A stretch of DNA of 64,000 bases from Candidatus Heimdallarchaeota archaeon (GTDB lineage Archaea; Asgardarchaeota; Heimdallarchaeia; JABLTI01): positions 1-64,000 of the forward strand of contig JAHLVZ010000003.1 of the NCBI GenBank assembly GCA_019058165.1, in the 5' to 3' direction. Within the stretch, counting starts at the first letter, position 1; each line of letters opens with the position of its first letter. A program made the position numbers and the translations under genes. Shown one piece after another: positions 1 through 64,000 of the stretch. Below the pieces are notes generated by a model. It made no database searches. It was given only the letters and a program-made list of their open reading frames with translations, and was not told the DNA's origin.

Positions 1-88
1 CCTTTCTTATCGAGATTCAGAAAACAAAAGTTAGTAGAAAGTATATATCATAAATAGTTGTAATAATTTATGTTTTTGTTCTCACAAC

Positions 89-952
89 CTAGCTTCTTTT
101 TATACAATATATGTCATTATCTTTTGATCCTATTATTACTTCTAATGTTCCATCATCGAATGCTGCAGCTGTGACTGTAGCATCTGTTTCTGTATCTCCA
201 ACATATACATCCATGTATCTTGAATCAGCCCAGATGCGATCTGAGGAAAACGAGAATACCTGAACACTCGAGTAAGAAATATCAGAAATGGTTAGATTGT
301 CAATGTTTTCATTATCACAGTGTTTGTCGAGTCTAAACCAAACATCGTCACAACCAGTTCCGACCATTAAACCATTAAAAATAGTAATGTTACCGGAAGT
401 TGCACCTCCAGCAATGATAGAGCCATAAGTTGTTGAAGGGGTGCTGGCATCTTCAATCAATAAATAAGGATAAGTGTTTGAGTCGAAAGTTTGGTCTTCC
501 CAGAAGAAATATTCATTATCATTGGCATCGACATCTGTTGCATTATCAATCAAATAACTGGGATTGCCAAGAAAAGATGAAGCGCCAAGATTAATTTCTT
601 CTCCCCCGAATTGATCATCTCTTGGATCAACAGCCAGGTTACTGACATCATTAATAGAAAGAGTAGAGAGATCCATCGGTTTTAATCCTACGCCAAAACT
701 GAAGGTCCAAGAGCCATCAGCTTTGTTTGCTGAAAGAGGTGTTTTCCCATCAGCCATTAGTTTAGAAGCAACACTTGACTCATATGTAGTGAAATTACCT
801 AAGAATTTTATCCACATCTCAGGATAAAGAGTCACATCGTCATAATCCCCTAAAACTGCTTGCGCATCTTGAATAACAAAAGAGGCTAAAGCAATTGAAG
901 AGATACTAATGACAAATACGATTAAGGTTGCCTTTAGTGTTCGTTTTTTCAT
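89..952 (-). CDS. Secreted protein of unknown function (N-terminal signal peptide)
   Basis: ORF with basic N-terminus and hydrophobic stretch (MKKRTLKATLIVFVISISSIALASFV); SD-like GGGAGGT upstream of the ATG. Confidence 0.6.
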   Translation of the reverse strand: MKKRTLKATLIVFVISISSIALASFVIQDAQAVLGDYDDVTLYPEMWIKFLGNFTTYESSVASKLMADGKTPLSANKADGSWTFSFGVGLKPMDLSTLSINDVSNLAVDPRDDQFGGEEINLGASSFLGNPSYLIDNATDVDANDNEYFFWEDQTFDSNTYPYLLIEDASTPSTTYGSIIAGGATSGNITIFNGLMVGTGCDDVWFRLDKHCDNENIDNLTISDISYSSVQVFSFSSDRIWADSRYMDVYVGDTETDATVTAAAFDDGTLEVIIGSKDNDIYCIKRS

Positions 953-967
953 TTGAATAAACCTCCC

Positions 968-1059
968 GGGGGATCTTCTCTGGCCCTTAATTCGTTACAT
1001 GGAACAGGCCCATGCTGATTTTGATTTAACCGGAAGAGGTTCGAATTATGAAGACCCCC
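968..1059 (-). ncRNA. Candidate structured RNA / 5' leader upstream of the secreted-protein gene
   Basis: Nested complementary segments: 968-978 with 1050-1059, 988-994 with 1042-1048, hairpins 998-1014 and 1028-1041; GC-rich island in AT-rich intergenic DNA. Strand uncertain. Confidence 0.35.
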
Positions 1060-1253
1060 AGGTTGTTGTAATATACTAGAAAAAAGTGATTAAAAAGGTT
1101 TACGTACACTTGTACGGATACTAAATATCCTATATCCATATTACGTGTGAAATCAAGTTTATTTTCTATATTCTTGAAAAACTACTAATATCAGTAGTTG
1201 TAAGAAAATTAATGTAAAACAAGTGAGAAAAGGAATTATAACTGGGTGTCTAA

Positions 1254-1820
1254 ATGAGAAAATTTTCTATCCCACTAGTAATCTTAGGAATAGTAGGTTT
1301 GCTTTTTGTTTCATTTGTTCCATTCATGGTTATGTCTTTACCAGATGAGAAGTTTGGTACTGAAGAAGGTCACATTTGGATTTACTTTAACGGTAGAGTG
1401 AAAATCGTTGAATTACCTCCTGATGATAAGATTACTACAGGAACTGACAGTAGTTACTGGGAATTCACTGAGGTAAAATATGGTCAATATATTCTAGCAT
1501 TAATTATTGGTGGAGCTTGTTTATTCCTTGTTGCCGGAGCATATAAAGTAATTAATCCTTTAAAAGAGGATAGAAGAATTAGTGCAGCCATGATGTTAAT
1601 TGGTGGAGTAGTAAGTTTAGGTGGAACACTTCTCTTCATGATATTTGTTAACAATCTCATAAATTATTTCGTTTATGATACGATATTGTATTATTACGGA
1701 TTTTACGGAGCACTAGGTATTTTCAGTCTTTACATTCTCATAGGGATTGTTTTATTGATCCAAGCACTCTTGAAACCCTATCAGGATTTAACTGATGATG
1801 ACCCACTAGGGATACTATAG
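1254..1820 (+). CDS. Multi-pass membrane protein, unknown function
   Basis: ORF with about four hydrophobic helices. Confidence 0.6.
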   Translation: MRKFSIPLVILGIVGLLFVSFVPFMVMSLPDEKFGTEEGHIWIYFNGRVKIVELPPDDKITTGTDSSYWEFTEVKYGQYILALIIGGACLFLVAGAYKVINPLKEDRRISAAMMLIGGVVSLGGTLLFMIFVNNLINYFVYDTILYYYGFYGALGIFSLYILIGIVLLIQALLKPYQDLTDDDPLGIL

Positions 1821-1828
1821 ATATAACA

Positions 1829-1957
1829 ATGATTTGTGTCTCAGGATCGGAAATGTTTGACATAAAAGACCAGTGCATTGATGCTGGAACAAAGGCGTTT
1901 ATTCTCAAAGATAATTCTGAAGAATTCGTCAAAATTGTTGAAGAGATATTACAGTAA
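1829..1957 (+). pseudogene. Remnant of a response-regulator receiver domain (C-terminal part)
   Basis: Translation MICVSGSEMFDIKDQCIDAGTKAFILKDNSEEFVKIVEEILQ* resembles the receiver C-terminal half (AGA.gfi.K......l...i..il); no N-terminal half in frame. Confidence 0.4.
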
Positions 1958-2082
1958 TGCTTTGGTTAAAGTAACAAAAAAAAATTGTAAAAGAAAAACC
2001 AGGTAAGAGGGAAAAAGTAGTTGTTTCTTACCTGAGTTTCTCTTAATTTTTTGAGGGATATTCCAGACCAATTTAATGAGCT

Positions 2083-2799
2083 TTAAATCGAAGCTCCACA
2101 TTGTGAGCAATATCGGGTATCTTTAGGTGTTAACGGTGCACCACAAGATTGACAGAAAACACCGTCTTTTTTGTTTGTTGCAGGTTGCTCAGATACTTGA
2201 GGTTCTTCAGTAATACCTCTTCTTGCTCTTTTTTCTTGTTTTGCGTTGTAAACTGTAGTATGAATAAGTCTTGTTCCAAGACCTGTTGATCCAACTAATA
2301 ATATTATAGCCATAATTCCAGCAGCAATTATGTGTCCCCACGGTACTATTGTGACGTCAATTCTAGCTTCAACATCATACGGATTAGTATTGTATACTAT
2401 GAAATAATACATACCGTCATAAGGTACCTGTAAATTATTAACATCGACTCTTGAATCATCAAAATAAAATGTGGAATTCAAGATCCCCGGTTCAGTACCA
2501 TTTGTTGATATCCAGAGTTCAAAATCATTTTCGCGCATGATTGAGAAAATCACATCTGCACCATCATCGTAAATGCTCAAGTTTTCGGCATCAAAGTATA
2601 TATACAATCTTGCTCCTTCATTGATTTCAAAATTGAAGAGAATGTAATCCCCAGGAGCAATTTCTTCATAATAAGTATCATAGGATTTTACATTTCGTCC
2701 AATATTTATCCCTTCAATTGCTCCAACGATCAAGCTTCCAACTATTAGTAATAGCATAAAACCTGCGAAATCATTGAAGTATTTTTTTCTGTTGACCAT
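2083..2799 (-). CDS. Membrane protein with C-terminal zinc ribbon
   Basis: N-terminal and central TM segments; C-terminal CQSCGAPLTPKDTRYCSQCGASI. Confidence 0.65.
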   Translation of the reverse strand: MVNRKKYFNDFAGFMLLLIVGSLIVGAIEGINIGRNVKSYDTYYEEIAPGDYILFNFEINEGARLYIYFDAENLSIYDDGADVIFSIMRENDFELWISTNGTEPGILNSTFYFDDSRVDVNNLQVPYDGMYYFIVYNTNPYDVEARIDVTIVPWGHIIAAGIMAIILLVGSTGLGTRLIHTTVYNAKQEKRARRGITEEPQVSEQPATNKKDGVFCQSCGAPLTPKDTRYCSQCGASI

Positions 2800-2941
2800 T
2801 TTTTTTCGTTCTCCTCTTGAAAGTTACCATAATCAATAAATACTATTAGTTACTACTTGAGTAGTGACCTTTAAATATGTATGCGAATATATTATATTTA
2901 AAGAATTCCTTTCGAAGGAAAGAACACGATTAGTGGTAAAA

Positions 2942-3967
2942 ATGCAAATCGATGAAAAACTAGTTGAGGGTCTCACAAGGATTGGATTACAGAAATATCA
3001 AGCACAAGTATATATTGCAAGTGTTGTTTTGGGAGATGCCAGTGCTTATCTTATCGCTAAAGAATCCGGTGTTCCAAGATCCAAAGTTTATGAGGTATTA
3101 GATGGTTTAGTTGAACTCGGTTTCATGTCCAAAGTTCCTTCAGATAAAGGAATGCTATTCAGAGCCTTACCTCCTGAGAACACTATCGATAATGCCATTT
3201 CTAATATTGTAAGTACCATTGATGGTGTGAAGAAAGAAATTAAAGTTCTTCAAGAAGATCAACTAGGCAAATCATCCGATCCACCTATTGTAATTTTTAG
3301 TAATACAAGTTCTTTACTCGAGATGATTCAAGAAGGAGAGTTCTATGAGTCTTGGATTGATAATTCATTAGAAATCGCTTTGGATCTACGTAAGATTTTA
3401 TCTAAAAAGAAGTGCGAGATACATACTATTTCCAGTGCTGCACCATTGTCATTTATTCTTGGACCTACTGATTCATACTTTATACGTGGTAGAAATGGTA
3501 CCTTATTCATGATAAAATTCTCAAATAATATAATGCAACAAATCCTTGGCATGGTTGAAAAAACCAAGTCTGAAACAAAGGAAGAATTATCCAAAGATAG
3601 TGGAGTAAGGATAATACGTGAAACCGCCATTATGAGTTTAGTAGACAAAATCAAACTAGTTATTCCTGGGTATGATTGGAAAACAGAGAAAGTGCTCTTT
3701 TGGGGTACGGCTGAAAATATTTCAGGAGCATTTGCCAGTAAAACACCCTGTGATTGTTTCATCACTGAAACCCGATTATTAATTAGTGCCGATGATGGAC
3801 GTGTCTGGGCTAGAGCGATAAAGTTCATACAAAATTTGGAATTGAAAGATAGTACTATAAAACTCACTTTTGGGAAAGTTGGGGGAACAGAAGTTCTTAC
3901 AATTAGATCTATTGCTTATGCAATCGTTATTAGTAATCTAATAAGTTTCATCCTAAAGAAGAAATAA
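2942..3967 (+). CDS. TrmB-family transcriptional regulator
   Basis: N-terminal wHTH ...LQKYQAQVYIASVVLGDASAYLIAKESGVPRSKVYEVLDGLVELGF...; ATG at 2942 preferred over the ORF-track start at 2864. Confidence 0.75.
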   Translation: MQIDEKLVEGLTRIGLQKYQAQVYIASVVLGDASAYLIAKESGVPRSKVYEVLDGLVELGFMSKVPSDKGMLFRALPPENTIDNAISNIVSTIDGVKKEIKVLQEDQLGKSSDPPIVIFSNTSSLLEMIQEGEFYESWIDNSLEIALDLRKILSKKKCEIHTISSAAPLSFILGPTDSYFIRGRNGTLFMIKFSNNIMQQILGMVEKTKSETKEELSKDSGVRIIRETAIMSLVDKIKLVIPGYDWKTEKVLFWGTAENISGAFASKTPCDCFITETRLLISADDGRVWARAIKFIQNLELKDSTIKLTFGKVGGTEVLTIRSIAYAIVISNLISFILKKK

Positions 3968-4035
3968 TTATGAGCAACAAGGGAAACTGTAAATAACTCT
4001 TAGAGAGATTATTTTTTAGTTGAAGGGTTATTACA

Positions 4036-6486
4036 ATGATTCCTAAACATTCACAAAAATTAGGCTTTCTTGTTACTCATGGAACAGATACTATGTCATG
4101 GGGATTAAGTGCTATCAGATATATGTTGAAGAATATACCATCTAATGTAGCAATTACTGGATCACAAGTTCCTTTGAGTCTTAAATTCTCTTCTTCAGAT
4201 GTGTATCCGAATGTAGAAAATTCTATCAAATTATTAACGCAATTAACTGGACCAGAAATATTCGTTGTTTTCAATAATGGTCAAGCTGCTTTCCAAGATA
4301 CCTTATGGAAATTTGATAAGTGGTCCCCGGATGCTTTTAGAGGAGAGGAACTTGCGAAAATAGCTCTTGATGAAATCATCATTCGAGGAAGATCCTATCC
4401 ATTAAATCTTAATCGAAAATTGGATAAATTATTCCTAATTAGGACAGGTGGAACGATAGAATCTGAGGAATCAGAAGGAGGTTTCCTAACTCCTACTGGT
4501 AATCTGATTACAGAATTTATTTCGGAGAAATTCAAACAGTTCTACGATGAGTTCATACCAATTTCTTTAATGGCTATTGATTCATCAGATATGATTCTTA
4601 AATCTTGGAAATCAATTGCGAGAAAAATTGCTGTAGAATGCCAAAAAGCTAATTATACAACTTTCTGTGATGATAATTTTAATCCACGAGTCCAAATCGT
4701 TTCTACATCACCCTTAATGACTGAACAAGATTACTTTGATGCTTTTGAAAAAGCTGATGGAATAATTTTGAATGCTTTTGGTAGTGGAACTATAAACACT
4801 GAAAAAGATTCAGGATTTTCACCATTACCTGCAATTGAACATGCAATAAAAAATGGCAAGATAGTAGTTATTGCTTCCCATACTCCTTTTGGCACACAAG
4901 ATTTCATATACCAAAATGCTTGGGAACCAATTAGAGTAGGAGCCATTCCTGCGGGAGATTTCAGTATAGCTCATTGCCAAATAAAGTTATCATATCTGTT
5001 AGGTCATAAAAAAGAAATCGAAAAGGTAGCGAAAAAACACAAAATACCACTAAGTAATTTTATCAAAATTGCATTTCTTTCTGGTGTTGATTTTAGGTCA
5101 TATTCTAGTAGGAAAAAATTTGAAGAATTAATAAAATATCAGATTCCCTTAAAAGATCCATTCTTTAATTTGCCATTTGAAATGGGTCTTCATAAAATCA
5201 TTGCGTTTCTCGAGAGAAAACAAACACAACAAATAACAATTCAATCAATAGAAGCTTTTGAATTAGCATTTGAAAAATACTTCAAAAACCCAAATAAGAG
5301 AAATAAATGGGCAATAATATTAAAACCAGATACAGTTGTCGGATCCAATAAATGGGGGGAACTTGTGGATGCATCTAAAAATCTCGCAACAATAACGAAT
5401 GAGCTTTTAGATTGGAATATTGTTGTTCTCGAATTATCTGAGATTAATTATCAGCATTTACTAGAGAGAATAGAACAATTATGTGATAAAGAAACATTTG
5501 GTGATTTTCTCAGATCCTTTAGGTATGTCATTGTTGAAGGTGGAAGGCAATCATTATATGATTCCGGAAGTTTTGACCAAGTGTCTAATGGCAATTTTTC
5601 CAAAAAAGATTTTCTTCATTTACTTAGGAGTATCATGTTTTCTAGAAACAAAGCTGGATCAAATCCTACACTTTTTCTGTGTTTAGGACATCAAGGATAT
5701 GCTGAAATGCTTCGAGATTATCTGGAGCAGCTAGTTAAAGACAAGAAGAAAATCGGAAAATTACTCGAGAAATATGACATAAAAGCAAAAGAACACTTTC
5801 TTGAGATAATTGAAAAGATAAACTCAGTTGGAACAAATATAATTGTTAAAAGAAGAAACCAAGAAATTGTTGCTTCGGGTTTTAAGGATCAATACTTTGC
5901 AGTGAAATTAAATGAATTACCTGAAATTGGTTTAAAGAAATTACTTGTTTACAAACCTTCAAAGAATATTGTTCCAGATGAATTACTAAAAGCATATCAG
6001 AAAATTGCTAAACTACATGTTGGTTTACTCGAGGATTTCTACGAATTAGAAACACTCGATATTGCCATGCTTCATGGTGACGAAGTGAATGAGGAAGCAA
6101 TTTTGTTTCTTAACTGGGCCTTGAGTCTTTTAGCTAATTTCTCAAGAGTACATTACAAAGTACTACTAAAAGAATCACAATTATGTGAAATTACCAATTT
6201 ACCTATTGGATTAGAAATACCCAGTTCAACTGCTTATAGTATTGAAGAAGATAAACAAGATACATTAACTGAAATAGCAGGATTTGTTGTCTATTATTAC
6301 AATCCTAATACTGGAATCGTGAAGAGAGATTATACTCTACAATTTCACCCAGAGCTATTTGAAGAAATCAGAATTCTGCAAAAAAGAGATTTTGAAAGCA
6401 AAACCCTTCTGGAATTATCTGATGGAATCCAACTCTTACTCTCATGCTTACAAGCTGGTTTCATTGAAACATCAAAGAAGTTCTAG
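4036..6486 (+). CDS. Segment-swapped L-asparaginase-like domain fused to class-I glutamine amidotransferase-like domain
   Basis: Order of motifs: THGTDTM, then TGGTIES, DSSDM and asparaginase C-domain; then LFLCLGHQ and LQFHPE of class-I GATase. In-frame TGA at 4021 fixes the N-terminus. Confidence 0.7.
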   Translation: MIPKHSQKLGFLVTHGTDTMSWGLSAIRYMLKNIPSNVAITGSQVPLSLKFSSSDVYPNVENSIKLLTQLTGPEIFVVFNNGQAAFQDTLWKFDKWSPDAFRGEELAKIALDEIIIRGRSYPLNLNRKLDKLFLIRTGGTIESEESEGGFLTPTGNLITEFISEKFKQFYDEFIPISLMAIDSSDMILKSWKSIARKIAVECQKANYTTFCDDNFNPRVQIVSTSPLMTEQDYFDAFEKADGIILNAFGSGTINTEKDSGFSPLPAIEHAIKNGKIVVIASHTPFGTQDFIYQNAWEPIRVGAIPAGDFSIAHCQIKLSYLLGHKKEIEKVAKKHKIPLSNFIKIAFLSGVDFRSYSSRKKFEELIKYQIPLKDPFFNLPFEMGLHKIIAFLERKQTQQITIQSIEAFELAFEKYFKNPNKRNKWAIILKPDTVVGSNKWGELVDASKNLATITNELLDWNIVVLELSEINYQHLLERIEQLCDKETFGDFLRSFRYVIVEGGRQSLYDSGSFDQVSNGNFSKKDFLHLLRSIMFSRNKAGSNPTLFLCLGHQGYAEMLRDYLEQLVKDKKKIGKLLEKYDIKAKEHFLEIIEKINSVGTNIIVKRRNQEIVASGFKDQYFAVKLNELPEIGLKKLLVYKPSKNIVPDELLKAYQKIAKLHVGLLEDFYELETLDIAMLHGDEVNEEAILFLNWALSLLANFSRVHYKVLLKESQLCEITNLPIGLEIPSSTAYSIEEDKQDTLTEIAGFVVYYYNPNTGIVKRDYTLQFHPELFEEIRILQKRDFESKTLLELSDGIQLLLSCLQAGFIETSKKF

Positions 6487-7166
6487 CTTTTCGCTTCTTT
6501 TTTCTCTTCATCTGTTGGTTTCCTAGCAACAATCCAAACGTATCCTCTAAGATCTCCAGGTCTGAGAAGTCTTTCATCACGCCCGACACTTAATAGAGTC
6601 CAACCTTCAAATATTTCTCTTAATTCCTTTTCATAAATGAATTTCATTGGGGGATCTGTATCAAAGTGAGGTGGAATGTTTCCGGAATAGGCAACAAAAC
6701 CTCCTGGTTTTATTGCAGCAGCTATTTCTTTCAATTTCGGTACTGCTTCATCAAATAAATACTGAAGAACTTGTACTGCTACTATGATATCATAGCTTTC
6801 TGGCTCCAAAGGAAAAGCTTCAATATTTTTCTGTTCTGTTCTTAGTTGTTTTTCTAAGCCTAATGTTCTTGCTCTTTTATTGGTAATTTCTATGGCACTT
6901 TCTAAAGCATCAATAGCATAAACATCACAACCAAGATGTGCAAGAAAGCAAGCATAGCGACCATCACCACAACCAAGATCTAAAGCTTGTAATCCTTCAC
7001 CTTTCCCAAAGATGTTCGCGCCTACAACTTGGACAGGAGGGGTGATGAAGGATAAATCTTGAAGAATTTTCTCAGAACCTTCTAGAATTTTTTTATGATA
7101 ATTGTCCCAACCAGTCATCCATTTATCTGGAGCAGGAACGTCTAACCAATTTTTCTCAGAATCCAT
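6483..7166 (-). CDS. Class I SAM-dependent methyltransferase
   Basis: LDLGCGDGRYACFLAHLGCDVYAIDALESAI; ...AAIKPGGFVAYSG. Confidence 0.8.
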   Translation of the reverse strand: MDSEKNWLDVPAPDKWMTGWDNYHKKILEGSEKILQDLSFITPPVQVVGANIFGKGEGLQALDLGCGDGRYACFLAHLGCDVYAIDALESAIEITNKRARTLGLEKQLRTEQKNIEAFPLEPESYDIIVAVQVLQYLFDEAVPKLKEIAAAIKPGGFVAYSGNIPPHFDTDPPMKFIYEKELREIFEGWTLLSVGRDERLLRPGDLRGYVWIVARKPTDEEKKEAKS

Positions 7167-7280
7167 TATTTAACCCAAGAAATAAACCTCTACTAACTAT
7201 TTTAAGAGAAGCTAAACTCTTGGAAATTTTACAAAATAATTTATTAGTTCTATAGGTAGCAATTATACTGTGATGAGGAA

Positions 7281-9026
7281 ATGAGTTGGTTTAAAGAAAA
7301 AGAAAATTTGTACAAATTTCTTGTGATTTTTGGAGTAGTTATGTGTGTTCTCCCGATTACGACACAAGTTATTTCAGATTACCGCTTAAGAGACAATCAA
7401 ACAATTATTTTTACTGATTTAAATGGAAACTCAATTTTTAACAAATACTACCCAGGAGACAGGAATTTTGGAGTCATGATATTTCATGGAATGGGTAATG
7501 ATCAAACATCTTTTGATTTGTACACTTCGCAATTTTCTCAGCAAGGATTCCATGTTTTTGGAACAGATTTCTCCGGTCATAGCAGATCATCTGGATTAAT
7601 TCCATCCGGGAATAATAGTGCCAATGAACTAGCTTTACAGGTTCTTAGAGCAAAAACCGAATTCAAAGAAGTTTCTGGTCTTGAGGATTCTGAGATTTTC
7701 ATGCTCGGACACAGCATGGGAGCACGTGGTGTTATGAAATCTACTACTATTGACAGCAATCCTGTTAATGGTTGTATTTTGCTTGGACCAGCACTACACG
7801 TAAGTGATAATAATGAAACATCAAGTTGGGTAGATGAATTAGGACCAACAAATCCTCTAACAAACATCTTAATTGTAACTGGTGCATGGGAAGATGTTGC
7901 ACCCCCACCAGAAGCAATGAATCTTTATTATAAATTATCAAATGAGACTGATATTATCAAACCTCAATCAACCTATCGATTAACACCAGAAGGATTAGTT
8001 AAGGAGATTACTATTCTAAAATACTTGACTCATACACACGAAACTATGAGTATTAGATCTGTTATGTGGATAGCGAATTGGATTGAAAGAATAGTTCAGG
8101 ATAAACATCCGTCAAATCCACTTATCACACCAGAAGAATATGAACAATGGCTTATAGCATTTGACTTTCTAGATTTCCGCATATGGCTTCTTTTAATGGA
8201 ACTAGGAGGTATTTTTGTTGTATTAATTTTTGGAACCAAATTATTAACCCTAAAACAAAAAGAGCTTTCTGTAGTTGTAAAAGAAGAGAAAGAAGTAGCG
8301 GATCAACAATCCGAAACTCCAGAATTAGCAATTACTAATATAAGGAAATTTATTGGGTATAAACTCTTAATTTGGTTGGGTGCTGCAGTTATCGCACTTA
8401 TACTAGCACTAAATCTAGCAAATTTACCGAATGGCATTCCATACTTCACTTTACTATTTATTTGTCCGATTTCTGGATACGGTTTCATGATGTTAATTCT
8501 TTATTCCATAGATAAAATGCCAGGTTTAGTAGGTAAATGGCGCCCAAAAATAAAACAGATAAAAGAAAACATGAATTGGCGAATAATACTATTCGGATTA
8601 GTAGTTTTTGGAATCATTACAGCTGTTTTTACTTATTTTATCAGCTCATCTTTGTATCATGTTTTTCCAATGAATATTCGACTACTCTGGTTAGTTATCT
8701 TTACAGTTTTAGCAGTACCAGGTTTCTACTTCTTACAAATAGAAACAAAACTCATTCGCAATTATTCTGAGGTTAAAGATTACCACACAAAACTGAATTC
8801 AATTGCATTCCTTGCACCGTTTATTATAGGTAGTTTGTATATCTTATTTAGTGGAACAATCATTTACCTTGTTGATGCTCTTAATGATCTAATGATTCTC
8901 TCATTAATCATCTTAGTTGGTAATCTAATGCAGAGAATCTGGAAAAAACCATTCTTGACAGCACTTTTACAATCGTTTCTATTATTCTTCCTCTTATTAC
9001 CTCGAGGCCAAATGACAATTATGTAA
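7281..9026 (+). CDS. Alpha/beta hydrolase with C-terminal multi-TM domain
   Basis: FHGMGNDQTSFDLY...GTDFSGHSRSSG...GHSMGARG nucleophile elbow; several C-terminal hydrophobic helices. Confidence 0.75.
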   Translation: MSWFKEKENLYKFLVIFGVVMCVLPITTQVISDYRLRDNQTIIFTDLNGNSIFNKYYPGDRNFGVMIFHGMGNDQTSFDLYTSQFSQQGFHVFGTDFSGHSRSSGLIPSGNNSANELALQVLRAKTEFKEVSGLEDSEIFMLGHSMGARGVMKSTTIDSNPVNGCILLGPALHVSDNNETSSWVDELGPTNPLTNILIVTGAWEDVAPPPEAMNLYYKLSNETDIIKPQSTYRLTPEGLVKEITILKYLTHTHETMSIRSVMWIANWIERIVQDKHPSNPLITPEEYEQWLIAFDFLDFRIWLLLMELGGIFVVLIFGTKLLTLKQKELSVVVKEEKEVADQQSETPELAITNIRKFIGYKLLIWLGAAVIALILALNLANLPNGIPYFTLLFICPISGYGFMMLILYSIDKMPGLVGKWRPKIKQIKENMNWRIILFGLVVFGIITAVFTYFISSSLYHVFPMNIRLLWLVIFTVLAVPGFYFLQIETKLIRNYSEVKDYHTKLNSIAFLAPFIIGSLYILFSGTIIYLVDALNDLMILSLIILVGNLMQRIWKKPFLTALLQSFLLFFLLLPRGQMTIM

Positions 9027-9054
9027 TAGAAAAAAAAATAGTTGAAAACAAGAA

Positions 9055-9906
9055 TTATAGTATAGATAATCCTTGTTTTTTTGCTTTTCTTTCAACGGGT
9101 ATTAGTAGTAATCTTGCTACAATGAAATATAATATTGTCAAAGCACCAAGGATTACAAATTCTTGCCAAACAGGTAGAAGCGTAATGTATTTTTCACCGA
9201 ACATGAAATGCCGCATCAAATCAAAGTTATATGTGAATGGAAAAGCAAGTGTAAGATATTTCATTGCTGTTCCAAATCCTTGATGTAAAACCATAAATCC
9301 TTGAACAGGTAAGAATGCTCCAAATAAAAACTGAATTAGTTGATGTGTTGTGGTAATTAGTAATCTTGCTTGTCTATACATAATAGCTAGCATGCCAAAA
9401 TAGATGCCTACAGAGACATTTGAAATCATTGCTAGGAGGGCAACTAATAATGTAAAACCAATAACTGCAAAATTGGTTAAAGCACCAGCTAACCATAATG
9501 TTAGGATATAGAGAGGGATAAAGAAGATGAAACTAATGATTCCTCTTGCGATAGAAGTTGAAAGCAAGTAGCCCATACGTGATGAAGGAGAGACGAAAAC
9601 TGCTTCCAATGTTCCATAATGAATATCTTCTTCTATTCTATTTAATGGAGCCCAAGTAGCAATGCTTGAGAACAATTGAATGATTGATCCTGTCATCATA
9701 AAGAGAAAAAGATCTTCTTCATTTAATCCAATTCGAGCTAAAACTTCAGGGCTAAAATAATAAGCTCCACCAATTATAGCGAAACCCAGAATTAATGAGA
9801 CAATTTCCAGCAACATTCCTGTAAAGAATGCTCTGTATCTCATGTAGGTTTTCATGTCCCTCCAAACGCCTTTGAAGATAACTCTTGTGCTGTGTTGTAT
9901 ACTCAT
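9055..9906 (-). CDS. ABC-2 type transporter permease
   Basis: Six-TM ABC-2 pattern; paralogous to the adjacent ORF (YGTLEAVFVSPSSRMGYLLS). Confidence 0.8.
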   Translation of the reverse strand: MSIQHSTRVIFKGVWRDMKTYMRYRAFFTGMLLEIVSLILGFAIIGGAYYFSPEVLARIGLNEEDLFLFMMTGSIIQLFSSIATWAPLNRIEEDIHYGTLEAVFVSPSSRMGYLLSTSIARGIISFIFFIPLYILTLWLAGALTNFAVIGFTLLVALLAMISNVSVGIYFGMLAIMYRQARLLITTTHQLIQFLFGAFLPVQGFMVLHQGFGTAMKYLTLAFPFTYNFDLMRHFMFGEKYITLLPVWQEFVILGALTILYFIVARLLLIPVERKAKKQGLSIL

Positions 9907-9918
9907 TTTCTTGTCCTC

Positions 9919-10791
9919 CTAAAGTATTGATAATCCATTTTGTTTTGCTTTCTTTTCTACATGCTTTAGCAAGAAATATGCTAAAAACACAAAAAAAAGA
10001 GATGAAGCAGCAAGCAAAACATATTCCAACCAAACAGGGAATAAGGTAATATAAACATCTCCAAACATATAGAATCTGAACAGATCATAACAGTAGGTGT
10101 AGGGGAATATTTGTGCAATATTTTTCAAGATTAATCCCCCAGTTTTATTTATCCCAATGAAGGCTTGAACAGGAACAAAGGCTCCACACATGAATTGGAA
10201 AATATTAGCAAGAAAAATTGCAATTGGTTGTATTCTTCTAATCAATATTGCAAGCATAGCGAAGAATAGTCCAAAAGAAATCATACTAATTATAGTTAAA
10301 AGAACAATGAGAAAAGTTGTTCCCACAATGTAACCATCAGTAAGAACTCCATGAACTCCAAGTATAATTAAATAAGAGGGTACGAAGAATAGGAGATTCA
10401 ACAGGGAATCCGCTATTGTTGGAGATAGAAGATAGGCAATTCTGCTTGTTGGAGTAACAAAAACTGCTTCCAATGTTCCGTAATGAATATCTTGTTGTAC
10501 TCTTTGCATCGGAGCCCATAATGCAGTGCTATCAAATGTACTGAGAGCAATTCCACCTGCAAAGAACACAAAGACTTGTGTGCTCAAAATACCAGTTTCA
10601 GAGGTAGTTGTAGGGTTGAAATTTAGGATAACACCGAAAATATATGCTGCTCCTAATCCAATCGTCATATTCATGAGCCAACCAATGAGTCTTAGCTTAT
10701 ATCTTCGAATATTCACCAAGTCTCGCCAGATGCCTTTTCCAAGTACTCTCATAGAACTATTGAAAGCGATTCTTATATTTTGAACAGACAA
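9919..10791 (-). CDS. ABC-2 type transporter permease
   Basis: Paralog of the downstream permease (YGTLEAVFVTPTSRIAYLLS). Confidence 0.8.
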   Translation of the reverse strand: MSVQNIRIAFNSSMRVLGKGIWRDLVNIRRYKLRLIGWLMNMTIGLGAAYIFGVILNFNPTTTSETGILSTQVFVFFAGGIALSTFDSTALWAPMQRVQQDIHYGTLEAVFVTPTSRIAYLLSPTIADSLLNLLFFVPSYLIILGVHGVLTDGYIVGTTFLIVLLTIISMISFGLFFAMLAILIRRIQPIAIFLANIFQFMCGAFVPVQAFIGINKTGGLILKNIAQIFPYTYCYDLFRFYMFGDVYITLFPVWLEYVLLAASSLFFVFLAYFLLKHVEKKAKQNGLSIL

Positions 10792-10793
10792 AA

Positions 10794-11771
10794 CTATACC
10801 TCCAGATCAACTTTCTTATCACAGAATTTCAAGAAAACATCTTCTAATGATGCTGTTCGATAAGAAATAACAGGATTGATTCCAAACTTTCTACAGGTTT
10901 CCATAACCGCTTCAAAGGCTTGTGAACTATTACTCACAGGCATCCTTAGATACCCATTATCTTGTTGAACTTCTAATACAGATTCGATGGAAGCAACTTC
11001 CTGTAAAAATTCCGGTGAAGCAATATCTGTAGATCGTAATCGTATCTCGAGGAGCTGAATATTCAAGTCATCCATTAATTTCTGAGGAGTATCAATAGCA
11101 ACTACTTTTCCTTCGTAGATAATCGCAACACGATCACATAATTCTTCAATTTCAGACATGATTTGTGAAGTTATGATGACAGTTTTTCCTTTATTCTTAG
11201 CATAATCCTTTACGAAGTTTCGTATCTTCTTTGCTGCTATGGGATCTAATCCTTTGCTAATTTCATCTGCAAAGACTAAATCAGGATTGTGTAGAAAACC
11301 ACGCATAACAACAATCGCTTGTTTTTGTCCTCCAGATAGCTTCATAACTTCTTTTTCAAAAATTTCATGGTTATCATAAATTTTCTTGAATTCTTCCAAT
11401 TGAACCAAAAAATCATCTTTACTCATATTGTATAACGCTGCAAAGAATTCCAAGTTTTCTTTACCTGTTAACCGAGCATATGTTGAACGCTCAGAATCTT
11501 GACCGATATACCCAATTCGTTTCCTAATATCCTTTTCTTGTTTTTCAATGTCCATTCCTAGAACAGTGACCTCTCCTTCTGTTTTACCAAGTAACGTAGA
11601 ACAAATTTTGATGAGAGTAGTTTTCCCAGCTCCATTAGGACCAAGTATACCAAAAATTTCTCCGCTTTTAACCTGTAAATCTAATCCCTTTAATGCCTCT
11701 GTTTGTTTCTTTCTACTTTTATACGTCTTCTTAACATCTTTCACTTCTAAAGCATACATATCATTCACCAA
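10794..11771 (-). CDS. ABC transporter ATP-binding protein
   Basis: Walker A GPNGAGKTT, signature LSGGQKQ, Walker B DLVFADE. Confidence 0.9.
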   Translation of the reverse strand: MVNDMYALEVKDVKKTYKSRKKQTEALKGLDLQVKSGEIFGILGPNGAGKTTLIKICSTLLGKTEGEVTVLGMDIEKQEKDIRKRIGYIGQDSERSTYARLTGKENLEFFAALYNMSKDDFLVQLEEFKKIYDNHEIFEKEVMKLSGGQKQAIVVMRGFLHNPDLVFADEISKGLDPIAAKKIRNFVKDYAKNKGKTVIITSQIMSEIEELCDRVAIIYEGKVVAIDTPQKLMDDLNIQLLEIRLRSTDIASPEFLQEVASIESVLEVQQDNGYLRMPVSNSSQAFEAVMETCRKFGINPVISYRTASLEDVFLKFCDKKVDLEV

Positions 11772-11920
11772 TCTGCTAAATTAAAAGATTAGAACTTTAT
11801 ATAAAAGGCAAATTCACAGTTCGAAGACTCAAAATGAGACCACATCTTGTGAGGTCACAACATGTGACTAATGAAGAATATTTGAGAAAAAAAAGGAAAA
11901 TTAACACCTTAAGTGTTAAT

Positions 11921-12877
11921 TTAAGATGCTTCAATGCTTCCTGTAGTAGTATCTAGATCGAAAATGTATTTTATTAATTCACCAGAATACCCAGTTGATT
12001 CGTACAAGTTTCCTCCACCAGGAAGAGTAATACTACCTGTTGTAGTTTGAGCCGTTATTCTAATTCCAAAATCAGTCTCAGCCAAGGTGTATAGAAGATC
12101 AATTGAACCTGTAGTAGTTCCAACATTAAAGGTTGCAGTATAATTATCTGCAGGAATAGCAACTTGATCTACTGTTAAATCAATTGAGCCAGTTGTTGTG
12201 TCTATTGTCCAGACTATATCATCTACAAATTTGACTTCTTGTGAAATTACATCTATACTTCCAGTAGTTGTTTCTAAACTTACTGTAGAAGTATTTAGAA
12301 ATGTGTTATCACCAAAATCAGCTGTTACTGATCCAGTGGTTACTAAGACATCAAGCATTCTAATTTCGCTTTCAGTTAGGGAATCAAAATCTAAATTGAT
12401 ACTACCAGTAGTAACTTCTAAATTGTAATCTACAATAGCATCCGGATTGATTTTTATGAATAATTTTTGATAATATGCACTTTTGTTTGCCCATTGCCAA
12501 GTAACTTCACCTGATTCAAAAGAGATAAGCACCTTACCTCCTGCAGTAGAGTCTGTAAAATTAACAGCATCTGTTATTGTGGCTTCAGATCTACCCCAGA
12601 ACTCTAATCTTGCTTCCATTAATGATGTAAGTGTATCATCGTTTTCTATCTCAATACTTCCTACAGTGTTGTCAATAGTTAATGTGAGATTAAGATTAGC
12701 TGTGGAAGCATATGTATAATTTGTTTCGCCAATTAATGTAAAAGGTCCTCCTCGAGTTACGAAAACTGCTACTACACCACCAATTATTGCTAAAACAAGC
12801 ACAATTATTATTATTAATCCAACTTGTCCATTTGTATTATTTTTCAGTTTGTTGAATTGTTTTTTCAAAATTACCAA
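11921..12877 (-). CDS. Membrane-anchored TTGSI-repeat protein (DUF4097-like beta-repeat)
   Basis: N-terminal TM; seven TTGS[IV] repeats plus one TVGSI. Confidence 0.7.
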   Translation of the reverse strand: MVILKKQFNKLKNNTNGQVGLIIIIVLVLAIIGGVVAVFVTRGGPFTLIGETNYTYASTANLNLTLTIDNTVGSIEIENDDTLTSLMEARLEFWGRSEATITDAVNFTDSTAGGKVLISFESGEVTWQWANKSAYYQKLFIKINPDAIVDYNLEVTTGSINLDFDSLTESEIRMLDVLVTTGSVTADFGDNTFLNTSTVSLETTTGSIDVISQEVKFVDDIVWTIDTTTGSIDLTVDQVAIPADNYTATFNVGTTTGSIDLLYTLAETDFGIRITAQTTTGSITLPGGGNLYESTGYSGELIKYIFDLDTTTGSIEAS

Positions 12878-13016
12878 CTCTAGAAATAATAATTGTTACT
12901 AACATTTCGCTTTATAAAACAGTTCCTTTTAATTTTCTAAGGTAAGAACGATTTGTTAGAATTATATTACTAAGTAGAATTCTTTTTTAATAGGAAAAAA
13001 TTAACAAAAATTCATT

Positions 13017-14408
13017 ATGAAGGATTATACACATAAATTGTTGGATAAACTAGACCTTGGTCCGGGTGGTTTTGCGGATATTCGTTTTCAAAATTCTGAA
13101 ACCTTATTTATGCATATTCAGAATGGTGTAACTCAGGAAACCACCTCCACTCGCATGGGAGGATCATCTGCTCGAGCTTTGGTCAAAGGAGCATGGGGTT
13201 TTAGTTCGACAGCCGAGGTTACTAAAGAATCTCTTCAAGATATTCTGAAATCTGCCGTCTCAATGGCAAAAGTTGCTTCTGCTAAAATTAAAGAACCTCG
13301 GAAAGTTGATTCAAATTTTGCAACTCAAGGGACAGCGAAATTAAAAATGGATGTTGATCCAAAGGATATCTCCATTGAAGATAAGATCAAAATTGCTCAA
13401 GATTATGAAAAAAGCATTAGAGAAGTTGATAAGCGAATCGCGACTGCAACAAGTCGTTATGGTGAGACTGTTAGTTCTGAAACTATTCTTAATACAAATG
13501 GAACTGATGTAACCACAGAAAGCGGTGTTTTTCGTCTAATTGGAGGAGCAGTTAGTCGAGAAGGCGATCTTCAACAAAGGGTATCTGATGACGTTGCTTC
13601 TTCTGAAGGAATAAAATCCATTTTGGAATTTAATGCCATAGAAAGAGGGGCAAAAGTCGGAGAGAAAGCAATTGAACTTCTTTCAGCTGAAAAACCATTG
13701 AGCGGAAAAATGAATTTAATCATGGATCCGAGTCTAGTTGGAGTGTTCATTCACGAAGCTTTTGGCCACGCGTGCGAAGCTGATGGAATTATTACTAAAA
13801 GATCAATTTTACATGATAAAATGAACAAAAAAGTGGGAATCGAAGAAATTTCTGTAACTGATGATCCAACCCTTCTTGGATTGCGAGGTAGTTTTGCTTA
13901 TGATTCTGAGGGAACTAAAGCTCGTCCTCGAAAACTTGTTAATAAGGGTGTTTTAACTGAATTCTTCCATACTCTCGAGACAGCAACTATTCTTGGTCAT
14001 GAACCAAATGGTTCTGGTAGAGCTATGGATTTCAAAAGTCCTCCTTTAGCTAGAATGGGGAATACTTTCGTAGAATCTGGGGACAAAACCATGGATGAAC
14101 TATTTGAAATCATCGGTGAGGGAATGTTCTTGGAATTTTCTTACGGAGGATATGTTAATCCAGCCAAAGGTCAATTCATGTTCTCTGCACAGAATGGATA
14201 TATCATAAAAGATGGCAAGAAAGGCCCATTAACTCAGAATGTTTCTATGTCAGGAATGATAATGGAAGTTCTCACAAATACTATTGGCGTTGGTAAGGAT
14301 CAATCACCAGCTTTCAATGGTTCATGCGGTAAATTTGGTCAATGGATTCCAGTTACCGGCGGAGGTCCCGCTTTAGCAGTTAAAGACCTAGTAGTTGGTG
14401 GAAGATAG
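13017..14408 (+). CDS. tldD: TldD-family metalloprotease
   Basis: HEAFGHACEAD metal-binding motif and GxGG C-terminus. Confidence 0.9.
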   Translation: MKDYTHKLLDKLDLGPGGFADIRFQNSETLFMHIQNGVTQETTSTRMGGSSARALVKGAWGFSSTAEVTKESLQDILKSAVSMAKVASAKIKEPRKVDSNFATQGTAKLKMDVDPKDISIEDKIKIAQDYEKSIREVDKRIATATSRYGETVSSETILNTNGTDVTTESGVFRLIGGAVSREGDLQQRVSDDVASSEGIKSILEFNAIERGAKVGEKAIELLSAEKPLSGKMNLIMDPSLVGVFIHEAFGHACEADGIITKRSILHDKMNKKVGIEEISVTDDPTLLGLRGSFAYDSEGTKARPRKLVNKGVLTEFFHTLETATILGHEPNGSGRAMDFKSPPLARMGNTFVESGDKTMDELFEIIGEGMFLEFSYGGYVNPAKGQFMFSAQNGYIIKDGKKGPLTQNVSMSGMIMEVLTNTIGVGKDQSPAFNGSCGKFGQWIPVTGGGPALAVKDLVVGGR

Positions 14409-14419
14409 GAGGAAGAACA

Positions 14420-15763
14420 ATGACTAAAATAGACTTATTTGAAATTGCAGAAAAAGTAGTTAAAAATGCTCAAGTTTTGGGTGCTGAACACTCTGAAGTA
14501 GTCTTAGTACAAGGGGATCAGCTCAGCATTAACCTTGAAGAATCAAGTGTAGTTAAGGCTAATAGCAGAAGTAATACTGGTATTGGTATACGTGTTTTCG
14601 TAAACAATGCTGTAGGATTAGGTTCTTCGACACAATTTGATAAGACCATTCTTGATGCCATGACTTTTGATGCTGTTTCTTTAGCTAAAGCTAGTAATCC
14701 TGATCCTGACAATGCAGGTTTGGCTCTGCCACCTGATAAGTATCCAAAAGTTGCAGGTTTATTTGACAAAGAATTAGCTAGTTTGGAAAGCAGTAAACTC
14801 GTAGAGCTATCCATCCGCGCTTTAAATGCAGGATTAGAAGTAGATTCTGCTTTTAACGTATCTGGAAGTGTAAATCTAACTGTGGGCAAAAAAATCATTG
14901 TGAATTCTAATGGTATCAATGTTAGCAGTGATGATACTTTCATGCAGATTTATCTTAATAACAAAATAACGAAGGATGATGATGTTGGTGTTGGATTTGA
15001 ATACCAATTTGGTCGTTCATTGGATGAATTTAACCCTGAAGAGGTTGGAAAAACTGCAGCTGATAAGGCTTTGAAAATGCTTGGAGGACAAAAAATAGAA
15101 ACTGGTCAATATCCATTTCTCCTCGATCAAAGAGCCACACGTGCTACACTCAATGGAATTGTTGGGCAAGGGGTTTCCGCATACAATATTACTCAAGGAA
15201 CAGCCTTTTTCGACGACCGTTTAGGTGAAGAGATTGCAAGTTCGGCGATCACAGTTGTAGATAATCCTCTCGAGAAAGGAGGGTATGGCAGCAGATTCTT
15301 TGACGACGAAGGCACACCTTGCCAAAAAACAACAATAGTAGAAAAAGGAATATTACTCTCATATCTAAGTGATGTTTATACAGCAAAGAAACTAGATATT
15401 CCTAATACTGGCAATGCTACAAAGCAAGGATACGAAGGAATTCCTCACCCAAGAATGAGTTTGGTACAAATAGAACCTGGTTCTGCAACAAAAGATGAAT
15501 TGTTCGCTGAGCTCGGTACCGGACTCTACCTTGAAAGTCCACTCATGGTACGAGGTGGTACTAATGTTAGCCAGCAAGTCGATGTTGGTTACTGGGTTGA
15601 AAACGGTGAAATCAAGTATCCAGTAAAGAATACCATGCTAGGGACTACAGTTTATGATGTTATGAAGAGTATAAAATTAGTTGGTAAGGAACTTCTCATT
15701 GAAGGTGGTATGAAATCACCAATGATTTTAATTGGTCCAACTAAATTCTCCGGTGGAAAATAA
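14420..15763 (+). CDS. pmbA: PmbA/TldE-family protein
   Basis: Adjacent to tldD; PmbA-like sequence (NVSQQVDVGYWVENGEIKYPVKN). Confidence 0.85.
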   Translation: MTKIDLFEIAEKVVKNAQVLGAEHSEVVLVQGDQLSINLEESSVVKANSRSNTGIGIRVFVNNAVGLGSSTQFDKTILDAMTFDAVSLAKASNPDPDNAGLALPPDKYPKVAGLFDKELASLESSKLVELSIRALNAGLEVDSAFNVSGSVNLTVGKKIIVNSNGINVSSDDTFMQIYLNNKITKDDDVGVGFEYQFGRSLDEFNPEEVGKTAADKALKMLGGQKIETGQYPFLLDQRATRATLNGIVGQGVSAYNITQGTAFFDDRLGEEIASSAITVVDNPLEKGGYGSRFFDDEGTPCQKTTIVEKGILLSYLSDVYTAKKLDIPNTGNATKQGYEGIPHPRMSLVQIEPGSATKDELFAELGTGLYLESPLMVRGGTNVSQQVDVGYWVENGEIKYPVKNTMLGTTVYDVMKSIKLVGKELLIEGGMKSPMILIGPTKFSGGK

Positions 15764-15853
15764 TCAATTATTTATTTTCCCCATTAATCTCCTTTTTTTT
15801 CTCCTTCAGCATTCACTTTCAAAATTAAAATTTCATCGATATTCTTTTCTTCC

Positions 15854-16957
15854 TTATCTCCAATCAAAGTAGAATGATTCAATTGTTTCCGGAATTGGTA
15901 TATTCTTCATATTAAAGATATCCAAGTCGATTATCTTCCCGAAGAAGAAGAATTTTGCTTTTTTCAAAGGTTTCATATCAAAATACGGGATATATGGTGT
16001 TTGCAAGCCATACCATCCAAGTTCGTCAGAAGTTTGACACAAATAATTGGCTAACTCACTTGCTTCTTTTGTATTCAATCGATGTATATGAACCATATCT
16101 AGCCAACCAAAAGGAAGCGTATTTCCCATACCTCCAAGGAGGAATTCCCATGCTAGCATGAAGCCTTTGACTTTCCCTTCTTCATCTTCATGCACAACAC
16201 AATTAACATTGGGATTTTTAAGCATCCATTGTAAGTCCTCTAGCTCTGGAACAATTGATAATTGATTTCGTTTTACTTGCTCTTGTATGATTTCAAACAT
16301 TTCTGGAGTATCTTTCTCCTGATATTTCCTGATTTGCTTAGAGCTGATTGTTTTGTACTTTTGATACATTTTAAAAACAAGTTTTTCATACCATCTTAAT
16401 CTGACCACAGTGGAGACTTTAGCTACATCAAAGGCTTTGATAACAAAATGTGTTAGAGTTACTACTTTATGCATAGGAATATTCATCTCTCTTGAGACGG
16501 CAGAAGAAACATCTATTCCATGTTGCTCTGGTTCATGAAAAGAAAATCCCCCATCATAATCTCTAGCAAGACCAACTTCAAATAATTTCTTCCCCATTCC
16601 TTTTGCTAATCCTTTCTTTTGATGTTGAGAATGAACGCACAACCATGAAGGAATTGCGAATTTGTATATTTTTCCATTAATGGAAAGATTGCGAGGAATT
16701 GCCCCTAAGAAACCAACAATTTGTCCTGTTGGTTTATGAATTGCTCTTATGAATAAATCCTTGTCAATTGAAGGAGCCCCATACATAGTGTTAAACGTCT
16801 CTTCTGAAAAAGCAACAGAAGCGCCTTCCTCTATAGCTGATTCATCACTTAAGAACGCTTGAGTAATTAGCTTTGAGAGCTCTGCAAAATTCTCTTTCTC
16901 AATTGTAAATTGCTCAATTTTGTACTCTGAAGCACTTGAAGTCAATTGTTCAACCAC
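15854..16957 (-). CDS. Double-GNAT acyltransferase resembling eukaryotic N-myristoyltransferase
   Basis: VGFLGAIPRNLSINGKIYKFAIPSWLCVHSQHQKKGLAKGMGKKL resembles NMT VGFISAIPANIHIYD...[21 protein letters not shown]; second GNAT half collinear. Confidence 0.5.
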   Translation of the reverse strand: MVEQLTSSASEYKIEQFTIEKENFAELSKLITQAFLSDESAIEEGASVAFSEETFNTMYGAPSIDKDLFIRAIHKPTGQIVGFLGAIPRNLSINGKIYKFAIPSWLCVHSQHQKKGLAKGMGKKLFEVGLARDYDGGFSFHEPEQHGIDVSSAVSREMNIPMHKVVTLTHFVIKAFDVAKVSTVVRLRWYEKLVFKMYQKYKTISSKQIRKYQEKDTPEMFEIIQEQVKRNQLSIVPELEDLQWMLKNPNVNCVVHEDEEGKVKGFMLAWEFLLGGMGNTLPFGWLDMVHIHRLNTKEASELANYLCQTSDELGWYGLQTPYIPYFDMKPLKKAKFFFFGKIIDLDIFNMKNIPIPETIESFYFDWR

Positions 16958-17032
16958 AAATTGATGATTTCTTCACTTCTTATTAAATTTGCTCAAAAAT
17001 GAAGGTCATTCAGAAAAACAAGAACTTGAATG

Positions 17033-18052
17033 TCAATTCAGGATATCTTTTCTTCTTCTATTTCTTAGTTTACAAATACTATACGATATTGAAAAAACTG
17101 TTAGAACTCCTACTATTAATAATAGATTAAAACCATCAACAGTGACTGATGTAGGATTACTAGGACAAAACTCTTCCCAACTTGGCCAACTTGTAATTGG
17201 TTCAATTGATCCACACCAAGCAATGTCAAATCCTGCTATAGTTTTTAGAATTCCAACAGCTTTAAGATTGTAACAATAACGAATACTATTTGGGCTCAAC
17301 CAATCGTCAAAAGATGGATTTGTTGGGTGATGAATTACCTCATAATCATCACCAAGAACAACTCTTCTGATTTCTTCACGATTAATAGCATATGAGATTA
17401 TTTTCCTTACAACTAAACCAAGTGTCTTTTCTGGATAGCCCGGTGCGTCTATTCGACTACCAATGATAGGTCTTACTTCTCGCATATTGAATATGATAAT
17501 TTCATATGAACTACGGTTATTTTTTTGAGTAAAAAGTGGTAAACAAGATAAGAGTTCATCCATCATATAGTGCTGCCATTCCCAACAAAGATTGATTCTT
17601 GCTTGTGAGTCATTTGGTTCCATTTGAGAACCAGTTTGAATATACCATTCATTCCTACCTGTTCCTAGTTCCGCATCCCAATCCATGTAGGTGCGGTAAC
17701 CAGCAAGATTTAAAGAACCATTTTCTGAATAAAGTTCTGGATTAAACGGATTATCAAAAGCGGAACATGGAAATTCTAATATTTCAAAATCTAAGTCTCG
17801 AAAAGCTATTAATCCTCCAAGGAAACCAATTTCTGACAAGTTAACATATTCTATAATAAGGTGAATGCCAATTCTTGCTAATTGTTGTTTTATCAAATTT
17901 AGGTAATCCAGATGTTTAGTTTTGTAACATTTAGCTTCTAAAAAAAATATTGGATCAATACTTTCAGTTTTTGGTATTGTACTTGGCACTAAACTTATTG
18001 TTACAACTAATGATAAGATAATAATAATTGATTTCTTGTTTTTCTGATTCAT
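17033..18052 (-). CDS. 'Mini' SBP_bac_5-like protein (permuted C-lobe only) with C-terminal TM
   Basis: Matches both ends of the 19067 and 21688 proteins but lacks about 290 internal residues. Confidence 0.6.
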   Translation of the reverse strand: MNQKNKKSIIIILSLVVTISLVPSTIPKTESIDPIFFLEAKCYKTKHLDYLNLIKQQLARIGIHLIIEYVNLSEIGFLGGLIAFRDLDFEILEFPCSAFDNPFNPELYSENGSLNLAGYRTYMDWDAELGTGRNEWYIQTGSQMEPNDSQARINLCWEWQHYMMDELLSCLPLFTQKNNRSSYEIIIFNMREVRPIIGSRIDAPGYPEKTLGLVVRKIISYAINREEIRRVVLGDDYEVIHHPTNPSFDDWLSPNSIRYCYNLKAVGILKTIAGFDIAWCGSIEPITSWPSWEEFCPSNPTSVTVDGFNLLLIVGVLTVFSISYSICKLRNRRRKDILN

Positions 18053-19011
18053 TCATTTTTCCCCCCTAGTTTTTTCTTTCTTCTCATATTGCATAAGAAG
18101 ATAATAGAAATTAGCATTAGACATTCTGTAGCTATTCTAAATCCATAATTAGATACACTTATTGTAGTTGGATTATTTGGACAAACTTCCTGCCAATCTG
18201 GATATGTAACATCCCACCAACCAACTTGATATCCGGCAATATACATTAGCTCTCGAGCTGCATCAAGATTGTAACAGTAACGGATACTACTTGGATTCAA
18301 CCATTCTTCTAATGTGGGATTCGTAGGATGATGGATTATCTCATAATCATCACCTAAAACCACTTTTCTTATTTCTTCTCGGTTAATTGCATAAGAAATA
18401 GCTTTTCTAATAACAAGACCTAAAGAAATATCTGAGAAACCAACAGCTGGTTGATCACTTCCAATCACTGGTCTGCTTTCATGTAAATTGTAAAAAAGTA
18501 ATTCATATGTACTTCTATTGGAGGTTTGGGAAAAAAGAGGTAAACAAGGTAAAAGTTCATTCATCATATAATGCTGCCATTCCCAGCATTGATTTATTTG
18601 TTCTTGTGAATCATTAGAAATCATTTCTAATCCATTTTGTATGTACCACTCATTCTTACCAGTTCCTAATTCCTCATCCCAATCCATGCTAGTATGATAG
18701 CCAAACATCATATTATTGAGAGAGCCATTTTCATTATAGACTCCGGTGAAGTCTGGATCAACACCACCACCGGATAGACTAACATAAAAAACATCAGCGC
18801 CCCAATAAGGAGGAAACCCGAAAAAATCCCACCAGCCAAGAAGTTGGATATCAAGTTCAATGTTAATATTTCTCAAATAATCTCGCAATAAATTTAGGTA
18901 ATCAGTTCTTACTCCTCCGCCATATGATTTAGCTGTTAAAGTAAAGAATGGTTCAAAGGAATCCACTTTTGTTGTTGAAATTAATGCCAAGTTTGAGCAG
19001 CAGATTACCAA
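18049..19011 (-). CDS. 'Mini' SBP_bac_5-like protein (permuted C-lobe only) with C-terminal TM
   Basis: Paralog of 17033-18052; 4-nt overlap with it. Confidence 0.6.
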   Translation of the reverse strand: MVICCSNLALISTTKVDSFEPFFTLTAKSYGGGVRTDYLNLLRDYLRNINIELDIQLLGWWDFFGFPPYWGADVFYVSLSGGGVDPDFTGVYNENGSLNNMMFGYHTSMDWDEELGTGKNEWYIQNGLEMISNDSQEQINQCWEWQHYMMNELLPCLPLFSQTSNRSTYELLFYNLHESRPVIGSDQPAVGFSDISLGLVIRKAISYAINREEIRKVVLGDDYEIIHHPTNPTLEEWLNPSSIRYCYNLDAARELMYIAGYQVGWWDVTYPDWQEVCPNNPTTISVSNYGFRIATECLMLISIIFLCNMRRKKKLGGKNE

Positions 19012-19066
19012 AGCTAAGCTAACAAAGATTACTCGCTTCGTTATTTTGTTTATTTTTAACTCCTCA

Positions 19067-20932
19067 TTATCTTCTTTTTCTTGACTTAATAGACCAAATG
19101 GAAGCAGTGCATAGAATCAGCATTCCTCCAATAACAGAGATTAATGATAAATCAGTTCCATTTGTTCCAAGCCAACCCAAATCAAAACCTGCTATTTTCA
19201 CGTATTTTCTTGCTTCCTGAATGTTATGATTATATTCAATTATATCAAGATTACACCATACACCTAATTTATGATAAATTGGATGATTCACTACTGCATA
19301 TTCTCCTCCATGAACGATGTTATTCATTTCTTCTCTATTCATAGCATAGGAAATTGCTTTCCTTATTGAAAGACCAATAGATATAGAGGGATCACAAGGA
19401 GCTGGTGCACGATTACCAATCACAGGTCTTACTTCTCGCATATTATAACCAAAGAAACCAAAATTCCAAGTGAGATCAGATTGGATTGCAAAATAATCGC
19501 AACAAAAACTATCCCCTCTCTTATCAGGTAAAGAAGTAATATCAAGAAGATCAATTTTTCCTGATTCAAATTCTAAGAGAGATATCTGCTCATTAGGAAT
19601 TATTCGTATTCTTAGTTGATTTATTCCTCCGGAGAAATCTCCGAATCTTGACTCCCAATTTAGGTTTGGATCATCAGTTATTGTTGGATCAATCCACCAA
19701 CTCTCAGGATTAACACATAATGTGGTTTCAGAGCTTATAGTATAATTGCTGATACTAAACAGACCTGTTCCAATGCATTGTGTAGCTAATGAAATCCAGG
19801 ATGGATGAGTAATATCAGGAGTTTTCCCATCTGGTAGTTGGCTTTGGTTCAAAAAGTGTTCTGGCAAGATTATAGTGCTAATAGCTGGTAAGAAGTCAAC
19901 ATATGGGTCTTGATGTCGTGTATCTGGATCACCATCAATAAAAATGTCCATTGTCCATTGATCGAGGATTTCCATTTTAGCGATCCAGTTATACAAATAT
20001 GGGTCATTAGATACATATTTCCAACAATAAAGGGTGAAGTAAACATCATGAATATCGAAATACTCACTGGTGAACAAGCTATCTGAATCATTTTGCCATT
20101 TAACGCCTTGTCTTGCAGTTATTCTCAACCAAGTATCATTCAGCATTGTGAAGTTTTCTGCTAAATGCGGCCAAACACTCAGATCATTATCATACCAGAT
20201 TAAAGGATCATAACATGCTTTCACAACAAAATCAGATGCAGAGTCATGCTCAAAAATTGGTGTTAAGTCAGACCAAGCAGCATCTGCAATTACAAGTTCT
20301 TTAGAATCTACTTGTCCTGTATGTGTGGTGTCCCAGGACATCTTCCCCCAAGATTGAAGAATTCCTTCTGAAAAATTATATCCTTCCAATTCTGGCCAAT
20401 AAGCCATATATGTTCGAGGTGTGAATGTTGGTTGTAGAGGTAGGATCTTATCCATAAGATACTGTTCCCACGCCCAGTAATGTTGTTTTCGTTCCTCTGA
20501 ATTTGGGGGCATGATCAAATTACCTTGTCTCATGTACCACTCATTCAACCCTGTTCCTAGGCACTCATCCCCATCCATACTTGTATGGTACCCAAACAAG
20601 TTGAGTGAGCCATTTTCATTATAAACACCAGTGAAGTCTGGATCAGCACTTCTTCCAGATAAATCAGTATAACAAATATCAAAATCTCTATAGACGAGTA
20701 ATTCACCTACAAATGTCGGCCAATCTTGGATGATTACTTCTAGATTTATTCCGATTCTAGCCAATTGATCTCTGAGTAAATACCCATAATCCGGTCTTAC
20801 TCCTCCTCCATTTGTTTTAAAAACCAATGTAAAAAATGGAGCTTTAGATTCTACTGTGTTAGTATTCAAATAGATATAACAAAAACTTGTAAGAACTAAT
20901 ACTACTAATAGTAAACTATACCCTTTCTTCAT
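19067..20932 (-). CDS. Circularly permuted extracellular solute-binding protein (SBP_bac_5), C-terminal TM
   Basis: Canonical C-terminal module (LARIGINLEVIIQDWPTFV...DPDFTGVYNENGSLN) precedes canonical N-terminal module (WPHLAENF...GVKW...IHDVYFTLY). Confidence 0.7.
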   Translation of the reverse strand: MKKGYSLLLVVLVLTSFCYIYLNTNTVESKAPFFTLVFKTNGGGVRPDYGYLLRDQLARIGINLEVIIQDWPTFVGELLVYRDFDICYTDLSGRSADPDFTGVYNENGSLNLFGYHTSMDGDECLGTGLNEWYMRQGNLIMPPNSEERKQHYWAWEQYLMDKILPLQPTFTPRTYMAYWPELEGYNFSEGILQSWGKMSWDTTHTGQVDSKELVIADAAWSDLTPIFEHDSASDFVVKACYDPLIWYDNDLSVWPHLAENFTMLNDTWLRITARQGVKWQNDSDSLFTSEYFDIHDVYFTLYCWKYVSNDPYLYNWIAKMEILDQWTMDIFIDGDPDTRHQDPYVDFLPAISTIILPEHFLNQSQLPDGKTPDITHPSWISLATQCIGTGLFSISNYTISSETTLCVNPESWWIDPTITDDPNLNWESRFGDFSGGINQLRIRIIPNEQISLLEFESGKIDLLDITSLPDKRGDSFCCDYFAIQSDLTWNFGFFGYNMREVRPVIGNRAPAPCDPSISIGLSIRKAISYAMNREEMNNIVHGGEYAVVNHPIYHKLGVWCNLDIIEYNHNIQEARKYVKIAGFDLGWLGTNGTDLSLISVIGGMLILCTASIWSIKSRKRR

Positions 20933-21046
20933 TTAGCTCAGCCATCCATTTCTTCGAGACTAATGAACTCTCAAACAATAATATAAACCATCGAGGTTTA
21001 TATCATTTTCTATCTTTAAAATTTAATTTTTGTCAGTGGTTTGACT

Positions 21047-21682
21047 CTAAAAACGGGCGGAATACAATTTAACTAAATTCTTCGGAACCCTATTTTGTGG
21101 GCAATGAAGATTCACACATTTTGAGCATAGTTTTGAAGCCAATCCTACAGCGTAATAGATTCCAGTTAGAATTGTCACTCCTAAGAAAATAGAAAACATA
21201 ATCAGTTGATGATTTTTAAAATCACTTACCTTTGTTAACAAGAACCATATTCCGTATGTTTGAATTGTTGTTGGGAACAGCAAAAAGAAAAAGTGACCGG
21301 TAAAATTAACAATCTTCTCTAAGATGTTCATTGGTTTCGATTGATATTTCCAAATTTTTGGTAATGGTTCCATGAATTTCTTTTGTTCATAATATGGACA
21401 ATGAGAGCACAGTACCTTTAATCTGATGATGAAGAAATATACTACAAGAAAACTAGTATAAATTATCGAATAAACTCTAATTCCGGACCAGATACTAAAG
21501 AGAACCATACCTATTGTTGATACGAGTAGATATGGAGAAAAGACTCTTTGAAATTGCCATAGTAGTTTTCTTTCCCATTTACAATTTAATTTGTTTTCTA
21601 ACACACAATTAGTGCATTTATTCTTCTTAAAAGCTTGACAATAAGTTGTTTCATCCTTTTCTTCTTGTTTTGTGTCAGCCAT
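21047..21682 (-). CDS. Cysteine-rich multi-pass membrane protein, unknown
   Basis: TM helices flanked by Cys clusters (CTNCVLENKLNC, CSHCPYY, CSKCVNLHC). Confidence 0.6.
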   Translation of the reverse strand: MADTKQEEKDETTYCQAFKKNKCTNCVLENKLNCKWERKLLWQFQRVFSPYLLVSTIGMVLFSIWSGIRVYSIIYTSFLVVYFFIIRLKVLCSHCPYYEQKKFMEPLPKIWKYQSKPMNILEKIVNFTGHFFFLLFPTTIQTYGIWFLLTKVSDFKNHQLIMFSIFLGVTILTGIYYAVGLASKLCSKCVNLHCPQNRVPKNLVKLYSARF

Positions 21683-21687
21683 TTATC

Positions 21688-23592
21688 TCAGCTTTCAATA
21701 TCATAATTTTTTTTTCTTTTTATGAAAACAGTTACTACCCAAAGGATAGTTGATATTGCAATAAAATAAGTATACCCAGAGATCATTTTTGATATTCCTG
21801 TTGCAGGCGTATAATCGACAGCATATCCTGCTAGATCCATGTAATATTTTGCTTTCTGTAAATTATAATTGTAACGAATAACATTTGGATTAATCCAAAC
21901 ACCAGAATTTGGAGATAATGGAGTATAATAAATAGCATATTCTCCCTCATGGATATTGCTATTAATTTCCACTAAATTAATTGCATATGATATTGCTTTC
22001 CTAACTGCTAATCCAATAGTGATTGAATCATCAAGGGGGCATGGTTCTCTACTACCAATATGAGGACGATTTTCTCTCATATTATAAGCAATAAATGAAA
22101 ATGATTCGGTCGATTTGTACTGCAAATCAAATCTGATATCCGTTAGAAACTCATCTTTTTTATCAGGATTCCATCCTATAGAATGAAGATCAACCTTCCC
22201 TGCTTCAAACTCAAGGAGTGCTGTTTGTAGATCGGGCATTATTCTTATTCTTAATTGATCAAGCCCACCTGAGAAATCTCCGAATCGTCTATTCCATTCT
22301 AGGTTTGGATCACTTGTTATGGAGGTATTTAATCTCCAACTTTCAGGATTTATTGTAAGAATTGTCTCTATACCTTCATAGAATTGGCTAATTTCGAACA
22401 ACCCAGTTCCAAAACAATGATTACTAAAAATCTCCCAAGAAGTATGATTACTGTCAGGTGTTACTCCATCTGGTAACTGGGTTTGATTCAAATAGTGTTC
22501 CGGCAGGATTAAATCTGTCAGTGTAGATAAATACGGAGCATATGGCTCATTTTCTTCGGTGATTTGATTCCCATCTATGTAGATATCTAATGTGTAATTA
22601 TCTATAATTTCCATATGTTCTATCCAATCATAGAGATGTTGATCATTTGAGAGGTATTTCCAACTATAAAATGTGAAATAAACATCTTCAACATCTAAAT
22701 ATTCATTGGTAAAATTTCCTTCATAATCAGAAGCCCATTTTACTCCTTCTCTTATTTTTATTCTGATGTGTGTATCATTAATATGGGTATAGCTTTCTGC
22801 CAGATGTGGCCAAACAATTTGATCTCCATCGAAAGAAATTAGGGAATCCATGCAAGCACTGCTAATGAAATTTGAGGAAGTATACTCTTGGGATAGTGGG
22901 TTTAAATCAGTCCAAGCAGCATCAGTTATTACTAATTCATCGGTACTTACTTGTCCTTCATGAGACCCATCCCAAGACATCTTACCCCATGACTGCAAAA
23001 TACTATCTGTATAATTATAGCCTTCTAAATTGCTCCAATATGCCATAGTTGTTTGAGGTGAAAATGCCGGTAACATTGGACAGATTTTATCCATCAGGTA
23101 ATCTTGCCATGCCCAGTAGTGCTGAATTCTTTCGGGAGAATTTGGGGGCATTATTTTCGTTCCTTCTCTCAGATACCACTCATTTACACCTGTTCCTAAA
23201 TCATCATCCCAATCCATTGATGTGTCATAGCCAAAAATATTCAATGATCCATTTTCATTATAAATTCCAGTAAAATCCGGGTCATAACCTCCTCCTGATA
23301 AACCTAAAAACGTAATGTCAAAATTCCTTGTATATAACAATTCTTGAACATATGTTGGAAAATCAACAATGCGAATATCTAGTTGAATTCCTATTCGAGA
23401 TAAATGTTGTTTAAAGAAATTGAAATAATCAGGCCTAACTCCTCCACCATGTTCCAATCCAGACAAAGTAAAATTATAAGTAACTGCTTCTGTTTTTAAA
23501 GGGTGCAGTGTGATTACATTAGCGAAAAAAACTGTTGTTATTAGTAACATCAACAATGCATTTCTCGTAAAACACCTCATTATAACAGCCAA
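21688..23592 (-). CDS. Circularly permuted extracellular solute-binding protein (SBP_bac_5), C-terminal TM
   Basis: Same permuted order as 19067-20932. Confidence 0.7.
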   Translation of the reverse strand: MAVIMRCFTRNALLMLLITTVFFANVITLHPLKTEAVTYNFTLSGLEHGGGVRPDYFNFFKQHLSRIGIQLDIRIVDFPTYVQELLYTRNFDITFLGLSGGGYDPDFTGIYNENGSLNIFGYDTSMDWDDDLGTGVNEWYLREGTKIMPPNSPERIQHYWAWQDYLMDKICPMLPAFSPQTTMAYWSNLEGYNYTDSILQSWGKMSWDGSHEGQVSTDELVITDAAWTDLNPLSQEYTSSNFISSACMDSLISFDGDQIVWPHLAESYTHINDTHIRIKIREGVKWASDYEGNFTNEYLDVEDVYFTFYSWKYLSNDQHLYDWIEHMEIIDNYTLDIYIDGNQITEENEPYAPYLSTLTDLILPEHYLNQTQLPDGVTPDSNHTSWEIFSNHCFGTGLFEISQFYEGIETILTINPESWRLNTSITSDPNLEWNRRFGDFSGGLDQLRIRIMPDLQTALLEFEAGKVDLHSIGWNPDKKDEFLTDIRFDLQYKSTESFSFIAYNMRENRPHIGSREPCPLDDSITIGLAVRKAISYAINLVEINSNIHEGEYAIYYTPLSPNSGVWINPNVIRYNYNLQKAKYYMDLAGYAVDYTPATGISKMISGYTYFIAISTILWVVTVFIKRKKNYDIES

Positions 23593-23788
23593 ATTAAACT
23601 TGTACTTTTCTTATTATATATTTTTTCTGAATATAATCGCAAATTTAAGTTTATTATATTACATTTTGAGGATTTGAATCTTAAGATTTTAACTCATTAC
23701 TATTAATTAATATCTAGAGAATTGTTAAACTAGTTCTATAAGCAATTTTTATGAATAGCTAAAACAAACTATTATTGAGGTAAAAAAA

Positions 23789-24298
23789 ATGGAAATGATG
23801 GAAGGAATTCTTACAAGGAGAAGCATTCGTAAATTTACTGATAAACCTGTTTCTAAGGAGGATATTAACGATCTATTAAAGGCTGCTATGCAAGCTCCTT
23901 CAGCAGGCAACAATCAACCATGGTATTTCATAGTCATTGACGATCGCAAGATTTTAGACAAAATACCAGAGTTTCATCCTTACTCGAAAATGTTGAAAGA
24001 AGCTCCAATTGCAATTTTGATTTGTGCCAAAGTTACTACTGAGAAATATTGCGATTATTGGGTCCAAGATTGTTCTGCTGCAACCCAGAATCTGCTTCTT
24101 GCTGCTCATGCCAAAGGTCTTGGAGCAGTTTGGTTGGGTGTTTATCCAATTCAAGAACGAGTTGTTGGTATTACTGATTTAATAGGGCTCCCATCGGATG
24201 TATTTCCTCTTTCTTTGAATGCAATAGGTTATCCTTCTGAGAAAAAGGAACCAGTTGATCGTTTCAAAGAGGAAAAAATAAAATACAATAAATGGTGA
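23789..24298 (+). CDS. Nitroreductase family protein
   Basis: ILTRRSIRKFTDKPV...APSAGNNQPWYFIVI. Confidence 0.9.
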   Translation: MEMMEGILTRRSIRKFTDKPVSKEDINDLLKAAMQAPSAGNNQPWYFIVIDDRKILDKIPEFHPYSKMLKEAPIAILICAKVTTEKYCDYWVQDCSAATQNLLLAAHAKGLGAVWLGVYPIQERVVGITDLIGLPSDVFPLSLNAIGYPSEKKEPVDRFKEEKIKYNKW

Positions 24299-24403
24299 GT
24301 CTTTTTTCACCATTTTTTTCTTTGCCTACACCAACGGTTTATTAAGTTTATTTTGTCCTTATTTTCACTTGCTTCCTACTAACATATGGTGTTTGGGGTT
24401 AAC

Positions 24404-24743
24404 TATGAGCGTTAAATTAATTCTTAATACACCGGATCTAACTATTGGGGGTAATGCTCCTAAGAGATCTGTTGATTTGAAACCTGCTGATTACCTGGAT
24501 AAAACCATAAAGCAAGTTGTTTCTCAACATGTTTTCGCTGATATTCTTAAGGGTCAAGATGAAAGTGTTATGCAACAAGCAGTTGAACTTATTTTCAATT
24601 TCATTCAACCAAAGGGTATTGAAGATCCTCCTACTTGGTGGGTTAAACCATTTACTTCTCTTATTACTAAAGGAACCAAAGAAGTTGTTCTTGACTTAGA
24701 ATTTAGTGAAGAAGGGATTGCTTTCATGAAACAAATGATGTAG
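24404..24743 (+). CDS. Small conserved-looking protein, unknown
   Basis: ORF with internal ATG MSVKLILNTPDLTIGG preferred as start. Confidence 0.5.
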
Positions 24744-24848
24744 AATTCTCCTGAAGATTGCTATTTTTCTTCTTTTTTTTCTTTTCCTTTGCTTATAACA
24801 AAATATAAGTAAGGTTACTTTTTCCTTTACATCAGAAAATTATCAGAT

Positions 24849-26357
24849 GTGTCTGAAATGAAAGTTTCCACAGTGATTTCTGTTTTAGAAAAAATTGATG
24901 CACCATTAATTATAGTTGGTGCTGTTGAGAAAGCTAAGGATGATTCCTTAGTTGGGAAAGATAAAGGTTCTCTTGGCAAGGTCGTTAAGGAAATTATTGA
25001 GCTTGATGACTTTAAAGGTGAATCCGGCGAGCTTCTTTTCACATATACTCAAGGTGAACTTCCAGCAAAACGTCTTCTTCTTGTTGGGTTAGGCAAGGAA
25101 GAAGAGCTTAAAGCTGAGAGTATAAGAAAAGCTTTAGGCAATGCTTCTAGAAAAGCTCGAGATCTTAATGTCAAGAAAGTAGCTATTAGTTTTAATCATT
25201 TCTTACGAAACAAAATTCCACTTGCTGATGTTGCAGAAGCTCTTGTCCAAGGGATAATCATGGGTAGTTTCCAGAATTTAAAATATAAGACAAAAGATTT
25301 GGATAAGTTCAAGCACATAGAAGAACTCGTCATCTTTAGTTCTGATGCTGATGAAAAAGCTTTGAAAGCAGCAGTAAAATCTGGCAAAGTAATCGCAAAA
25401 GCAGTCAACTTTTGTAGGGAAATGGCTTGGGGTCCAGCAAATGACATCACCCCCACAAAATTAGCTGAGGAAGCAATACGATTAGATAAAGAATATGGCA
25501 TCAAAACCACCGTGTTTGATCGTAAAAAATCCGAGGAAATTGGATTACATAGCTTTTTGGCTGTCGCTCAAGGAACTGAAGAACCTCCCAAATTCATTAT
25601 CATGGATTATGGTTCTGAGAAGAAAGATGTTGATACTATTGCTTTAATTGGCAAAGCTATTACTTTTGATACAGGTGGTATAAGTCTAAAACCAAGCCAA
25701 GGTATGCCCAGCATGAAGGCTGATATGACCGGTGGAGCTGTTGTTATCGCTGCAATGGAAGCCATTGCACAATTAAAACCAGATTTAAGGATTGTAGGAG
25801 TTGTTCCTGCAACTGACAACATGCCTTCTGGTAAAGCTTATCATCCCGGAGATATCGTCAAGAGTTACAGTGGACAGACTATAGAAGTCGTTAGCACTGA
25901 TGCAGAGGGAAGGATGGTCATCAATGATGCCCTAACTTATGCAGCTCGAAACTACAAACCAAAAGCTATGTTTGATTTTGCTACCCTTACTGGGTCAATA
26001 AGTGTTGCTTTAGGCAATCATGCCATTGGTTACTTTGCAAATGATGATGATTTAGCAGAGATACTTGAGAAAGCATCTGAAACTAGTGGTGAACGCATCT
26101 GGCGTATGCCATTATGGAAAGTGTATGATCAACAATTTAAAAGCGATGTTGCGGACTTTAAACACACAGGCGGTCGTCCTGGTGGAGCAATCACAGCTGC
26201 AAGATTCTTGAGTAAATTTGTAGAGGAATTTCCTTGGATTCATATGGATATTGCTGGTGTCTCCGGACAAGAAAGCGACAAGGACTATAATCCTCAAGGA
26301 AGCAAAGGTGCAGCAGTTCGTTTAATTGTTGATGTTTTAAGATATTGGAAAAAGTAA
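24849..26357 (+). CDS. pepA: Leucyl aminopeptidase (M17 family)
   Basis: GKAITFDTGGISLKP; STDAEGRMVINDALTYA. Confidence 0.9.
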   Translation: MSEMKVSTVISVLEKIDAPLIIVGAVEKAKDDSLVGKDKGSLGKVVKEIIELDDFKGESGELLFTYTQGELPAKRLLLVGLGKEEELKAESIRKALGNASRKARDLNVKKVAISFNHFLRNKIPLADVAEALVQGIIMGSFQNLKYKTKDLDKFKHIEELVIFSSDADEKALKAAVKSGKVIAKAVNFCREMAWGPANDITPTKLAEEAIRLDKEYGIKTTVFDRKKSEEIGLHSFLAVAQGTEEPPKFIIMDYGSEKKDVDTIALIGKAITFDTGGISLKPSQGMPSMKADMTGGAVVIAAMEAIAQLKPDLRIVGVVPATDNMPSGKAYHPGDIVKSYSGQTIEVVSTDAEGRMVINDALTYAARNYKPKAMFDFATLTGSISVALGNHAIGYFANDDDLAEILEKASETSGERIWRMPLWKVYDQQFKSDVADFKHTGGRPGGAITAARFLSKFVEEFPWIHMDIAGVSGQESDKDYNPQGSKGAAVRLIVDVLRYWKK

Positions 26358-26390
26358 AGGTGAAGTATTGTTTCACCTTTTTATCATTTC

Positions 26391-27338
26391 TTATCGAACT
26401 ACCAGATTCGCCTTTTTATCAGCTACTCCAATTTTTGCAATAGTACCTGAATTAAATTCGAGAAAATCTTTTTGTATACCATCACTAAAAATGACTCCAT
26501 TTTCTGGCATATTTGACTCTATAATTAATTCATCATCTGAGTAGATTGTATCATAAATCATTGTTGCTTCGGAGATTTTACTGATGAAAGGTTCTCTTAC
26601 TGCAAAGGAGAGATAACTTGCATCCCATGGAAAACGATATTCATCTTCAGTAGCTTGCTCCAACCAAACATCGTTTCTTCTGAATTGATTTACTAAACCT
26701 ATTGCACCTGTTATGATAGATTTAAACCAAGCAGATGAACCTGCACCTGTTGATACAATTATCCCACTTGAACTATGAGGTTCGGTTCTTCCTTTGAATG
26801 TAATTGAATAACGAGCGGAACCATGTGATTTGTGACCAATGAATAAATCATTTACACCATATAGTTGTTGATTATTGTTTAGTTTTGCAACTGCCATTGT
26901 TACTCTAATTACCGAATGATCGCCGTCTACCACTTTCTTCAATATTTTAGGAAATTGTTCAACAGAAAATGGTATCATGACACCGTCAAACCTTTCCGGA
27001 TCAGGATTCACTGCAATTATTAGTTGATTCTCGAGATATTTTGCAGTATTAATTACTAATCCATCTTGACCGATGCAAACGACTAGGTTATTTGGTCCAA
27101 AGAGAAAATTTGGGAGAAATGATTTTTCGATCATTTGATATTTAATATCCAGTGGCATTGATTTTTTCAGCTTATCAAGTGATACATAGTATTGTTTATG
27201 GGCAGCTTCATAATCTTCGAACGAGCCACCCATGTGTTCTATGTAAAATTTTGCTTGTGATTTCGTATTGAATCGCTCTATAAGTTCTTCTAACCAAGTT
27301 TTTTTGGTTACAACAACTATTTTGTCAATCTTGACCAT
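26391..27338 (-). CDS. NAD kinase-like protein
   Basis: CIGQDGLVINTAKYL (cf. GGDG) and GIIVSTGAGSSAWFKSI (cf. GLxVSTPTGSTAY). Confidence 0.6.
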   Translation of the reverse strand: MVKIDKIVVVTKKTWLEELIERFNTKSQAKFYIEHMGGSFEDYEAAHKQYYVSLDKLKKSMPLDIKYQMIEKSFLPNFLFGPNNLVVCIGQDGLVINTAKYLENQLIIAVNPDPERFDGVMIPFSVEQFPKILKKVVDGDHSVIRVTMAVAKLNNNQQLYGVNDLFIGHKSHGSARYSITFKGRTEPHSSSGIIVSTGAGSSAWFKSIITGAIGLVNQFRRNDVWLEQATEDEYRFPWDASYLSFAVREPFISKISEATMIYDTIYSDDELIIESNMPENGVIFSDGIQKDFLEFNSGTIAKIGVADKKANLVVR

Positions 27339-27351
27339 CTACATTACCTTG

Positions 27352-28215
27352 CTATTTTTTGGTCTCTTTTAGAATCGAAGCAAGTATGTCTGGTGTTATT
27401 GTTAAGGTGTCTATTTTCTCTGCGTTTTCACCTATTTCCTTGAGTGCTAGAGCGAGTAATACATTAGGAGCTAATTTCTTGTAAGCTGCAAGCTCTGTTT
27501 CTTTTGCTTTTGCGTGAAACTCTGCTTCTTTAATAATGTTTGCTCCTTCTAATGCAATCAATTCTTTTCGTTTCTTTTCCAAAGTAATTTGTGAATTGAG
27601 TTCGTTTTCCTTAATCTTGCTTTCTTGTTCCACTGCTACAGCTCTTCTTTCATAAATAGCTTTGTCTGCTTTCATTTGCAAGTTTTCTCTATATTCAGCT
27701 TCTAACGCTCGAGCAATTTCAGGTGTAGGAGTAATTGCTAGAAAAGTGATTGAGAGAATATCTATCCCCATTTCTTTTATTATCGCTTGCCCTTCTACTG
27801 ATTCCAAAACTACACTAGTTAGTTTCTCGGAAGCAACCAATGCATCTTCCAAAACCATTTTCTCAACTTCACTTCGAGTTCTAACCTGAATAACATTTCT
27901 TATTCTTAACTCGAGTTTTTCTGGATCTTCAGTTTGATATTGTCTTGTTCGGGGGTGTATTTGGAAGTCAAGAATTGTAGCCATCCTCTTAGGATCTTTA
28001 ATTCTGTAAGTGAAACGTCCTTGAAGAGTAATTGCTTATTTATTCTTGGTTGTTTCATTAAACACAAATCCAGAATCATTTGTCAATGCAGGAATTGCTG
28101 CAATGCTTGTGTTCATCTTGAAATAGAAGAAGCTTAAACCTAAACCAGCACGTCTTCTTTTTCCATCAACAAATTTAATGAGATATTTTGAAGGATCTCC
28201 TCTAAAGTAAGCCAT
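27352..28215 (-). pseudogene. SPFH/band-7 (stomatin/prohibitin-like) protein gene interrupted by an in-frame TAA
   Basis: In-frame ATG at 28215 gives MAYFRGDPSKYLIKFVDGKRRR...NETTKNK*AITLQGRFTYRIKDPKRMATILDF; TAA at complement(28036..28038); intact ORF only from 27984. Confidence 0.65.
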
Positions 28216-28509
28216 TTTAATTCACCATTAAGTTATCTGATTCATTTTTTATTGTTTTAATTTATTCTGAATAATAATCAATTTCTTTCCTTTTATTTTA
28301 ACTTTTCACATAAGAAAAACTTAGATATTGATTCATAAGAAATCTAATTTTTCCATAATTCAGTTTTGCGTTCAACTATAATTATTTATATGATGCGACA
28401 GAAAATTAATTGTGCCGATAAAAATAGGGTTGAATTAGTTAAAAATATTCATACTAAAAACAATACAACGCAATTGAATTTAAAGAAAAATTAAACTGGG
28501 GCTGATTAA

Positions 28510-29277
28510 TTGATGATTCAGGATGCAAATATGGCTAAATTGATTCGATTTACTGAGAGTAAAATTATTTGCACTGGAGGTGTTGTATTTATTGGTGATG
28601 GCAATACAGGTAAAACACATACTGCCATGAGTATAACTGAATTTAAAGGAAAATCCTTTTTCAATCTTAGCGATGCAACTATGAAGAAATCAGTAAATTT
28701 GGAATGGGATTACTTTATTTTTCAATCAAACATTGAAGAATATCTCATTAGAACAAGTTCACAAATCTTTATCATGCCTGGTCAAAAAGGGAGAGCTAGG
28801 ATGGGTGAAGGGTTAGCTTTCGAGGATGCAGCGGATCTATACTTCCACGTAGCGCCAATTAAAGTTGTTTTATCATTAATTCTAACTTTTGATTTAACAG
28901 ACATCGAAACATTTCTGGAACTGGAATATTGGTTAGGTAGAGCCATTGAGAGAGAGATAGTTCAGCCATATACAAGTATAATAATTCTAGGAACTCATTT
29001 AGATCAAGAAGGCCGAATGGTTACTGATGAGAATATGCAAGAAGCAAAGACCTTTGTAAGAGATCTCATCTTGGAGAAAACAGGTCTTGATAAAAATATT
29101 GTAGACATTCATACTATCAAAGTTTCCAATCTTACAGGTGAGGGTATTGATGAGTTAAAATCAGCTATTAATATTTCTTTTTTTTCAGCTTTTAATTTAA
29201 ACCATTACATTACTGAACAAAAAGAAAACAATAATCGTGATGAACCAGAAGAACCATCAAGTTCTGTTTATATTTGA
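28510..29277 (+). CDS. Divergent Ras-superfamily-like GTPase
   Basis: P-loop GDGNTGKTH; MPGQKGRARMGE; LGTHLDQEG. Confidence 0.65.
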   Translation: MMIQDANMAKLIRFTESKIICTGGVVFIGDGNTGKTHTAMSITEFKGKSFFNLSDATMKKSVNLEWDYFIFQSNIEEYLIRTSSQIFIMPGQKGRARMGEGLAFEDAADLYFHVAPIKVVLSLILTFDLTDIETFLELEYWLGRAIEREIVQPYTSIIILGTHLDQEGRMVTDENMQEAKTFVRDLILEKTGLDKNIVDIHTIKVSNLTGEGIDELKSAINISFFSAFNLNHYITEQKENNNRDEPEEPSSSVYI

Positions 29278-29452
29278 TTTTTTTTTACCACATTATAAAT
29301 ACTTAAAAGTTTGTTTTGTCGTTCATTAAAATAAGACTAAAGAAAGAATCTTTGAACAAGATGGATTAATTGATTTTTTCCTAAGAATTAAATTTATGAT
29401 TTTTGAAAAAAGCATATACTAGGTTAAAAATGAAATTAAAACGAGGTCTCGA

Positions 29453-32400
29453 TTGTTGAAAAAACTATCAAAAATATATTGTCTATTTTTACTGATATTA
29501 TTTATCAATTCATTAATTTATTATTCAGAAATTAATGGAGAAGATCCCTCTGTTGACAACTTAACTGAAACTCAACTATCTCCTCATCTATCAATTATAG
29601 ATGAAAATATTCTTATCCCTCTTGAGATTGCTAATACAATAAACACAAGTGGAAGTTTTAAAACAAGAGCATTCTTCACCCAAGATAATTTTGTTGATAT
29701 AGATGATAATGGTTATGTTTTCGAATGGGAGGAATTTGATGATGTTAAAGGTGATGAAGAAAATAGCGTTTATGCAAATTTTCAACAATATTCTGGTTCT
29801 TCTGACCCAGATATTTTTTGGCCTCCAGTTGATACTTATCAACAATTACGTAGTAAGAGCTTAATAAATGGCGAACACATTAATTCAACAGTTTTTAGTC
29901 CCATTTTTGATTTTGTTACTAAAATTCAAGGGAAAATCTTCTTTTTAGTCCATGGAGATGTTACGCCAAGTGGATCAACAAATTGGACAATGAGAATCAC
30001 AATTGACAGTTTTAACCCAGCAGATAATACTACAACATATATAACTTCAACTGAGAATTATTTTGATGATACACCAAATCAAGGCACTACTTTTGAAGCA
30101 AATATTGCTAGTACAGTGACAATCCCTGCTGGTAACAGATTGAGATTAACCTATGAAGTTATGAGAGATATAAATACTTCTTTTGGAAGTGTTGAATTGG
30201 TAACTGGAGAAATCCAAATGGGATCAGACCTGGAATGGGAAGTTGATGATGTAAACAATACTTATGATAAAACTTACAGATTTCGCGACATTAGTTCAAT
30301 ACTAGGCATCCAGCTCTTAATGTATGAGGAGAATATTCCGAGAATTGACTTAACAGGATTTACTAATAACACAATTTATTATAGTCCATCAAATGCTACA
30401 ATAACCGTTTCTAATTCTTTAGAAAATAACTATAAATGGGATAGTGAGACGTTTGAAAAATTCAATTCTCCAGAGATTGTCTTTTTACCACTAACTTTTG
30501 GATGGCATACTTTAACAATAGAAGCTATTGATTATTATGATAATAATGCAACAGCTGTTTATCGAGTTGGTTACGATACTTCGTTAATCAATATTGAGTT
30601 ACATAGTCCTTTGAATAATTCAATTGTTACTGATGGTCAAGTACTTAATTTTAGTATTTATGATATAGATTTAGCTCTTTATGAATGGGATGATGAGGAC
30701 TCACAAGTATTCTTTCCAAGTCCGTATGATATTCCACTATTTAGGGATTTTAATGGCATCCATAAATTAACAATAAACATAACAGATGACTTCTTATCTG
30801 AGGAGGTAAATTATTACTTCGATTTTGATAACTCTGTTCCTATAATTTCACTAAAAAATGTGGTAAACAATACTGATCAACCCCCCTTTAAGAATATTGA
30901 TGTTGAAATAACTGATAGAAGTAATTTGGAGATACTGTACCATTGGGATGGAAATAGTAATTCTACTTGGAATCCAATTGAAGGTGATACATATAGAACC
31001 TATATGCCTTCTCTAAGCGGATATCATTATCTGTATGTTTACGCTGAAGATAGTTTCAATCTTTCTAGAAAAAAAGTTTACAGATTTAATACTAGTGCAG
31101 ATGCTCTTTTGGTTGAACTAAAGACGATGGTGAATGGTTCCTATTATTACGGTGGAGATACTGTTAATGTCACTATAGTCAATTACAATCTAACATGCGA
31201 GTATTTCTGGGGAAATGATCCTTGGAGTTCTGGGACTGTTATTAGTGACATATTAACATTAAGTGGTGGAGATGCTCTTTCACAGACACCAGGAACATAT
31301 TGGTTAACGATAATAGTAGGTGACTTGCAAAATCTTCAATACGAATTCGTTTTCAAATTTATAGTGGATCGTGAAAAACCAACTATAATTCAATCTCCAT
31401 CAGATCCCGATTATAATGATACTAGATTTTTACAAGCGACAACTCTTAGCTTTACAATATCAGATAATTGGACAACATCAGATCAATTGCAAATTTACCT
31501 TTCTCTTGATAGTGCTGCAAATGTTACTTATTCTGCAATAATTAACTACTATTTAGGTTCTGTTGAAGAGGGATTACATAACTTAACAATAATAGCTATA
31601 GATATTGCAGGTAATTCATACAAATATTATATTACATTTACTATTGATATCTCAAGTCCAGGAGTATTAGTTAGTATTGCAGATTTAGTAACTCTTCCAG
31701 ATGGTAGTAAATATGTACCTGCTGATTCAACAGTTACAGTTGTCTTAACGGATGATGATCCAATAATTAATAACTACTATAGCTGGAATTCTAGTGATTA
31801 TCTTTCATTCTCAGACAGTTTTATTTTGCCTTCAATTGAAGGTTTTGCTACTTTGATAATAAAAGCAAATGATAGTCTAGGAAATTATAAAACGATAATC
31901 TATTGGTTTACAATTGATAATACCTCACCAGATATAACTTTGAAATTCATTAGCAATGAATCAAAAATTAATCTTGTAACAGCATTAAGGTTCAATATTG
32001 AAGATTTATCTAACAACACAATAGAGTTCATAACAACTGAATGGAATTTAGATGCTGGACCAAGCGTAAAAATTGACACAAATTTTACAATTTATCTACT
32101 GGGATTGTATATAACATATACAGAAGCTACTTTGACAGTCTATTCACGTGATATAGTAGGCAATGAACGAACCCATGTTTATTTATTCTTTTTAGATTTT
32201 ACAGCTCCTGTCTATGAATTAATTGGATTAATAAACAATTCTTATGTTAGAGGAAATTCTACAATTGATTTCAATGTCGTATCAAGTGACTTATCATCAT
32301 TTTATTATAGTTGGGACAATAATCCCGATTTAACTTCATTAAGTGACCCTTGGGATTTACTTATTCCCCTAGACGATGGAGTGCATAAACTCTATATTTT

Positions 32401-33769
32401 CCTTGAAGATGACACTGGTGGAGGGTTATATACTAACTCAATCGAAGCAAATTATGTCTTTATTGTTGATGATTTATCTATTGACTATATTACACCGAAT
32501 GATTTCACTGATAATTGCAATCATACTATGCTTTATGGTGAGAATTTCACTATTATAGTCAATATTACAGATAGATGGACAAACGATGAAATTGAAAATA
32601 TGTCGTTTGCTATAATTAAGGAAGATGTTTTACTGAATTTATCAGTAAACGTTAGTAATATCACAAATACAGAATATATTATTACTATATATGGAACTAA
32701 TGTTACTAATAATCAACTAACTGGTATCGAAGTACGTTTCTGGCAAATAATAGAGAATAACCATTCTGTTTCTGTAAATCTTAAGATTGACAAACTTGAT
32801 GGCTATATTGCTATTCTGAGTACAAGTGAAACAATTATTTTTGGTGAGAATTTCACCATGACTCTACAATTATTCGATAATCTTAATGATAGCTCACAAG
32901 AGATTCTTTACATAAGTGTTGACGGTAATGATCAAGACATATTCTATACTTGCATTGACGAAGCAAACCAAATTTACCAAATTACCTTTAACACAAGATT
33001 CTTTGTAGAAGAGGAAGGAGAACATTCATTCATCATTCATATTGAAGCTAATTTCTATAGTAGCACTATTAACAGTGATGTCCTTCATATTGTAGTTCTA
33101 TCTGGATTATCTTTACAATGGATTATCATTATAATTGCTTCGGCAGTTCTATTTTCATTAGTCGTGGGTTTTGTTATTTATAGAGTTGTTCGAGCTAGAC
33201 CATTTGAAGAACTTATGGAGAAAGTAACCGAAGAGGATATCATTGAAAATATGGAGAAAGTTTCACCTGGTGTTGTATTGTCTATATTTGACCAAAAGAA
33301 AGGACCAATACCATTAGTAGGAATTCACTCTCTTGAGACTTCATTATATAAACCAAGAATGAGAATTGGTTATGAAAATTTTCTCCTGAAAATTTCAGAT
33401 CAAGCTTATTCTTCCCTTGGATTTGAGGAACACGACGAAAGACGAAGAATCGGTTCTCTTAATTTACCTAACGAGGATATGATTGGATTTATCCATGGAA
33501 TTCAATTACCAAATCCTTTAATGCGTGGAGGATTTGAGAATTTAACATTAATAGTTCTTGCTGACATAGAAGCTGGTGGATTTTTACTCGCAAATCAGGA
33601 ATTTATGTTCTTGGAAATTGATGAGCTCATAGTAGCACTTCAAGGTAGAGCCCCATTATCGGTAGTTGAAGAACATCTTCAGAAATTACGTAGACGTTCT
33701 GTTATCATAATGTTAACAGCTCAAAATAACGTTAAAAAAGATAAAAAAGAGATCAAGAAATATCAATAA
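29453..33769 (+). CDS. Large receptor-like surface protein: Ig-like ectodomain repeats, single TM, cytoplasmic domain
   Basis: Signal-like N-terminus, repeated GxHxLTIxAxDxxGN-type units, TM at LSLQWIIIIIASAVLFSLVVGFVIYR, about 170-aa cytoplasmic domain. Confidence 0.7.
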   Translation: MLKKLSKIYCLFLLILFINSLIYYSEINGEDPSVDNLTETQLSPHLSIIDENILIPLEIANTINTSGSFKTRAFFTQDNFVDIDDNGYVFEWEEFDDVKGDEENSVYANFQQYSGSSDPDIFWPPVDTYQQLRSKSLINGEHINSTVFSPIFDFVTKIQGKIFFLVHGDVTPSGSTNWTMRITIDSFNPADNTTTYITSTENYFDDTPNQGTTFEANIASTVTIPAGNRLRLTYEVMRDINTSFGSVELVTGEIQMGSDLEWEVDDVNNTYDKTYRFRDISSILGIQLLMYEENIPRIDLTGFTNNTIYYSPSNATITVSNSLENNYKWDSETFEKFNSPEIVFLPLTFGWHTLTIEAIDYYDNNATAVYRVGYDTSLINIELHSPLNNSIVTDGQVLNFSIYDIDLALYEWDDEDSQVFFPSPYDIPLFRDFNGIHKLTINITDDFLSEEVNYYFDFDNSVPIISLKNVVNNTDQPPFKNIDVEITDRSNLEILYHWDGNSNSTWNPIEGDTYRTYMPSLSGYHYLYVYAEDSFNLSRKKVYRFNTSADALLVELKTMVNGSYYYGGDTVNVTIVNYNLTCEYFWGNDPWSSGTVISDILTLSGGDALSQTPGTYWLTIIVGDLQNLQYEFVFKFIVDREKPTIIQSPSDPDYNDTRFLQATTLSFTISDNWTTSDQLQIYLSLDSAANVTYSAIINYYLGSVEEGLHNLTIIAIDIAGNSYKYYITFTIDISSPGVLVSIADLVTLPDGSKYVPADSTVTVVLTDDDPIINNYYSWNSSDYLSFSDSFILPSIEGFATLIIKANDSLGNYKTIIYWFTIDNTSPDITLKFISNESKINLVTALRFNIEDLSNNTIEFITTEWNLDAGPSVKIDTNFTIYLLGLYITYTEATLTVYSRDIVGNERTHVYLFFLDFTAPVYELIGLINNSYVRGNSTIDFNVVSSDLSSFYYSWDNNPDLTSLSDPWDLLIPLDDGVHKLYIFLEDDTGGGLYTNSIEANYVFIVDDLSIDYITPNDFTDNCNHTMLYGENFTIIVNITDRWTNDEIENMSFAIIKEDVLLNLSVNVSNITNTEYIITIYGTNVTNNQLTGIEVRFWQIIENNHSVSVNLKIDKLDGYIAILSTSETIIFGENFTMTLQLFDNLNDSSQEILYISVDGNDQDIFYTCIDEANQIYQITFNTRFFVEEEGEHSFIIHIEANFYSSTINSDVLHIVVLSGLSLQWIIIIIASAVLFSLVVGFVIYRVVRARPFEELMEKVTEEDIIENMEKVSPGVVLSIFDQKKGPIPLVGIHSLETSLYKPRMRIGYENFLLKISDQAYSSLGFEEHDERRRIGSLNLPNEDMIGFIHGIQLPNPLMRGGFENLTLIVLADIEAGGFLLANQEFMFLEIDELIVALQGRAPLSVVEEHLQKLRRRSVIIMLTAQNNVKKDKKEIKKYQ

Positions 33770-33849
33770 CGACAATATTGTATAAATAGTAATATTGATA
33801 TCAAGACAAAAGATTAAAAGACCACAGTAAACCGCAAACACAAATTCCA

Positions 33850-35499
33850 GTGATCGACATGTCATACTTATTTGAAGAACTACAACAAAAAGATGGTAAA
33901 CCGAAAGATGAGGATAAAATTCTCTTTATGGGTTTACAACAAGCTGGTAAAACAGCTATAAAGGATGTTGTGTTCTTTGGTAAGAAACCGGAAGAAGTCG
34001 AAGGTTATATGGCTACAATTCATTATGAGCGTCAATTCATTGATGTGGATCAGAAGAATATAGTTGTAGATTCTGGAGGTCAAGAAAGTTATTGGAATGA
34101 AGCTGTTACACAGTTCCGTCATCTTGTTTTCTCTAATGTTAAATTGCTTTTATGGATCATTGATATGACTCATCCTGAATTTTTCGAAGAATCAGAACGA
34201 AGATTTAGTTTTACAATTCGTCAGTTCAAAAAAGAGAATCCTAAGGGAAAAATAGCAGTTCTTTGCCATAAAGTGGATATGATTCAACCAGAAGAACTTG
34301 TTACTTTACTAGATAAAGTCAAAGAATCATTTGATGATCCTAAATACGACATCCAATTTGAATCTAGTAGTATATATTATGCTGAAAGTTTGATAGAGTT
34401 AGTCTATAAACTCATGAAAGAAGCAGATATGAATATACAACGGTTTGAGTTAATTGAGGATCTCGGAAAGAAAGTCGAGGAAAGTGAAGAATTTCAAAGT
34501 TACGTAGTGGAACATCAAGAAGATCAAAGAATTCGTCAACTTATGGATTACTTAAAACCTGAACATGGTGGGACATTGCCAACTTATGGTAAATCGACTA
34601 TCCAATTGGATCTCAGTGATTATGATATTATTGAAATAGTGTTAATAGATAAGACTACTCTTTCTCCAGTTATAGGAACTTCTGCTCAATCAGCAGTACA
34701 TGTTGAAATGTCCATTGATTATATTGTTGCTTTACAAGAATTTAAAGCAAGTATTAGGGAACATAAATTCGATAATGGTTCAACTGTTAATGTCGTTACC
34801 GCTTCTAACGAAAAAATTCATGGCATGATTATCAGTATGGAGAAGAACTACTTACTAATCACTTCATTTTCTCCTATTACAGAGGATAAAACAAAGAACC
34901 TTTATGGTCTTATTAGTAAATTCTCTCAATCGCTTGATACAACAGAAAGAATTAAAGTAAAGGCTCTTAGTGAAGCCCTTCCTAAACCTAAAGAAGTTGT
35001 TGTTGCTCCAACAATTGATGCAGTAAAAGCATCTGTTGAAGTTGAACAACCAATTGTTGAGCGAGAAGGAGAAAGTTTTTTCACTTTTGTCAATAAACTG
35101 AAAGAAAAACATGATATTGAAGAAATAAAAGAAATTGAACCAGTTCCTCCAGTTCCAAAACCAGAAAAAGTTTTAGCTCCTGTTCCGGAATCTGTTCATA
35201 TAGTTGAACCAGATACAGAAGTTATATTAGAACCTGACCTTACTGCCGAAGTTGAAGAACCAGTTGAAGCTCTAGTAAATGTAGAGGAACCAAAACCTGA
35301 ACCAATTATAGAACAAGTAGTAGAAACACCTCAATCCGTGAAGAAAAAGAGTTCCAGATTCATGGAGAGAATAAAAGAAGAACGTAAAAGATATGCAATC
35401 AAACAGATCCAAATCCAAACAGCAAGTCTTGATCTATCAGAGGATGATATGAAGGATTTAGCTGAGTTTCTTAAGAAAGAGAAGAAATCTGAATCTTAA
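33850..35499 (+). CDS. RagA/Gtr1-like GTPase with C-terminal domain and Pro/Glu-rich tail
   Basis: ILFMGLQQAGKTAIKDVVF...VVDSGGQESYWNEAVTQFRHLVFSNVKLLLWIIDM...VLCHKVDMI; resembles RagA DCGGQDTF and CLVHKMDLV. GTG start; ATG at 33859 possible. Confidence 0.7.
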   Translation: MIDMSYLFEELQQKDGKPKDEDKILFMGLQQAGKTAIKDVVFFGKKPEEVEGYMATIHYERQFIDVDQKNIVVDSGGQESYWNEAVTQFRHLVFSNVKLLLWIIDMTHPEFFEESERRFSFTIRQFKKENPKGKIAVLCHKVDMIQPEELVTLLDKVKESFDDPKYDIQFESSSIYYAESLIELVYKLMKEADMNIQRFELIEDLGKKVEESEEFQSYVVEHQEDQRIRQLMDYLKPEHGGTLPTYGKSTIQLDLSDYDIIEIVLIDKTTLSPVIGTSAQSAVHVEMSIDYIVALQEFKASIREHKFDNGSTVNVVTASNEKIHGMIISMEKNYLLITSFSPITEDKTKNLYGLISKFSQSLDTTERIKVKALSEALPKPKEVVVAPTIDAVKASVEVEQPIVEREGESFFTFVNKLKEKHDIEEIKEIEPVPPVPKPEKVLAPVPESVHIVEPDTEVILEPDLTAEVEEPVEALVNVEEPKPEPIIEQVVETPQSVKKKSSRFMERIKEERKRYAIKQIQIQTASLDLSEDDMKDLAEFLKKEKKSES

Positions 35500-35535
35500 T
35501 TTTTGAATAAATTGAGTAGTTAAGGAATGCGCTTT

Positions 35536-36795
35536 CTAAATTGGTCTACTTTTATCATATCGTCTGTATTCTAAATTATTATCAAGTATTACCGGAATTT
35601 CTCTTATTCCTTCAACACATTCATGAAGTGGATAAATTTCTACAGAGGTAGCACCAAATCCAGAACTAATTTTAATACCTCTTTCTAGTTGCTCTGAATT
35701 TTCTAGTGCAATTTCTAAAACAGATTTTTGTATTTGTTTTCCACAAACATCACATTTAACACCAATTTTAGTGTCAAATCTTATTTCTAATTCTTTAACA
35801 TTTTTGATTTTATGTTTTTTGAGATAGTCAGCAAGAGTTTTCTTCATCTTTGCCTTTGCTTGTCCTAAGAGCTCATCAGGTTGGAATAAACTATTAATCT
35901 GATTACTTAAATAACTGAATTTATCTTGAGCATCAGTAATCCCTGTTTTTTCTGGAAAAATAGTTGTTACAATTAAATCATCAGCAACTTCTTTCATGAG
36001 GACTGTATAGTTTCCGTAAGCAAAAATTGCTTGTTGTAATACCATTCCAGGGAAGTATGCTTTAGCAAGTTCATTTTTCAACCTTTGAAAATTAACTCCT
36101 GAAACTACCTCAGGTTCTGAATATAGTATCAATCCTTGTGAGGTTGAAAGCGCTAAGAATTCTAGGTTATAATTACCTACAATTCCTTTTAATTCAGTTG
36201 TTTTTACACCATCTCGAGGATAAACATAAGAAAGCACTTCTTGCATTGCTTCCCAAACTGTATTATCAAATATTGAAGTTCCGTAAATTTTGACATTTTC
36301 ATATTCTTCTATTTCAAAAATATCTCCAATTGATTTTACAATTGAAGTGCGTTTATTCAATGAGACAACATCGATTTTGTGAGCAAAAACATATATTCGT
36401 GCTTTTTTACTCATATCTCCTAAGCTCTTAAGCATTAAATCAAAGTAATATTTTGATCTCATTACATTGGCTGCATCTGAAACATCTACCACAAAAATCG
36501 CTGCTCTTACATCAGTAAAAGTCCTTTCCTTATATTGTTGGAAAATTTCGTTTAGATAATTAGTTTGACCACCAATATCAAAAAGATTTATTGCCCCGCC
36601 GGCCAAATTAAACAACTTTCTATTGATTCTCACTGTTGCAGGATTTAGTGCTGTTGCTTCTGGAGTAAAACCTTCAAAAACAACTTGACGTATAGATGTT
36701 TTTCCTGACTGTGATAATCCTAAAACGACCACTTTTGATTCTAATTCGCTAGTTGTAGGAGGCATAAGTTCACCATTCTTGTTTAAATTATTCAA
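35536..36795 (-). CDS. RagC/D-like GTPase with roadblock-like C-terminal region and CxxC...HxC zinc motif
   Basis: VVVLGLSQSGKTSIRQVVFEGFTPEAT...LFDIGGQTNYLNEIF...VFAHKIDVVS...IYGTSIFDNTVWEA; cf. RagC [42 protein letters not shown]. Confidence 0.7.
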   Translation of the reverse strand: MNNLNKNGELMPPTTSELESKVVVLGLSQSGKTSIRQVVFEGFTPEATALNPATVRINRKLFNLAGGAINLFDIGGQTNYLNEIFQQYKERTFTDVRAAIFVVDVSDAANVMRSKYYFDLMLKSLGDMSKKARIYVFAHKIDVVSLNKRTSIVKSIGDIFEIEEYENVKIYGTSIFDNTVWEAMQEVLSYVYPRDGVKTTELKGIVGNYNLEFLALSTSQGLILYSEPEVVSGVNFQRLKNELAKAYFPGMVLQQAIFAYGNYTVLMKEVADDLIVTTIFPEKTGITDAQDKFSYLSNQINSLFQPDELLGQAKAKMKKTLADYLKKHKIKNVKELEIRFDTKIGVKCDVCGKQIQKSVLEIALENSEQLERGIKISSGFGATSVEIYPLHECVEGIREIPVILDNNLEYRRYDKSRPI

Positions 36796-36910
36796 TTCTA
36801 AACGCTATTTTTAATCTTTGTATTTCGTCAATTCTCGACAAAAAAGCGTTTTTTGTATAATCTGACTAAGACCAACAGTTAAAAACTAAATGGATTAGAA
36901 AAATAACATT

Positions 36911-37713
36911 ATGTCTTCAGATAGAAAAAAATCCTTCTTACTTGTGATGATGGTATTCGAAGTAATGGTTTAATACAGCTTTACTATGAGCTCGCTAAAT
37001 TTGCAGATGTAACTATAATTACTCCCAACGTCCAACGAAGCGCTGAAGGAAAAGCCATTACTATTAATCAAATTATTCGTGTAGGAAAAGAAGAAATAAC
37101 TCCGGATATCTCTTGTTATTCTATATCTGGATCATCAGCTGATGCATTTATTTTTGGATTAAATACATTAGAAGAAGGGTCATTTGATTTAGTTGTAGCT
37201 GGTATAAATCAAGGATTAAATATCTCTTCTCATATTGTAATGACTTCAGGTACTTGTACTGCTGCTTTTGAGGCTTCATTTTATGATGTTCCAGCAATTG
37301 CATTTTCAATGCATATGAATCCTGCTAATTACTTTGTTACTCCTACTGCTGAAACCTTTAGTAATTCAGCTAAAATTTCTGCTAAGATAACAAAACAAGT
37401 ATTGAAGATGGATTTCCCAGAAAAATTGGCTTTCATAAATATTAACTTTCCATATAATACTTCAAATGATACTCCTGTAAAAATCACTAAATTGGCAAAT
37501 AAATTCCTTGTTTTCAAACCTGAATTAAGAAAGGATCCAAGAAAAAACGATTATTATTTCTTTTGGGGTGATCCTGTCAAAGAAGCTCCAGAGGGTAGTG
37601 ACATAGAAGCAATAACTAAAGAATATATTAGTATCTCACCTGTGACAAGTGACTTAAATTTAAACAATAAAGCAGAAGAATTTACTCTATTGGATATATT
37701 AGTTAAAAAATAA
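36911..37713 (+). pseudogene. surE: SurE-like 5'-nucleotidase with apparent single-base frameshift in a poly-A run
   Basis: Frame from 36931 reads ILLTCDDGIRSNGLIQLYYELAKFADVTIITPNVQRSAEGKAI...VAGINQGLNISSHIVMTSGTCTAAFEA; ATG at 36911 is in a different frame; 7 A's at 36925-36931. Confidence 0.75.
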
Positions 37714-37731
37714 AAAAAATAAGGTAATACC

Positions 37732-39144
37732 TTACTTTTTCTCTTTCTTCTTTGGTTTTAAAGGTCCTATTTTGTGGTAAACTCCTCTTTCAAAAATAAA
37801 ACTAATTTTGCCTGTTTTTGAATCAATTCTGAATTCACAAGGGAATTTAGTTATACCAGCTGGCATCCAGAATTTATAATTCTTTTTTGTATCTGTATAG
37901 GGAATTATTGGGAATGTTGGGCAGTCTTGTTCATGGTCTTTGAAATACAGTTGTTGACCATTTTTCACTATCTCTATTTTATTGATTCCCTTATATGATT
38001 GATACGAACCTACCAATTGATTTAGTTTTGATTCAAGTCTCAATGTTGGATGCTCTTCCATTGGATTCTTTCCTAATAAACTTGCAAGTAATGCTTGTGC
38101 TATTAATTCCCCTTGTGTTGCTCCTACGTTACCTTCAACAACTACACCCATTTTTTGCTTCAGAATAAAAGCTAAAAATGCACTTGATACTGCTGTAGAA
38201 CCTCCATGAGTATAGAGAGTCTCACCAAAGAAATCTTCAGTTTTTCCCAATCCAAAACAATAGTATGTTTTCCCAAAAACTCCTTGTGGCACCTCAATCA
38301 TTGGTTCTAACATGGTTTTGAGAGATTCCGGTTTTAGGATTTCATTTCCTTTAAAGGTTCCTTTGTTAAGAAACATCTGCAGATAGTTTTCCATTTCTTT
38401 TACTGAAGAAAGCAATCCTCCAGCAGCATAAATTAATTCATCAAAAGGATGAATAGATTCCTTTACCATCCCTTTGACTGTTGCATACGCAGTCATTCTA
38501 TCGTCTTCTTTTTCGAATTCTTCTCTCAAATATGTGGAACGCTTCATTGAGAGTGGTTTCAGGATATATTCATCCATGTATTCAGTATATTTCATTCCTG
38601 AAACTGCTTCTATTATTAATCCTAATAGAGCATACCCACCATTGAAATAGAAGAAGCGTTTTAGTGGTTCATCAAAAACTTCACCTTGTGCAGCATTTGC
38701 ATGCATTAACCAATCTTCAGAACTACTCATGGGAACATAGAGTTCCATCTCTGGAAAAGAATGTCTTCGAATTAAGACTGCAGCTATTCCAAGATCTGGA
38801 ATTCCAGATGAATGTGACATAAGATGTTTAATTAGCACTGGTTTGTCTTCTTTACCTAGTTTGAAGTCTATATATTTAGAAACAGGATCGTCAATTTTCA
38901 GTTTTTCTTGTTCAGCAAGTTGCAATATTGCAATACAAGTAAATGATTTATTTACTGAACCAATTCCATACAAAGTATCTGGTGTTGCAGGTAAGTTACC
39001 TTTTATTGATCTCGCACCAATTCCTTTGGTATAAATTGCTTTTCCATCTTGTACAACTGTTAAGCTTATTCCTGGGATTTTCATTTGTTGCATTAAAGCA
39101 GCAATCATCCCTTCTATTTTCTCTAATGAGTTATTTTCTGTCAA
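37732..39144 (-). CDS. Beta-lactamase-family serine hydrolase (class C/DD-peptidase-like)
   Basis: GIGSVNKSFT (SxxK), YFNGGYALLG (YxN), HGGST. Confidence 0.85.
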   Translation of the reverse strand: MTENNSLEKIEGMIAALMQQMKIPGISLTVVQDGKAIYTKGIGARSIKGNLPATPDTLYGIGSVNKSFTCIAILQLAEQEKLKIDDPVSKYIDFKLGKEDKPVLIKHLMSHSSGIPDLGIAAVLIRRHSFPEMELYVPMSSSEDWLMHANAAQGEVFDEPLKRFFYFNGGYALLGLIIEAVSGMKYTEYMDEYILKPLSMKRSTYLREEFEKEDDRMTAYATVKGMVKESIHPFDELIYAAGGLLSSVKEMENYLQMFLNKGTFKGNEILKPESLKTMLEPMIEVPQGVFGKTYYCFGLGKTEDFFGETLYTHGGSTAVSSAFLAFILKQKMGVVVEGNVGATQGELIAQALLASLLGKNPMEEHPTLRLESKLNQLVGSYQSYKGINKIEIVKNGQQLYFKDHEQDCPTFPIIPYTDTKKNYKFWMPAGITKFPCEFRIDSKTGKISFIFERGVYHKIGPLKPKKKEKK

Positions 39145-39309
39145 GAATTAGCACCTTTGAATTACAGAAACAAATTAAATGTTTGTATTTTCTTATTATT
39201 CTTCGGAAAATTACCAATCTTATGTAAATGGAATAAGATTATTATACGCTAAATTCAATGTGAATCTTACCTTTATTTTAAGGTAATATTAACTTGATAG
39301 TGACTAAAT

Positions 39310-39795
39310 ATGGGAAACCCAGAAGCAGCATTTGATAAGATATTGAAAAAACAGTTAACTAAACCTAATATTTCACGCAGTACAGCTTTAAGTATTATAC
39401 TTTTGGAATTAAAGAAAAAGAGCAATTTTCTGTCTTGTGTTTTAACAGATAATAATGGTTTACTTATGGCTGAAGATTTGCATCCACAGGATAATAGAGA
39501 CAATTTTTCAGCATCTTCTGGTTTGATCACTGATACTGCAGAGAAACTATCAGATTATTTAGGTATTGGAGGAATTGACTTAAGTTATTTTGTTACTCAA
39601 ACTAACATAATTTGGATGAAATCTATTTTTCTTCCTGATTGTAATGACAGACTTATCTTACTTGCTGTCAAAAGAAATTCCCTTTTATCTAAATTGCCTA
39701 AATCTACGTTAAAATTACTTGGCAAAGAAAAGGTTTTCATTCCATTGCTATTAGAAATCGCTTCTAAATATATCAGAGAATTTTGTGATGAATAA
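39310..39795 (+). CDS. Roadblock/LC7-like protein
   Basis: LKKKSNFLSCVLTDNNGLLMAE...ILLAVKRN fold pattern; N-terminus MGNPEAAF. Confidence 0.55.
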   Translation: MGNPEAAFDKILKKQLTKPNISRSTALSIILLELKKKSNFLSCVLTDNNGLLMAEDLHPQDNRDNFSASSGLITDTAEKLSDYLGIGGIDLSYFVTQTNIIWMKSIFLPDCNDRLILLAVKRNSLLSKLPKSTLKLLGKEKVFIPLLLEIASKYIREFCDE

Positions 39796-39883
39796 ATCAC
39801 TTATTTAGCTCTTTTTTTTTGATAAAAAGGAACATTTACTTAGATGGTTATTTATACAAATATTTGTTTAGACATCCCCTACT

Positions 39884-39927
39884 TTCGTCGATTTTTCGAC
39901 GAATATTGAGGTCTTAAAAACGAGACC
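39884..39927. repeat. Palindromic repeat TTCGTCGATTTTTCGACGAA followed by GGTCT/AGACC hairpin (copy 1)
   Basis: Perfect inverted repeat 39884-39903 between convergent gene ends; second hairpin 39910-39927. Confidence 0.6.
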
Positions 39928-39965
39928 GAATTATTTGCTTTGAAAAAAATAGTGAATAAGCTGAA

Positions 39966-42128
39966 TTAACTAAGTAATTCAGCAACTTTTTCTTCAAACC
40001 AGTTATAGAGTGGTGATGATTCTTCGAGTTCTTTATTGAGAATTAGAGATTTATCGATCATAAATTCGGATATTTCTTTTGAGAGTGTATTTAGTTTCAT
40101 AACAGCATCATAGTTCTCTTGGCTAACAATAAGTGCTAGGTTTAAATCATCAGTTACGTTTTGATAAAGAATAATGTTGTTTCCTCTACTTATAGAGAAA
40201 TAGGGTTCTGTAGTTCCAAATAGTTGCTTACCAAATGAATCAATTGCTGAAATGAAATTTGAAATCAATTGTTGATTCATTTTTTGAACATCAAAGATTT
40301 TTGTGTAAATAGTTAATCCTGCATTATTGATTAGAAGAATTAATTTTATATCAGCTTTTATCGGATCGATTTGTTGTGGCAATTGTACTAATTCTTCCAT
40401 TGTTGACTCGAGAACATGCATAACCATGACTTTCGCAGCATCTTTATTAGTAGCAATTTCATTCAAAAGTGGTTCAGTGAATAAGATCTCTTTTTCATCT
40501 TTTTCTTCTTCAGATTTCTTTCTTCTTGAGAATTCAAGTAATTGTGTAATCATTTTCTTATTTGCTTTTATTTGCGAATCTTCACTATCGGGTATTTCAT
40601 TGATGAATCTCTCAGCTGCATCCAAATTTTGTGAGAGAATCTCAAATCCCGCAAGTGTAACATTCTTTGTAGCTACCCATTCTGGTAAATCTAATGCTCC
40701 TACAAGTGTTAATAATTCATTTAATCTCTTCTTTGCAGAACCAAGATATCGTTCCTTTTCAGATATTTTGTAAAATTGTAAATCGGTATTTACTAGATTA
40801 TACACTGATGCTAAAGCATTGAGATAATCTTTTTGTTTGTTAAAATAATAAAGTGATTCTTCACCGTATTTATAAGCCAATTCGGAATTTATCTCTGCAT
40901 CTAGATAATAAACGAATTTTGAACTTGCTAGTATTGCCTTATTCATTAGTGTTGGTGCCTGTGCAACTTTTTCTTCCAAGATCTTAAGATATTTTGCTGC
41001 TAATTCATAATCATCTAAAGTCATTGCATTTGATGCAACAGCATAGGCCCTAAAAGGTGTCACTAATTCATTACTGGTATCAAGAATTTCTACAAGGCGT
41101 TTTAGATACTTTCTTGCTTCTCCTTTTCTGTTTGCTTGATTATGAATTCCTATTAAATTGCTTAATGTAGTAGCTATAGATTGATAATCACCTGTTCCTT
41201 CTACTAAATCAAGACACTTTTCATATGCTTCAGTACATTTGTCAGAATCAGTTAATGTATACATATAAGCTAAATTATGATAGAATGTAGATTTCCAAGA
41301 GTGACGTCCATGTACCCTGCCTAGTAATTTCTCTGCTTTCTCTAGATAGTCTAAACCTTTTGTTGGTTGTCCGGCACTATAATAAAGCATACCACTTACG
41401 TGGAGAATATTAGCTTTCATAACAGTGCTTTGACTCAACTCTAATACTTGTTGAATTTCTGGTCGTTCATAATACGCAAGGGCAGCATCGAGATTTTGTG
41501 CAGACATTAATATCTGACTTTTCTGTAAAATCATTCGAATAGCTAATTCTTGCACAAAAAAAACTTCTTTCGCTTCTACCCATTTCACAGCTCGTTTCCA
41601 AATCGCTTCTGCTTTTTGTGACAATTCTTCTATCTTATCGTATTCCTGTTTCATTCCATGAAACATTATTTCCAATAAAAAGCTTTGAAGATCAAGAATT
41701 ATGCTTGCTAATTTATCAGCTGCAACTAACCTATTAAAAATCATATTCCTGTTTTCATCAGTTAATCTTGATTTTGTAATTACTTGCTCAATATTGTCAA
41801 ATATTCCCTTATCTACTTGTAATTGAATATTATAATACTGCATTTCTGGGGAAAATGGATATACCGCAGCCATAGATGATATGTCTTTTTCTTTAGCTAA
41901 ATCCAATGAGATTTGTCCAAACATGATAAAGGCTAGAGAGGAGATATCCTCACCTTGAAACTTTGTTAAATAATCCTTTAAACCCAGGAATAATGCTTCA
42001 TATTTGTTTTTCATTTCAGCATAATTTTCTCTTATTATCTTTAGTATTCCTGATTTTTCTATAGGAGAAATAATAGCAAATAATGATCGATATTCAATAG
42101 GAATTAAATCTGTAGGATCGAAACTCAT
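39966..42128 (-). CDS. TPR-like helical repeat protein with C-terminal roadblock/longin-like domain
   Basis: TPR-like repeats (ANILHVSGMLYYSAGQPTKGLDYLEKAEKLL); C-terminal IKLILLINNAGLTIYTKIF... Confidence 0.6.
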   Translation of the reverse strand: MSFDPTDLIPIEYRSLFAIISPIEKSGILKIIRENYAEMKNKYEALFLGLKDYLTKFQGEDISSLAFIMFGQISLDLAKEKDISSMAAVYPFSPEMQYYNIQLQVDKGIFDNIEQVITKSRLTDENRNMIFNRLVAADKLASIILDLQSFLLEIMFHGMKQEYDKIEELSQKAEAIWKRAVKWVEAKEVFFVQELAIRMILQKSQILMSAQNLDAALAYYERPEIQQVLELSQSTVMKANILHVSGMLYYSAGQPTKGLDYLEKAEKLLGRVHGRHSWKSTFYHNLAYMYTLTDSDKCTEAYEKCLDLVEGTGDYQSIATTLSNLIGIHNQANRKGEARKYLKRLVEILDTSNELVTPFRAYAVASNAMTLDDYELAAKYLKILEEKVAQAPTLMNKAILASSKFVYYLDAEINSELAYKYGEESLYYFNKQKDYLNALASVYNLVNTDLQFYKISEKERYLGSAKKRLNELLTLVGALDLPEWVATKNVTLAGFEILSQNLDAAERFINEIPDSEDSQIKANKKMITQLLEFSRRKKSEEEKDEKEILFTEPLLNEIATNKDAAKVMVMHVLESTMEELVQLPQQIDPIKADIKLILLINNAGLTIYTKIFDVQKMNQQLISNFISAIDSFGKQLFGTTEPYFSISRGNNIILYQNVTDDLNLALIVSQENYDAVMKLNTLSKEISEFMIDKSLILNKELEESSPLYNWFEEKVAELLS

Positions 42129-42239
42129 ATTATGACCTCCAGCTACTTTGGAGAAAAACTGCTTAAAAAGGGAATTATTTACTATATTTAGTCTTTTTTG
42201 GTAGAAGCAAAAGCACTAGTTTTGATTACTTTTGCTATT

Positions 42240-42890
42240 TCAAGCAAAATTATGATTTCAAACAGGATAAAATGGTTTTTGTTTCAACCAATTATTTAGA
42301 TACTCTTTATGGAATTGGTTCTCTCAATTTGGACAATAAACAACAATTTGATTAGTTATGAAAGTTAATTTACATACTCCACATCGCTCTGCTAATATTT
42401 CCTCATCATAAATTAATGAATCTAGTGAGATTTCTTTTTCATCAACTGTAATTGGAAAAACTTGGCTAGATAATTGCAGCTCTTTTTCAAAAGAGCCATA
42501 GCGATCAAAGAATCTTTGACTTAAAGTATCTGTTCTGGGTTTAGAAACTTCTAAAACATCTTTTTGTTTCTTGAGAGAAACACTATGTCTGATACCAGCA
42601 AATAACCGATCCTTTGGTTCCGCTTTCCAATGGCTAGCTTTATTTCTTATGAAAATAATAAAGTGTATTAGTAAAGTAAAAGTAAAACAAAACCACCAAT
42701 TAGCATAAATGAAAAACTTATTCGGGCCATCCCGTCATTCGTGAGAGAATAAATGTGATTGTTTTCAATTATTAACAGTCTACTTAATTGCCAAATAAAA
42801 ATTGTAGCGTTAATAGCTACAAAGGGAATTGTTAACCAGTAAATTATGTTATAAGCCCGTTTTTCTCCTATTTTCTATCCCAATTTACTT
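42240..42890 (-). pseudogene. Decayed membrane RING-like zinc-finger protein
   Basis: Reverse-strand translation ...WLTIPFVAINATIFIWQLSRLLII... (frameshift) ...RCGVCKLTFITNQIVVYCPN*ENQFHKEYLNNWLKQKPFYPV*; aligns with RING units at 43.2-45.4 kb, with stops and lost ligands. Confidence 0.65.
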
Positions 42891-43220
42891 GATTTACTAA
42901 TGGTATTTTGTCTTCTTTATTTATATATGCCTTTAAATAGAGAATATATGATATTAACCATTATCATATAACCAGACGAATGTTTGTTTTAAACCTGAAA
43001 TTCTTTGATTAGATCTACTTATGATAATAAAGTGCCTCTGTAAGCATAAACTTAGGTTAATTAGTATAGACCAATTTAACACAAGTTCATACGAGAAGAA
43101 CAGTTAGTTATTTTATATAAAATCATGAATCTATCTAGCCTTATAATATGTCTCTTTCTTGAATATAATATCTATAAATAAGAGTAGATACCAATCAATA
43201 TTATTGTTAACATATGTCAG

Positions 43221-43691
43221 TTGGGGATAATAATTAGTACTAAAAGAATAAGCAGATCCTTCCTTTACTGTGGAATTTTATCTTTAGTCTTAGCTGTTTC
43301 ATCAATCATCATTTTAGCCACTGTATCAGGCATGTTTCCAGCAGTATTCCCCGTCTTCATAATAATTTTATTTCTAACCTGTCCTATCTCACTAATCTTC
43401 TTATTTATCGCTTATCGAAGAGGGAAATCTCCACCGGACATTCAAACAAAAATTGAATTTATTAAATCTCAATATAAGTCATTTAGGTTGAAAGATACAT
43501 CTAAAGCCTACGTTTGTATGGTTTGTAAAAGGGATATCGAAATTAACCAAGATGTTCATAATTGCCCTAATTGTCACTCCTATTATCATGAAGAACATCT
43601 ATTTCAATGGTTACAAGTCAATACTTCATGTCCTGTTTGCAGTTTTGATTATTATCAAAATGCTTTGAAGACTAGAAAAAAGAAGAAATAA
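43221..43691 (+). CDS. Membrane-anchored RING-like zinc-finger protein
   Basis: 2 TM; CMVCKRDIEINQDVHNCPNCHSYYHEEHLFQWLQVNTSCPVC; TTG start. Confidence 0.65.
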   Translation: MGIIISTKRISRSFLYCGILSLVLAVSSIIILATVSGMFPAVFPVFIIILFLTCPISLIFLFIAYRRGKSPPDIQTKIEFIKSQYKSFRLKDTSKAYVCMVCKRDIEINQDVHNCPNCHSYYHEEHLFQWLQVNTSCPVCSFDYYQNALKTRKKKK

Positions 43692-43857
43692 AATAGAAGT
43701 CTCATTTTTATAAGACCCCTATTTGTTTCATTAGATCTTCAAGTGATTTTACCCAAAGAAATAGATAGAAATTGATATTATATTCCTTGAAATATTAGAT
43801 TTATATAGAGGGATTAAGAAATATAGTTTAAAGAAGGATTATTACGAGGGTTAAAAA

Positions 43858-44286
43858 ATTAGCAAGCTAAGAAAATCGCCTAAATTAGGTTATATTTGGT
43901 CAGGTATTTCTCTACTAACTTTCATTACTTCAATTGTACTATTATCAACGGTATTTGATGCTGGTACGACGGGTTTTTTAATACTAATACTCGTTTTAAC
44001 TTTATCATTTCCGAATATCTTTATTGGGTTATTGATAGGTTCTGTCTTAAGATCTAGAAGAAAGAAATCTCTAACAATAAATCAAATGAAATCAGTATAT
44101 CAACCAAAATTCAATGGAGAAAGTGCAGAAGAACTCTTATGTATGATTTGTAAACTGGAAATATTTCCAGGAGACATAGTCTATATTTGTTCGAACTGTA
44201 AATCTTATTATCATGAAAGCCACTTCCTTAATTGGTTAGTGATTAAAGCAACTTGTCCAGTCTGTGAGTTTAATTTCCTACAATAA
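43858..44286 (+). CDS. Membrane-anchored RING-like zinc-finger protein (probable non-canonical ATT start)
   Basis: Open frame after TAA at 43852 restores TM region; CMICKLEIFPGDIVYICSNCKSYYHESHFLNWLVIKATCPVC; GAGGGTT just upstream of ATT. Confidence 0.5.
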   Translation: MSKLRKSPKLGYIWSGISLLTFITSIVLLSTVFDAGTTGFLILILVLTLSFPNIFIGLLIGSVLRSRRKKSLTINQMKSVYQPKFNGESAEELLCMICKLEIFPGDIVYICSNCKSYYHESHFLNWLVIKATCPVCEFNFLQ

Positions 44287-44378
44287 TTTAGAAAAATAAA
44301 AATTAAAAGAAAGCAGAAACAATCTAATTTCTATAGTTTTAAATAATCAATAAAATAAAATATTAGTAGGGTGGAAAT

Positions 44379-44729
44379 TTGGGAAGTTCGTCGAACAGGA
44401 AGATTTTCACACCACAAATTGTTTTTGCAAGTTTAATAATCCTGAGATTTAATAAACATAGACAAGATAAGTGGCTTAAGACAGAATATGATGAGTTATT
44501 TAAAGACGAAGATAGAGAACAAGAACTAAGTGAAGAATTTAAATTAGTTCTCAAACCAGTTGTTTTCCAAGGAACTCTTGAGAATCAAATACACTCCTTA
44601 TACAACAATGATAATAAGGAAGGACAGGTAGTTCTTATTTGCTCCAAATGTACATCACATTTTCATAACAATCATCTATTGGATTGGTTAAAAGATAATC
44701 CCTTATGCCCTGTTTATCATGAAGATTAA
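44379..44729 (+). CDS. Degenerate RING-like paralog
   Basis: LICSKCTSHFHNNHLLDWLKDNPLCPVYHED: first Cys pair absent, last Cys replaced by Tyr; TTG start. Confidence 0.45.
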   Translation: MGSSSNRKIFTPQIVFASLIILRFNKHRQDKWLKTEYDELFKDEDREQELSEEFKLVLKPVVFQGTLENQIHSLYNNDNKEGQVVLICSKCTSHFHNNHLLDWLKDNPLCPVYHED

Positions 44730-44777
44730 AAGAAATAAGAAGTGTTATGTAATAACAAAAAAAAAGGGAAATAAAAT

Positions 44778-45419
44778 ATGTCTAAATCTCGATCATCAAG
44801 AAGATTAATTGTCGAGTTAATAATCGGAGTTATTTTAGTTTTATCCTTAATTGCAACGATTTTAGTTGCTGAATTCGTTGAGGGTATTACTCAACAATTT
44901 GTAACAATTGCATTTATCACTTTAGGCATCCTTGTTTTATCCTTTATTTCTTATGGAATTTTTTATAGATTGTATAAGGCAAGACCTGAACTTTTCACTA
45001 GTTCATCTCAAAGTGGATTTAGAAAACCAATTGATAGTGTTCACTCTGACACTACTCGATTTGAGCCTATAATTAAAGAAGCAAAACCTGAGCTTTTTTA
45101 CGAAGGACCAAATGGGAAGAGAATTAGAGTATACCATGATAGTATCGAATCTGATAAGAAAAGATCTAGTTCACCCTATGATAGTGTTAAATCTGACTCG
45201 TACCAATATAAACCAAACAGGGGTTCCGGTAAGAAACCATTTACAGATTTTTGTTTGGAAGAAACAACAATATGTTTCATTTGTAAATTAAAGCTAGATA
45301 AAAACGAAAAAATCTATAGATGTCCAGAATGCAGGTCACCTTTTCATATTAAACATTTAGCTGAGTGGCTCAATGAGAACTCAGATTGCCCCGTTTGCAA
45401 TGTTGAATTATCACTTTAG
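44778..45419 (+). CDS. Membrane-anchored RING-like zinc-finger protein
   Basis: 2 TM; CFICKLKLDKNEKIYRCPECRSPFHIKHLAEWLNENSDCPVC. Confidence 0.7.
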   Translation: MSKSRSSRRLIVELIIGVILVLSLIATILVAEFVEGITQQFVTIAFITLGILVLSFISYGIFYRLYKARPELFTSSSQSGFRKPIDSVHSDTTRFEPIIKEAKPELFYEGPNGKRIRVYHDSIESDKKRSSSPYDSVKSDSYQYKPNRGSGKKPFTDFCLEETTICFICKLKLDKNEKIYRCPECRSPFHIKHLAEWLNENSDCPVCNVELSL

Positions 45420-45441
45420 CGGGTTTCACTTATGTTTTTTT

Positions 45442-45459
45442 GTCTCATTTTTTTGAGAC
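45442..45459. terminator. Hairpin GTCTCA-TTTTTT-TGAGAC after the RING cluster
   Basis: Perfect inverted repeat in a convergent intergenic region. Confidence 0.45.
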
Positions 45460-45469
45460 CCCGAATGTG

Positions 45470-45485
45470 CGTCGATTTTTCGACG
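45470..45485. repeat. Palindromic repeat CGTCGATTTTTCGACG (copy 2)
   Basis: Same core as copies at 39884 and 46182. Confidence 0.6.
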
Positions 45486-45543
45486 AAGATAAGTAATGAG
45501 AAAAACATTAGTTGAAATATTAAACAATGAAATAAATGATTAA

Positions 45544-46053
45544 CTAAAATAATGTATTTAGTTTTTCTATTAATTGTTGTGCAGTATCATATCCAATTAT
45601 TGTATCGGATCGTTTATTATCTAATTGCATTTCAGATAATTTTCCAGACCAACCAGTTTTTTTATACGAGAAGAGAGGTTTCCCCAATTGCCAGGCAAAA
45701 GCGATTTCGCTTAGGGTTCCTGACCCCCCACCAATTGCAGCAATCGCATCACCAGAAGCTGTTATAATCTGATTTCTCGCATAATGAATACCCGTAGCAA
45801 TTACTATATCACAGAATTCATTCGCATCATTTGATTCAAGTGACGCGATGACTCCTATAGTATCACCTTCTTTATACTTGTTAGAGGATCTAGCGCCTTT
45901 ACAAACTGCTTCCATGACTCCACCATAACCACCACATAAAATCCTATAACCATTATCAATTAGCAATTTACCAATGGTTAAGGCTATAGCTCTGTCTTCG
46001 TCCAAAGCTGTTTGGGCACTCCCACCGATTATAGAAATTATTTTACGACGACC
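45544..46053 (-). CDS. TIGR00725/LOG-like Rossmann-fold protein
   Basis: ISIIGGSA...LCGGYGGVMEAVCKGA...AIGGGSGTLSEIAFAW; ATG near 46053 preferred over the ORF-track start at 46086. Confidence 0.75.
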   Translation of the reverse strand, partial: GRRKIISIIGGSAQTALDEDRAIALTIGKLLIDNGYRILCGGYGGVMEAVCKGARSSNKYKEGDTIGVIASLESNDANEFCDIVIATGIHYARNQIITASGDAIAAIGGGSGTLSEIAFAWQLGKPLFSYKKTGWSGKLSEMQLDNKRSDTIIGYDTAQQLIEKLNTLF

Positions 46054-46181
46054 CATAGAAATCAACCATATGTGTCTAATGCACATCAGATATTAAAATA
46101 GTTAGTGCTAAAAATTATTCAGACGAATAGTTAATTAATAAAATAATTATCTAATAAAATATTTTAGAAATGTGTCAAATA

Positions 46182-46201
46182 TTCGTCGATTTTTCGACGA
46201 A
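46182..46201. repeat. Palindromic repeat TTCGTCGATTTTTCGACGAA (copy 3)
   Basis: Identical 20-mer to copy 1. Confidence 0.6.
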
Positions 46202-46424
46202 GATAGAAGTTGTATAAATCATTAGTTGAATTTTTATAATAATAAACAAACATCTAATTTATCAATAATATATGTAAAAATATTTAAGCAAAAATTATCG
46301 CTGGAAAAAAAATAATCCAAATTTACACAATTCGATAGACTTTAAACTGCAAATTACCATAAGTCATTATTGTCGAATAAATCCTCGACAAAAATGCTCT
46401 AATATTAACTGAGGGTTCCAATAT

Positions 46425-46859
46425 TTGATCAGGAAAAGGAAACAATCTATCAGTCACAATAATCAAAATTCTAATGGACCATTTACACATCTTTCAGAAG
46501 ATTACCCCTCAGAAATTAGTGAATTGGTTTCTGAACTTATTTCCATGAGAGGAATTCTCAGATTAGATATCCTTACTATACAAGGTGAATTGATTTTCTG
46601 TTATAATCGCTGGGGAGATTCCGCTAAAACTCTAAATGAACATGATGCTTTAGAGTTACTCGAGAACCTTAAGAATCAATTACAGAAAGCCAATAAAAAA
46701 GAAATTAACCATTTCATTATTAGAGCTGAAGATGCTAATTATATTGCTTTTTCAAATAAAAAGATCTATCTCTTTCTACAATGCGATAAAAAATGCAGAT
46801 TACCATTTATTACTCTTAAAGCAAAAAGAATTGCTTCAGATATTTCATTGTTGCTTTAA
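46425..46859 (+). CDS. Roadblock/LC7-like protein
   Basis: MRGILRLDILTIQGELIFCYNRW...FIIRAEDANYIAFSNKKIYLFLQ pattern; immediately precedes a small GTPase. Confidence 0.5.
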   Translation: MIRKRKQSISHNNQNSNGPFTHLSEDYPSEISELVSELISMRGILRLDILTIQGELIFCYNRWGDSAKTLNEHDALELLENLKNQLQKANKKEINHFIIRAEDANYIAFSNKKIYLFLQCDKKCRLPFITLKAKRIASDISLLL

Positions 46860-46939
46860 TTTTTAGGTTATTTTTACTATCTTTGTCCAACATCTAATCA
46901 GACAAAGAAGTTAAAAATAAAGAGTTACTAAAATAAAAT

Positions 46940-47632
46940 ATGCCTTTCGCTAAGACCAACAATGCCAAGTCTACTATTACTAGAAAGACACTTGAAACAG
47001 GTTTACCTTTGGAAAGAGGTAAAAGTCATTTGGTTAAAATTTCAATCGCAGGCGTTGGTGGGGTAGGAAAAACTACTCTCTGTCAAAGAGCCATGGGCCA
47101 TATTTTAGACGATTTTTTTGACAACTACCGAATCACTATTGGAGTTCAATTCTTCACTCATAACATTGATACTGATTTTGGTAAAGTAGTAATGTCTGTT
47201 TGGGACCTGGCAGGTCAACCACAATTTAGACAAATTATGGACAGATTTCTATCTGGAAGTAAAGGCATCATTCTTGCTTATGATTGTACTAGGATTGATA
47301 CTTTCTTTTCTTTGTATCATGAATGGATTCCCTTAATTAGAGAGAACTGTGATGAAAATATTCCAATAGTTATAGTTTCCACTAAAAATGATCTCTTGGA
47401 TGAAAGGGAGATAGAACCTGAAGTGGTTACAGAGTTTATAGACTCGAGAGAGGATCATAATTTAAACATAATTGGTTTTATAGAGACTTCCTCAAAAAGC
47501 AATATTAATGTTCGTGAGACCTTTGAGTTTCTTTGTAAGAATATAGTTAACAAAGAAGTTCATAAATATTACAAACAAATAAGTGTTGAAAAAAGACGAA
47601 AAAAGAAAACGAAAGCTAACAAGTCTACCTAA
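46940..47632 (+). CDS. Ras/Rab-like small GTPase
   Basis: G1 GVGGVGKTT, G3 WDLAGQ, G4 STKNDL, G5 ETSSKS; basic C-terminus. Confidence 0.85.
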   Translation: MPFAKTNNAKSTITRKTLETGLPLERGKSHLVKISIAGVGGVGKTTLCQRAMGHILDDFFDNYRITIGVQFFTHNIDTDFGKVVMSVWDLAGQPQFRQIMDRFLSGSKGIILAYDCTRIDTFFSLYHEWIPLIRENCDENIPIVIVSTKNDLLDEREIEPEVVTEFIDSREDHNLNIIGFIETSSKSNINVRETFEFLCKNIVNKEVHKYYKQISVEKRRKKKTKANKST

Positions 47633-47636
47633 TTTT

Positions 47637-48305
47637 TCAAAGACATTTATTCATTGCTTTCTTAATGAGCTCTGCAAATTTCTTATAGAGAGAATCATAC
47701 AACTCAAATGTTTCGAGGCCAAATTGATTGTATTTTGTTGTTATATAGAGGTCTAGAATAAGATTGACTGTTTTAGTTTCACCTTGTTCGTTGATGTAAT
47801 GATGAAGGTTATATTTTATTTCGATTTTTTCATTCTCCGTTGCATTATCAGCTTTCAAATCACTTATTACACCTTTTAGAGTGTAAAGATCATCAACATG
47901 ATGCATTTTGGGTTCAATGTGAATTTCTTTTAGAATAAGATCTATTATTTCCGTTATAAATTTCTTAAAATCAGGTTCACATACTCTTGTCCTAAAGTAA
48001 TATGAATCAAGAATCGAATCTTTAAAAAATACTGGTAATTTTTCGCGCACATCTACGAGTATTTGTAATTCTGGTTTAAGTTTAAAAGACGCAAAATCAT
48101 CTAGCCAATTGTCTTTGATTTGATCAATTATGAATTGGTTGTTTTGTTCCAGAAAATGTTTATTCTGAATGCCATTTTGCAGGAATTTCAATATATAAGC
48201 GATATGAGCAGTATCTTCTTCTAATCTTGGAAAACAAAATAGTAAACATTTTTCGGATTGTAAATCAATTACATAATGATTCATTGGGGTAAAATATTCA
48301 TGCAA
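47637..48305 (-). CDS. Uncharacterised protein
   Basis: ORF immediately downstream of 48315-49334 on the same strand. Confidence 0.5.
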   Translation of the reverse strand: MHEYFTPMNHYVIDLQSEKCLLFCFPRLEEDTAHIAYILKFLQNGIQNKHFLEQNNQFIIDQIKDNWLDDFASFKLKPELQILVDVREKLPVFFKDSILDSYYFRTRVCEPDFKKFITEIIDLILKEIHIEPKMHHVDDLYTLKGVISDLKADNATENEKIEIKYNLHHYINEQGETKTVNLILDLYITTKYNQFGLETFELYDSLYKKFAELIKKAMNKCL

Positions 48306-48314
48306 TAACAGATT

Positions 48315-49334
48315 TTATCTTTCAGTGGCAATTAATTTTTTAATTCGATTTAGTATTTTTTCCTCTTTGAAATTATACGGCAAATCATCTTTTATCTCAT
48401 AGAAATAAACTTCAGGCAGAATAAAATCAAAAAACCATATTCTATTTGGCTTTACTTCCACAGCTTCTTGTGGTGAAATAATTTCATAATTACTTCTGTA
48501 ATAATGGGCAATAATGTGATTCAATTGTGCGGATAGTGCCACAACTAATTCTACAACCTCTTGAGGAACTTCTTCCAAAGTTAATGTTGAAAGATAAGAC
48601 TCTATCTCACTTATTTCCTCAACTAGGATAAACTCTTTTGTGATTTCTAAAACAGCATTTATTTCATTCTTAATTATATCCTCGAAGGATTCTATGTCAG
48701 AAACACCGTAGAGATAATTAAGTAGACTTAAAGCATAGCTATTTTCTTCTCCCCGGAAAATTTCTTTCTTAGAAAGATCAACAATTATTGAATTTTGATA
48801 ATATTTTGCTAAATCAGGTTTTGTTCCTATAATATCAGCAAGAGATTTTTCCTCTATCCAAGAATCACAACTATAATTTCTGTGCCTAGCGAATAATTCT
48901 AAACTATAAATTGAAGCTTCTACTTCGAGCTTATTCCCCACAACTACTACTTGTTGTCCCAAAATAATGCCATAAATTACTTTCGCTAAATCCTTATTGA
49001 ATATCTTTCTAAGAAAATTAAAGCCACCATACCTCTTCAAACTAGTTTTTTGAAACTCGTTGAAAATGTCGCTTTCTTGAATTCCTGCAATTGTTACAGG
49101 AGTAACGACCTTTTGTCTCAAGGCTAAATGATCATCGAAAAATAAGAGATAAGCTACTTGTTCCTCAGCACATTGATGTATAGCCACAATTCTAAAGATT
49201 CCACCAGAAGAATTCTCTTTCTGAGATTTTTTTATTGGAACTTCAATATTCTTTTGGCAAGTGTCACAATTTATCGAGTAAATATTGATGATATCATTAT
49301 GATTCTTCGAATTCCTCGTAAATCCCATATACAC
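48315..49334 (-). CDS. Zinc-motif protein with possible folliculin/DENN-like region
   Basis: CDTC...HQC near N-terminus; VIYGIILGQQVVVVGNKLEVEASIYSLELFARHRN...YYQNSIIVDLSKKE. Confidence 0.4.
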   Translation of the reverse strand: MYMGFTRNSKNHNDIINIYSINCDTCQKNIEVPIKKSQKENSSGGIFRIVAIHQCAEEQVAYLLFFDDHLALRQKVVTPVTIAGIQESDIFNEFQKTSLKRYGGFNFLRKIFNKDLAKVIYGIILGQQVVVVGNKLEVEASIYSLELFARHRNYSCDSWIEEKSLADIIGTKPDLAKYYQNSIIVDLSKKEIFRGEENSYALSLLNYLYGVSDIESFEDIIKNEINAVLEITKEFILVEEISEIESYLSTLTLEEVPQEVVELVVALSAQLNHIIAHYYRSNYEIISPQEAVEVKPNRIWFFDFILPEVYFYEIKDDLPYNFKEEKILNRIKKLIATER

Positions 49335-49456
49335 ATAACCTTCGACTTGCTTTTGCTAACTACAATACAAAAATAAAATTAGTTTTAATACTATTTGATT
49401 AGAGCAAGCTTTAACAATTTTCCACTTAAAACAATTCTATTTGAGGGGATTAGAGT

Positions 49457-50323
49457 TTAATCGAATAATTCAGTTTGAATGTTTTTCCAAATGCTAATTA
49501 TTTCCTTTGAAACTGGATTCTCCTCTAATTCAAAAGTGCTTTTCCCTTGTATAATGCTTTTAGGAACTATCTTGTTAAAGGGTATTTTTCCAACAACTGT
49601 AATGTTGTTTTTCTTGCAAAATTGCATGATATTATTTGTATTTTTGATGTTTAAATCAAATTTGTTAATACAGACAACTGATTTTACTTTGAAGTGTTGC
49701 GCTACACCAAAAATTCGTTCTAAATCATGGATCCCACTTAAAGTAGGTTCAACAATTATGCAAGCCAAATCTACTCCTGTGATTGAAGCAATAACAGGGC
49801 ATCCTATCCCAGGGGAACCATCTACAATGACAAAATCTAACTTTTTTGTTTCAGCTATCTTTCTAGCTTTTTGTCTAATTTGATCAACAATTCTTCCCGA
49901 GGTTCCTTCTCCAATTGTCATTTCTGCGTGAACAAATGGTCCAAATCTTGTTTGTGATTCGAAAATTTTCGCTGACAGAATTGGTTCCATTGAAAGGGCT
50001 TTTTCTGGACAGATATGAACACATAATCCGCAGCCCTCACATTTAAAATAATTTATTTCATCAGCAGTTATTGCTTGGAACTCACATACTTCGCTGCATT
50101 TATTGCATTTAATGCATTTCTCTTCTTCTCTTTTTACTTTTTTAGAGATGTAGAGTTCCTCTTCAGAAATAATTGTTGGATGAAATATTAAATGTAAATC
50201 AGGGGCATCTACATCGGCATCAGCAAAAATAGCTTTATCTCGAGTCAAATATGCAAAACTAGCGGTAAGAGTAGTTTTACCAGTTCCCCCTTTACCACTA
50301 ATAACTGTTATTTGTTTAAACAT
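49457..50323 (-). CDS. MinD-superfamily P-loop ATPase with inserted ferredoxin domain
   Basis: SGKGGTGKTT; CIKCNKCSEVC and CEGCGLCVHICPEKA. Confidence 0.9.
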   Translation of the reverse strand: MFKQITVISGKGGTGKTTLTASFAYLTRDKAIFADADVDAPDLHLIFHPTIISEEELYISKKVKREEEKCIKCNKCSEVCEFQAITADEINYFKCEGCGLCVHICPEKALSMEPILSAKIFESQTRFGPFVHAEMTIGEGTSGRIVDQIRQKARKIAETKKLDFVIVDGSPGIGCPVIASITGVDLACIIVEPTLSGIHDLERIFGVAQHFKVKSVVCINKFDLNIKNTNNIMQFCKKNNITVVGKIPFNKIVPKSIIQGKSTFELEENPVSKEIISIWKNIQTELFD

Positions 50324-50324
50324 T

Positions 50325-51164
50325 TTATTTTACAAGCTCCTGAATTTTTGCATACAATTCTCTAAATTTCTTTTGCCATTCTTTGTCATGACTTGTTAAT
50401 GGGATGCCTTCAGAATACGCCTCAGCAATGGATCGATCAAATGGAACTTTCATGAGAATTGGGATGTTTTCATCCTTACAATATTCCTCTATTGGCTCTT
50501 CATATCCTAAACCGTATCTGTTGATTATAACTCCAGTTGGTAGTGCAAGTTTTTTAGCAACTTCAACTGCAATTCTTAGGTCCCATAAACCAAAAGGAGT
50601 TGGTTCAGTTACAAGCAGACAGAAATCAGTATCGGAAATAGTCTCAATTACCGGACAAGAAGTACCTGGAGGAGCATCCAAAATAACGGTCTTTGAGTTA
50701 TCAATGCAATCTTTCACTGCAGAAATTATTGGTATAGATCTTGGAGAACCAATTCTTAGTAACCCATTGACAAACAAAGTGTTTTCTTTCGCATCTCCGA
50801 TTTTAAGTACACCAATTTCTCTTTCGACCATTGAAATAGCGTTTTCTGGACATAATATTTTACAAGCATTACAGCTCATGCATAAATCTGCGAAAAAAAT
50901 TACATGATCAGGTAATTGAACAAGGGCATTAAATTCGCAGGCATCAGAACAAATACCACAGTTTGTACATTTAGTATTTTCAATTAATGGAACATTAACT
51001 AATACTTTTTTTGTAGTATGAAACTTGGGTTTCAAAAAGATGTGGGCATTTGGTTCTTCGACATCACAATCCAGAAATTGACAATTTCTAAGAGAGAGTG
51101 CTAAGCTAGTAGCAATTATTGTTTTTCCAGTTCCCCCTTTACCACTAGCTATACTGATTTTCAT
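50325..51164 (-). CDS. MinD-superfamily P-loop ATPase with inserted ferredoxin domain
   Basis: SGKGGTGKT; CTNCGICSDAC and CMSCNACKILCPENA. Confidence 0.9.
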   Translation of the reverse strand: MKISIASGKGGTGKTIIATSLALSLRNCQFLDCDVEEPNAHIFLKPKFHTTKKVLVNVPLIENTKCTNCGICSDACEFNALVQLPDHVIFFADLCMSCNACKILCPENAISMVEREIGVLKIGDAKENTLFVNGLLRIGSPRSIPIISAVKDCIDNSKTVILDAPPGTSCPVIETISDTDFCLLVTEPTPFGLWDLRIAVEVAKKLALPTGVIINRYGLGYEEPIEEYCKDENIPILMKVPFDRSIAEAYSEGIPLTSHDKEWQKKFRELYAKIQELVK

Positions 51165-51240
51165 TAGTAGATTATCATCTCTTTAATTTGTATCCTTAAA
51201 CGAATAATGAAATAGTAATAGCAATGATGTAGAAAGTTAA

Positions 51241-51612
51241 TCAATGATGTTTACTATCTGCACAAGCTTCACTTTCAGTTGCTTTTCGTAGTTCTTGCTT
51301 ATTAAAAACTTCAAGGGCATTTTTAACAGTAAGTTCTTCTGTAATGTAGACTTCTATGCCTAATTCTACAAATTTAGCTATTGCCTTACGTCCTAACGCT
51401 TTGCAAACAAGCACATTTGTTCCATTATTAACTACAAGAACTGGAGCGGATTGACGACCACCGAAATGCTCACCTGAATTATCTATGACTTTTAGTTCAT
51501 CCGTCTCAGAATCAATTATTGTAAATGTTGCTGCACGACCAAAATGGTCTGCCAGTTGGCTTTCTAAACCTTTAAGATCATTTGTTGGAAATGTTATTTT
51601 CATTTTTATCAC
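51241..51612 (-). CDS. NifX/dinitrogenase iron-molybdenum cofactor-like protein
   Basis: DHFGRAATFTIID...VLVCKALGRKAI. Confidence 0.75.
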   Translation of the reverse strand: MIKMKITFPTNDLKGLESQLADHFGRAATFTIIDSETDELKVIDNSGEHFGGRQSAPVLVVNNGTNVLVCKALGRKAIAKFVELGIEVYITEELTVKNALEVFNKQELRKATESEACADSKHH

Positions 51613-51675
51613 TCATGTTAATTATTTCTTATCTTTATTATATAGAAGTTTTTTAGACTAAATACTCCTTAACAT

Positions 51676-52059
51676 TCAAGAACGTCTACCACGACCAGAA
51701 CCTCGACCCATATGACCTGCGTTAGACGGTTGTGTCACTTCAATTAAATTTCCTTTCTTGAAAGCTTCTACTGCATTTTCTATTGTTCCTGAACTTGTAT
51801 ACATTCTGATATTCGCTACACTTAACACTTGAAAAGCATTGGGGCCAATGTTCCCAGAAATTATAGCAGACACACCGAATTTTAATAGATCTTGAGCGGC
51901 TTTTGTTCCAGCTCCATGACCCACAAATTGAGCACCATTCTCATGAACAGCTAAAGACATTTCGGAAATCTCAATAATTATGAAATTCTTACATCGACCA
52001 AAACGAGGGTCAACTGCGGATTGTAAATTATCACCACTAGAAGATATTGCAATTTTCAT
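51676..52059 (-). CDS. NifX/dinitrogenase iron-molybdenum cofactor-like protein
   Basis: DPRFGRCKNFIIIE...AIISGNIGPNAFQVL. Confidence 0.8.
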   Translation of the reverse strand: MKIAISSSGDNLQSAVDPRFGRCKNFIIIEISEMSLAVHENGAQFVGHGAGTKAAQDLLKFGVSAIISGNIGPNAFQVLSVANIRMYTSSGTIENAVEAFKKGNLIEVTQPSNAGHMGRGSGRGRRS

Positions 52060-52084
52060 TATGAAGCACCAAATCTTAGTTACT

Positions 52085-52408
52085 TTATCTTAACTCTTTT
52101 GATCTTCTTTTAAGATCTTTAAGTTCATCTTCGAGGAACCTAATTTGATCAGAAATTAAGTTTTTCTCATGGTCAGGATTTTTATCAAAATCTCCAAAAG
52201 TATTTGCCAAACCCGGATTTTTTGCAGCAAAATCTTTTAGAAATTCATCAAATTTACCAATTCGTTGCAGATATTCTGCACAAGGACCGAGTCCTCGTCC
52301 ACTTCTTCCGCCTTGCATAGCACCAAATCTTATCCAACCTGGTACTCCCGTTAATTCATACATTCTTCTATGTCTACCTCTATCAGAGGATCTTCCACGA
52401 CTACTCAT
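52085..52408 (-). CDS. DUF5320-like protein
   Basis: MSSRGRSSDRGRHRRMYELTGVPGWIRFG...LKDLKRRSKELR; context. Confidence 0.6.
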   Translation of the reverse strand: MSSRGRSSDRGRHRRMYELTGVPGWIRFGAMQGGRSGRGLGPCAEYLQRIGKFDEFLKDFAAKNPGLANTFGDFDKNPDHEKNLISDQIRFLEDELKDLKRRSKELR

Positions 52409-52424
52409 AAATTTCACCTTTTTA

Positions 52425-52446
52425 TTTATGTGCATTAGCACATAAA
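52425..52446. promoter_or_regulatory. Palindrome TTTATGTGC-ATTA-GCACATAAA, candidate operator
   Basis: Perfect 9-bp inverted repeat between divergent genes, next to the DUF134 regulator. Confidence 0.5.
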
Positions 52447-52550
52447 TAGATAAGTTTTTCACTATAAAAATCTTTATGTTCATATGCACAAAAATAGTTT
52501 AGTTTATAAAATATAAAACTTATAAAACAAGAGGTTAGTATTGACACAAG

Positions 52551-52925
52551 GTGCAGAACATGAGAATGTATCGTCGCAGAGGAGGAGGAAGAGGAGGTAG
52601 AAGAAGAAAATCCTTAGGTGATTCAGAGAGTGAACTTCAATTACGAGGAAGACCACTAAAAGAAATTGTAATAGAAGATTATCCTGAGATCACAAAGATT
52701 ACTCCACATCCAACTCTTTCAGAAAATCAGCTGACTTTAACTATTGCTGAATATGAAGCAATGAGATTAATTGATTTAAAGGGATTAAATCAAGAAGAAG
52801 CTGGGTTATTAATGAATGTTTCAAGAGGCACTATTTGGAGATTATTAGATTCTGGGAGAGAGAAAATTATGAAAATGCTTTCTGAGGGCATGGAAATAGT
52901 TATTGAAAAACAAGAAAAAATATAA
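52551..52925 (+). CDS. DUF134-family DNA-binding protein
   Basis: RGRPLKEIVIEDYPEITKITP...LTIAEYEAMRLIDLKGLNQEEAGLLMNVSRGTIWRLL. Confidence 0.85.
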   Translation: MQNMRMYRRRGGGRGGRRRKSLGDSESELQLRGRPLKEIVIEDYPEITKITPHPTLSENQLTLTIAEYEAMRLIDLKGLNQEEAGLLMNVSRGTIWRLLDSGREKIMKMLSEGMEIVIEKQEKI

Positions 52926-52935
52926 TTAAGTAAAA

Positions 52936-53790
52936 TTGTATTTACACCCTCAAACAAAGTATCATTGGATGTTTACTGAAAAGAATATACCAGAGAGAAG
53001 AAATTTGACCTCTAAGGAAAAGGAACCGAAGATTACTGAAGAAATGCTTAGCTCAATTAAAGAGCTCATAGGTAATCGAGATGAAGTTAGCTTAGAGTGG
53101 ATAAAAACGGTCACTCAGTTACCCGTCGGAGCAATTTCTCGTGTTGTAATACAAAAGCTTGGAATGGTAGTATTAGAAGGTACAGTTTATTCAAAACCCA
53201 AAGCTGAAAGAAAACTAGCACAAATGCAGCAAGATGCACAAGCAGTCGTTGATCGAGAAGAGTTTAGAAAAGGACCAGTTAATATTGACATGAAAAGCTT
53301 ACGAGAAAAACTGTGGACTGTTATGTTGAATGAAAAAATAATGGGGCAAGAAAGGCATCAATACTGTCCTATCTGGATTTTCTTAGAACAAGATAGTAGT
53401 AGTTCCATAATTTTAAGGTATGACTGGATTATTAGACTTGATGAAATCATAGCTAAGAAAGGATTCCAGAATTTACGAGTTATTGAAGTTGAAAGTTTAG
53501 AAAATGAATTCGGGGAAAACTACAAAGGTAAAGCTCGAGTTGTTTTTGCACGAACATTTCCTAGAGATTCACTCTTAGCAAAAAACAAACCTGTTTGGGT
53601 TATGTTTCTAGTTTCTACTATCGAAGGAGGAGTAAAATTAGAAGGTTTAAACATGACCAATGTACTTACTCTTTCCACAAAATTTAGATCCAGAGAAAGA
53701 GCTTATGCTGCTTTAAGCATGTACATTGAATTAGTTAATTTTTTAGTTAGTGATCCAACAATATTTGAAGAGGTTATTGTTGGGTTTTAA
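52936..53790 (+). CDS. Uncharacterised protein
   Basis: Long ORF; TTG start, alternative ATG near 52970. Confidence 0.55.
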   Translation: MYLHPQTKYHWMFTEKNIPERRNLTSKEKEPKITEEMLSSIKELIGNRDEVSLEWIKTVTQLPVGAISRVVIQKLGMVVLEGTVYSKPKAERKLAQMQQDAQAVVDREEFRKGPVNIDMKSLREKLWTVMLNEKIMGQERHQYCPIWIFLEQDSSSSIILRYDWIIRLDEIIAKKGFQNLRVIEVESLENEFGENYKGKARVVFARTFPRDSLLAKNKPVWVMFLVSTIEGGVKLEGLNMTNVLTLSTKFRSRERAYAALSMYIELVNFLVSDPTIFEEVIVGF

Positions 53791-53794
53791 GAGC

Positions 53795-55867
53795 TTAAGT
53801 TGAGAGTTTAGATTTTATGAGTGGTAAAGCTCCACCTTTTCCTAACATTTCAATTTCTTTTGATGAAAGATTTATCTTAGCTTTGAATGTTCGTTTCTTG
53901 GTTTTGTTCTCAATAGTAATTATAGAAATCCCTTCCTTTAACGAATCTAATCCTTTCAATACTAATGTGTCTTCCTGAGTGACTTCATCATAATCTTTTG
54001 GATCAACAAATTCGAGTGGTAGCATTCCCCATTGAATTAAATTATCTCGATGGATTCGAGCTATACTTTTTGCTATTACAGCTCCTAATCCTAACCACAT
54101 TGGAGCTATTGCTGCGTGTTCTCGACTTGATCCCTGACCGTAATTGTTCCCACCTACCACAATGAAGACTCTTCGTTTATTTTCAGGATTCAATTTTTTA
54201 GCTTGTATTACAAACCACTCATCAATAGGATTGAAGACGTATTGAGAAATTGCTGGTATATTCGATCTTAGTGGCAATACTTTAGCTCCAGCCATCATTA
54301 TGTCATCAGTAGTAATATCATCTTTAGTTTTCAATAAAACAAGACTGGTCATTTCATGCCCTAATGGTTCATTTATTGGACAATCAGCAATATTTGGTCC
54401 TTTTATAATTTCTATTTTTTCTCGTTCTTTCTTGTCTTTTGGAGGATAAATGAACAGATTTTTTGTTGTAATGAATTTGTCTGGTTCATCAAAGATTTTC
54501 GGTTTTATTGTTTTCTCTTTTAGTGGGTCTACGAATTTTCCTTTGATTGCAATTAGCGAAGCAGAGGCTGGGTTCATTAAATATGCTCCTGCAGTTTTTT
54601 CTCCCGTTCGAGCATAGAAATTCCTATTAAAAGTTCTCACGGAAATTCCATTTGTAGGAGGAGTTTGACCCATTCCAATACATGGACCGCAACCACTTTC
54701 CAATATTCTAGCACCAGAACCAATGATATCTGTTAATAGCCCTTCTTGTGCTAATTGCATGAAAACATTCTTTGAACCAGGAGTAATTGTCATACTAATA
54801 TTTGCTGCTACTGTTTGATCCTTTAGTATTGAAGCAGTTGTAGCAAGGGCAAGATAAGAAGCATTAGTGCAACTACCAACACAAACTTGGTCTACTGCCA
54901 AATTACGCTCATATAATCTTCCCATGTGTGTAGTAATATCAACATGAACTTTACTTGGAAATCTCTTGAGAAGGTCTGAAATGGGCACTTGTTCTACTAA
55001 CTCTCGTATTTTTACAACAGAACCTGGACTATGTGGCAATGCAACGTTTGGTTCTAATTTTGAAAGGTCAATATTCACAATTTCATCATATTTTGCATCA
55101 TCGTCAGCAAGAAGTAAAGAATAATCTTCTTCTCGGTCTTGAGCTTTTAAGAAGTGCTTTGTTAGCTCATCACTTGGAAAAATAGAAGTTGTTGCACCTA
55201 ACTCAGCTCCCATATTTGTAATTGTAGCTCTCTCAGGTGCTGAGAGATCTTTAATCCCGGGACCTGAGTATTCAAAGATTGATTTTAATCCACCTTTGAC
55301 CCCACGTAGTTTTAGGAGTTCAAGAATCACATCCATAGCTGTAACCCAAGGACGATTCAATTTTCCAGTAAGGTTTACTTTTATCACTTTCGGGTATTTT
55401 AACTCGAAGGATTCTCCTGCCATAGCTGTAGCAACTACTAATCCACCTACACCTATCGCGAGTGATCCTACACCTCCACCCGTTGGTGTATGGGAATCAG
55501 TCCCAAGCATTATTTTTCCCGGTGCAGCAAAATTCTCGAGATGAACTTGATGTATTATACCATTTCCTGGTTTTGATAAGATAGCTCCTTTCTTAGCAGC
55601 AATGGTTTGGAGAAATAGGTGATCATCAGCATTTCTAAAATCAGTTTGTAACATATTGTGATCGATATAAGAAACTACAAGTGGAACTTTTACCTCTGGA
55701 ATATTAATTGCTTCAAATTCAAGCCAAGCCATAGTTCCAGTAGCATCTTGTGTGATACATTGATCAATTGTTACGAATATTGGATCACCAAGTTCGTAAT
55801 CGGTTATTGGTTTCTTAGAGATATTGTGAGCTTCTAGTATTTTCTGTACAATGTTTTTGCCACTCAT
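53795..55867 (-). CDS. acn: Aconitate hydratase
   Basis: GTDSHTPTGGGVGSLAIGVGG, CVGSCTNA, SGCGPCIGMG, GQGSSREHAA. Confidence 0.92.
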   Translation of the reverse strand: MSGKNIVQKILEAHNISKKPITDYELGDPIFVTIDQCITQDATGTMAWLEFEAINIPEVKVPLVVSYIDHNMLQTDFRNADDHLFLQTIAAKKGAILSKPGNGIIHQVHLENFAAPGKIMLGTDSHTPTGGGVGSLAIGVGGLVVATAMAGESFELKYPKVIKVNLTGKLNRPWVTAMDVILELLKLRGVKGGLKSIFEYSGPGIKDLSAPERATITNMGAELGATTSIFPSDELTKHFLKAQDREEDYSLLLADDDAKYDEIVNIDLSKLEPNVALPHSPGSVVKIRELVEQVPISDLLKRFPSKVHVDITTHMGRLYERNLAVDQVCVGSCTNASYLALATTASILKDQTVAANISMTITPGSKNVFMQLAQEGLLTDIIGSGARILESGCGPCIGMGQTPPTNGISVRTFNRNFYARTGEKTAGAYLMNPASASLIAIKGKFVDPLKEKTIKPKIFDEPDKFITTKNLFIYPPKDKKEREKIEIIKGPNIADCPINEPLGHEMTSLVLLKTKDDITTDDIMMAGAKVLPLRSNIPAISQYVFNPIDEWFVIQAKKLNPENKRRVFIVVGGNNYGQGSSREHAAIAPMWLGLGAVIAKSIARIHRDNLIQWGMLPLEFVDPKDYDEVTQEDTLVLKGLDSLKEGISIITIENKTKKRTFKAKINLSSKEIEMLGKGGALPLIKSKLST

Positions 55868-55900
55868 GATTTAGGACCTTCGAATGTTGCGACTTTTTTG

Positions 55901-57202
55901 TTACATGTTTTCAATTATTGCATCTGCAAAATTAGATGTTCCTATGGGTGTTACGTCTTTCAATTGTCTCGCAATATCATAGGTAACTTTCTTTTGCAAA
56001 ACAGTCTTCTCTATAGCAGTTTTAATGATATCACAAGCTTCGGTCCAACCCATATAGTCAAGCATCATTACAGCAGAAAAGATGACTGAACCAGGATTTA
56101 CTTTGTTTTTACCAGCATGTTTTGGAGCTGTTCCATGAGTTGCCTCAAATACTGCAGCTTCATCACCAATATTTGCTCCAGGAGCAAAACCTAAACCACC
56201 AACTTGAGCCGCTAAAGCATCACTTATGTAGTCGCCATTTAGGTTTGGTAAAGCAAGAACACCATATTCATCTGGTCTTAGCAAAATTTGTTGAAACATT
56301 GAATCTGCAATTCTGTCTTTAATCAAGATTTTACCTTTCGGTAGTTTTCCATCATGCTTTGCCCACATTTCATCTTCACTTATAACAATGTCAGAAAATT
56401 CTTGGGCAGCAAGTTTGTAACCCCAATCTTTGAACTTGCCTTCTGTAAATTTCATTATGTTTCCCTTGTGTACGAGGGTAACTGAATCATATCCTTTGTC
56501 TATAGCATATTTAATAGCCATTCTAACTAATCTCGAAGTATTTGCCCAAGACATTGGTTTTATTCCAATACCGGATTCCATAATTATCTTGGTACCTAAT
56601 TCATCATTCAGGAATTTGATTAATTTCTTAGCATCCTTTGATTCAGGTTCAAATTCAATACCAGAGTAAACATCTTCTATATTTTCTCGAAAGATTACCA
56701 TGTTTACTTTCTCAGGTGTTTTTACAGGTGCTGGAACGCCTTTAATGTGAGAAACTGGTCTAACACAAGAATAAAGATCTAATAATTGTCTAATTGCTAC
56801 GTTTAAGCTTCTAAATCCCCCACCTATTGGAGTAGTAAGAGGTCCTTTAATAGCAACTATGTAATCAGTTATTACTTTCAAGGTATCTTTAGGGAGAAAG
56901 AGATCTCTAACATCTTTGGAATCCATATCCTCGATTTGCTTTTCAGTAAAATCAGCAGCATAGATATCTCGAGCCTTTTCCCCTGCGAAAATCTCAAACC
57001 AGATAATCTCTTTTTTACTATTATAGGTGGTTTTTACCGCAGCATCAACTACTGCTCGCATTGCATCTACAACTTCTGGTCCAATACCATCTCCAGCTAT
57101 ATATGGAATTATAGGCTTATCAGGAACGATAAGGTTTCCATCTTTATCTCTTGTAATTTTTTCTCCATTTGTTGGAGGTGTTAATTTTTCGTATAAACTC
57201 AT
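55901..57202 (-). CDS. icd: Isocitrate dehydrogenase
   Basis: [16 protein letters not shown]...[14 protein letters not shown]...[27 protein letters not shown]. Confidence 0.92.
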
Positions 57203-57450
57203 TTTTATGCCCCATATGTTAAATACTTTCTAATACTTTAATATAAATTCTCTTGAAGTTATTCCTACTGAAAAAATATTCTGTTATTTAATTAAAATTC
57301 CTATTTTGAAAATAAATCGGCAGCTATTGTTATAATCAACCATGATTTTCTATTTCGAATCTGTTTTACACATAATAGTTAAATAAATGCAAGTTTTCTA
57401 ACATATCAATTCAATAATAAGTAATTATTGTTTTACGGAGATTTCTAACA

Positions 57451-58350
57451 ATGAGTAAAAGAAAAGTAGCGATTGTAACAGACGCCTCTGGTGATATACC
57501 ACCTGAATTAGAGGAAAAATACAATATCTCTATACTTCCAATTCTGATGAATTTTGAGGAAGAGTCCTTTAAATCGGAGGGTATTGAGAAAGGATTCACT
57601 TGGGATGAATTCTACAAAATTGCTGAGAAGGAAGTTCCTTCGACAGGAATTCCTGGTCCAGGAGTCTTTATGAAAACTTTTAACAAAGCACTTGAAATTG
57701 CTGATTCGGTTATTGGGATTTTCATTTCAAATAAGCTTTCTGGAGTATATAATACTGCTACAATGGTTGCAAAACAACATATGCAAGATAAAGACATTAG
57801 TGTCTATCACGCAGGAGTTAATAGTGTAGGTGTTGGAGTGGTTGTAGTAGAAGCAGCACGTCTTGCAGCTGCAGGTCAGACAAAAGCAGAAGTTTGTGAA
57901 AAAGTTGAAACTTGGATTAAATCGGTTAAATATGCCGGAATCATCAATCAGCTCGAAAATCTTGTGCGAACTGGGAGATTATCAAAGACAAAAAAATTCT
58001 TTGCCAATATTCTAAAGTACAAACCCGTTTTAGGTTTTGAAGATGATGAAATCCATGTGTATGGTAACATAAAAGCTGATGATGTATTGATTATTGAACA
58101 AATGAAGAAATTTGGCAAACAAGCTTTAGAAAGCATGGTTGAGGACAACAATACATTGTTTCTCGCACATTCAAGATGGCCAGAAGCAGCAGAAGAAGTA
58201 GTAGCTTATCTCAGAACAGTAAATCCCCAGAATAAGGAAATAATAATCCAAGAAACTGGAGTTATAAATGCCTTCTATACTGGGAAGAAATTGTTAGCTT
58301 ATGGTTACATCGGAAAATTTGATCCAAATTGGTTATTAATAACAAAATAA
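57451..58350 (+). CDS. DegV family protein
   Basis: VAIVTDASGDIPPELEEKYNISILPI. Confidence 0.88.
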   Translation: MSKRKVAIVTDASGDIPPELEEKYNISILPILMNFEEESFKSEGIEKGFTWDEFYKIAEKEVPSTGIPGPGVFMKTFNKALEIADSVIGIFISNKLSGVYNTATMVAKQHMQDKDISVYHAGVNSVGVGVVVVEAARLAAAGQTKAEVCEKVETWIKSVKYAGIINQLENLVRTGRLSKTKKFFANILKYKPVLGFEDDEIHVYGNIKADDVLIIEQMKKFGKQALESMVEDNNTLFLAHSRWPEAAEEVVAYLRTVNPQNKEIIIQETGVINAFYTGKKLLAYGYIGKFDPNWLLITK

Positions 58351-58500
58351 ACGAATTTTTCAGGCTCTTTTAGAGCTTTTTTTTCTTTTTCTTTTTAAGA
58401 TTAAGCATGTTTTTGTCCGTAAACAAAAGTTATAAACTGAATAACGTTTTTAGATTAAATCTTATTATTATGAAAATTAATTACAGGAGATTTCTAATTA

Positions 58501-59399
58501 TGAGTAAAAGAAAAGTAGCAATAATTACTGACGCTTCATCTGATCTTCCACCGGAGCTTGTTGAAAAACACAAAATTACAATTCTACCGATTTTGATAAA
58601 TTTCGAAAGCAAGTCTTACAAAGTTGAGGGTATAGAAAAAGGCATTACTTGGGATGAATACTATAGTCTTGTTGACAAAGAAATTCCAACTACGGCAATC
58701 CCTGGTCCTGGTGTTTTTCTGAAGGCATTTGAAGAAGCATTAACAGTCGCAGATACAGTCATTGGGTTATTTATTTCTGAGAAATTATCTGGAACATTCA
58801 AAACAGCACAAAGTGTTGTAAAGCAATACCTACCAGATAAAGATATCAGTGTATATGATTCGCAAGTTACTTGTTCTTCTTTAGGATTAATAGCATTAGA
58901 AGCTGCTAGATTAGCATCAGAAGGCAAATCAAAAGAAGAAGTAGCAAAGAAAATCGAAGAATGGTTACCCGATTTGCATTTAAAAGGAATTATGAATACT
59001 CTAGAGAATCTTGTTCGGGCTGGACGACTTTCGAAAACAAAGAAATTTATGGCAAATATTTTGAAATTTAAACCAGTTTGTGGTTATGTTGATGGCGAAG
59101 TACACATCTATGGACAACTTCGAGCCGATGATGAATTGATAATTCAGCAAATGAAGAAACTTGGAGTGAAAGCTTTACAAAACATGCATCCAGATAATAA
59201 AACATTGTTTATCAATCATACAAGATGGCCTGAAGCTGCAGAAGATATAGCTAAACATATTGAGAAACACAATCCCGAAAATAAGGAAATAATCATCCAA
59301 GAAACTGGTCCTCTTACTTCATTTTTCACTGGCAGGAAGCTCTTAACAGTGGATTATATTGGTAAATTTGATCCTGATTGGTTGTTAAAAACAAAATGA
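58501..59399 (+). CDS. DegV family protein (tandem paralog)
   Basis: VAIITDASSDLPPELVEKHKITILPI; ATG at 58501 matches the N-terminus of the first copy. Confidence 0.88.
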
Positions 59400-59411
59400 A
59401 AAATAACACGG

Positions 59412-59581
59412 GGAAATCCTAAATATAGGCTATCCTTTCTCTTCTTTTTTATTCAGAGTTCAATGGAATACTAGATAACTTTGAGTAATATTCAATTGCT
59501 TCTTGAATGAATTCTTTCTTTAGAAATCCGTGTGGAGTTTTGAATTTGAAAATGCGTTCAGCGAGTTTATCAATAGAGAAC
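59412..59581 (-). pseudogene. Remnant of the 3' end of an AOR gene
   Basis: Reverse translation FSIDKLAERIFKFKTPHGFLKKEFIQEAIEYYSKLSSIPLNSE* versus AOR C-terminus FSADKLAERIFRLKTPHGFIKKEFIQEAIEYYSKLSSIPLNSK*. Confidence 0.8.
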
Positions 59582-59620
59582 AAGAAAAAGAGGATATAGA
59601 AGAAGTTGAAGAATAAATCT

Positions 59621-61414
59621 TCATTTCTTTCTTCTTCTCGAGTAAACTATACAGACAATTTCTATTGTTAGCAAACTGATTATGGATATCGCAAAATCGA
59701 ATCCTGAGCCTTTCTTTGTCACATCCTGAACTTTAACTATGAGATAGTATTCACCTAAGGATCCATCAGATTTTATAACAATATAATAGATTCCTGGTGC
59801 GGGAGGTTCAAATTCGATTATATAAGAATCATTCAGTGCCCACAAATAAATTGATTCCAATTCGTCATTATAGATTTGAATTGAAACATTATCAATGGAA
59901 TTTGGGTAAGAAGTATCAAGTGAAATTTCAAGGAATTTTGTTTCTGTAACGTTTACTCTATACATATCAAAATCAGCTTCATTTAGAAATTCACCTGTTA
60001 GGGTATCTTCCTCATAGTCATCAGGTAAAATATATTCTTGTATAAGAAGTCCTACTTTGAAATCTAACTGAGTACTATGTTGGCTCAGATTAAACGTTAG
60101 ACTACATGATTGATCAACTAATTTTGAGTAAACTGGATCTTTGAAATTATGAGTTTTCAGAAAAATAACTGGTGGAATCCATGTTACAGTATAGTAGAAA
60201 TTAGCCCAACCATCAGAGTAGCCTTGTGTAAAGTTAAGAACCCAATCATGACGGGAACCTAATTCCAGAATTTTGAATTGATAATGACCTGCGGGTATAT
60301 TGATATCATATTGTATATTATCACTCGTAGAGAAGAAATTATCTTCTAAAATTATTAGTTCATCCAGTACGAGATCTACTTCTAATGCACCAATTTGCAG
60401 CTTAAGCGTATAGTTGTTCTTTGTCGAAGCTATGGGTGTATTCCAAGATACTTTTAGTAAATAATCACCATTTTCAGTGAAAGTATAATCCCATCCGGGA
60501 TCCCATTCGTTGAATATTTCATGTGTTGTATTGAAAATGTACAAGTTTAGAGTATAGTTTGATTCATAAAACACTCGCATTTTAATTGGAGCTTCAGTAA
60601 TGGTTATTTCATAAAAGTGAGAGCTATCCTCTTCAGTTAGAAAACTACTAAATTCCGCAGGATTAGAATTTACACTTGTTTTATCTGAAATATCTATATT
60701 CATTGTAAAATTTAGAGGATAAATAGTTGGATCACCGACTGTTTCAACATATATTTCCCAAGTTTCTCCAGGCATTACTTGAAATGAAAGAAAAGTCTCT
60801 TCTTCTGTTGAATAATCCTCATATAACCAACTTGAAGTACCGAAGTATCTTGCTTTAACCCAGAAATCAGTATCATCTTCATCTGTTTCGTTTAATACCG
60901 AATGAATATTCACAGAAGTAATTTCATTATACGTGAAAATAAGATAATTATAATCACCACTATAATAGAGTGATTCTTCCCAAGTATATTCTTCTTGATC
61001 AACAATATATGGAATTGGATTTACATGAATTGTTAATCTAAATGGTGCAGGATAAACTTCAGTATCATCTGTTGATGTTACAGTAATATTCAAATCAATA
61101 TTTGACTCAAATCTCATTGTATAATACATCTCAGAGTCACTCCACATCTGGGTGTTATTTCCAGCAGTGATGTTATACACTTGCATAACCATATTAGGTA
61201 CATTGGATGATAAATAATCAAAACGAAGATGTAGAACTGCAGGACTTGAAGTAATACTAATTTCCTCAAAATATGTTTCCACATTTTCAGTAAATGTCTC
61301 TTCAATGTAATAATCATCAGCCTTCACATTTGGTAATTGAAAATTACTAAATCCAAAAACCAAACTTATAATTAGAATAGTTGTAATAAAAGTTAATTGC
61401 GTTTTATTCTTCAC
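59621..61414 (-). CDS. Secreted/surface protein with PPC-like beta repeats and C-terminal TM
   Basis: Signal-like N-terminus, repeated beta-rich units (DFDMYRVNVTE...GIYYIVIKSDGS), C-terminal hydrophobic anchor then RRRKK. Confidence 0.65.
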   Translation of the reverse strand: MKNKTQLTFITTILIISLVFGFSNFQLPNVKADDYYIEETFTENVETYFEEISITSSPAVLHLRFDYLSSNVPNMVMQVYNITAGNNTQMWSDSEMYYTMRFESNIDLNITVTSTDDTEVYPAPFRLTIHVNPIPYIVDQEEYTWEESLYYSGDYNYLIFTYNEITSVNIHSVLNETDEDDTDFWVKARYFGTSSWLYEDYSTEEETFLSFQVMPGETWEIYVETVGDPTIYPLNFTMNIDISDKTSVNSNPAEFSSFLTEEDSSHFYEITITEAPIKMRVFYESNYTLNLYIFNTTHEIFNEWDPGWDYTFTENGDYLLKVSWNTPIASTKNNYTLKLQIGALEVDLVLDELIILEDNFFSTSDNIQYDINIPAGHYQFKILELGSRHDWVLNFTQGYSDGWANFYYTVTWIPPVIFLKTHNFKDPVYSKLVDQSCSLTFNLSQHSTQLDFKVGLLIQEYILPDDYEEDTLTGEFLNEADFDMYRVNVTETKFLEISLDTSYPNSIDNVSIQIYNDELESIYLWALNDSYIIEFEPPAPGIYYIVIKSDGSLGEYYLIVKVQDVTKKGSGFDFAISIISLLTIEIVCIVYSRRRKK

Positions 61415-61654
61415 AATAATTTCTCCCTATAATTCTTATACAATTTCATTATAAATTAGTTTAGGAAACAAGCAAATTATGAGTAATACTAATAAAAAAA
61501 AAGTGAAAAATTACCTAATATTCTATTACTTACAAATTAATATTTACTACTGGCGATTTATTGTCAGAAGCTGGGGTTTTTTTCTAGTAATGATTTCCAC
61601 ATTGAATACAAATTATTGGAAATCCTAAATATAGGATGCCCTTTCTCTTCTTTT

Positions 61655-63403
61655 TTATTTAGAGTTCAATGGAATACTTGATAACTTTGAATAATATTCA
61701 ATTGCTTCTTGAATGAATTCTTTCTTTATGAATCCATGTGGAGTCTTTAATCTGAAGATACGCTCAGCAAGTTTATCAGCAGAGAATGCCTGTCCTGCGT
61801 CCTTTTTCCATTGATTCTTCTTCTGATAAGCTTCATCTGCAAGTTTGAGCAAGGATTTTTCAGAATAGTCTTTGCCGATTGAGATTAAACTTTTTAGAGT
61901 TCGTTCAATATTGAATACTTTTCTTGCAAATAAGCAAACTACTAAAGAATTGAGTATTAAACGCCATTTCTCCTCTTGTATTAAGGAATCAACAACTTCT
62001 TTTGGTAAAAGCTCCTTGCCGAATGCTTTCTGGTCATAGCTGTAACCAGCATTACAAAGGTGAGAATGTCTTTGTCCTATCATGTGTCCAATTATGCTTG
62101 CTGGACCAGTCATATATCCTGCGGGAGTTTGTCCTCCAATTCTAATGGCATATTGTTCTCCACCATATTTTTCTACACAAGCATCTATTCCTTCTCCGAG
62201 AGTATAATAGAAATCATTCTCTCTTCTTATTGTCAAATTGATAGCTGTTAGATAATTTATAGTGTCTCCGAATTCAAAATTAACACCCATGGTGTCTGTT
62301 GCAGTTATAATTCCTTCTTGATAAGCATCTGTGGCCCAAGCTAATATTCCTCCTAAAGAAATGATGTCAAAACCATTCCTATCTGCGATTTCAATCAATC
62401 TTAAAACATCGGAGCCAGTTTCGATCCCTAAATTCGATCCTAATGCATATATTAACTCATAATCATATGGAACAAAAGTTGTTTCCACATCATATTCTTC
62501 TTTCTTGTAAGGAACTCGTAGATATGCAACATGAATACACCCAACAGGACATTGGGAGCAAGCAATTTTCCTTAACAACAGATTATCTGCAAAGAATTCT
62601 CCAGAGATTTTGTCTATATGTTCGAATTTACCACTGCTGAAATTCCTGGTTGGTAAAGCTCCCATTGCATTAATTGATTTTATACCTGCAGCAGTCCCCA
62701 AAATATGGTATTTGTCCATGTCATCACTGTTTTTGAGATGATCATAAATTTCTCGATATGCTTTCTTGTATGCTTTCATATCAGGATACACAAAATCTTT
62801 GGTTCCTTCTATCACTAAAGCTTTTAGATTCTTTGAGCCAAAAACTGCCCCTAAACCTAATCGACCAAAATGACGATAATTATCAACGTTAATATTTGCA
62901 TATTTGACTAATCTATCTCCTGCCCTACCAGATCTAATGAAACTCCGTCGGCCCGGACCTTGTGGTTCCGCATCTCTTAAAATTCTCCCAACTGCAAAAA
63001 CACTTCTAAGATTCCATAGTAATTCGGCATTCTTGATAGTAATACTGTCATCATGTACTGCAATATATACAGGATGTGTTGCCTTTCCTCGAATAATTAA
63101 TCCATCATATCCTGCAAATCTTAATGCAGAAGCCAACCTTCCTCCGGCATAGCTTTCACCTAGCTCATTGTTTAAAGGTGATTTGAACAAAGCAACGGTT
63201 TTAGAAGCAGTTGGAAAAGCTGCAGTTAAAGGACCATTTGCAAATACAATTACGTTATCTTCCGAAAGTGGATCAGCAGTAGGTGAGCAATTCTTCGTGA
63301 AAATCTCTGTAGCTAATATGACTCCACCCAAGTATTTGTCTAGTGTGTGGTCATTAGTAGCTTTAACTTTTCTTTTAGATAAATCTATATCAATAATCTT
63401 CAT
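61655..63403 (-). CDS. Aldehyde ferredoxin oxidoreductase family protein
   Basis: DLSKRKVK...YLGGVILATEI...CSQCPVGCIH; AOR-type N- and C-domains. Confidence 0.9.
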   Translation of the reverse strand: MKIIDIDLSKRKVKATNDHTLDKYLGGVILATEIFTKNCSPTADPLSEDNVIVFANGPLTAAFPTASKTVALFKSPLNNELGESYAGGRLASALRFAGYDGLIIRGKATHPVYIAVHDDSITIKNAELLWNLRSVFAVGRILRDAEPQGPGRRSFIRSGRAGDRLVKYANINVDNYRHFGRLGLGAVFGSKNLKALVIEGTKDFVYPDMKAYKKAYREIYDHLKNSDDMDKYHILGTAAGIKSINAMGALPTRNFSSGKFEHIDKISGEFFADNLLLRKIACSQCPVGCIHVAYLRVPYKKEEYDVETTFVPYDYELIYALGSNLGIETGSDVLRLIEIADRNGFDIISLGGILAWATDAYQEGIITATDTMGVNFEFGDTINYLTAINLTIRRENDFYYTLGEGIDACVEKYGGEQYAIRIGGQTPAGYMTGPASIIGHMIGQRHSHLCNAGYSYDQKAFGKELLPKEVVDSLIQEEKWRLILNSLVVCLFARKVFNIERTLKSLISIGKDYSEKSLLKLADEAYQKKNQWKKDAGQAFSADKLAERIFRLKTPHGFIKKEFIQEAIEYYSKLSSIPLNSK

Positions 63404-63822
63404 CCTTCAACTTCCTCCATTTCTAGGATGCCATGAGGGCAGAAGGGAACACACTTTCCACAATGAGTACAGACAATTGGTATTCCTGATTTTCCATCTA
63501 ATCTTATTGCTCCAATAATACATGCCTTTTCACAGAGACCACAAGCATCACATTTTGAAGGATCTAAAATAACTCCTCCACCTTTTCTTTTTCTTAACGC
63601 ATTTGTAGGACATGCTCGTACGCATACAGGATCCAGGCAACCTCTACAAACTACTACCGCATAATAGGCTGTTTGTCCTGCTGCTTTTACTTTTATGGCT
63701 GATTGATCGATAGATAAGGTATTGAACCTCTCTCGAGCACATGCCATAACACAACATAAACACCCCACACATCTTTCCAGGTGTCTAATTGTTAATTTCT
63801 TGGGCATATCTTTACTTTGCAT
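63400..63822 (-). CDS. 4Fe-4S ferredoxin-type electron-transfer partner of AOR
   Basis: CVGCLCCVMAC, CRGCLDPVCVRACP, CDACGLCEKAC, CTHCGKCVPFCP; 4-nt overlap with AOR. Confidence 0.9.
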   Translation of the reverse strand: MQSKDMPKKLTIRHLERCVGCLCCVMACARERFNTLSIDQSAIKVKAAGQTAYYAVVVCRGCLDPVCVRACPTNALRKRKGGGVILDPSKCDACGLCEKACIIGAIRLDGKSGIPIVCTHCGKCVPFCPHGILEMEEVEG

Positions 63823-63944
63823 CTTTAACCTTATTAGTTTTTACAGACTCATATATCTAATCGGAATTAGTGAAAAATAATCTCAGTATTTTAACTGAAA
63901 AGTTTAAGTTGTATTGTCATTTATGATAATATGTGGTGTAGATA

Positions 63945-64000
63945 ATGCTAGATGAAATAGGTTTCTTCATTTTTCTTTGGTGTATTCTAATGTCTATTTT
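63945..64000 (+). CDS. Possible membrane protein start, truncated at window edge
   Basis: ATG then LDEIGFFIFLWCILMSI, open to the edge. Confidence 0.25.
   Translation, partial: MLDEIGFFIFLWCILMSI

Follow-up and report, generated by a model that had tools for sequence, protein, structure and literature searches.

In normal asparaginases, the segment that carries the TGGTI strand lies ahead of the segment that carries HGTDT. One gene in the stretch of Heimdallarchaeota DNA analysed here (the window, 64,000 nucleotides) encodes these segments in reversed order and then runs on into a half resembling class-I glutamine amidotransferases (GATases). This raises two questions. Is the order a genuine rearrangement, rather than the result of a missed start, decay or misassembly? 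And what could a protein with two amide-handling modules in one chain do? Judged from sequence comparisons, the N-terminal asparaginase domain is a complete circular permutation, neither a missed start nor a decaying gene, and we consider it fairly probable that the two-module protein is an amidohydrolase with two sites.

The gene and its parts

The gene and its upstream neighbour divide as follows (all on the + strand).

2864–3967, +: TrmB-like regulator gene (PF01978, E 3e-16), 68 bp upstream of the 816-aa ORF (gap at nt 3968–4035)
4036–6486, +: whole gene, ATG start, 816 aa; asparaginase module with a circular permutation, followed by a divergent GATase module of class I
4036–4413, +: segment A, residues 1–126, second part of the asparaginase N-domain; PF00710 positions 78–178 on residues 9–110; canonical-profile positions 93–187
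4414–4653, +: segment B, residues 127–206, first part of the asparaginase N-domain; PF00710 positions 1–77 on nt 4426–4656; canonical-profile positions 11–88
4654–5070, +: segment C, residues 207–345, asparaginase C-terminal domain; PF17763 on residues 218–332, and alignment
5071–5295, +: linker, residues 346–420, conserved within the genus; overlaps the start of the GATase alignment (from residue 399)
5296–6483, +: GATase module, residues 421–816, divergent class-I by profile-profile comparison with shuffle controls; PF00117 weak in stand-alone relatives

The motifs quoted in a preliminary description of this DNA are all present. Segment A contains HGTDT (15–19, with T17 and D18), ITGSQ (40–44), K92 and DAFRG (99–103). 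Segment B contains TGGTI (137–141, with T140) and DSSDM (182–186), followed by a helix ahead of the junction, and segment C contains GSGT (249–252) and a Y292-Q293 pair that replaces the Y-E of normal enzymes. In the GATase module we find EGGR (501–504), CLGHQ (549–553, with the putative nucleophile Cys549), MLHGDEV (678–684) and QFHPE(L) (769–773, with His771 and Glu773). A family match was sought for the linker (residues 346–420) and none was found.

A missed N-terminus does not account for the order. As the preliminary description had argued, the frame of the 816-aa ORF is closed upstream by an in-frame TGA at 4021. The TrmB-like gene ends at 3967, which leaves no space for a missed TGGTI segment. 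Moreover, intact relatives have stop-to-stop frames of just 820–832 codons, which begin at most about 20 codons from the start. The TrmB-like regulator is the one constant neighbour: it accompanies the permuted gene in all genus members examined, and the two may be co-expressed. Elsewhere in the window, two ORFs (33850–35499 and 35536–36795) resemble, by eye, Ras/Rag-type small GTPases with long C-terminal extensions, and a 318-aa ORF (11921–12877) combines an N-terminal hydrophobic stretch with many TTGSI repeats, by eye a DUF4097-type, beta-helix-like protein.

A permuted asparaginase N-terminal domain

Along the chain the order is [HGTDT...DAFRG] - [TGGTI...DSSDM...W] - [asparaginase C-domain] - [class-I GATase]. 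Pfam recovers the asparaginase N-terminal domain (PF00710) in two pieces, the best stretch placing residues 9–110 on positions 78–178 of the 193-position profile, and Asparaginase_C (PF17763) once, on residues 218–332. Both matches exceed their curated cut-offs (82.9 bits against 22.5 and 54 bits against 34.6, respectively). A whole-genome search gives the same reversed order, with PF00710 positions 77–178 at nt 4057–4365 and then positions 1–77 at 4426–4656.

All six orders of segments A, B and C were scored against a profile built from 22 Asgard asparaginase-family ORFs. One of these is a GatD; the other 21 are asparaginases in normal order, some of them cut off by a contig end. In its native order (A-B-C) the protein matches the profile in three disjoint stretches, at positions 93–187, 11–88 and 209–336, worth 116 bits in all. 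The restored order (B-A-C) gives a single continuous match to positions 14–336 at 134 bits, and the other five orders, the native one included, all give split matches. Every part of an asparaginase is thus present exactly once, and the order alone differs. One junction of the permutation lies just ahead of the HGTD strand, the other in the linker preceding the C-domain.

The first module is a domain pair of the asparaginase/GatD family with a circular permutation in its N-terminal alpha/beta domain: the strands and helices from HGTDT to DAF lead, and the part from TGGTI to SSDM comes next, running straight into the C-domain. Since all pieces are present once, the normal fold, with its Thr140/Thr17-Asp18/Lys92 site, could reassemble, closure of the fold being our assumption. 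The simplest origin would be a tandem duplication of the N-domain, after which the first copy lost its first half and the second copy its second half. The anatomy fits such a duplication-and-loss history, which we infer from it.

Predicted structures add little. AlphaFold models of the two halves have low confidence (mean pLDDT 47.5 for the asparaginase half and 39.0 for the GATase half), because the usable input sequences were close relatives and a few viral asparaginases. In a Foldseek search the model of the N-terminal half matches asparaginases, but that model is of low confidence and the superposition is poor.

Conservation and selection within the genus

The permuted order and the open frame are intact in five independent assemblies of the genus. 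These are the window's own genome and four others (G057/L033, G064/L032, G058/L005 and G062/L006), and the copies are 68–92% identical. In a sixth (G061/L008) the order is the same and the gene is intact as far as the contig end. The same architecture is seen at loci L003/L033, L032/L004, L005 and L006, and in part at L008. The permuted gene is absent from G059 and G063, both incomplete genomes. Most dN/dS values lie between 0.02 and 0.13 across all modules, with a maximum of 0.27 in segment B, several of the underlying dS values being saturated; segment A is the slowest-evolving part. These values argue strongly for purifying selection on every module.

Could the order nevertheless be an artefact, a misassembly or a pseudogene? 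The isolate 12F4_9 (L034/G060) carries a decaying copy with frameshifts and in-frame stops between intact neighbours (L034 6025–8423), so the permuted gene is dispensable in that genome. Against this stand the order and open frame common to independent assemblies at the identities given above, together with the low dN/dS. An artefact is refuted for the genus as a whole, and we give it next to no probability. The preliminary description had called the segment swap a permutation rather than decay, and the single match of the restored order, its persistence across independent assemblies and the purifying selection bear this out.

Beyond the genus, the order has no counterpart in the genomes searched. 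Among 232 Asgard genomes, full-length matches to the permuted profile come from this genus only, and none of the other asparaginase-family genes in these genomes matches across the permuted junctions. The normal order holds for all other full-length asparaginase-family genes of the class (60 genomes). All intact relatives of the gene are swapped, and the homolog search turned up no normal-order homologs of it. Outside Asgard archaea, the search comprised a collection-wide genome scan with exact 8-residue patterns, which found close relatives only, and searches of plasmids and viral contigs.

Relation to known asparaginases and GatD

The protein shares with type I L-asparaginases (TIGR00519; PF00710 + PF17763) all N- and C-domain segments, each present once, and the TGGT Thr, the HGTD Thr-Asp and the Lys. 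It differs from them in the permuted N-domain, the missing Tyr and Glu of the loop network and the fused GATase. With GatD, the archaeal Glu-tRNA(Gln) amidotransferase subunit (NF003217/TIGR02153), it would share the asparaginase fold, and NCBIfam searches match its C-domain region. Unlike GatD, however, it has no GatD N-terminal extension, does not adjoin GatE and scores below curated cut-offs (84.1 bits on the GatD equivalog model against a cut-off of 310). In a tree, the permuted family stands apart from both GatD and type I sequences on a very long branch, whose length makes this placement uncertain. With scores under the equivalog cut-offs and a separate long branch, membership of either family was rejected.

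The host genome has a normal GatD elsewhere, beside a GatB/GatE-like gene, so the GatD role is already filled. Short contigs of this genome carry pieces of a second GatD-like gene as well. In the genus there are two GatD-like paralogs, the second of them longer (G000 C64, C216 and C75; L054–L067).

The active site of the asparaginase half

Had the permuted half kept its catalytic-type motifs, as the preliminary description held? In part it has. T140 (TGGT), T17 and D18 (HGTD) and K92 are invariant in the five full-length members, as is Ser183; the HGTD motif becomes YGTD in the partial copy (G061/L008). Elsewhere in the site the claim fails. The flexible loop after TGGT has F, V or L at position 150 and no Tyr in any member, the position of the C-domain Glu from the neighbouring subunit is an invariant Gln293, and the conserved SxEA motif is altered to SIAH.

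In E. coli type II asparaginase, Y25 contacts T12 and the partner subunit's E283; the Y25F variant has a greatly lowered kcat with a preserved Km, and E283 variants are about 55–63 times less efficient (PMC8460627). With the equivalents of both residues missing, classical asparaginase turnover by the permuted half is doubtful. The loss of the loop Tyr is not decisive, since this position is also variable among normal-order Asgard asparaginases.

A divergent GATase half

The C-terminal half, described earlier as GATase-like on the strength of its motifs, falls below the PF00117 cut-off of 22.8 bits. The window protein scores 14.2 bits and two stand-alone relatives 22.6 and 19.8 (E 9.4e-5 and 6.8e-4). 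In a profile search of the PDB, the Cys loop falls on PabA/TrpG-type chains at E ~0.04. The two parts flanking the insertion described below were compared with 18 Asgard GATases by profile-profile alignment (hhalign). The part with the oxyanion motif and Cys loop scores 50.5 and the part with the HPE region 40.9, in the right order, against maxima of 19.3 and 20.1 for shuffled columns and 18.4 and 16.4 for an asparaginase control. The earlier reading is upheld by this comparison: the C-terminal half is, on these alignments, a very divergent class-I GATase with a predicted Cys549-His771-Glu773 triad.

Like the class-I GATases (PF00117; TrpG/PabA, GuaA and CarA small domains), this half has the oxyanion GG, the CLGHQ nucleophile loop, HGDxV and QFHPE in order. 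Across seven sequences Cys549, His771, Glu773, EGGR and MLHxDEVN show no variation. In contrast to those families, the half scores below the Pfam cut-off, has no known synthase partner and carries an insertion of about 130 residues between its Cys loop and HPE motif: Cys549 and His771 are separated by 222 residues, some 130 above the expectation for a class-I GATase.

Clear relatives of the GATase half outside the genus occur in two Asgard genomes only, as stand-alone proteins (family f11; L009 and L010) of 391–393 aa that are 37–38% identical to it over its whole length. They keep all GATase motifs; they differ in having no asparaginase module and in lying in another neighbourhood, and their own neighbourhoods gave no clear functional clue. 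A weak third match, a short stop-containing fragment, comes from G015 (E 0.0045), and no relatives were found in plasmids and viral contigs. The GATase half marks a new, very divergent branch of Asgard GATases, one that escapes current family models.

What the protein may do

In our working model the protein would be a cytosolic amidohydrolase with two amide-hydrolysing sites. The substrate hydrolysed by the GATase half would be glutamine or some other gamma-glutamyl compound; the permuted half would bind an Asn-like amide and perhaps hydrolyse it slowly. Neither a synthetase nor an acceptor or other partner that might reveal the substrate was identified. The preliminary description had suggested an unusual amidotransferase or deamidase; given the lack of such a partner and the low confidence of both structure models, that would be a tentative reading.

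A serious rival, which we hold to be possible but not probable, is that the permuted half does not catalyse at all. Its role would instead be binding or regulatory: by recognising Asn, Gln or a related amide, it would control or dock the GATase half, the sole catalyst. The changes at the loop Tyr, the C-domain Glu and the SxEA motif, the YGTD of one member and the invariant GATase triad all agree with such a division of labour, whereas the retention of T140, T17-D18 and K92 and the slow evolution of segment A speak for a working site.

GatD provides a precedent for an asparaginase fold that can act as an ammonia donor. Together with the presence of two amide-handling modules in one chain, this lends some plausibility to a true coupled amidotransferase, in which one site would release ammonia for use at the other or for delivery to a partner protein, in the way that GatD supplies GatE. 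Yet the chain lacks a synthetase or acceptor-activating domain, the only constant neighbour is the TrmB-like regulator and a normal GatD, next to a GatB/GatE-like gene, is already encoded in the genome; we consider such coupling improbable. A more specific proposal is that the permuted domain and the fused GATase form a new kind of coupled enzyme for amide transfer, found in these Asgard archaea alone, with one site providing the other with ammonia or an acyl group; this seems to us slightly less probable again. The two-site amidohydrolase remains our preferred reading.

In the part of the open-licence literature accessible to full-text search, no naturally occurring circular permutation of a type I/II asparaginase came to light. 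The protein provides a natural test of how an asparaginase site withstands both a topological change and the loss of the loop Tyr/Glu network, a matter of relevance to the engineering of this family of drug enzymes.

A minor observation concerns another Asgard genome (G070). Genes for a PIG-L deacetylase, a group 1/family 4 glycosyltransferase and a BshC-domain protein lie adjacent there (L079, 5933–9679), and the trio is likely to represent a bacillithiol-type pathway.
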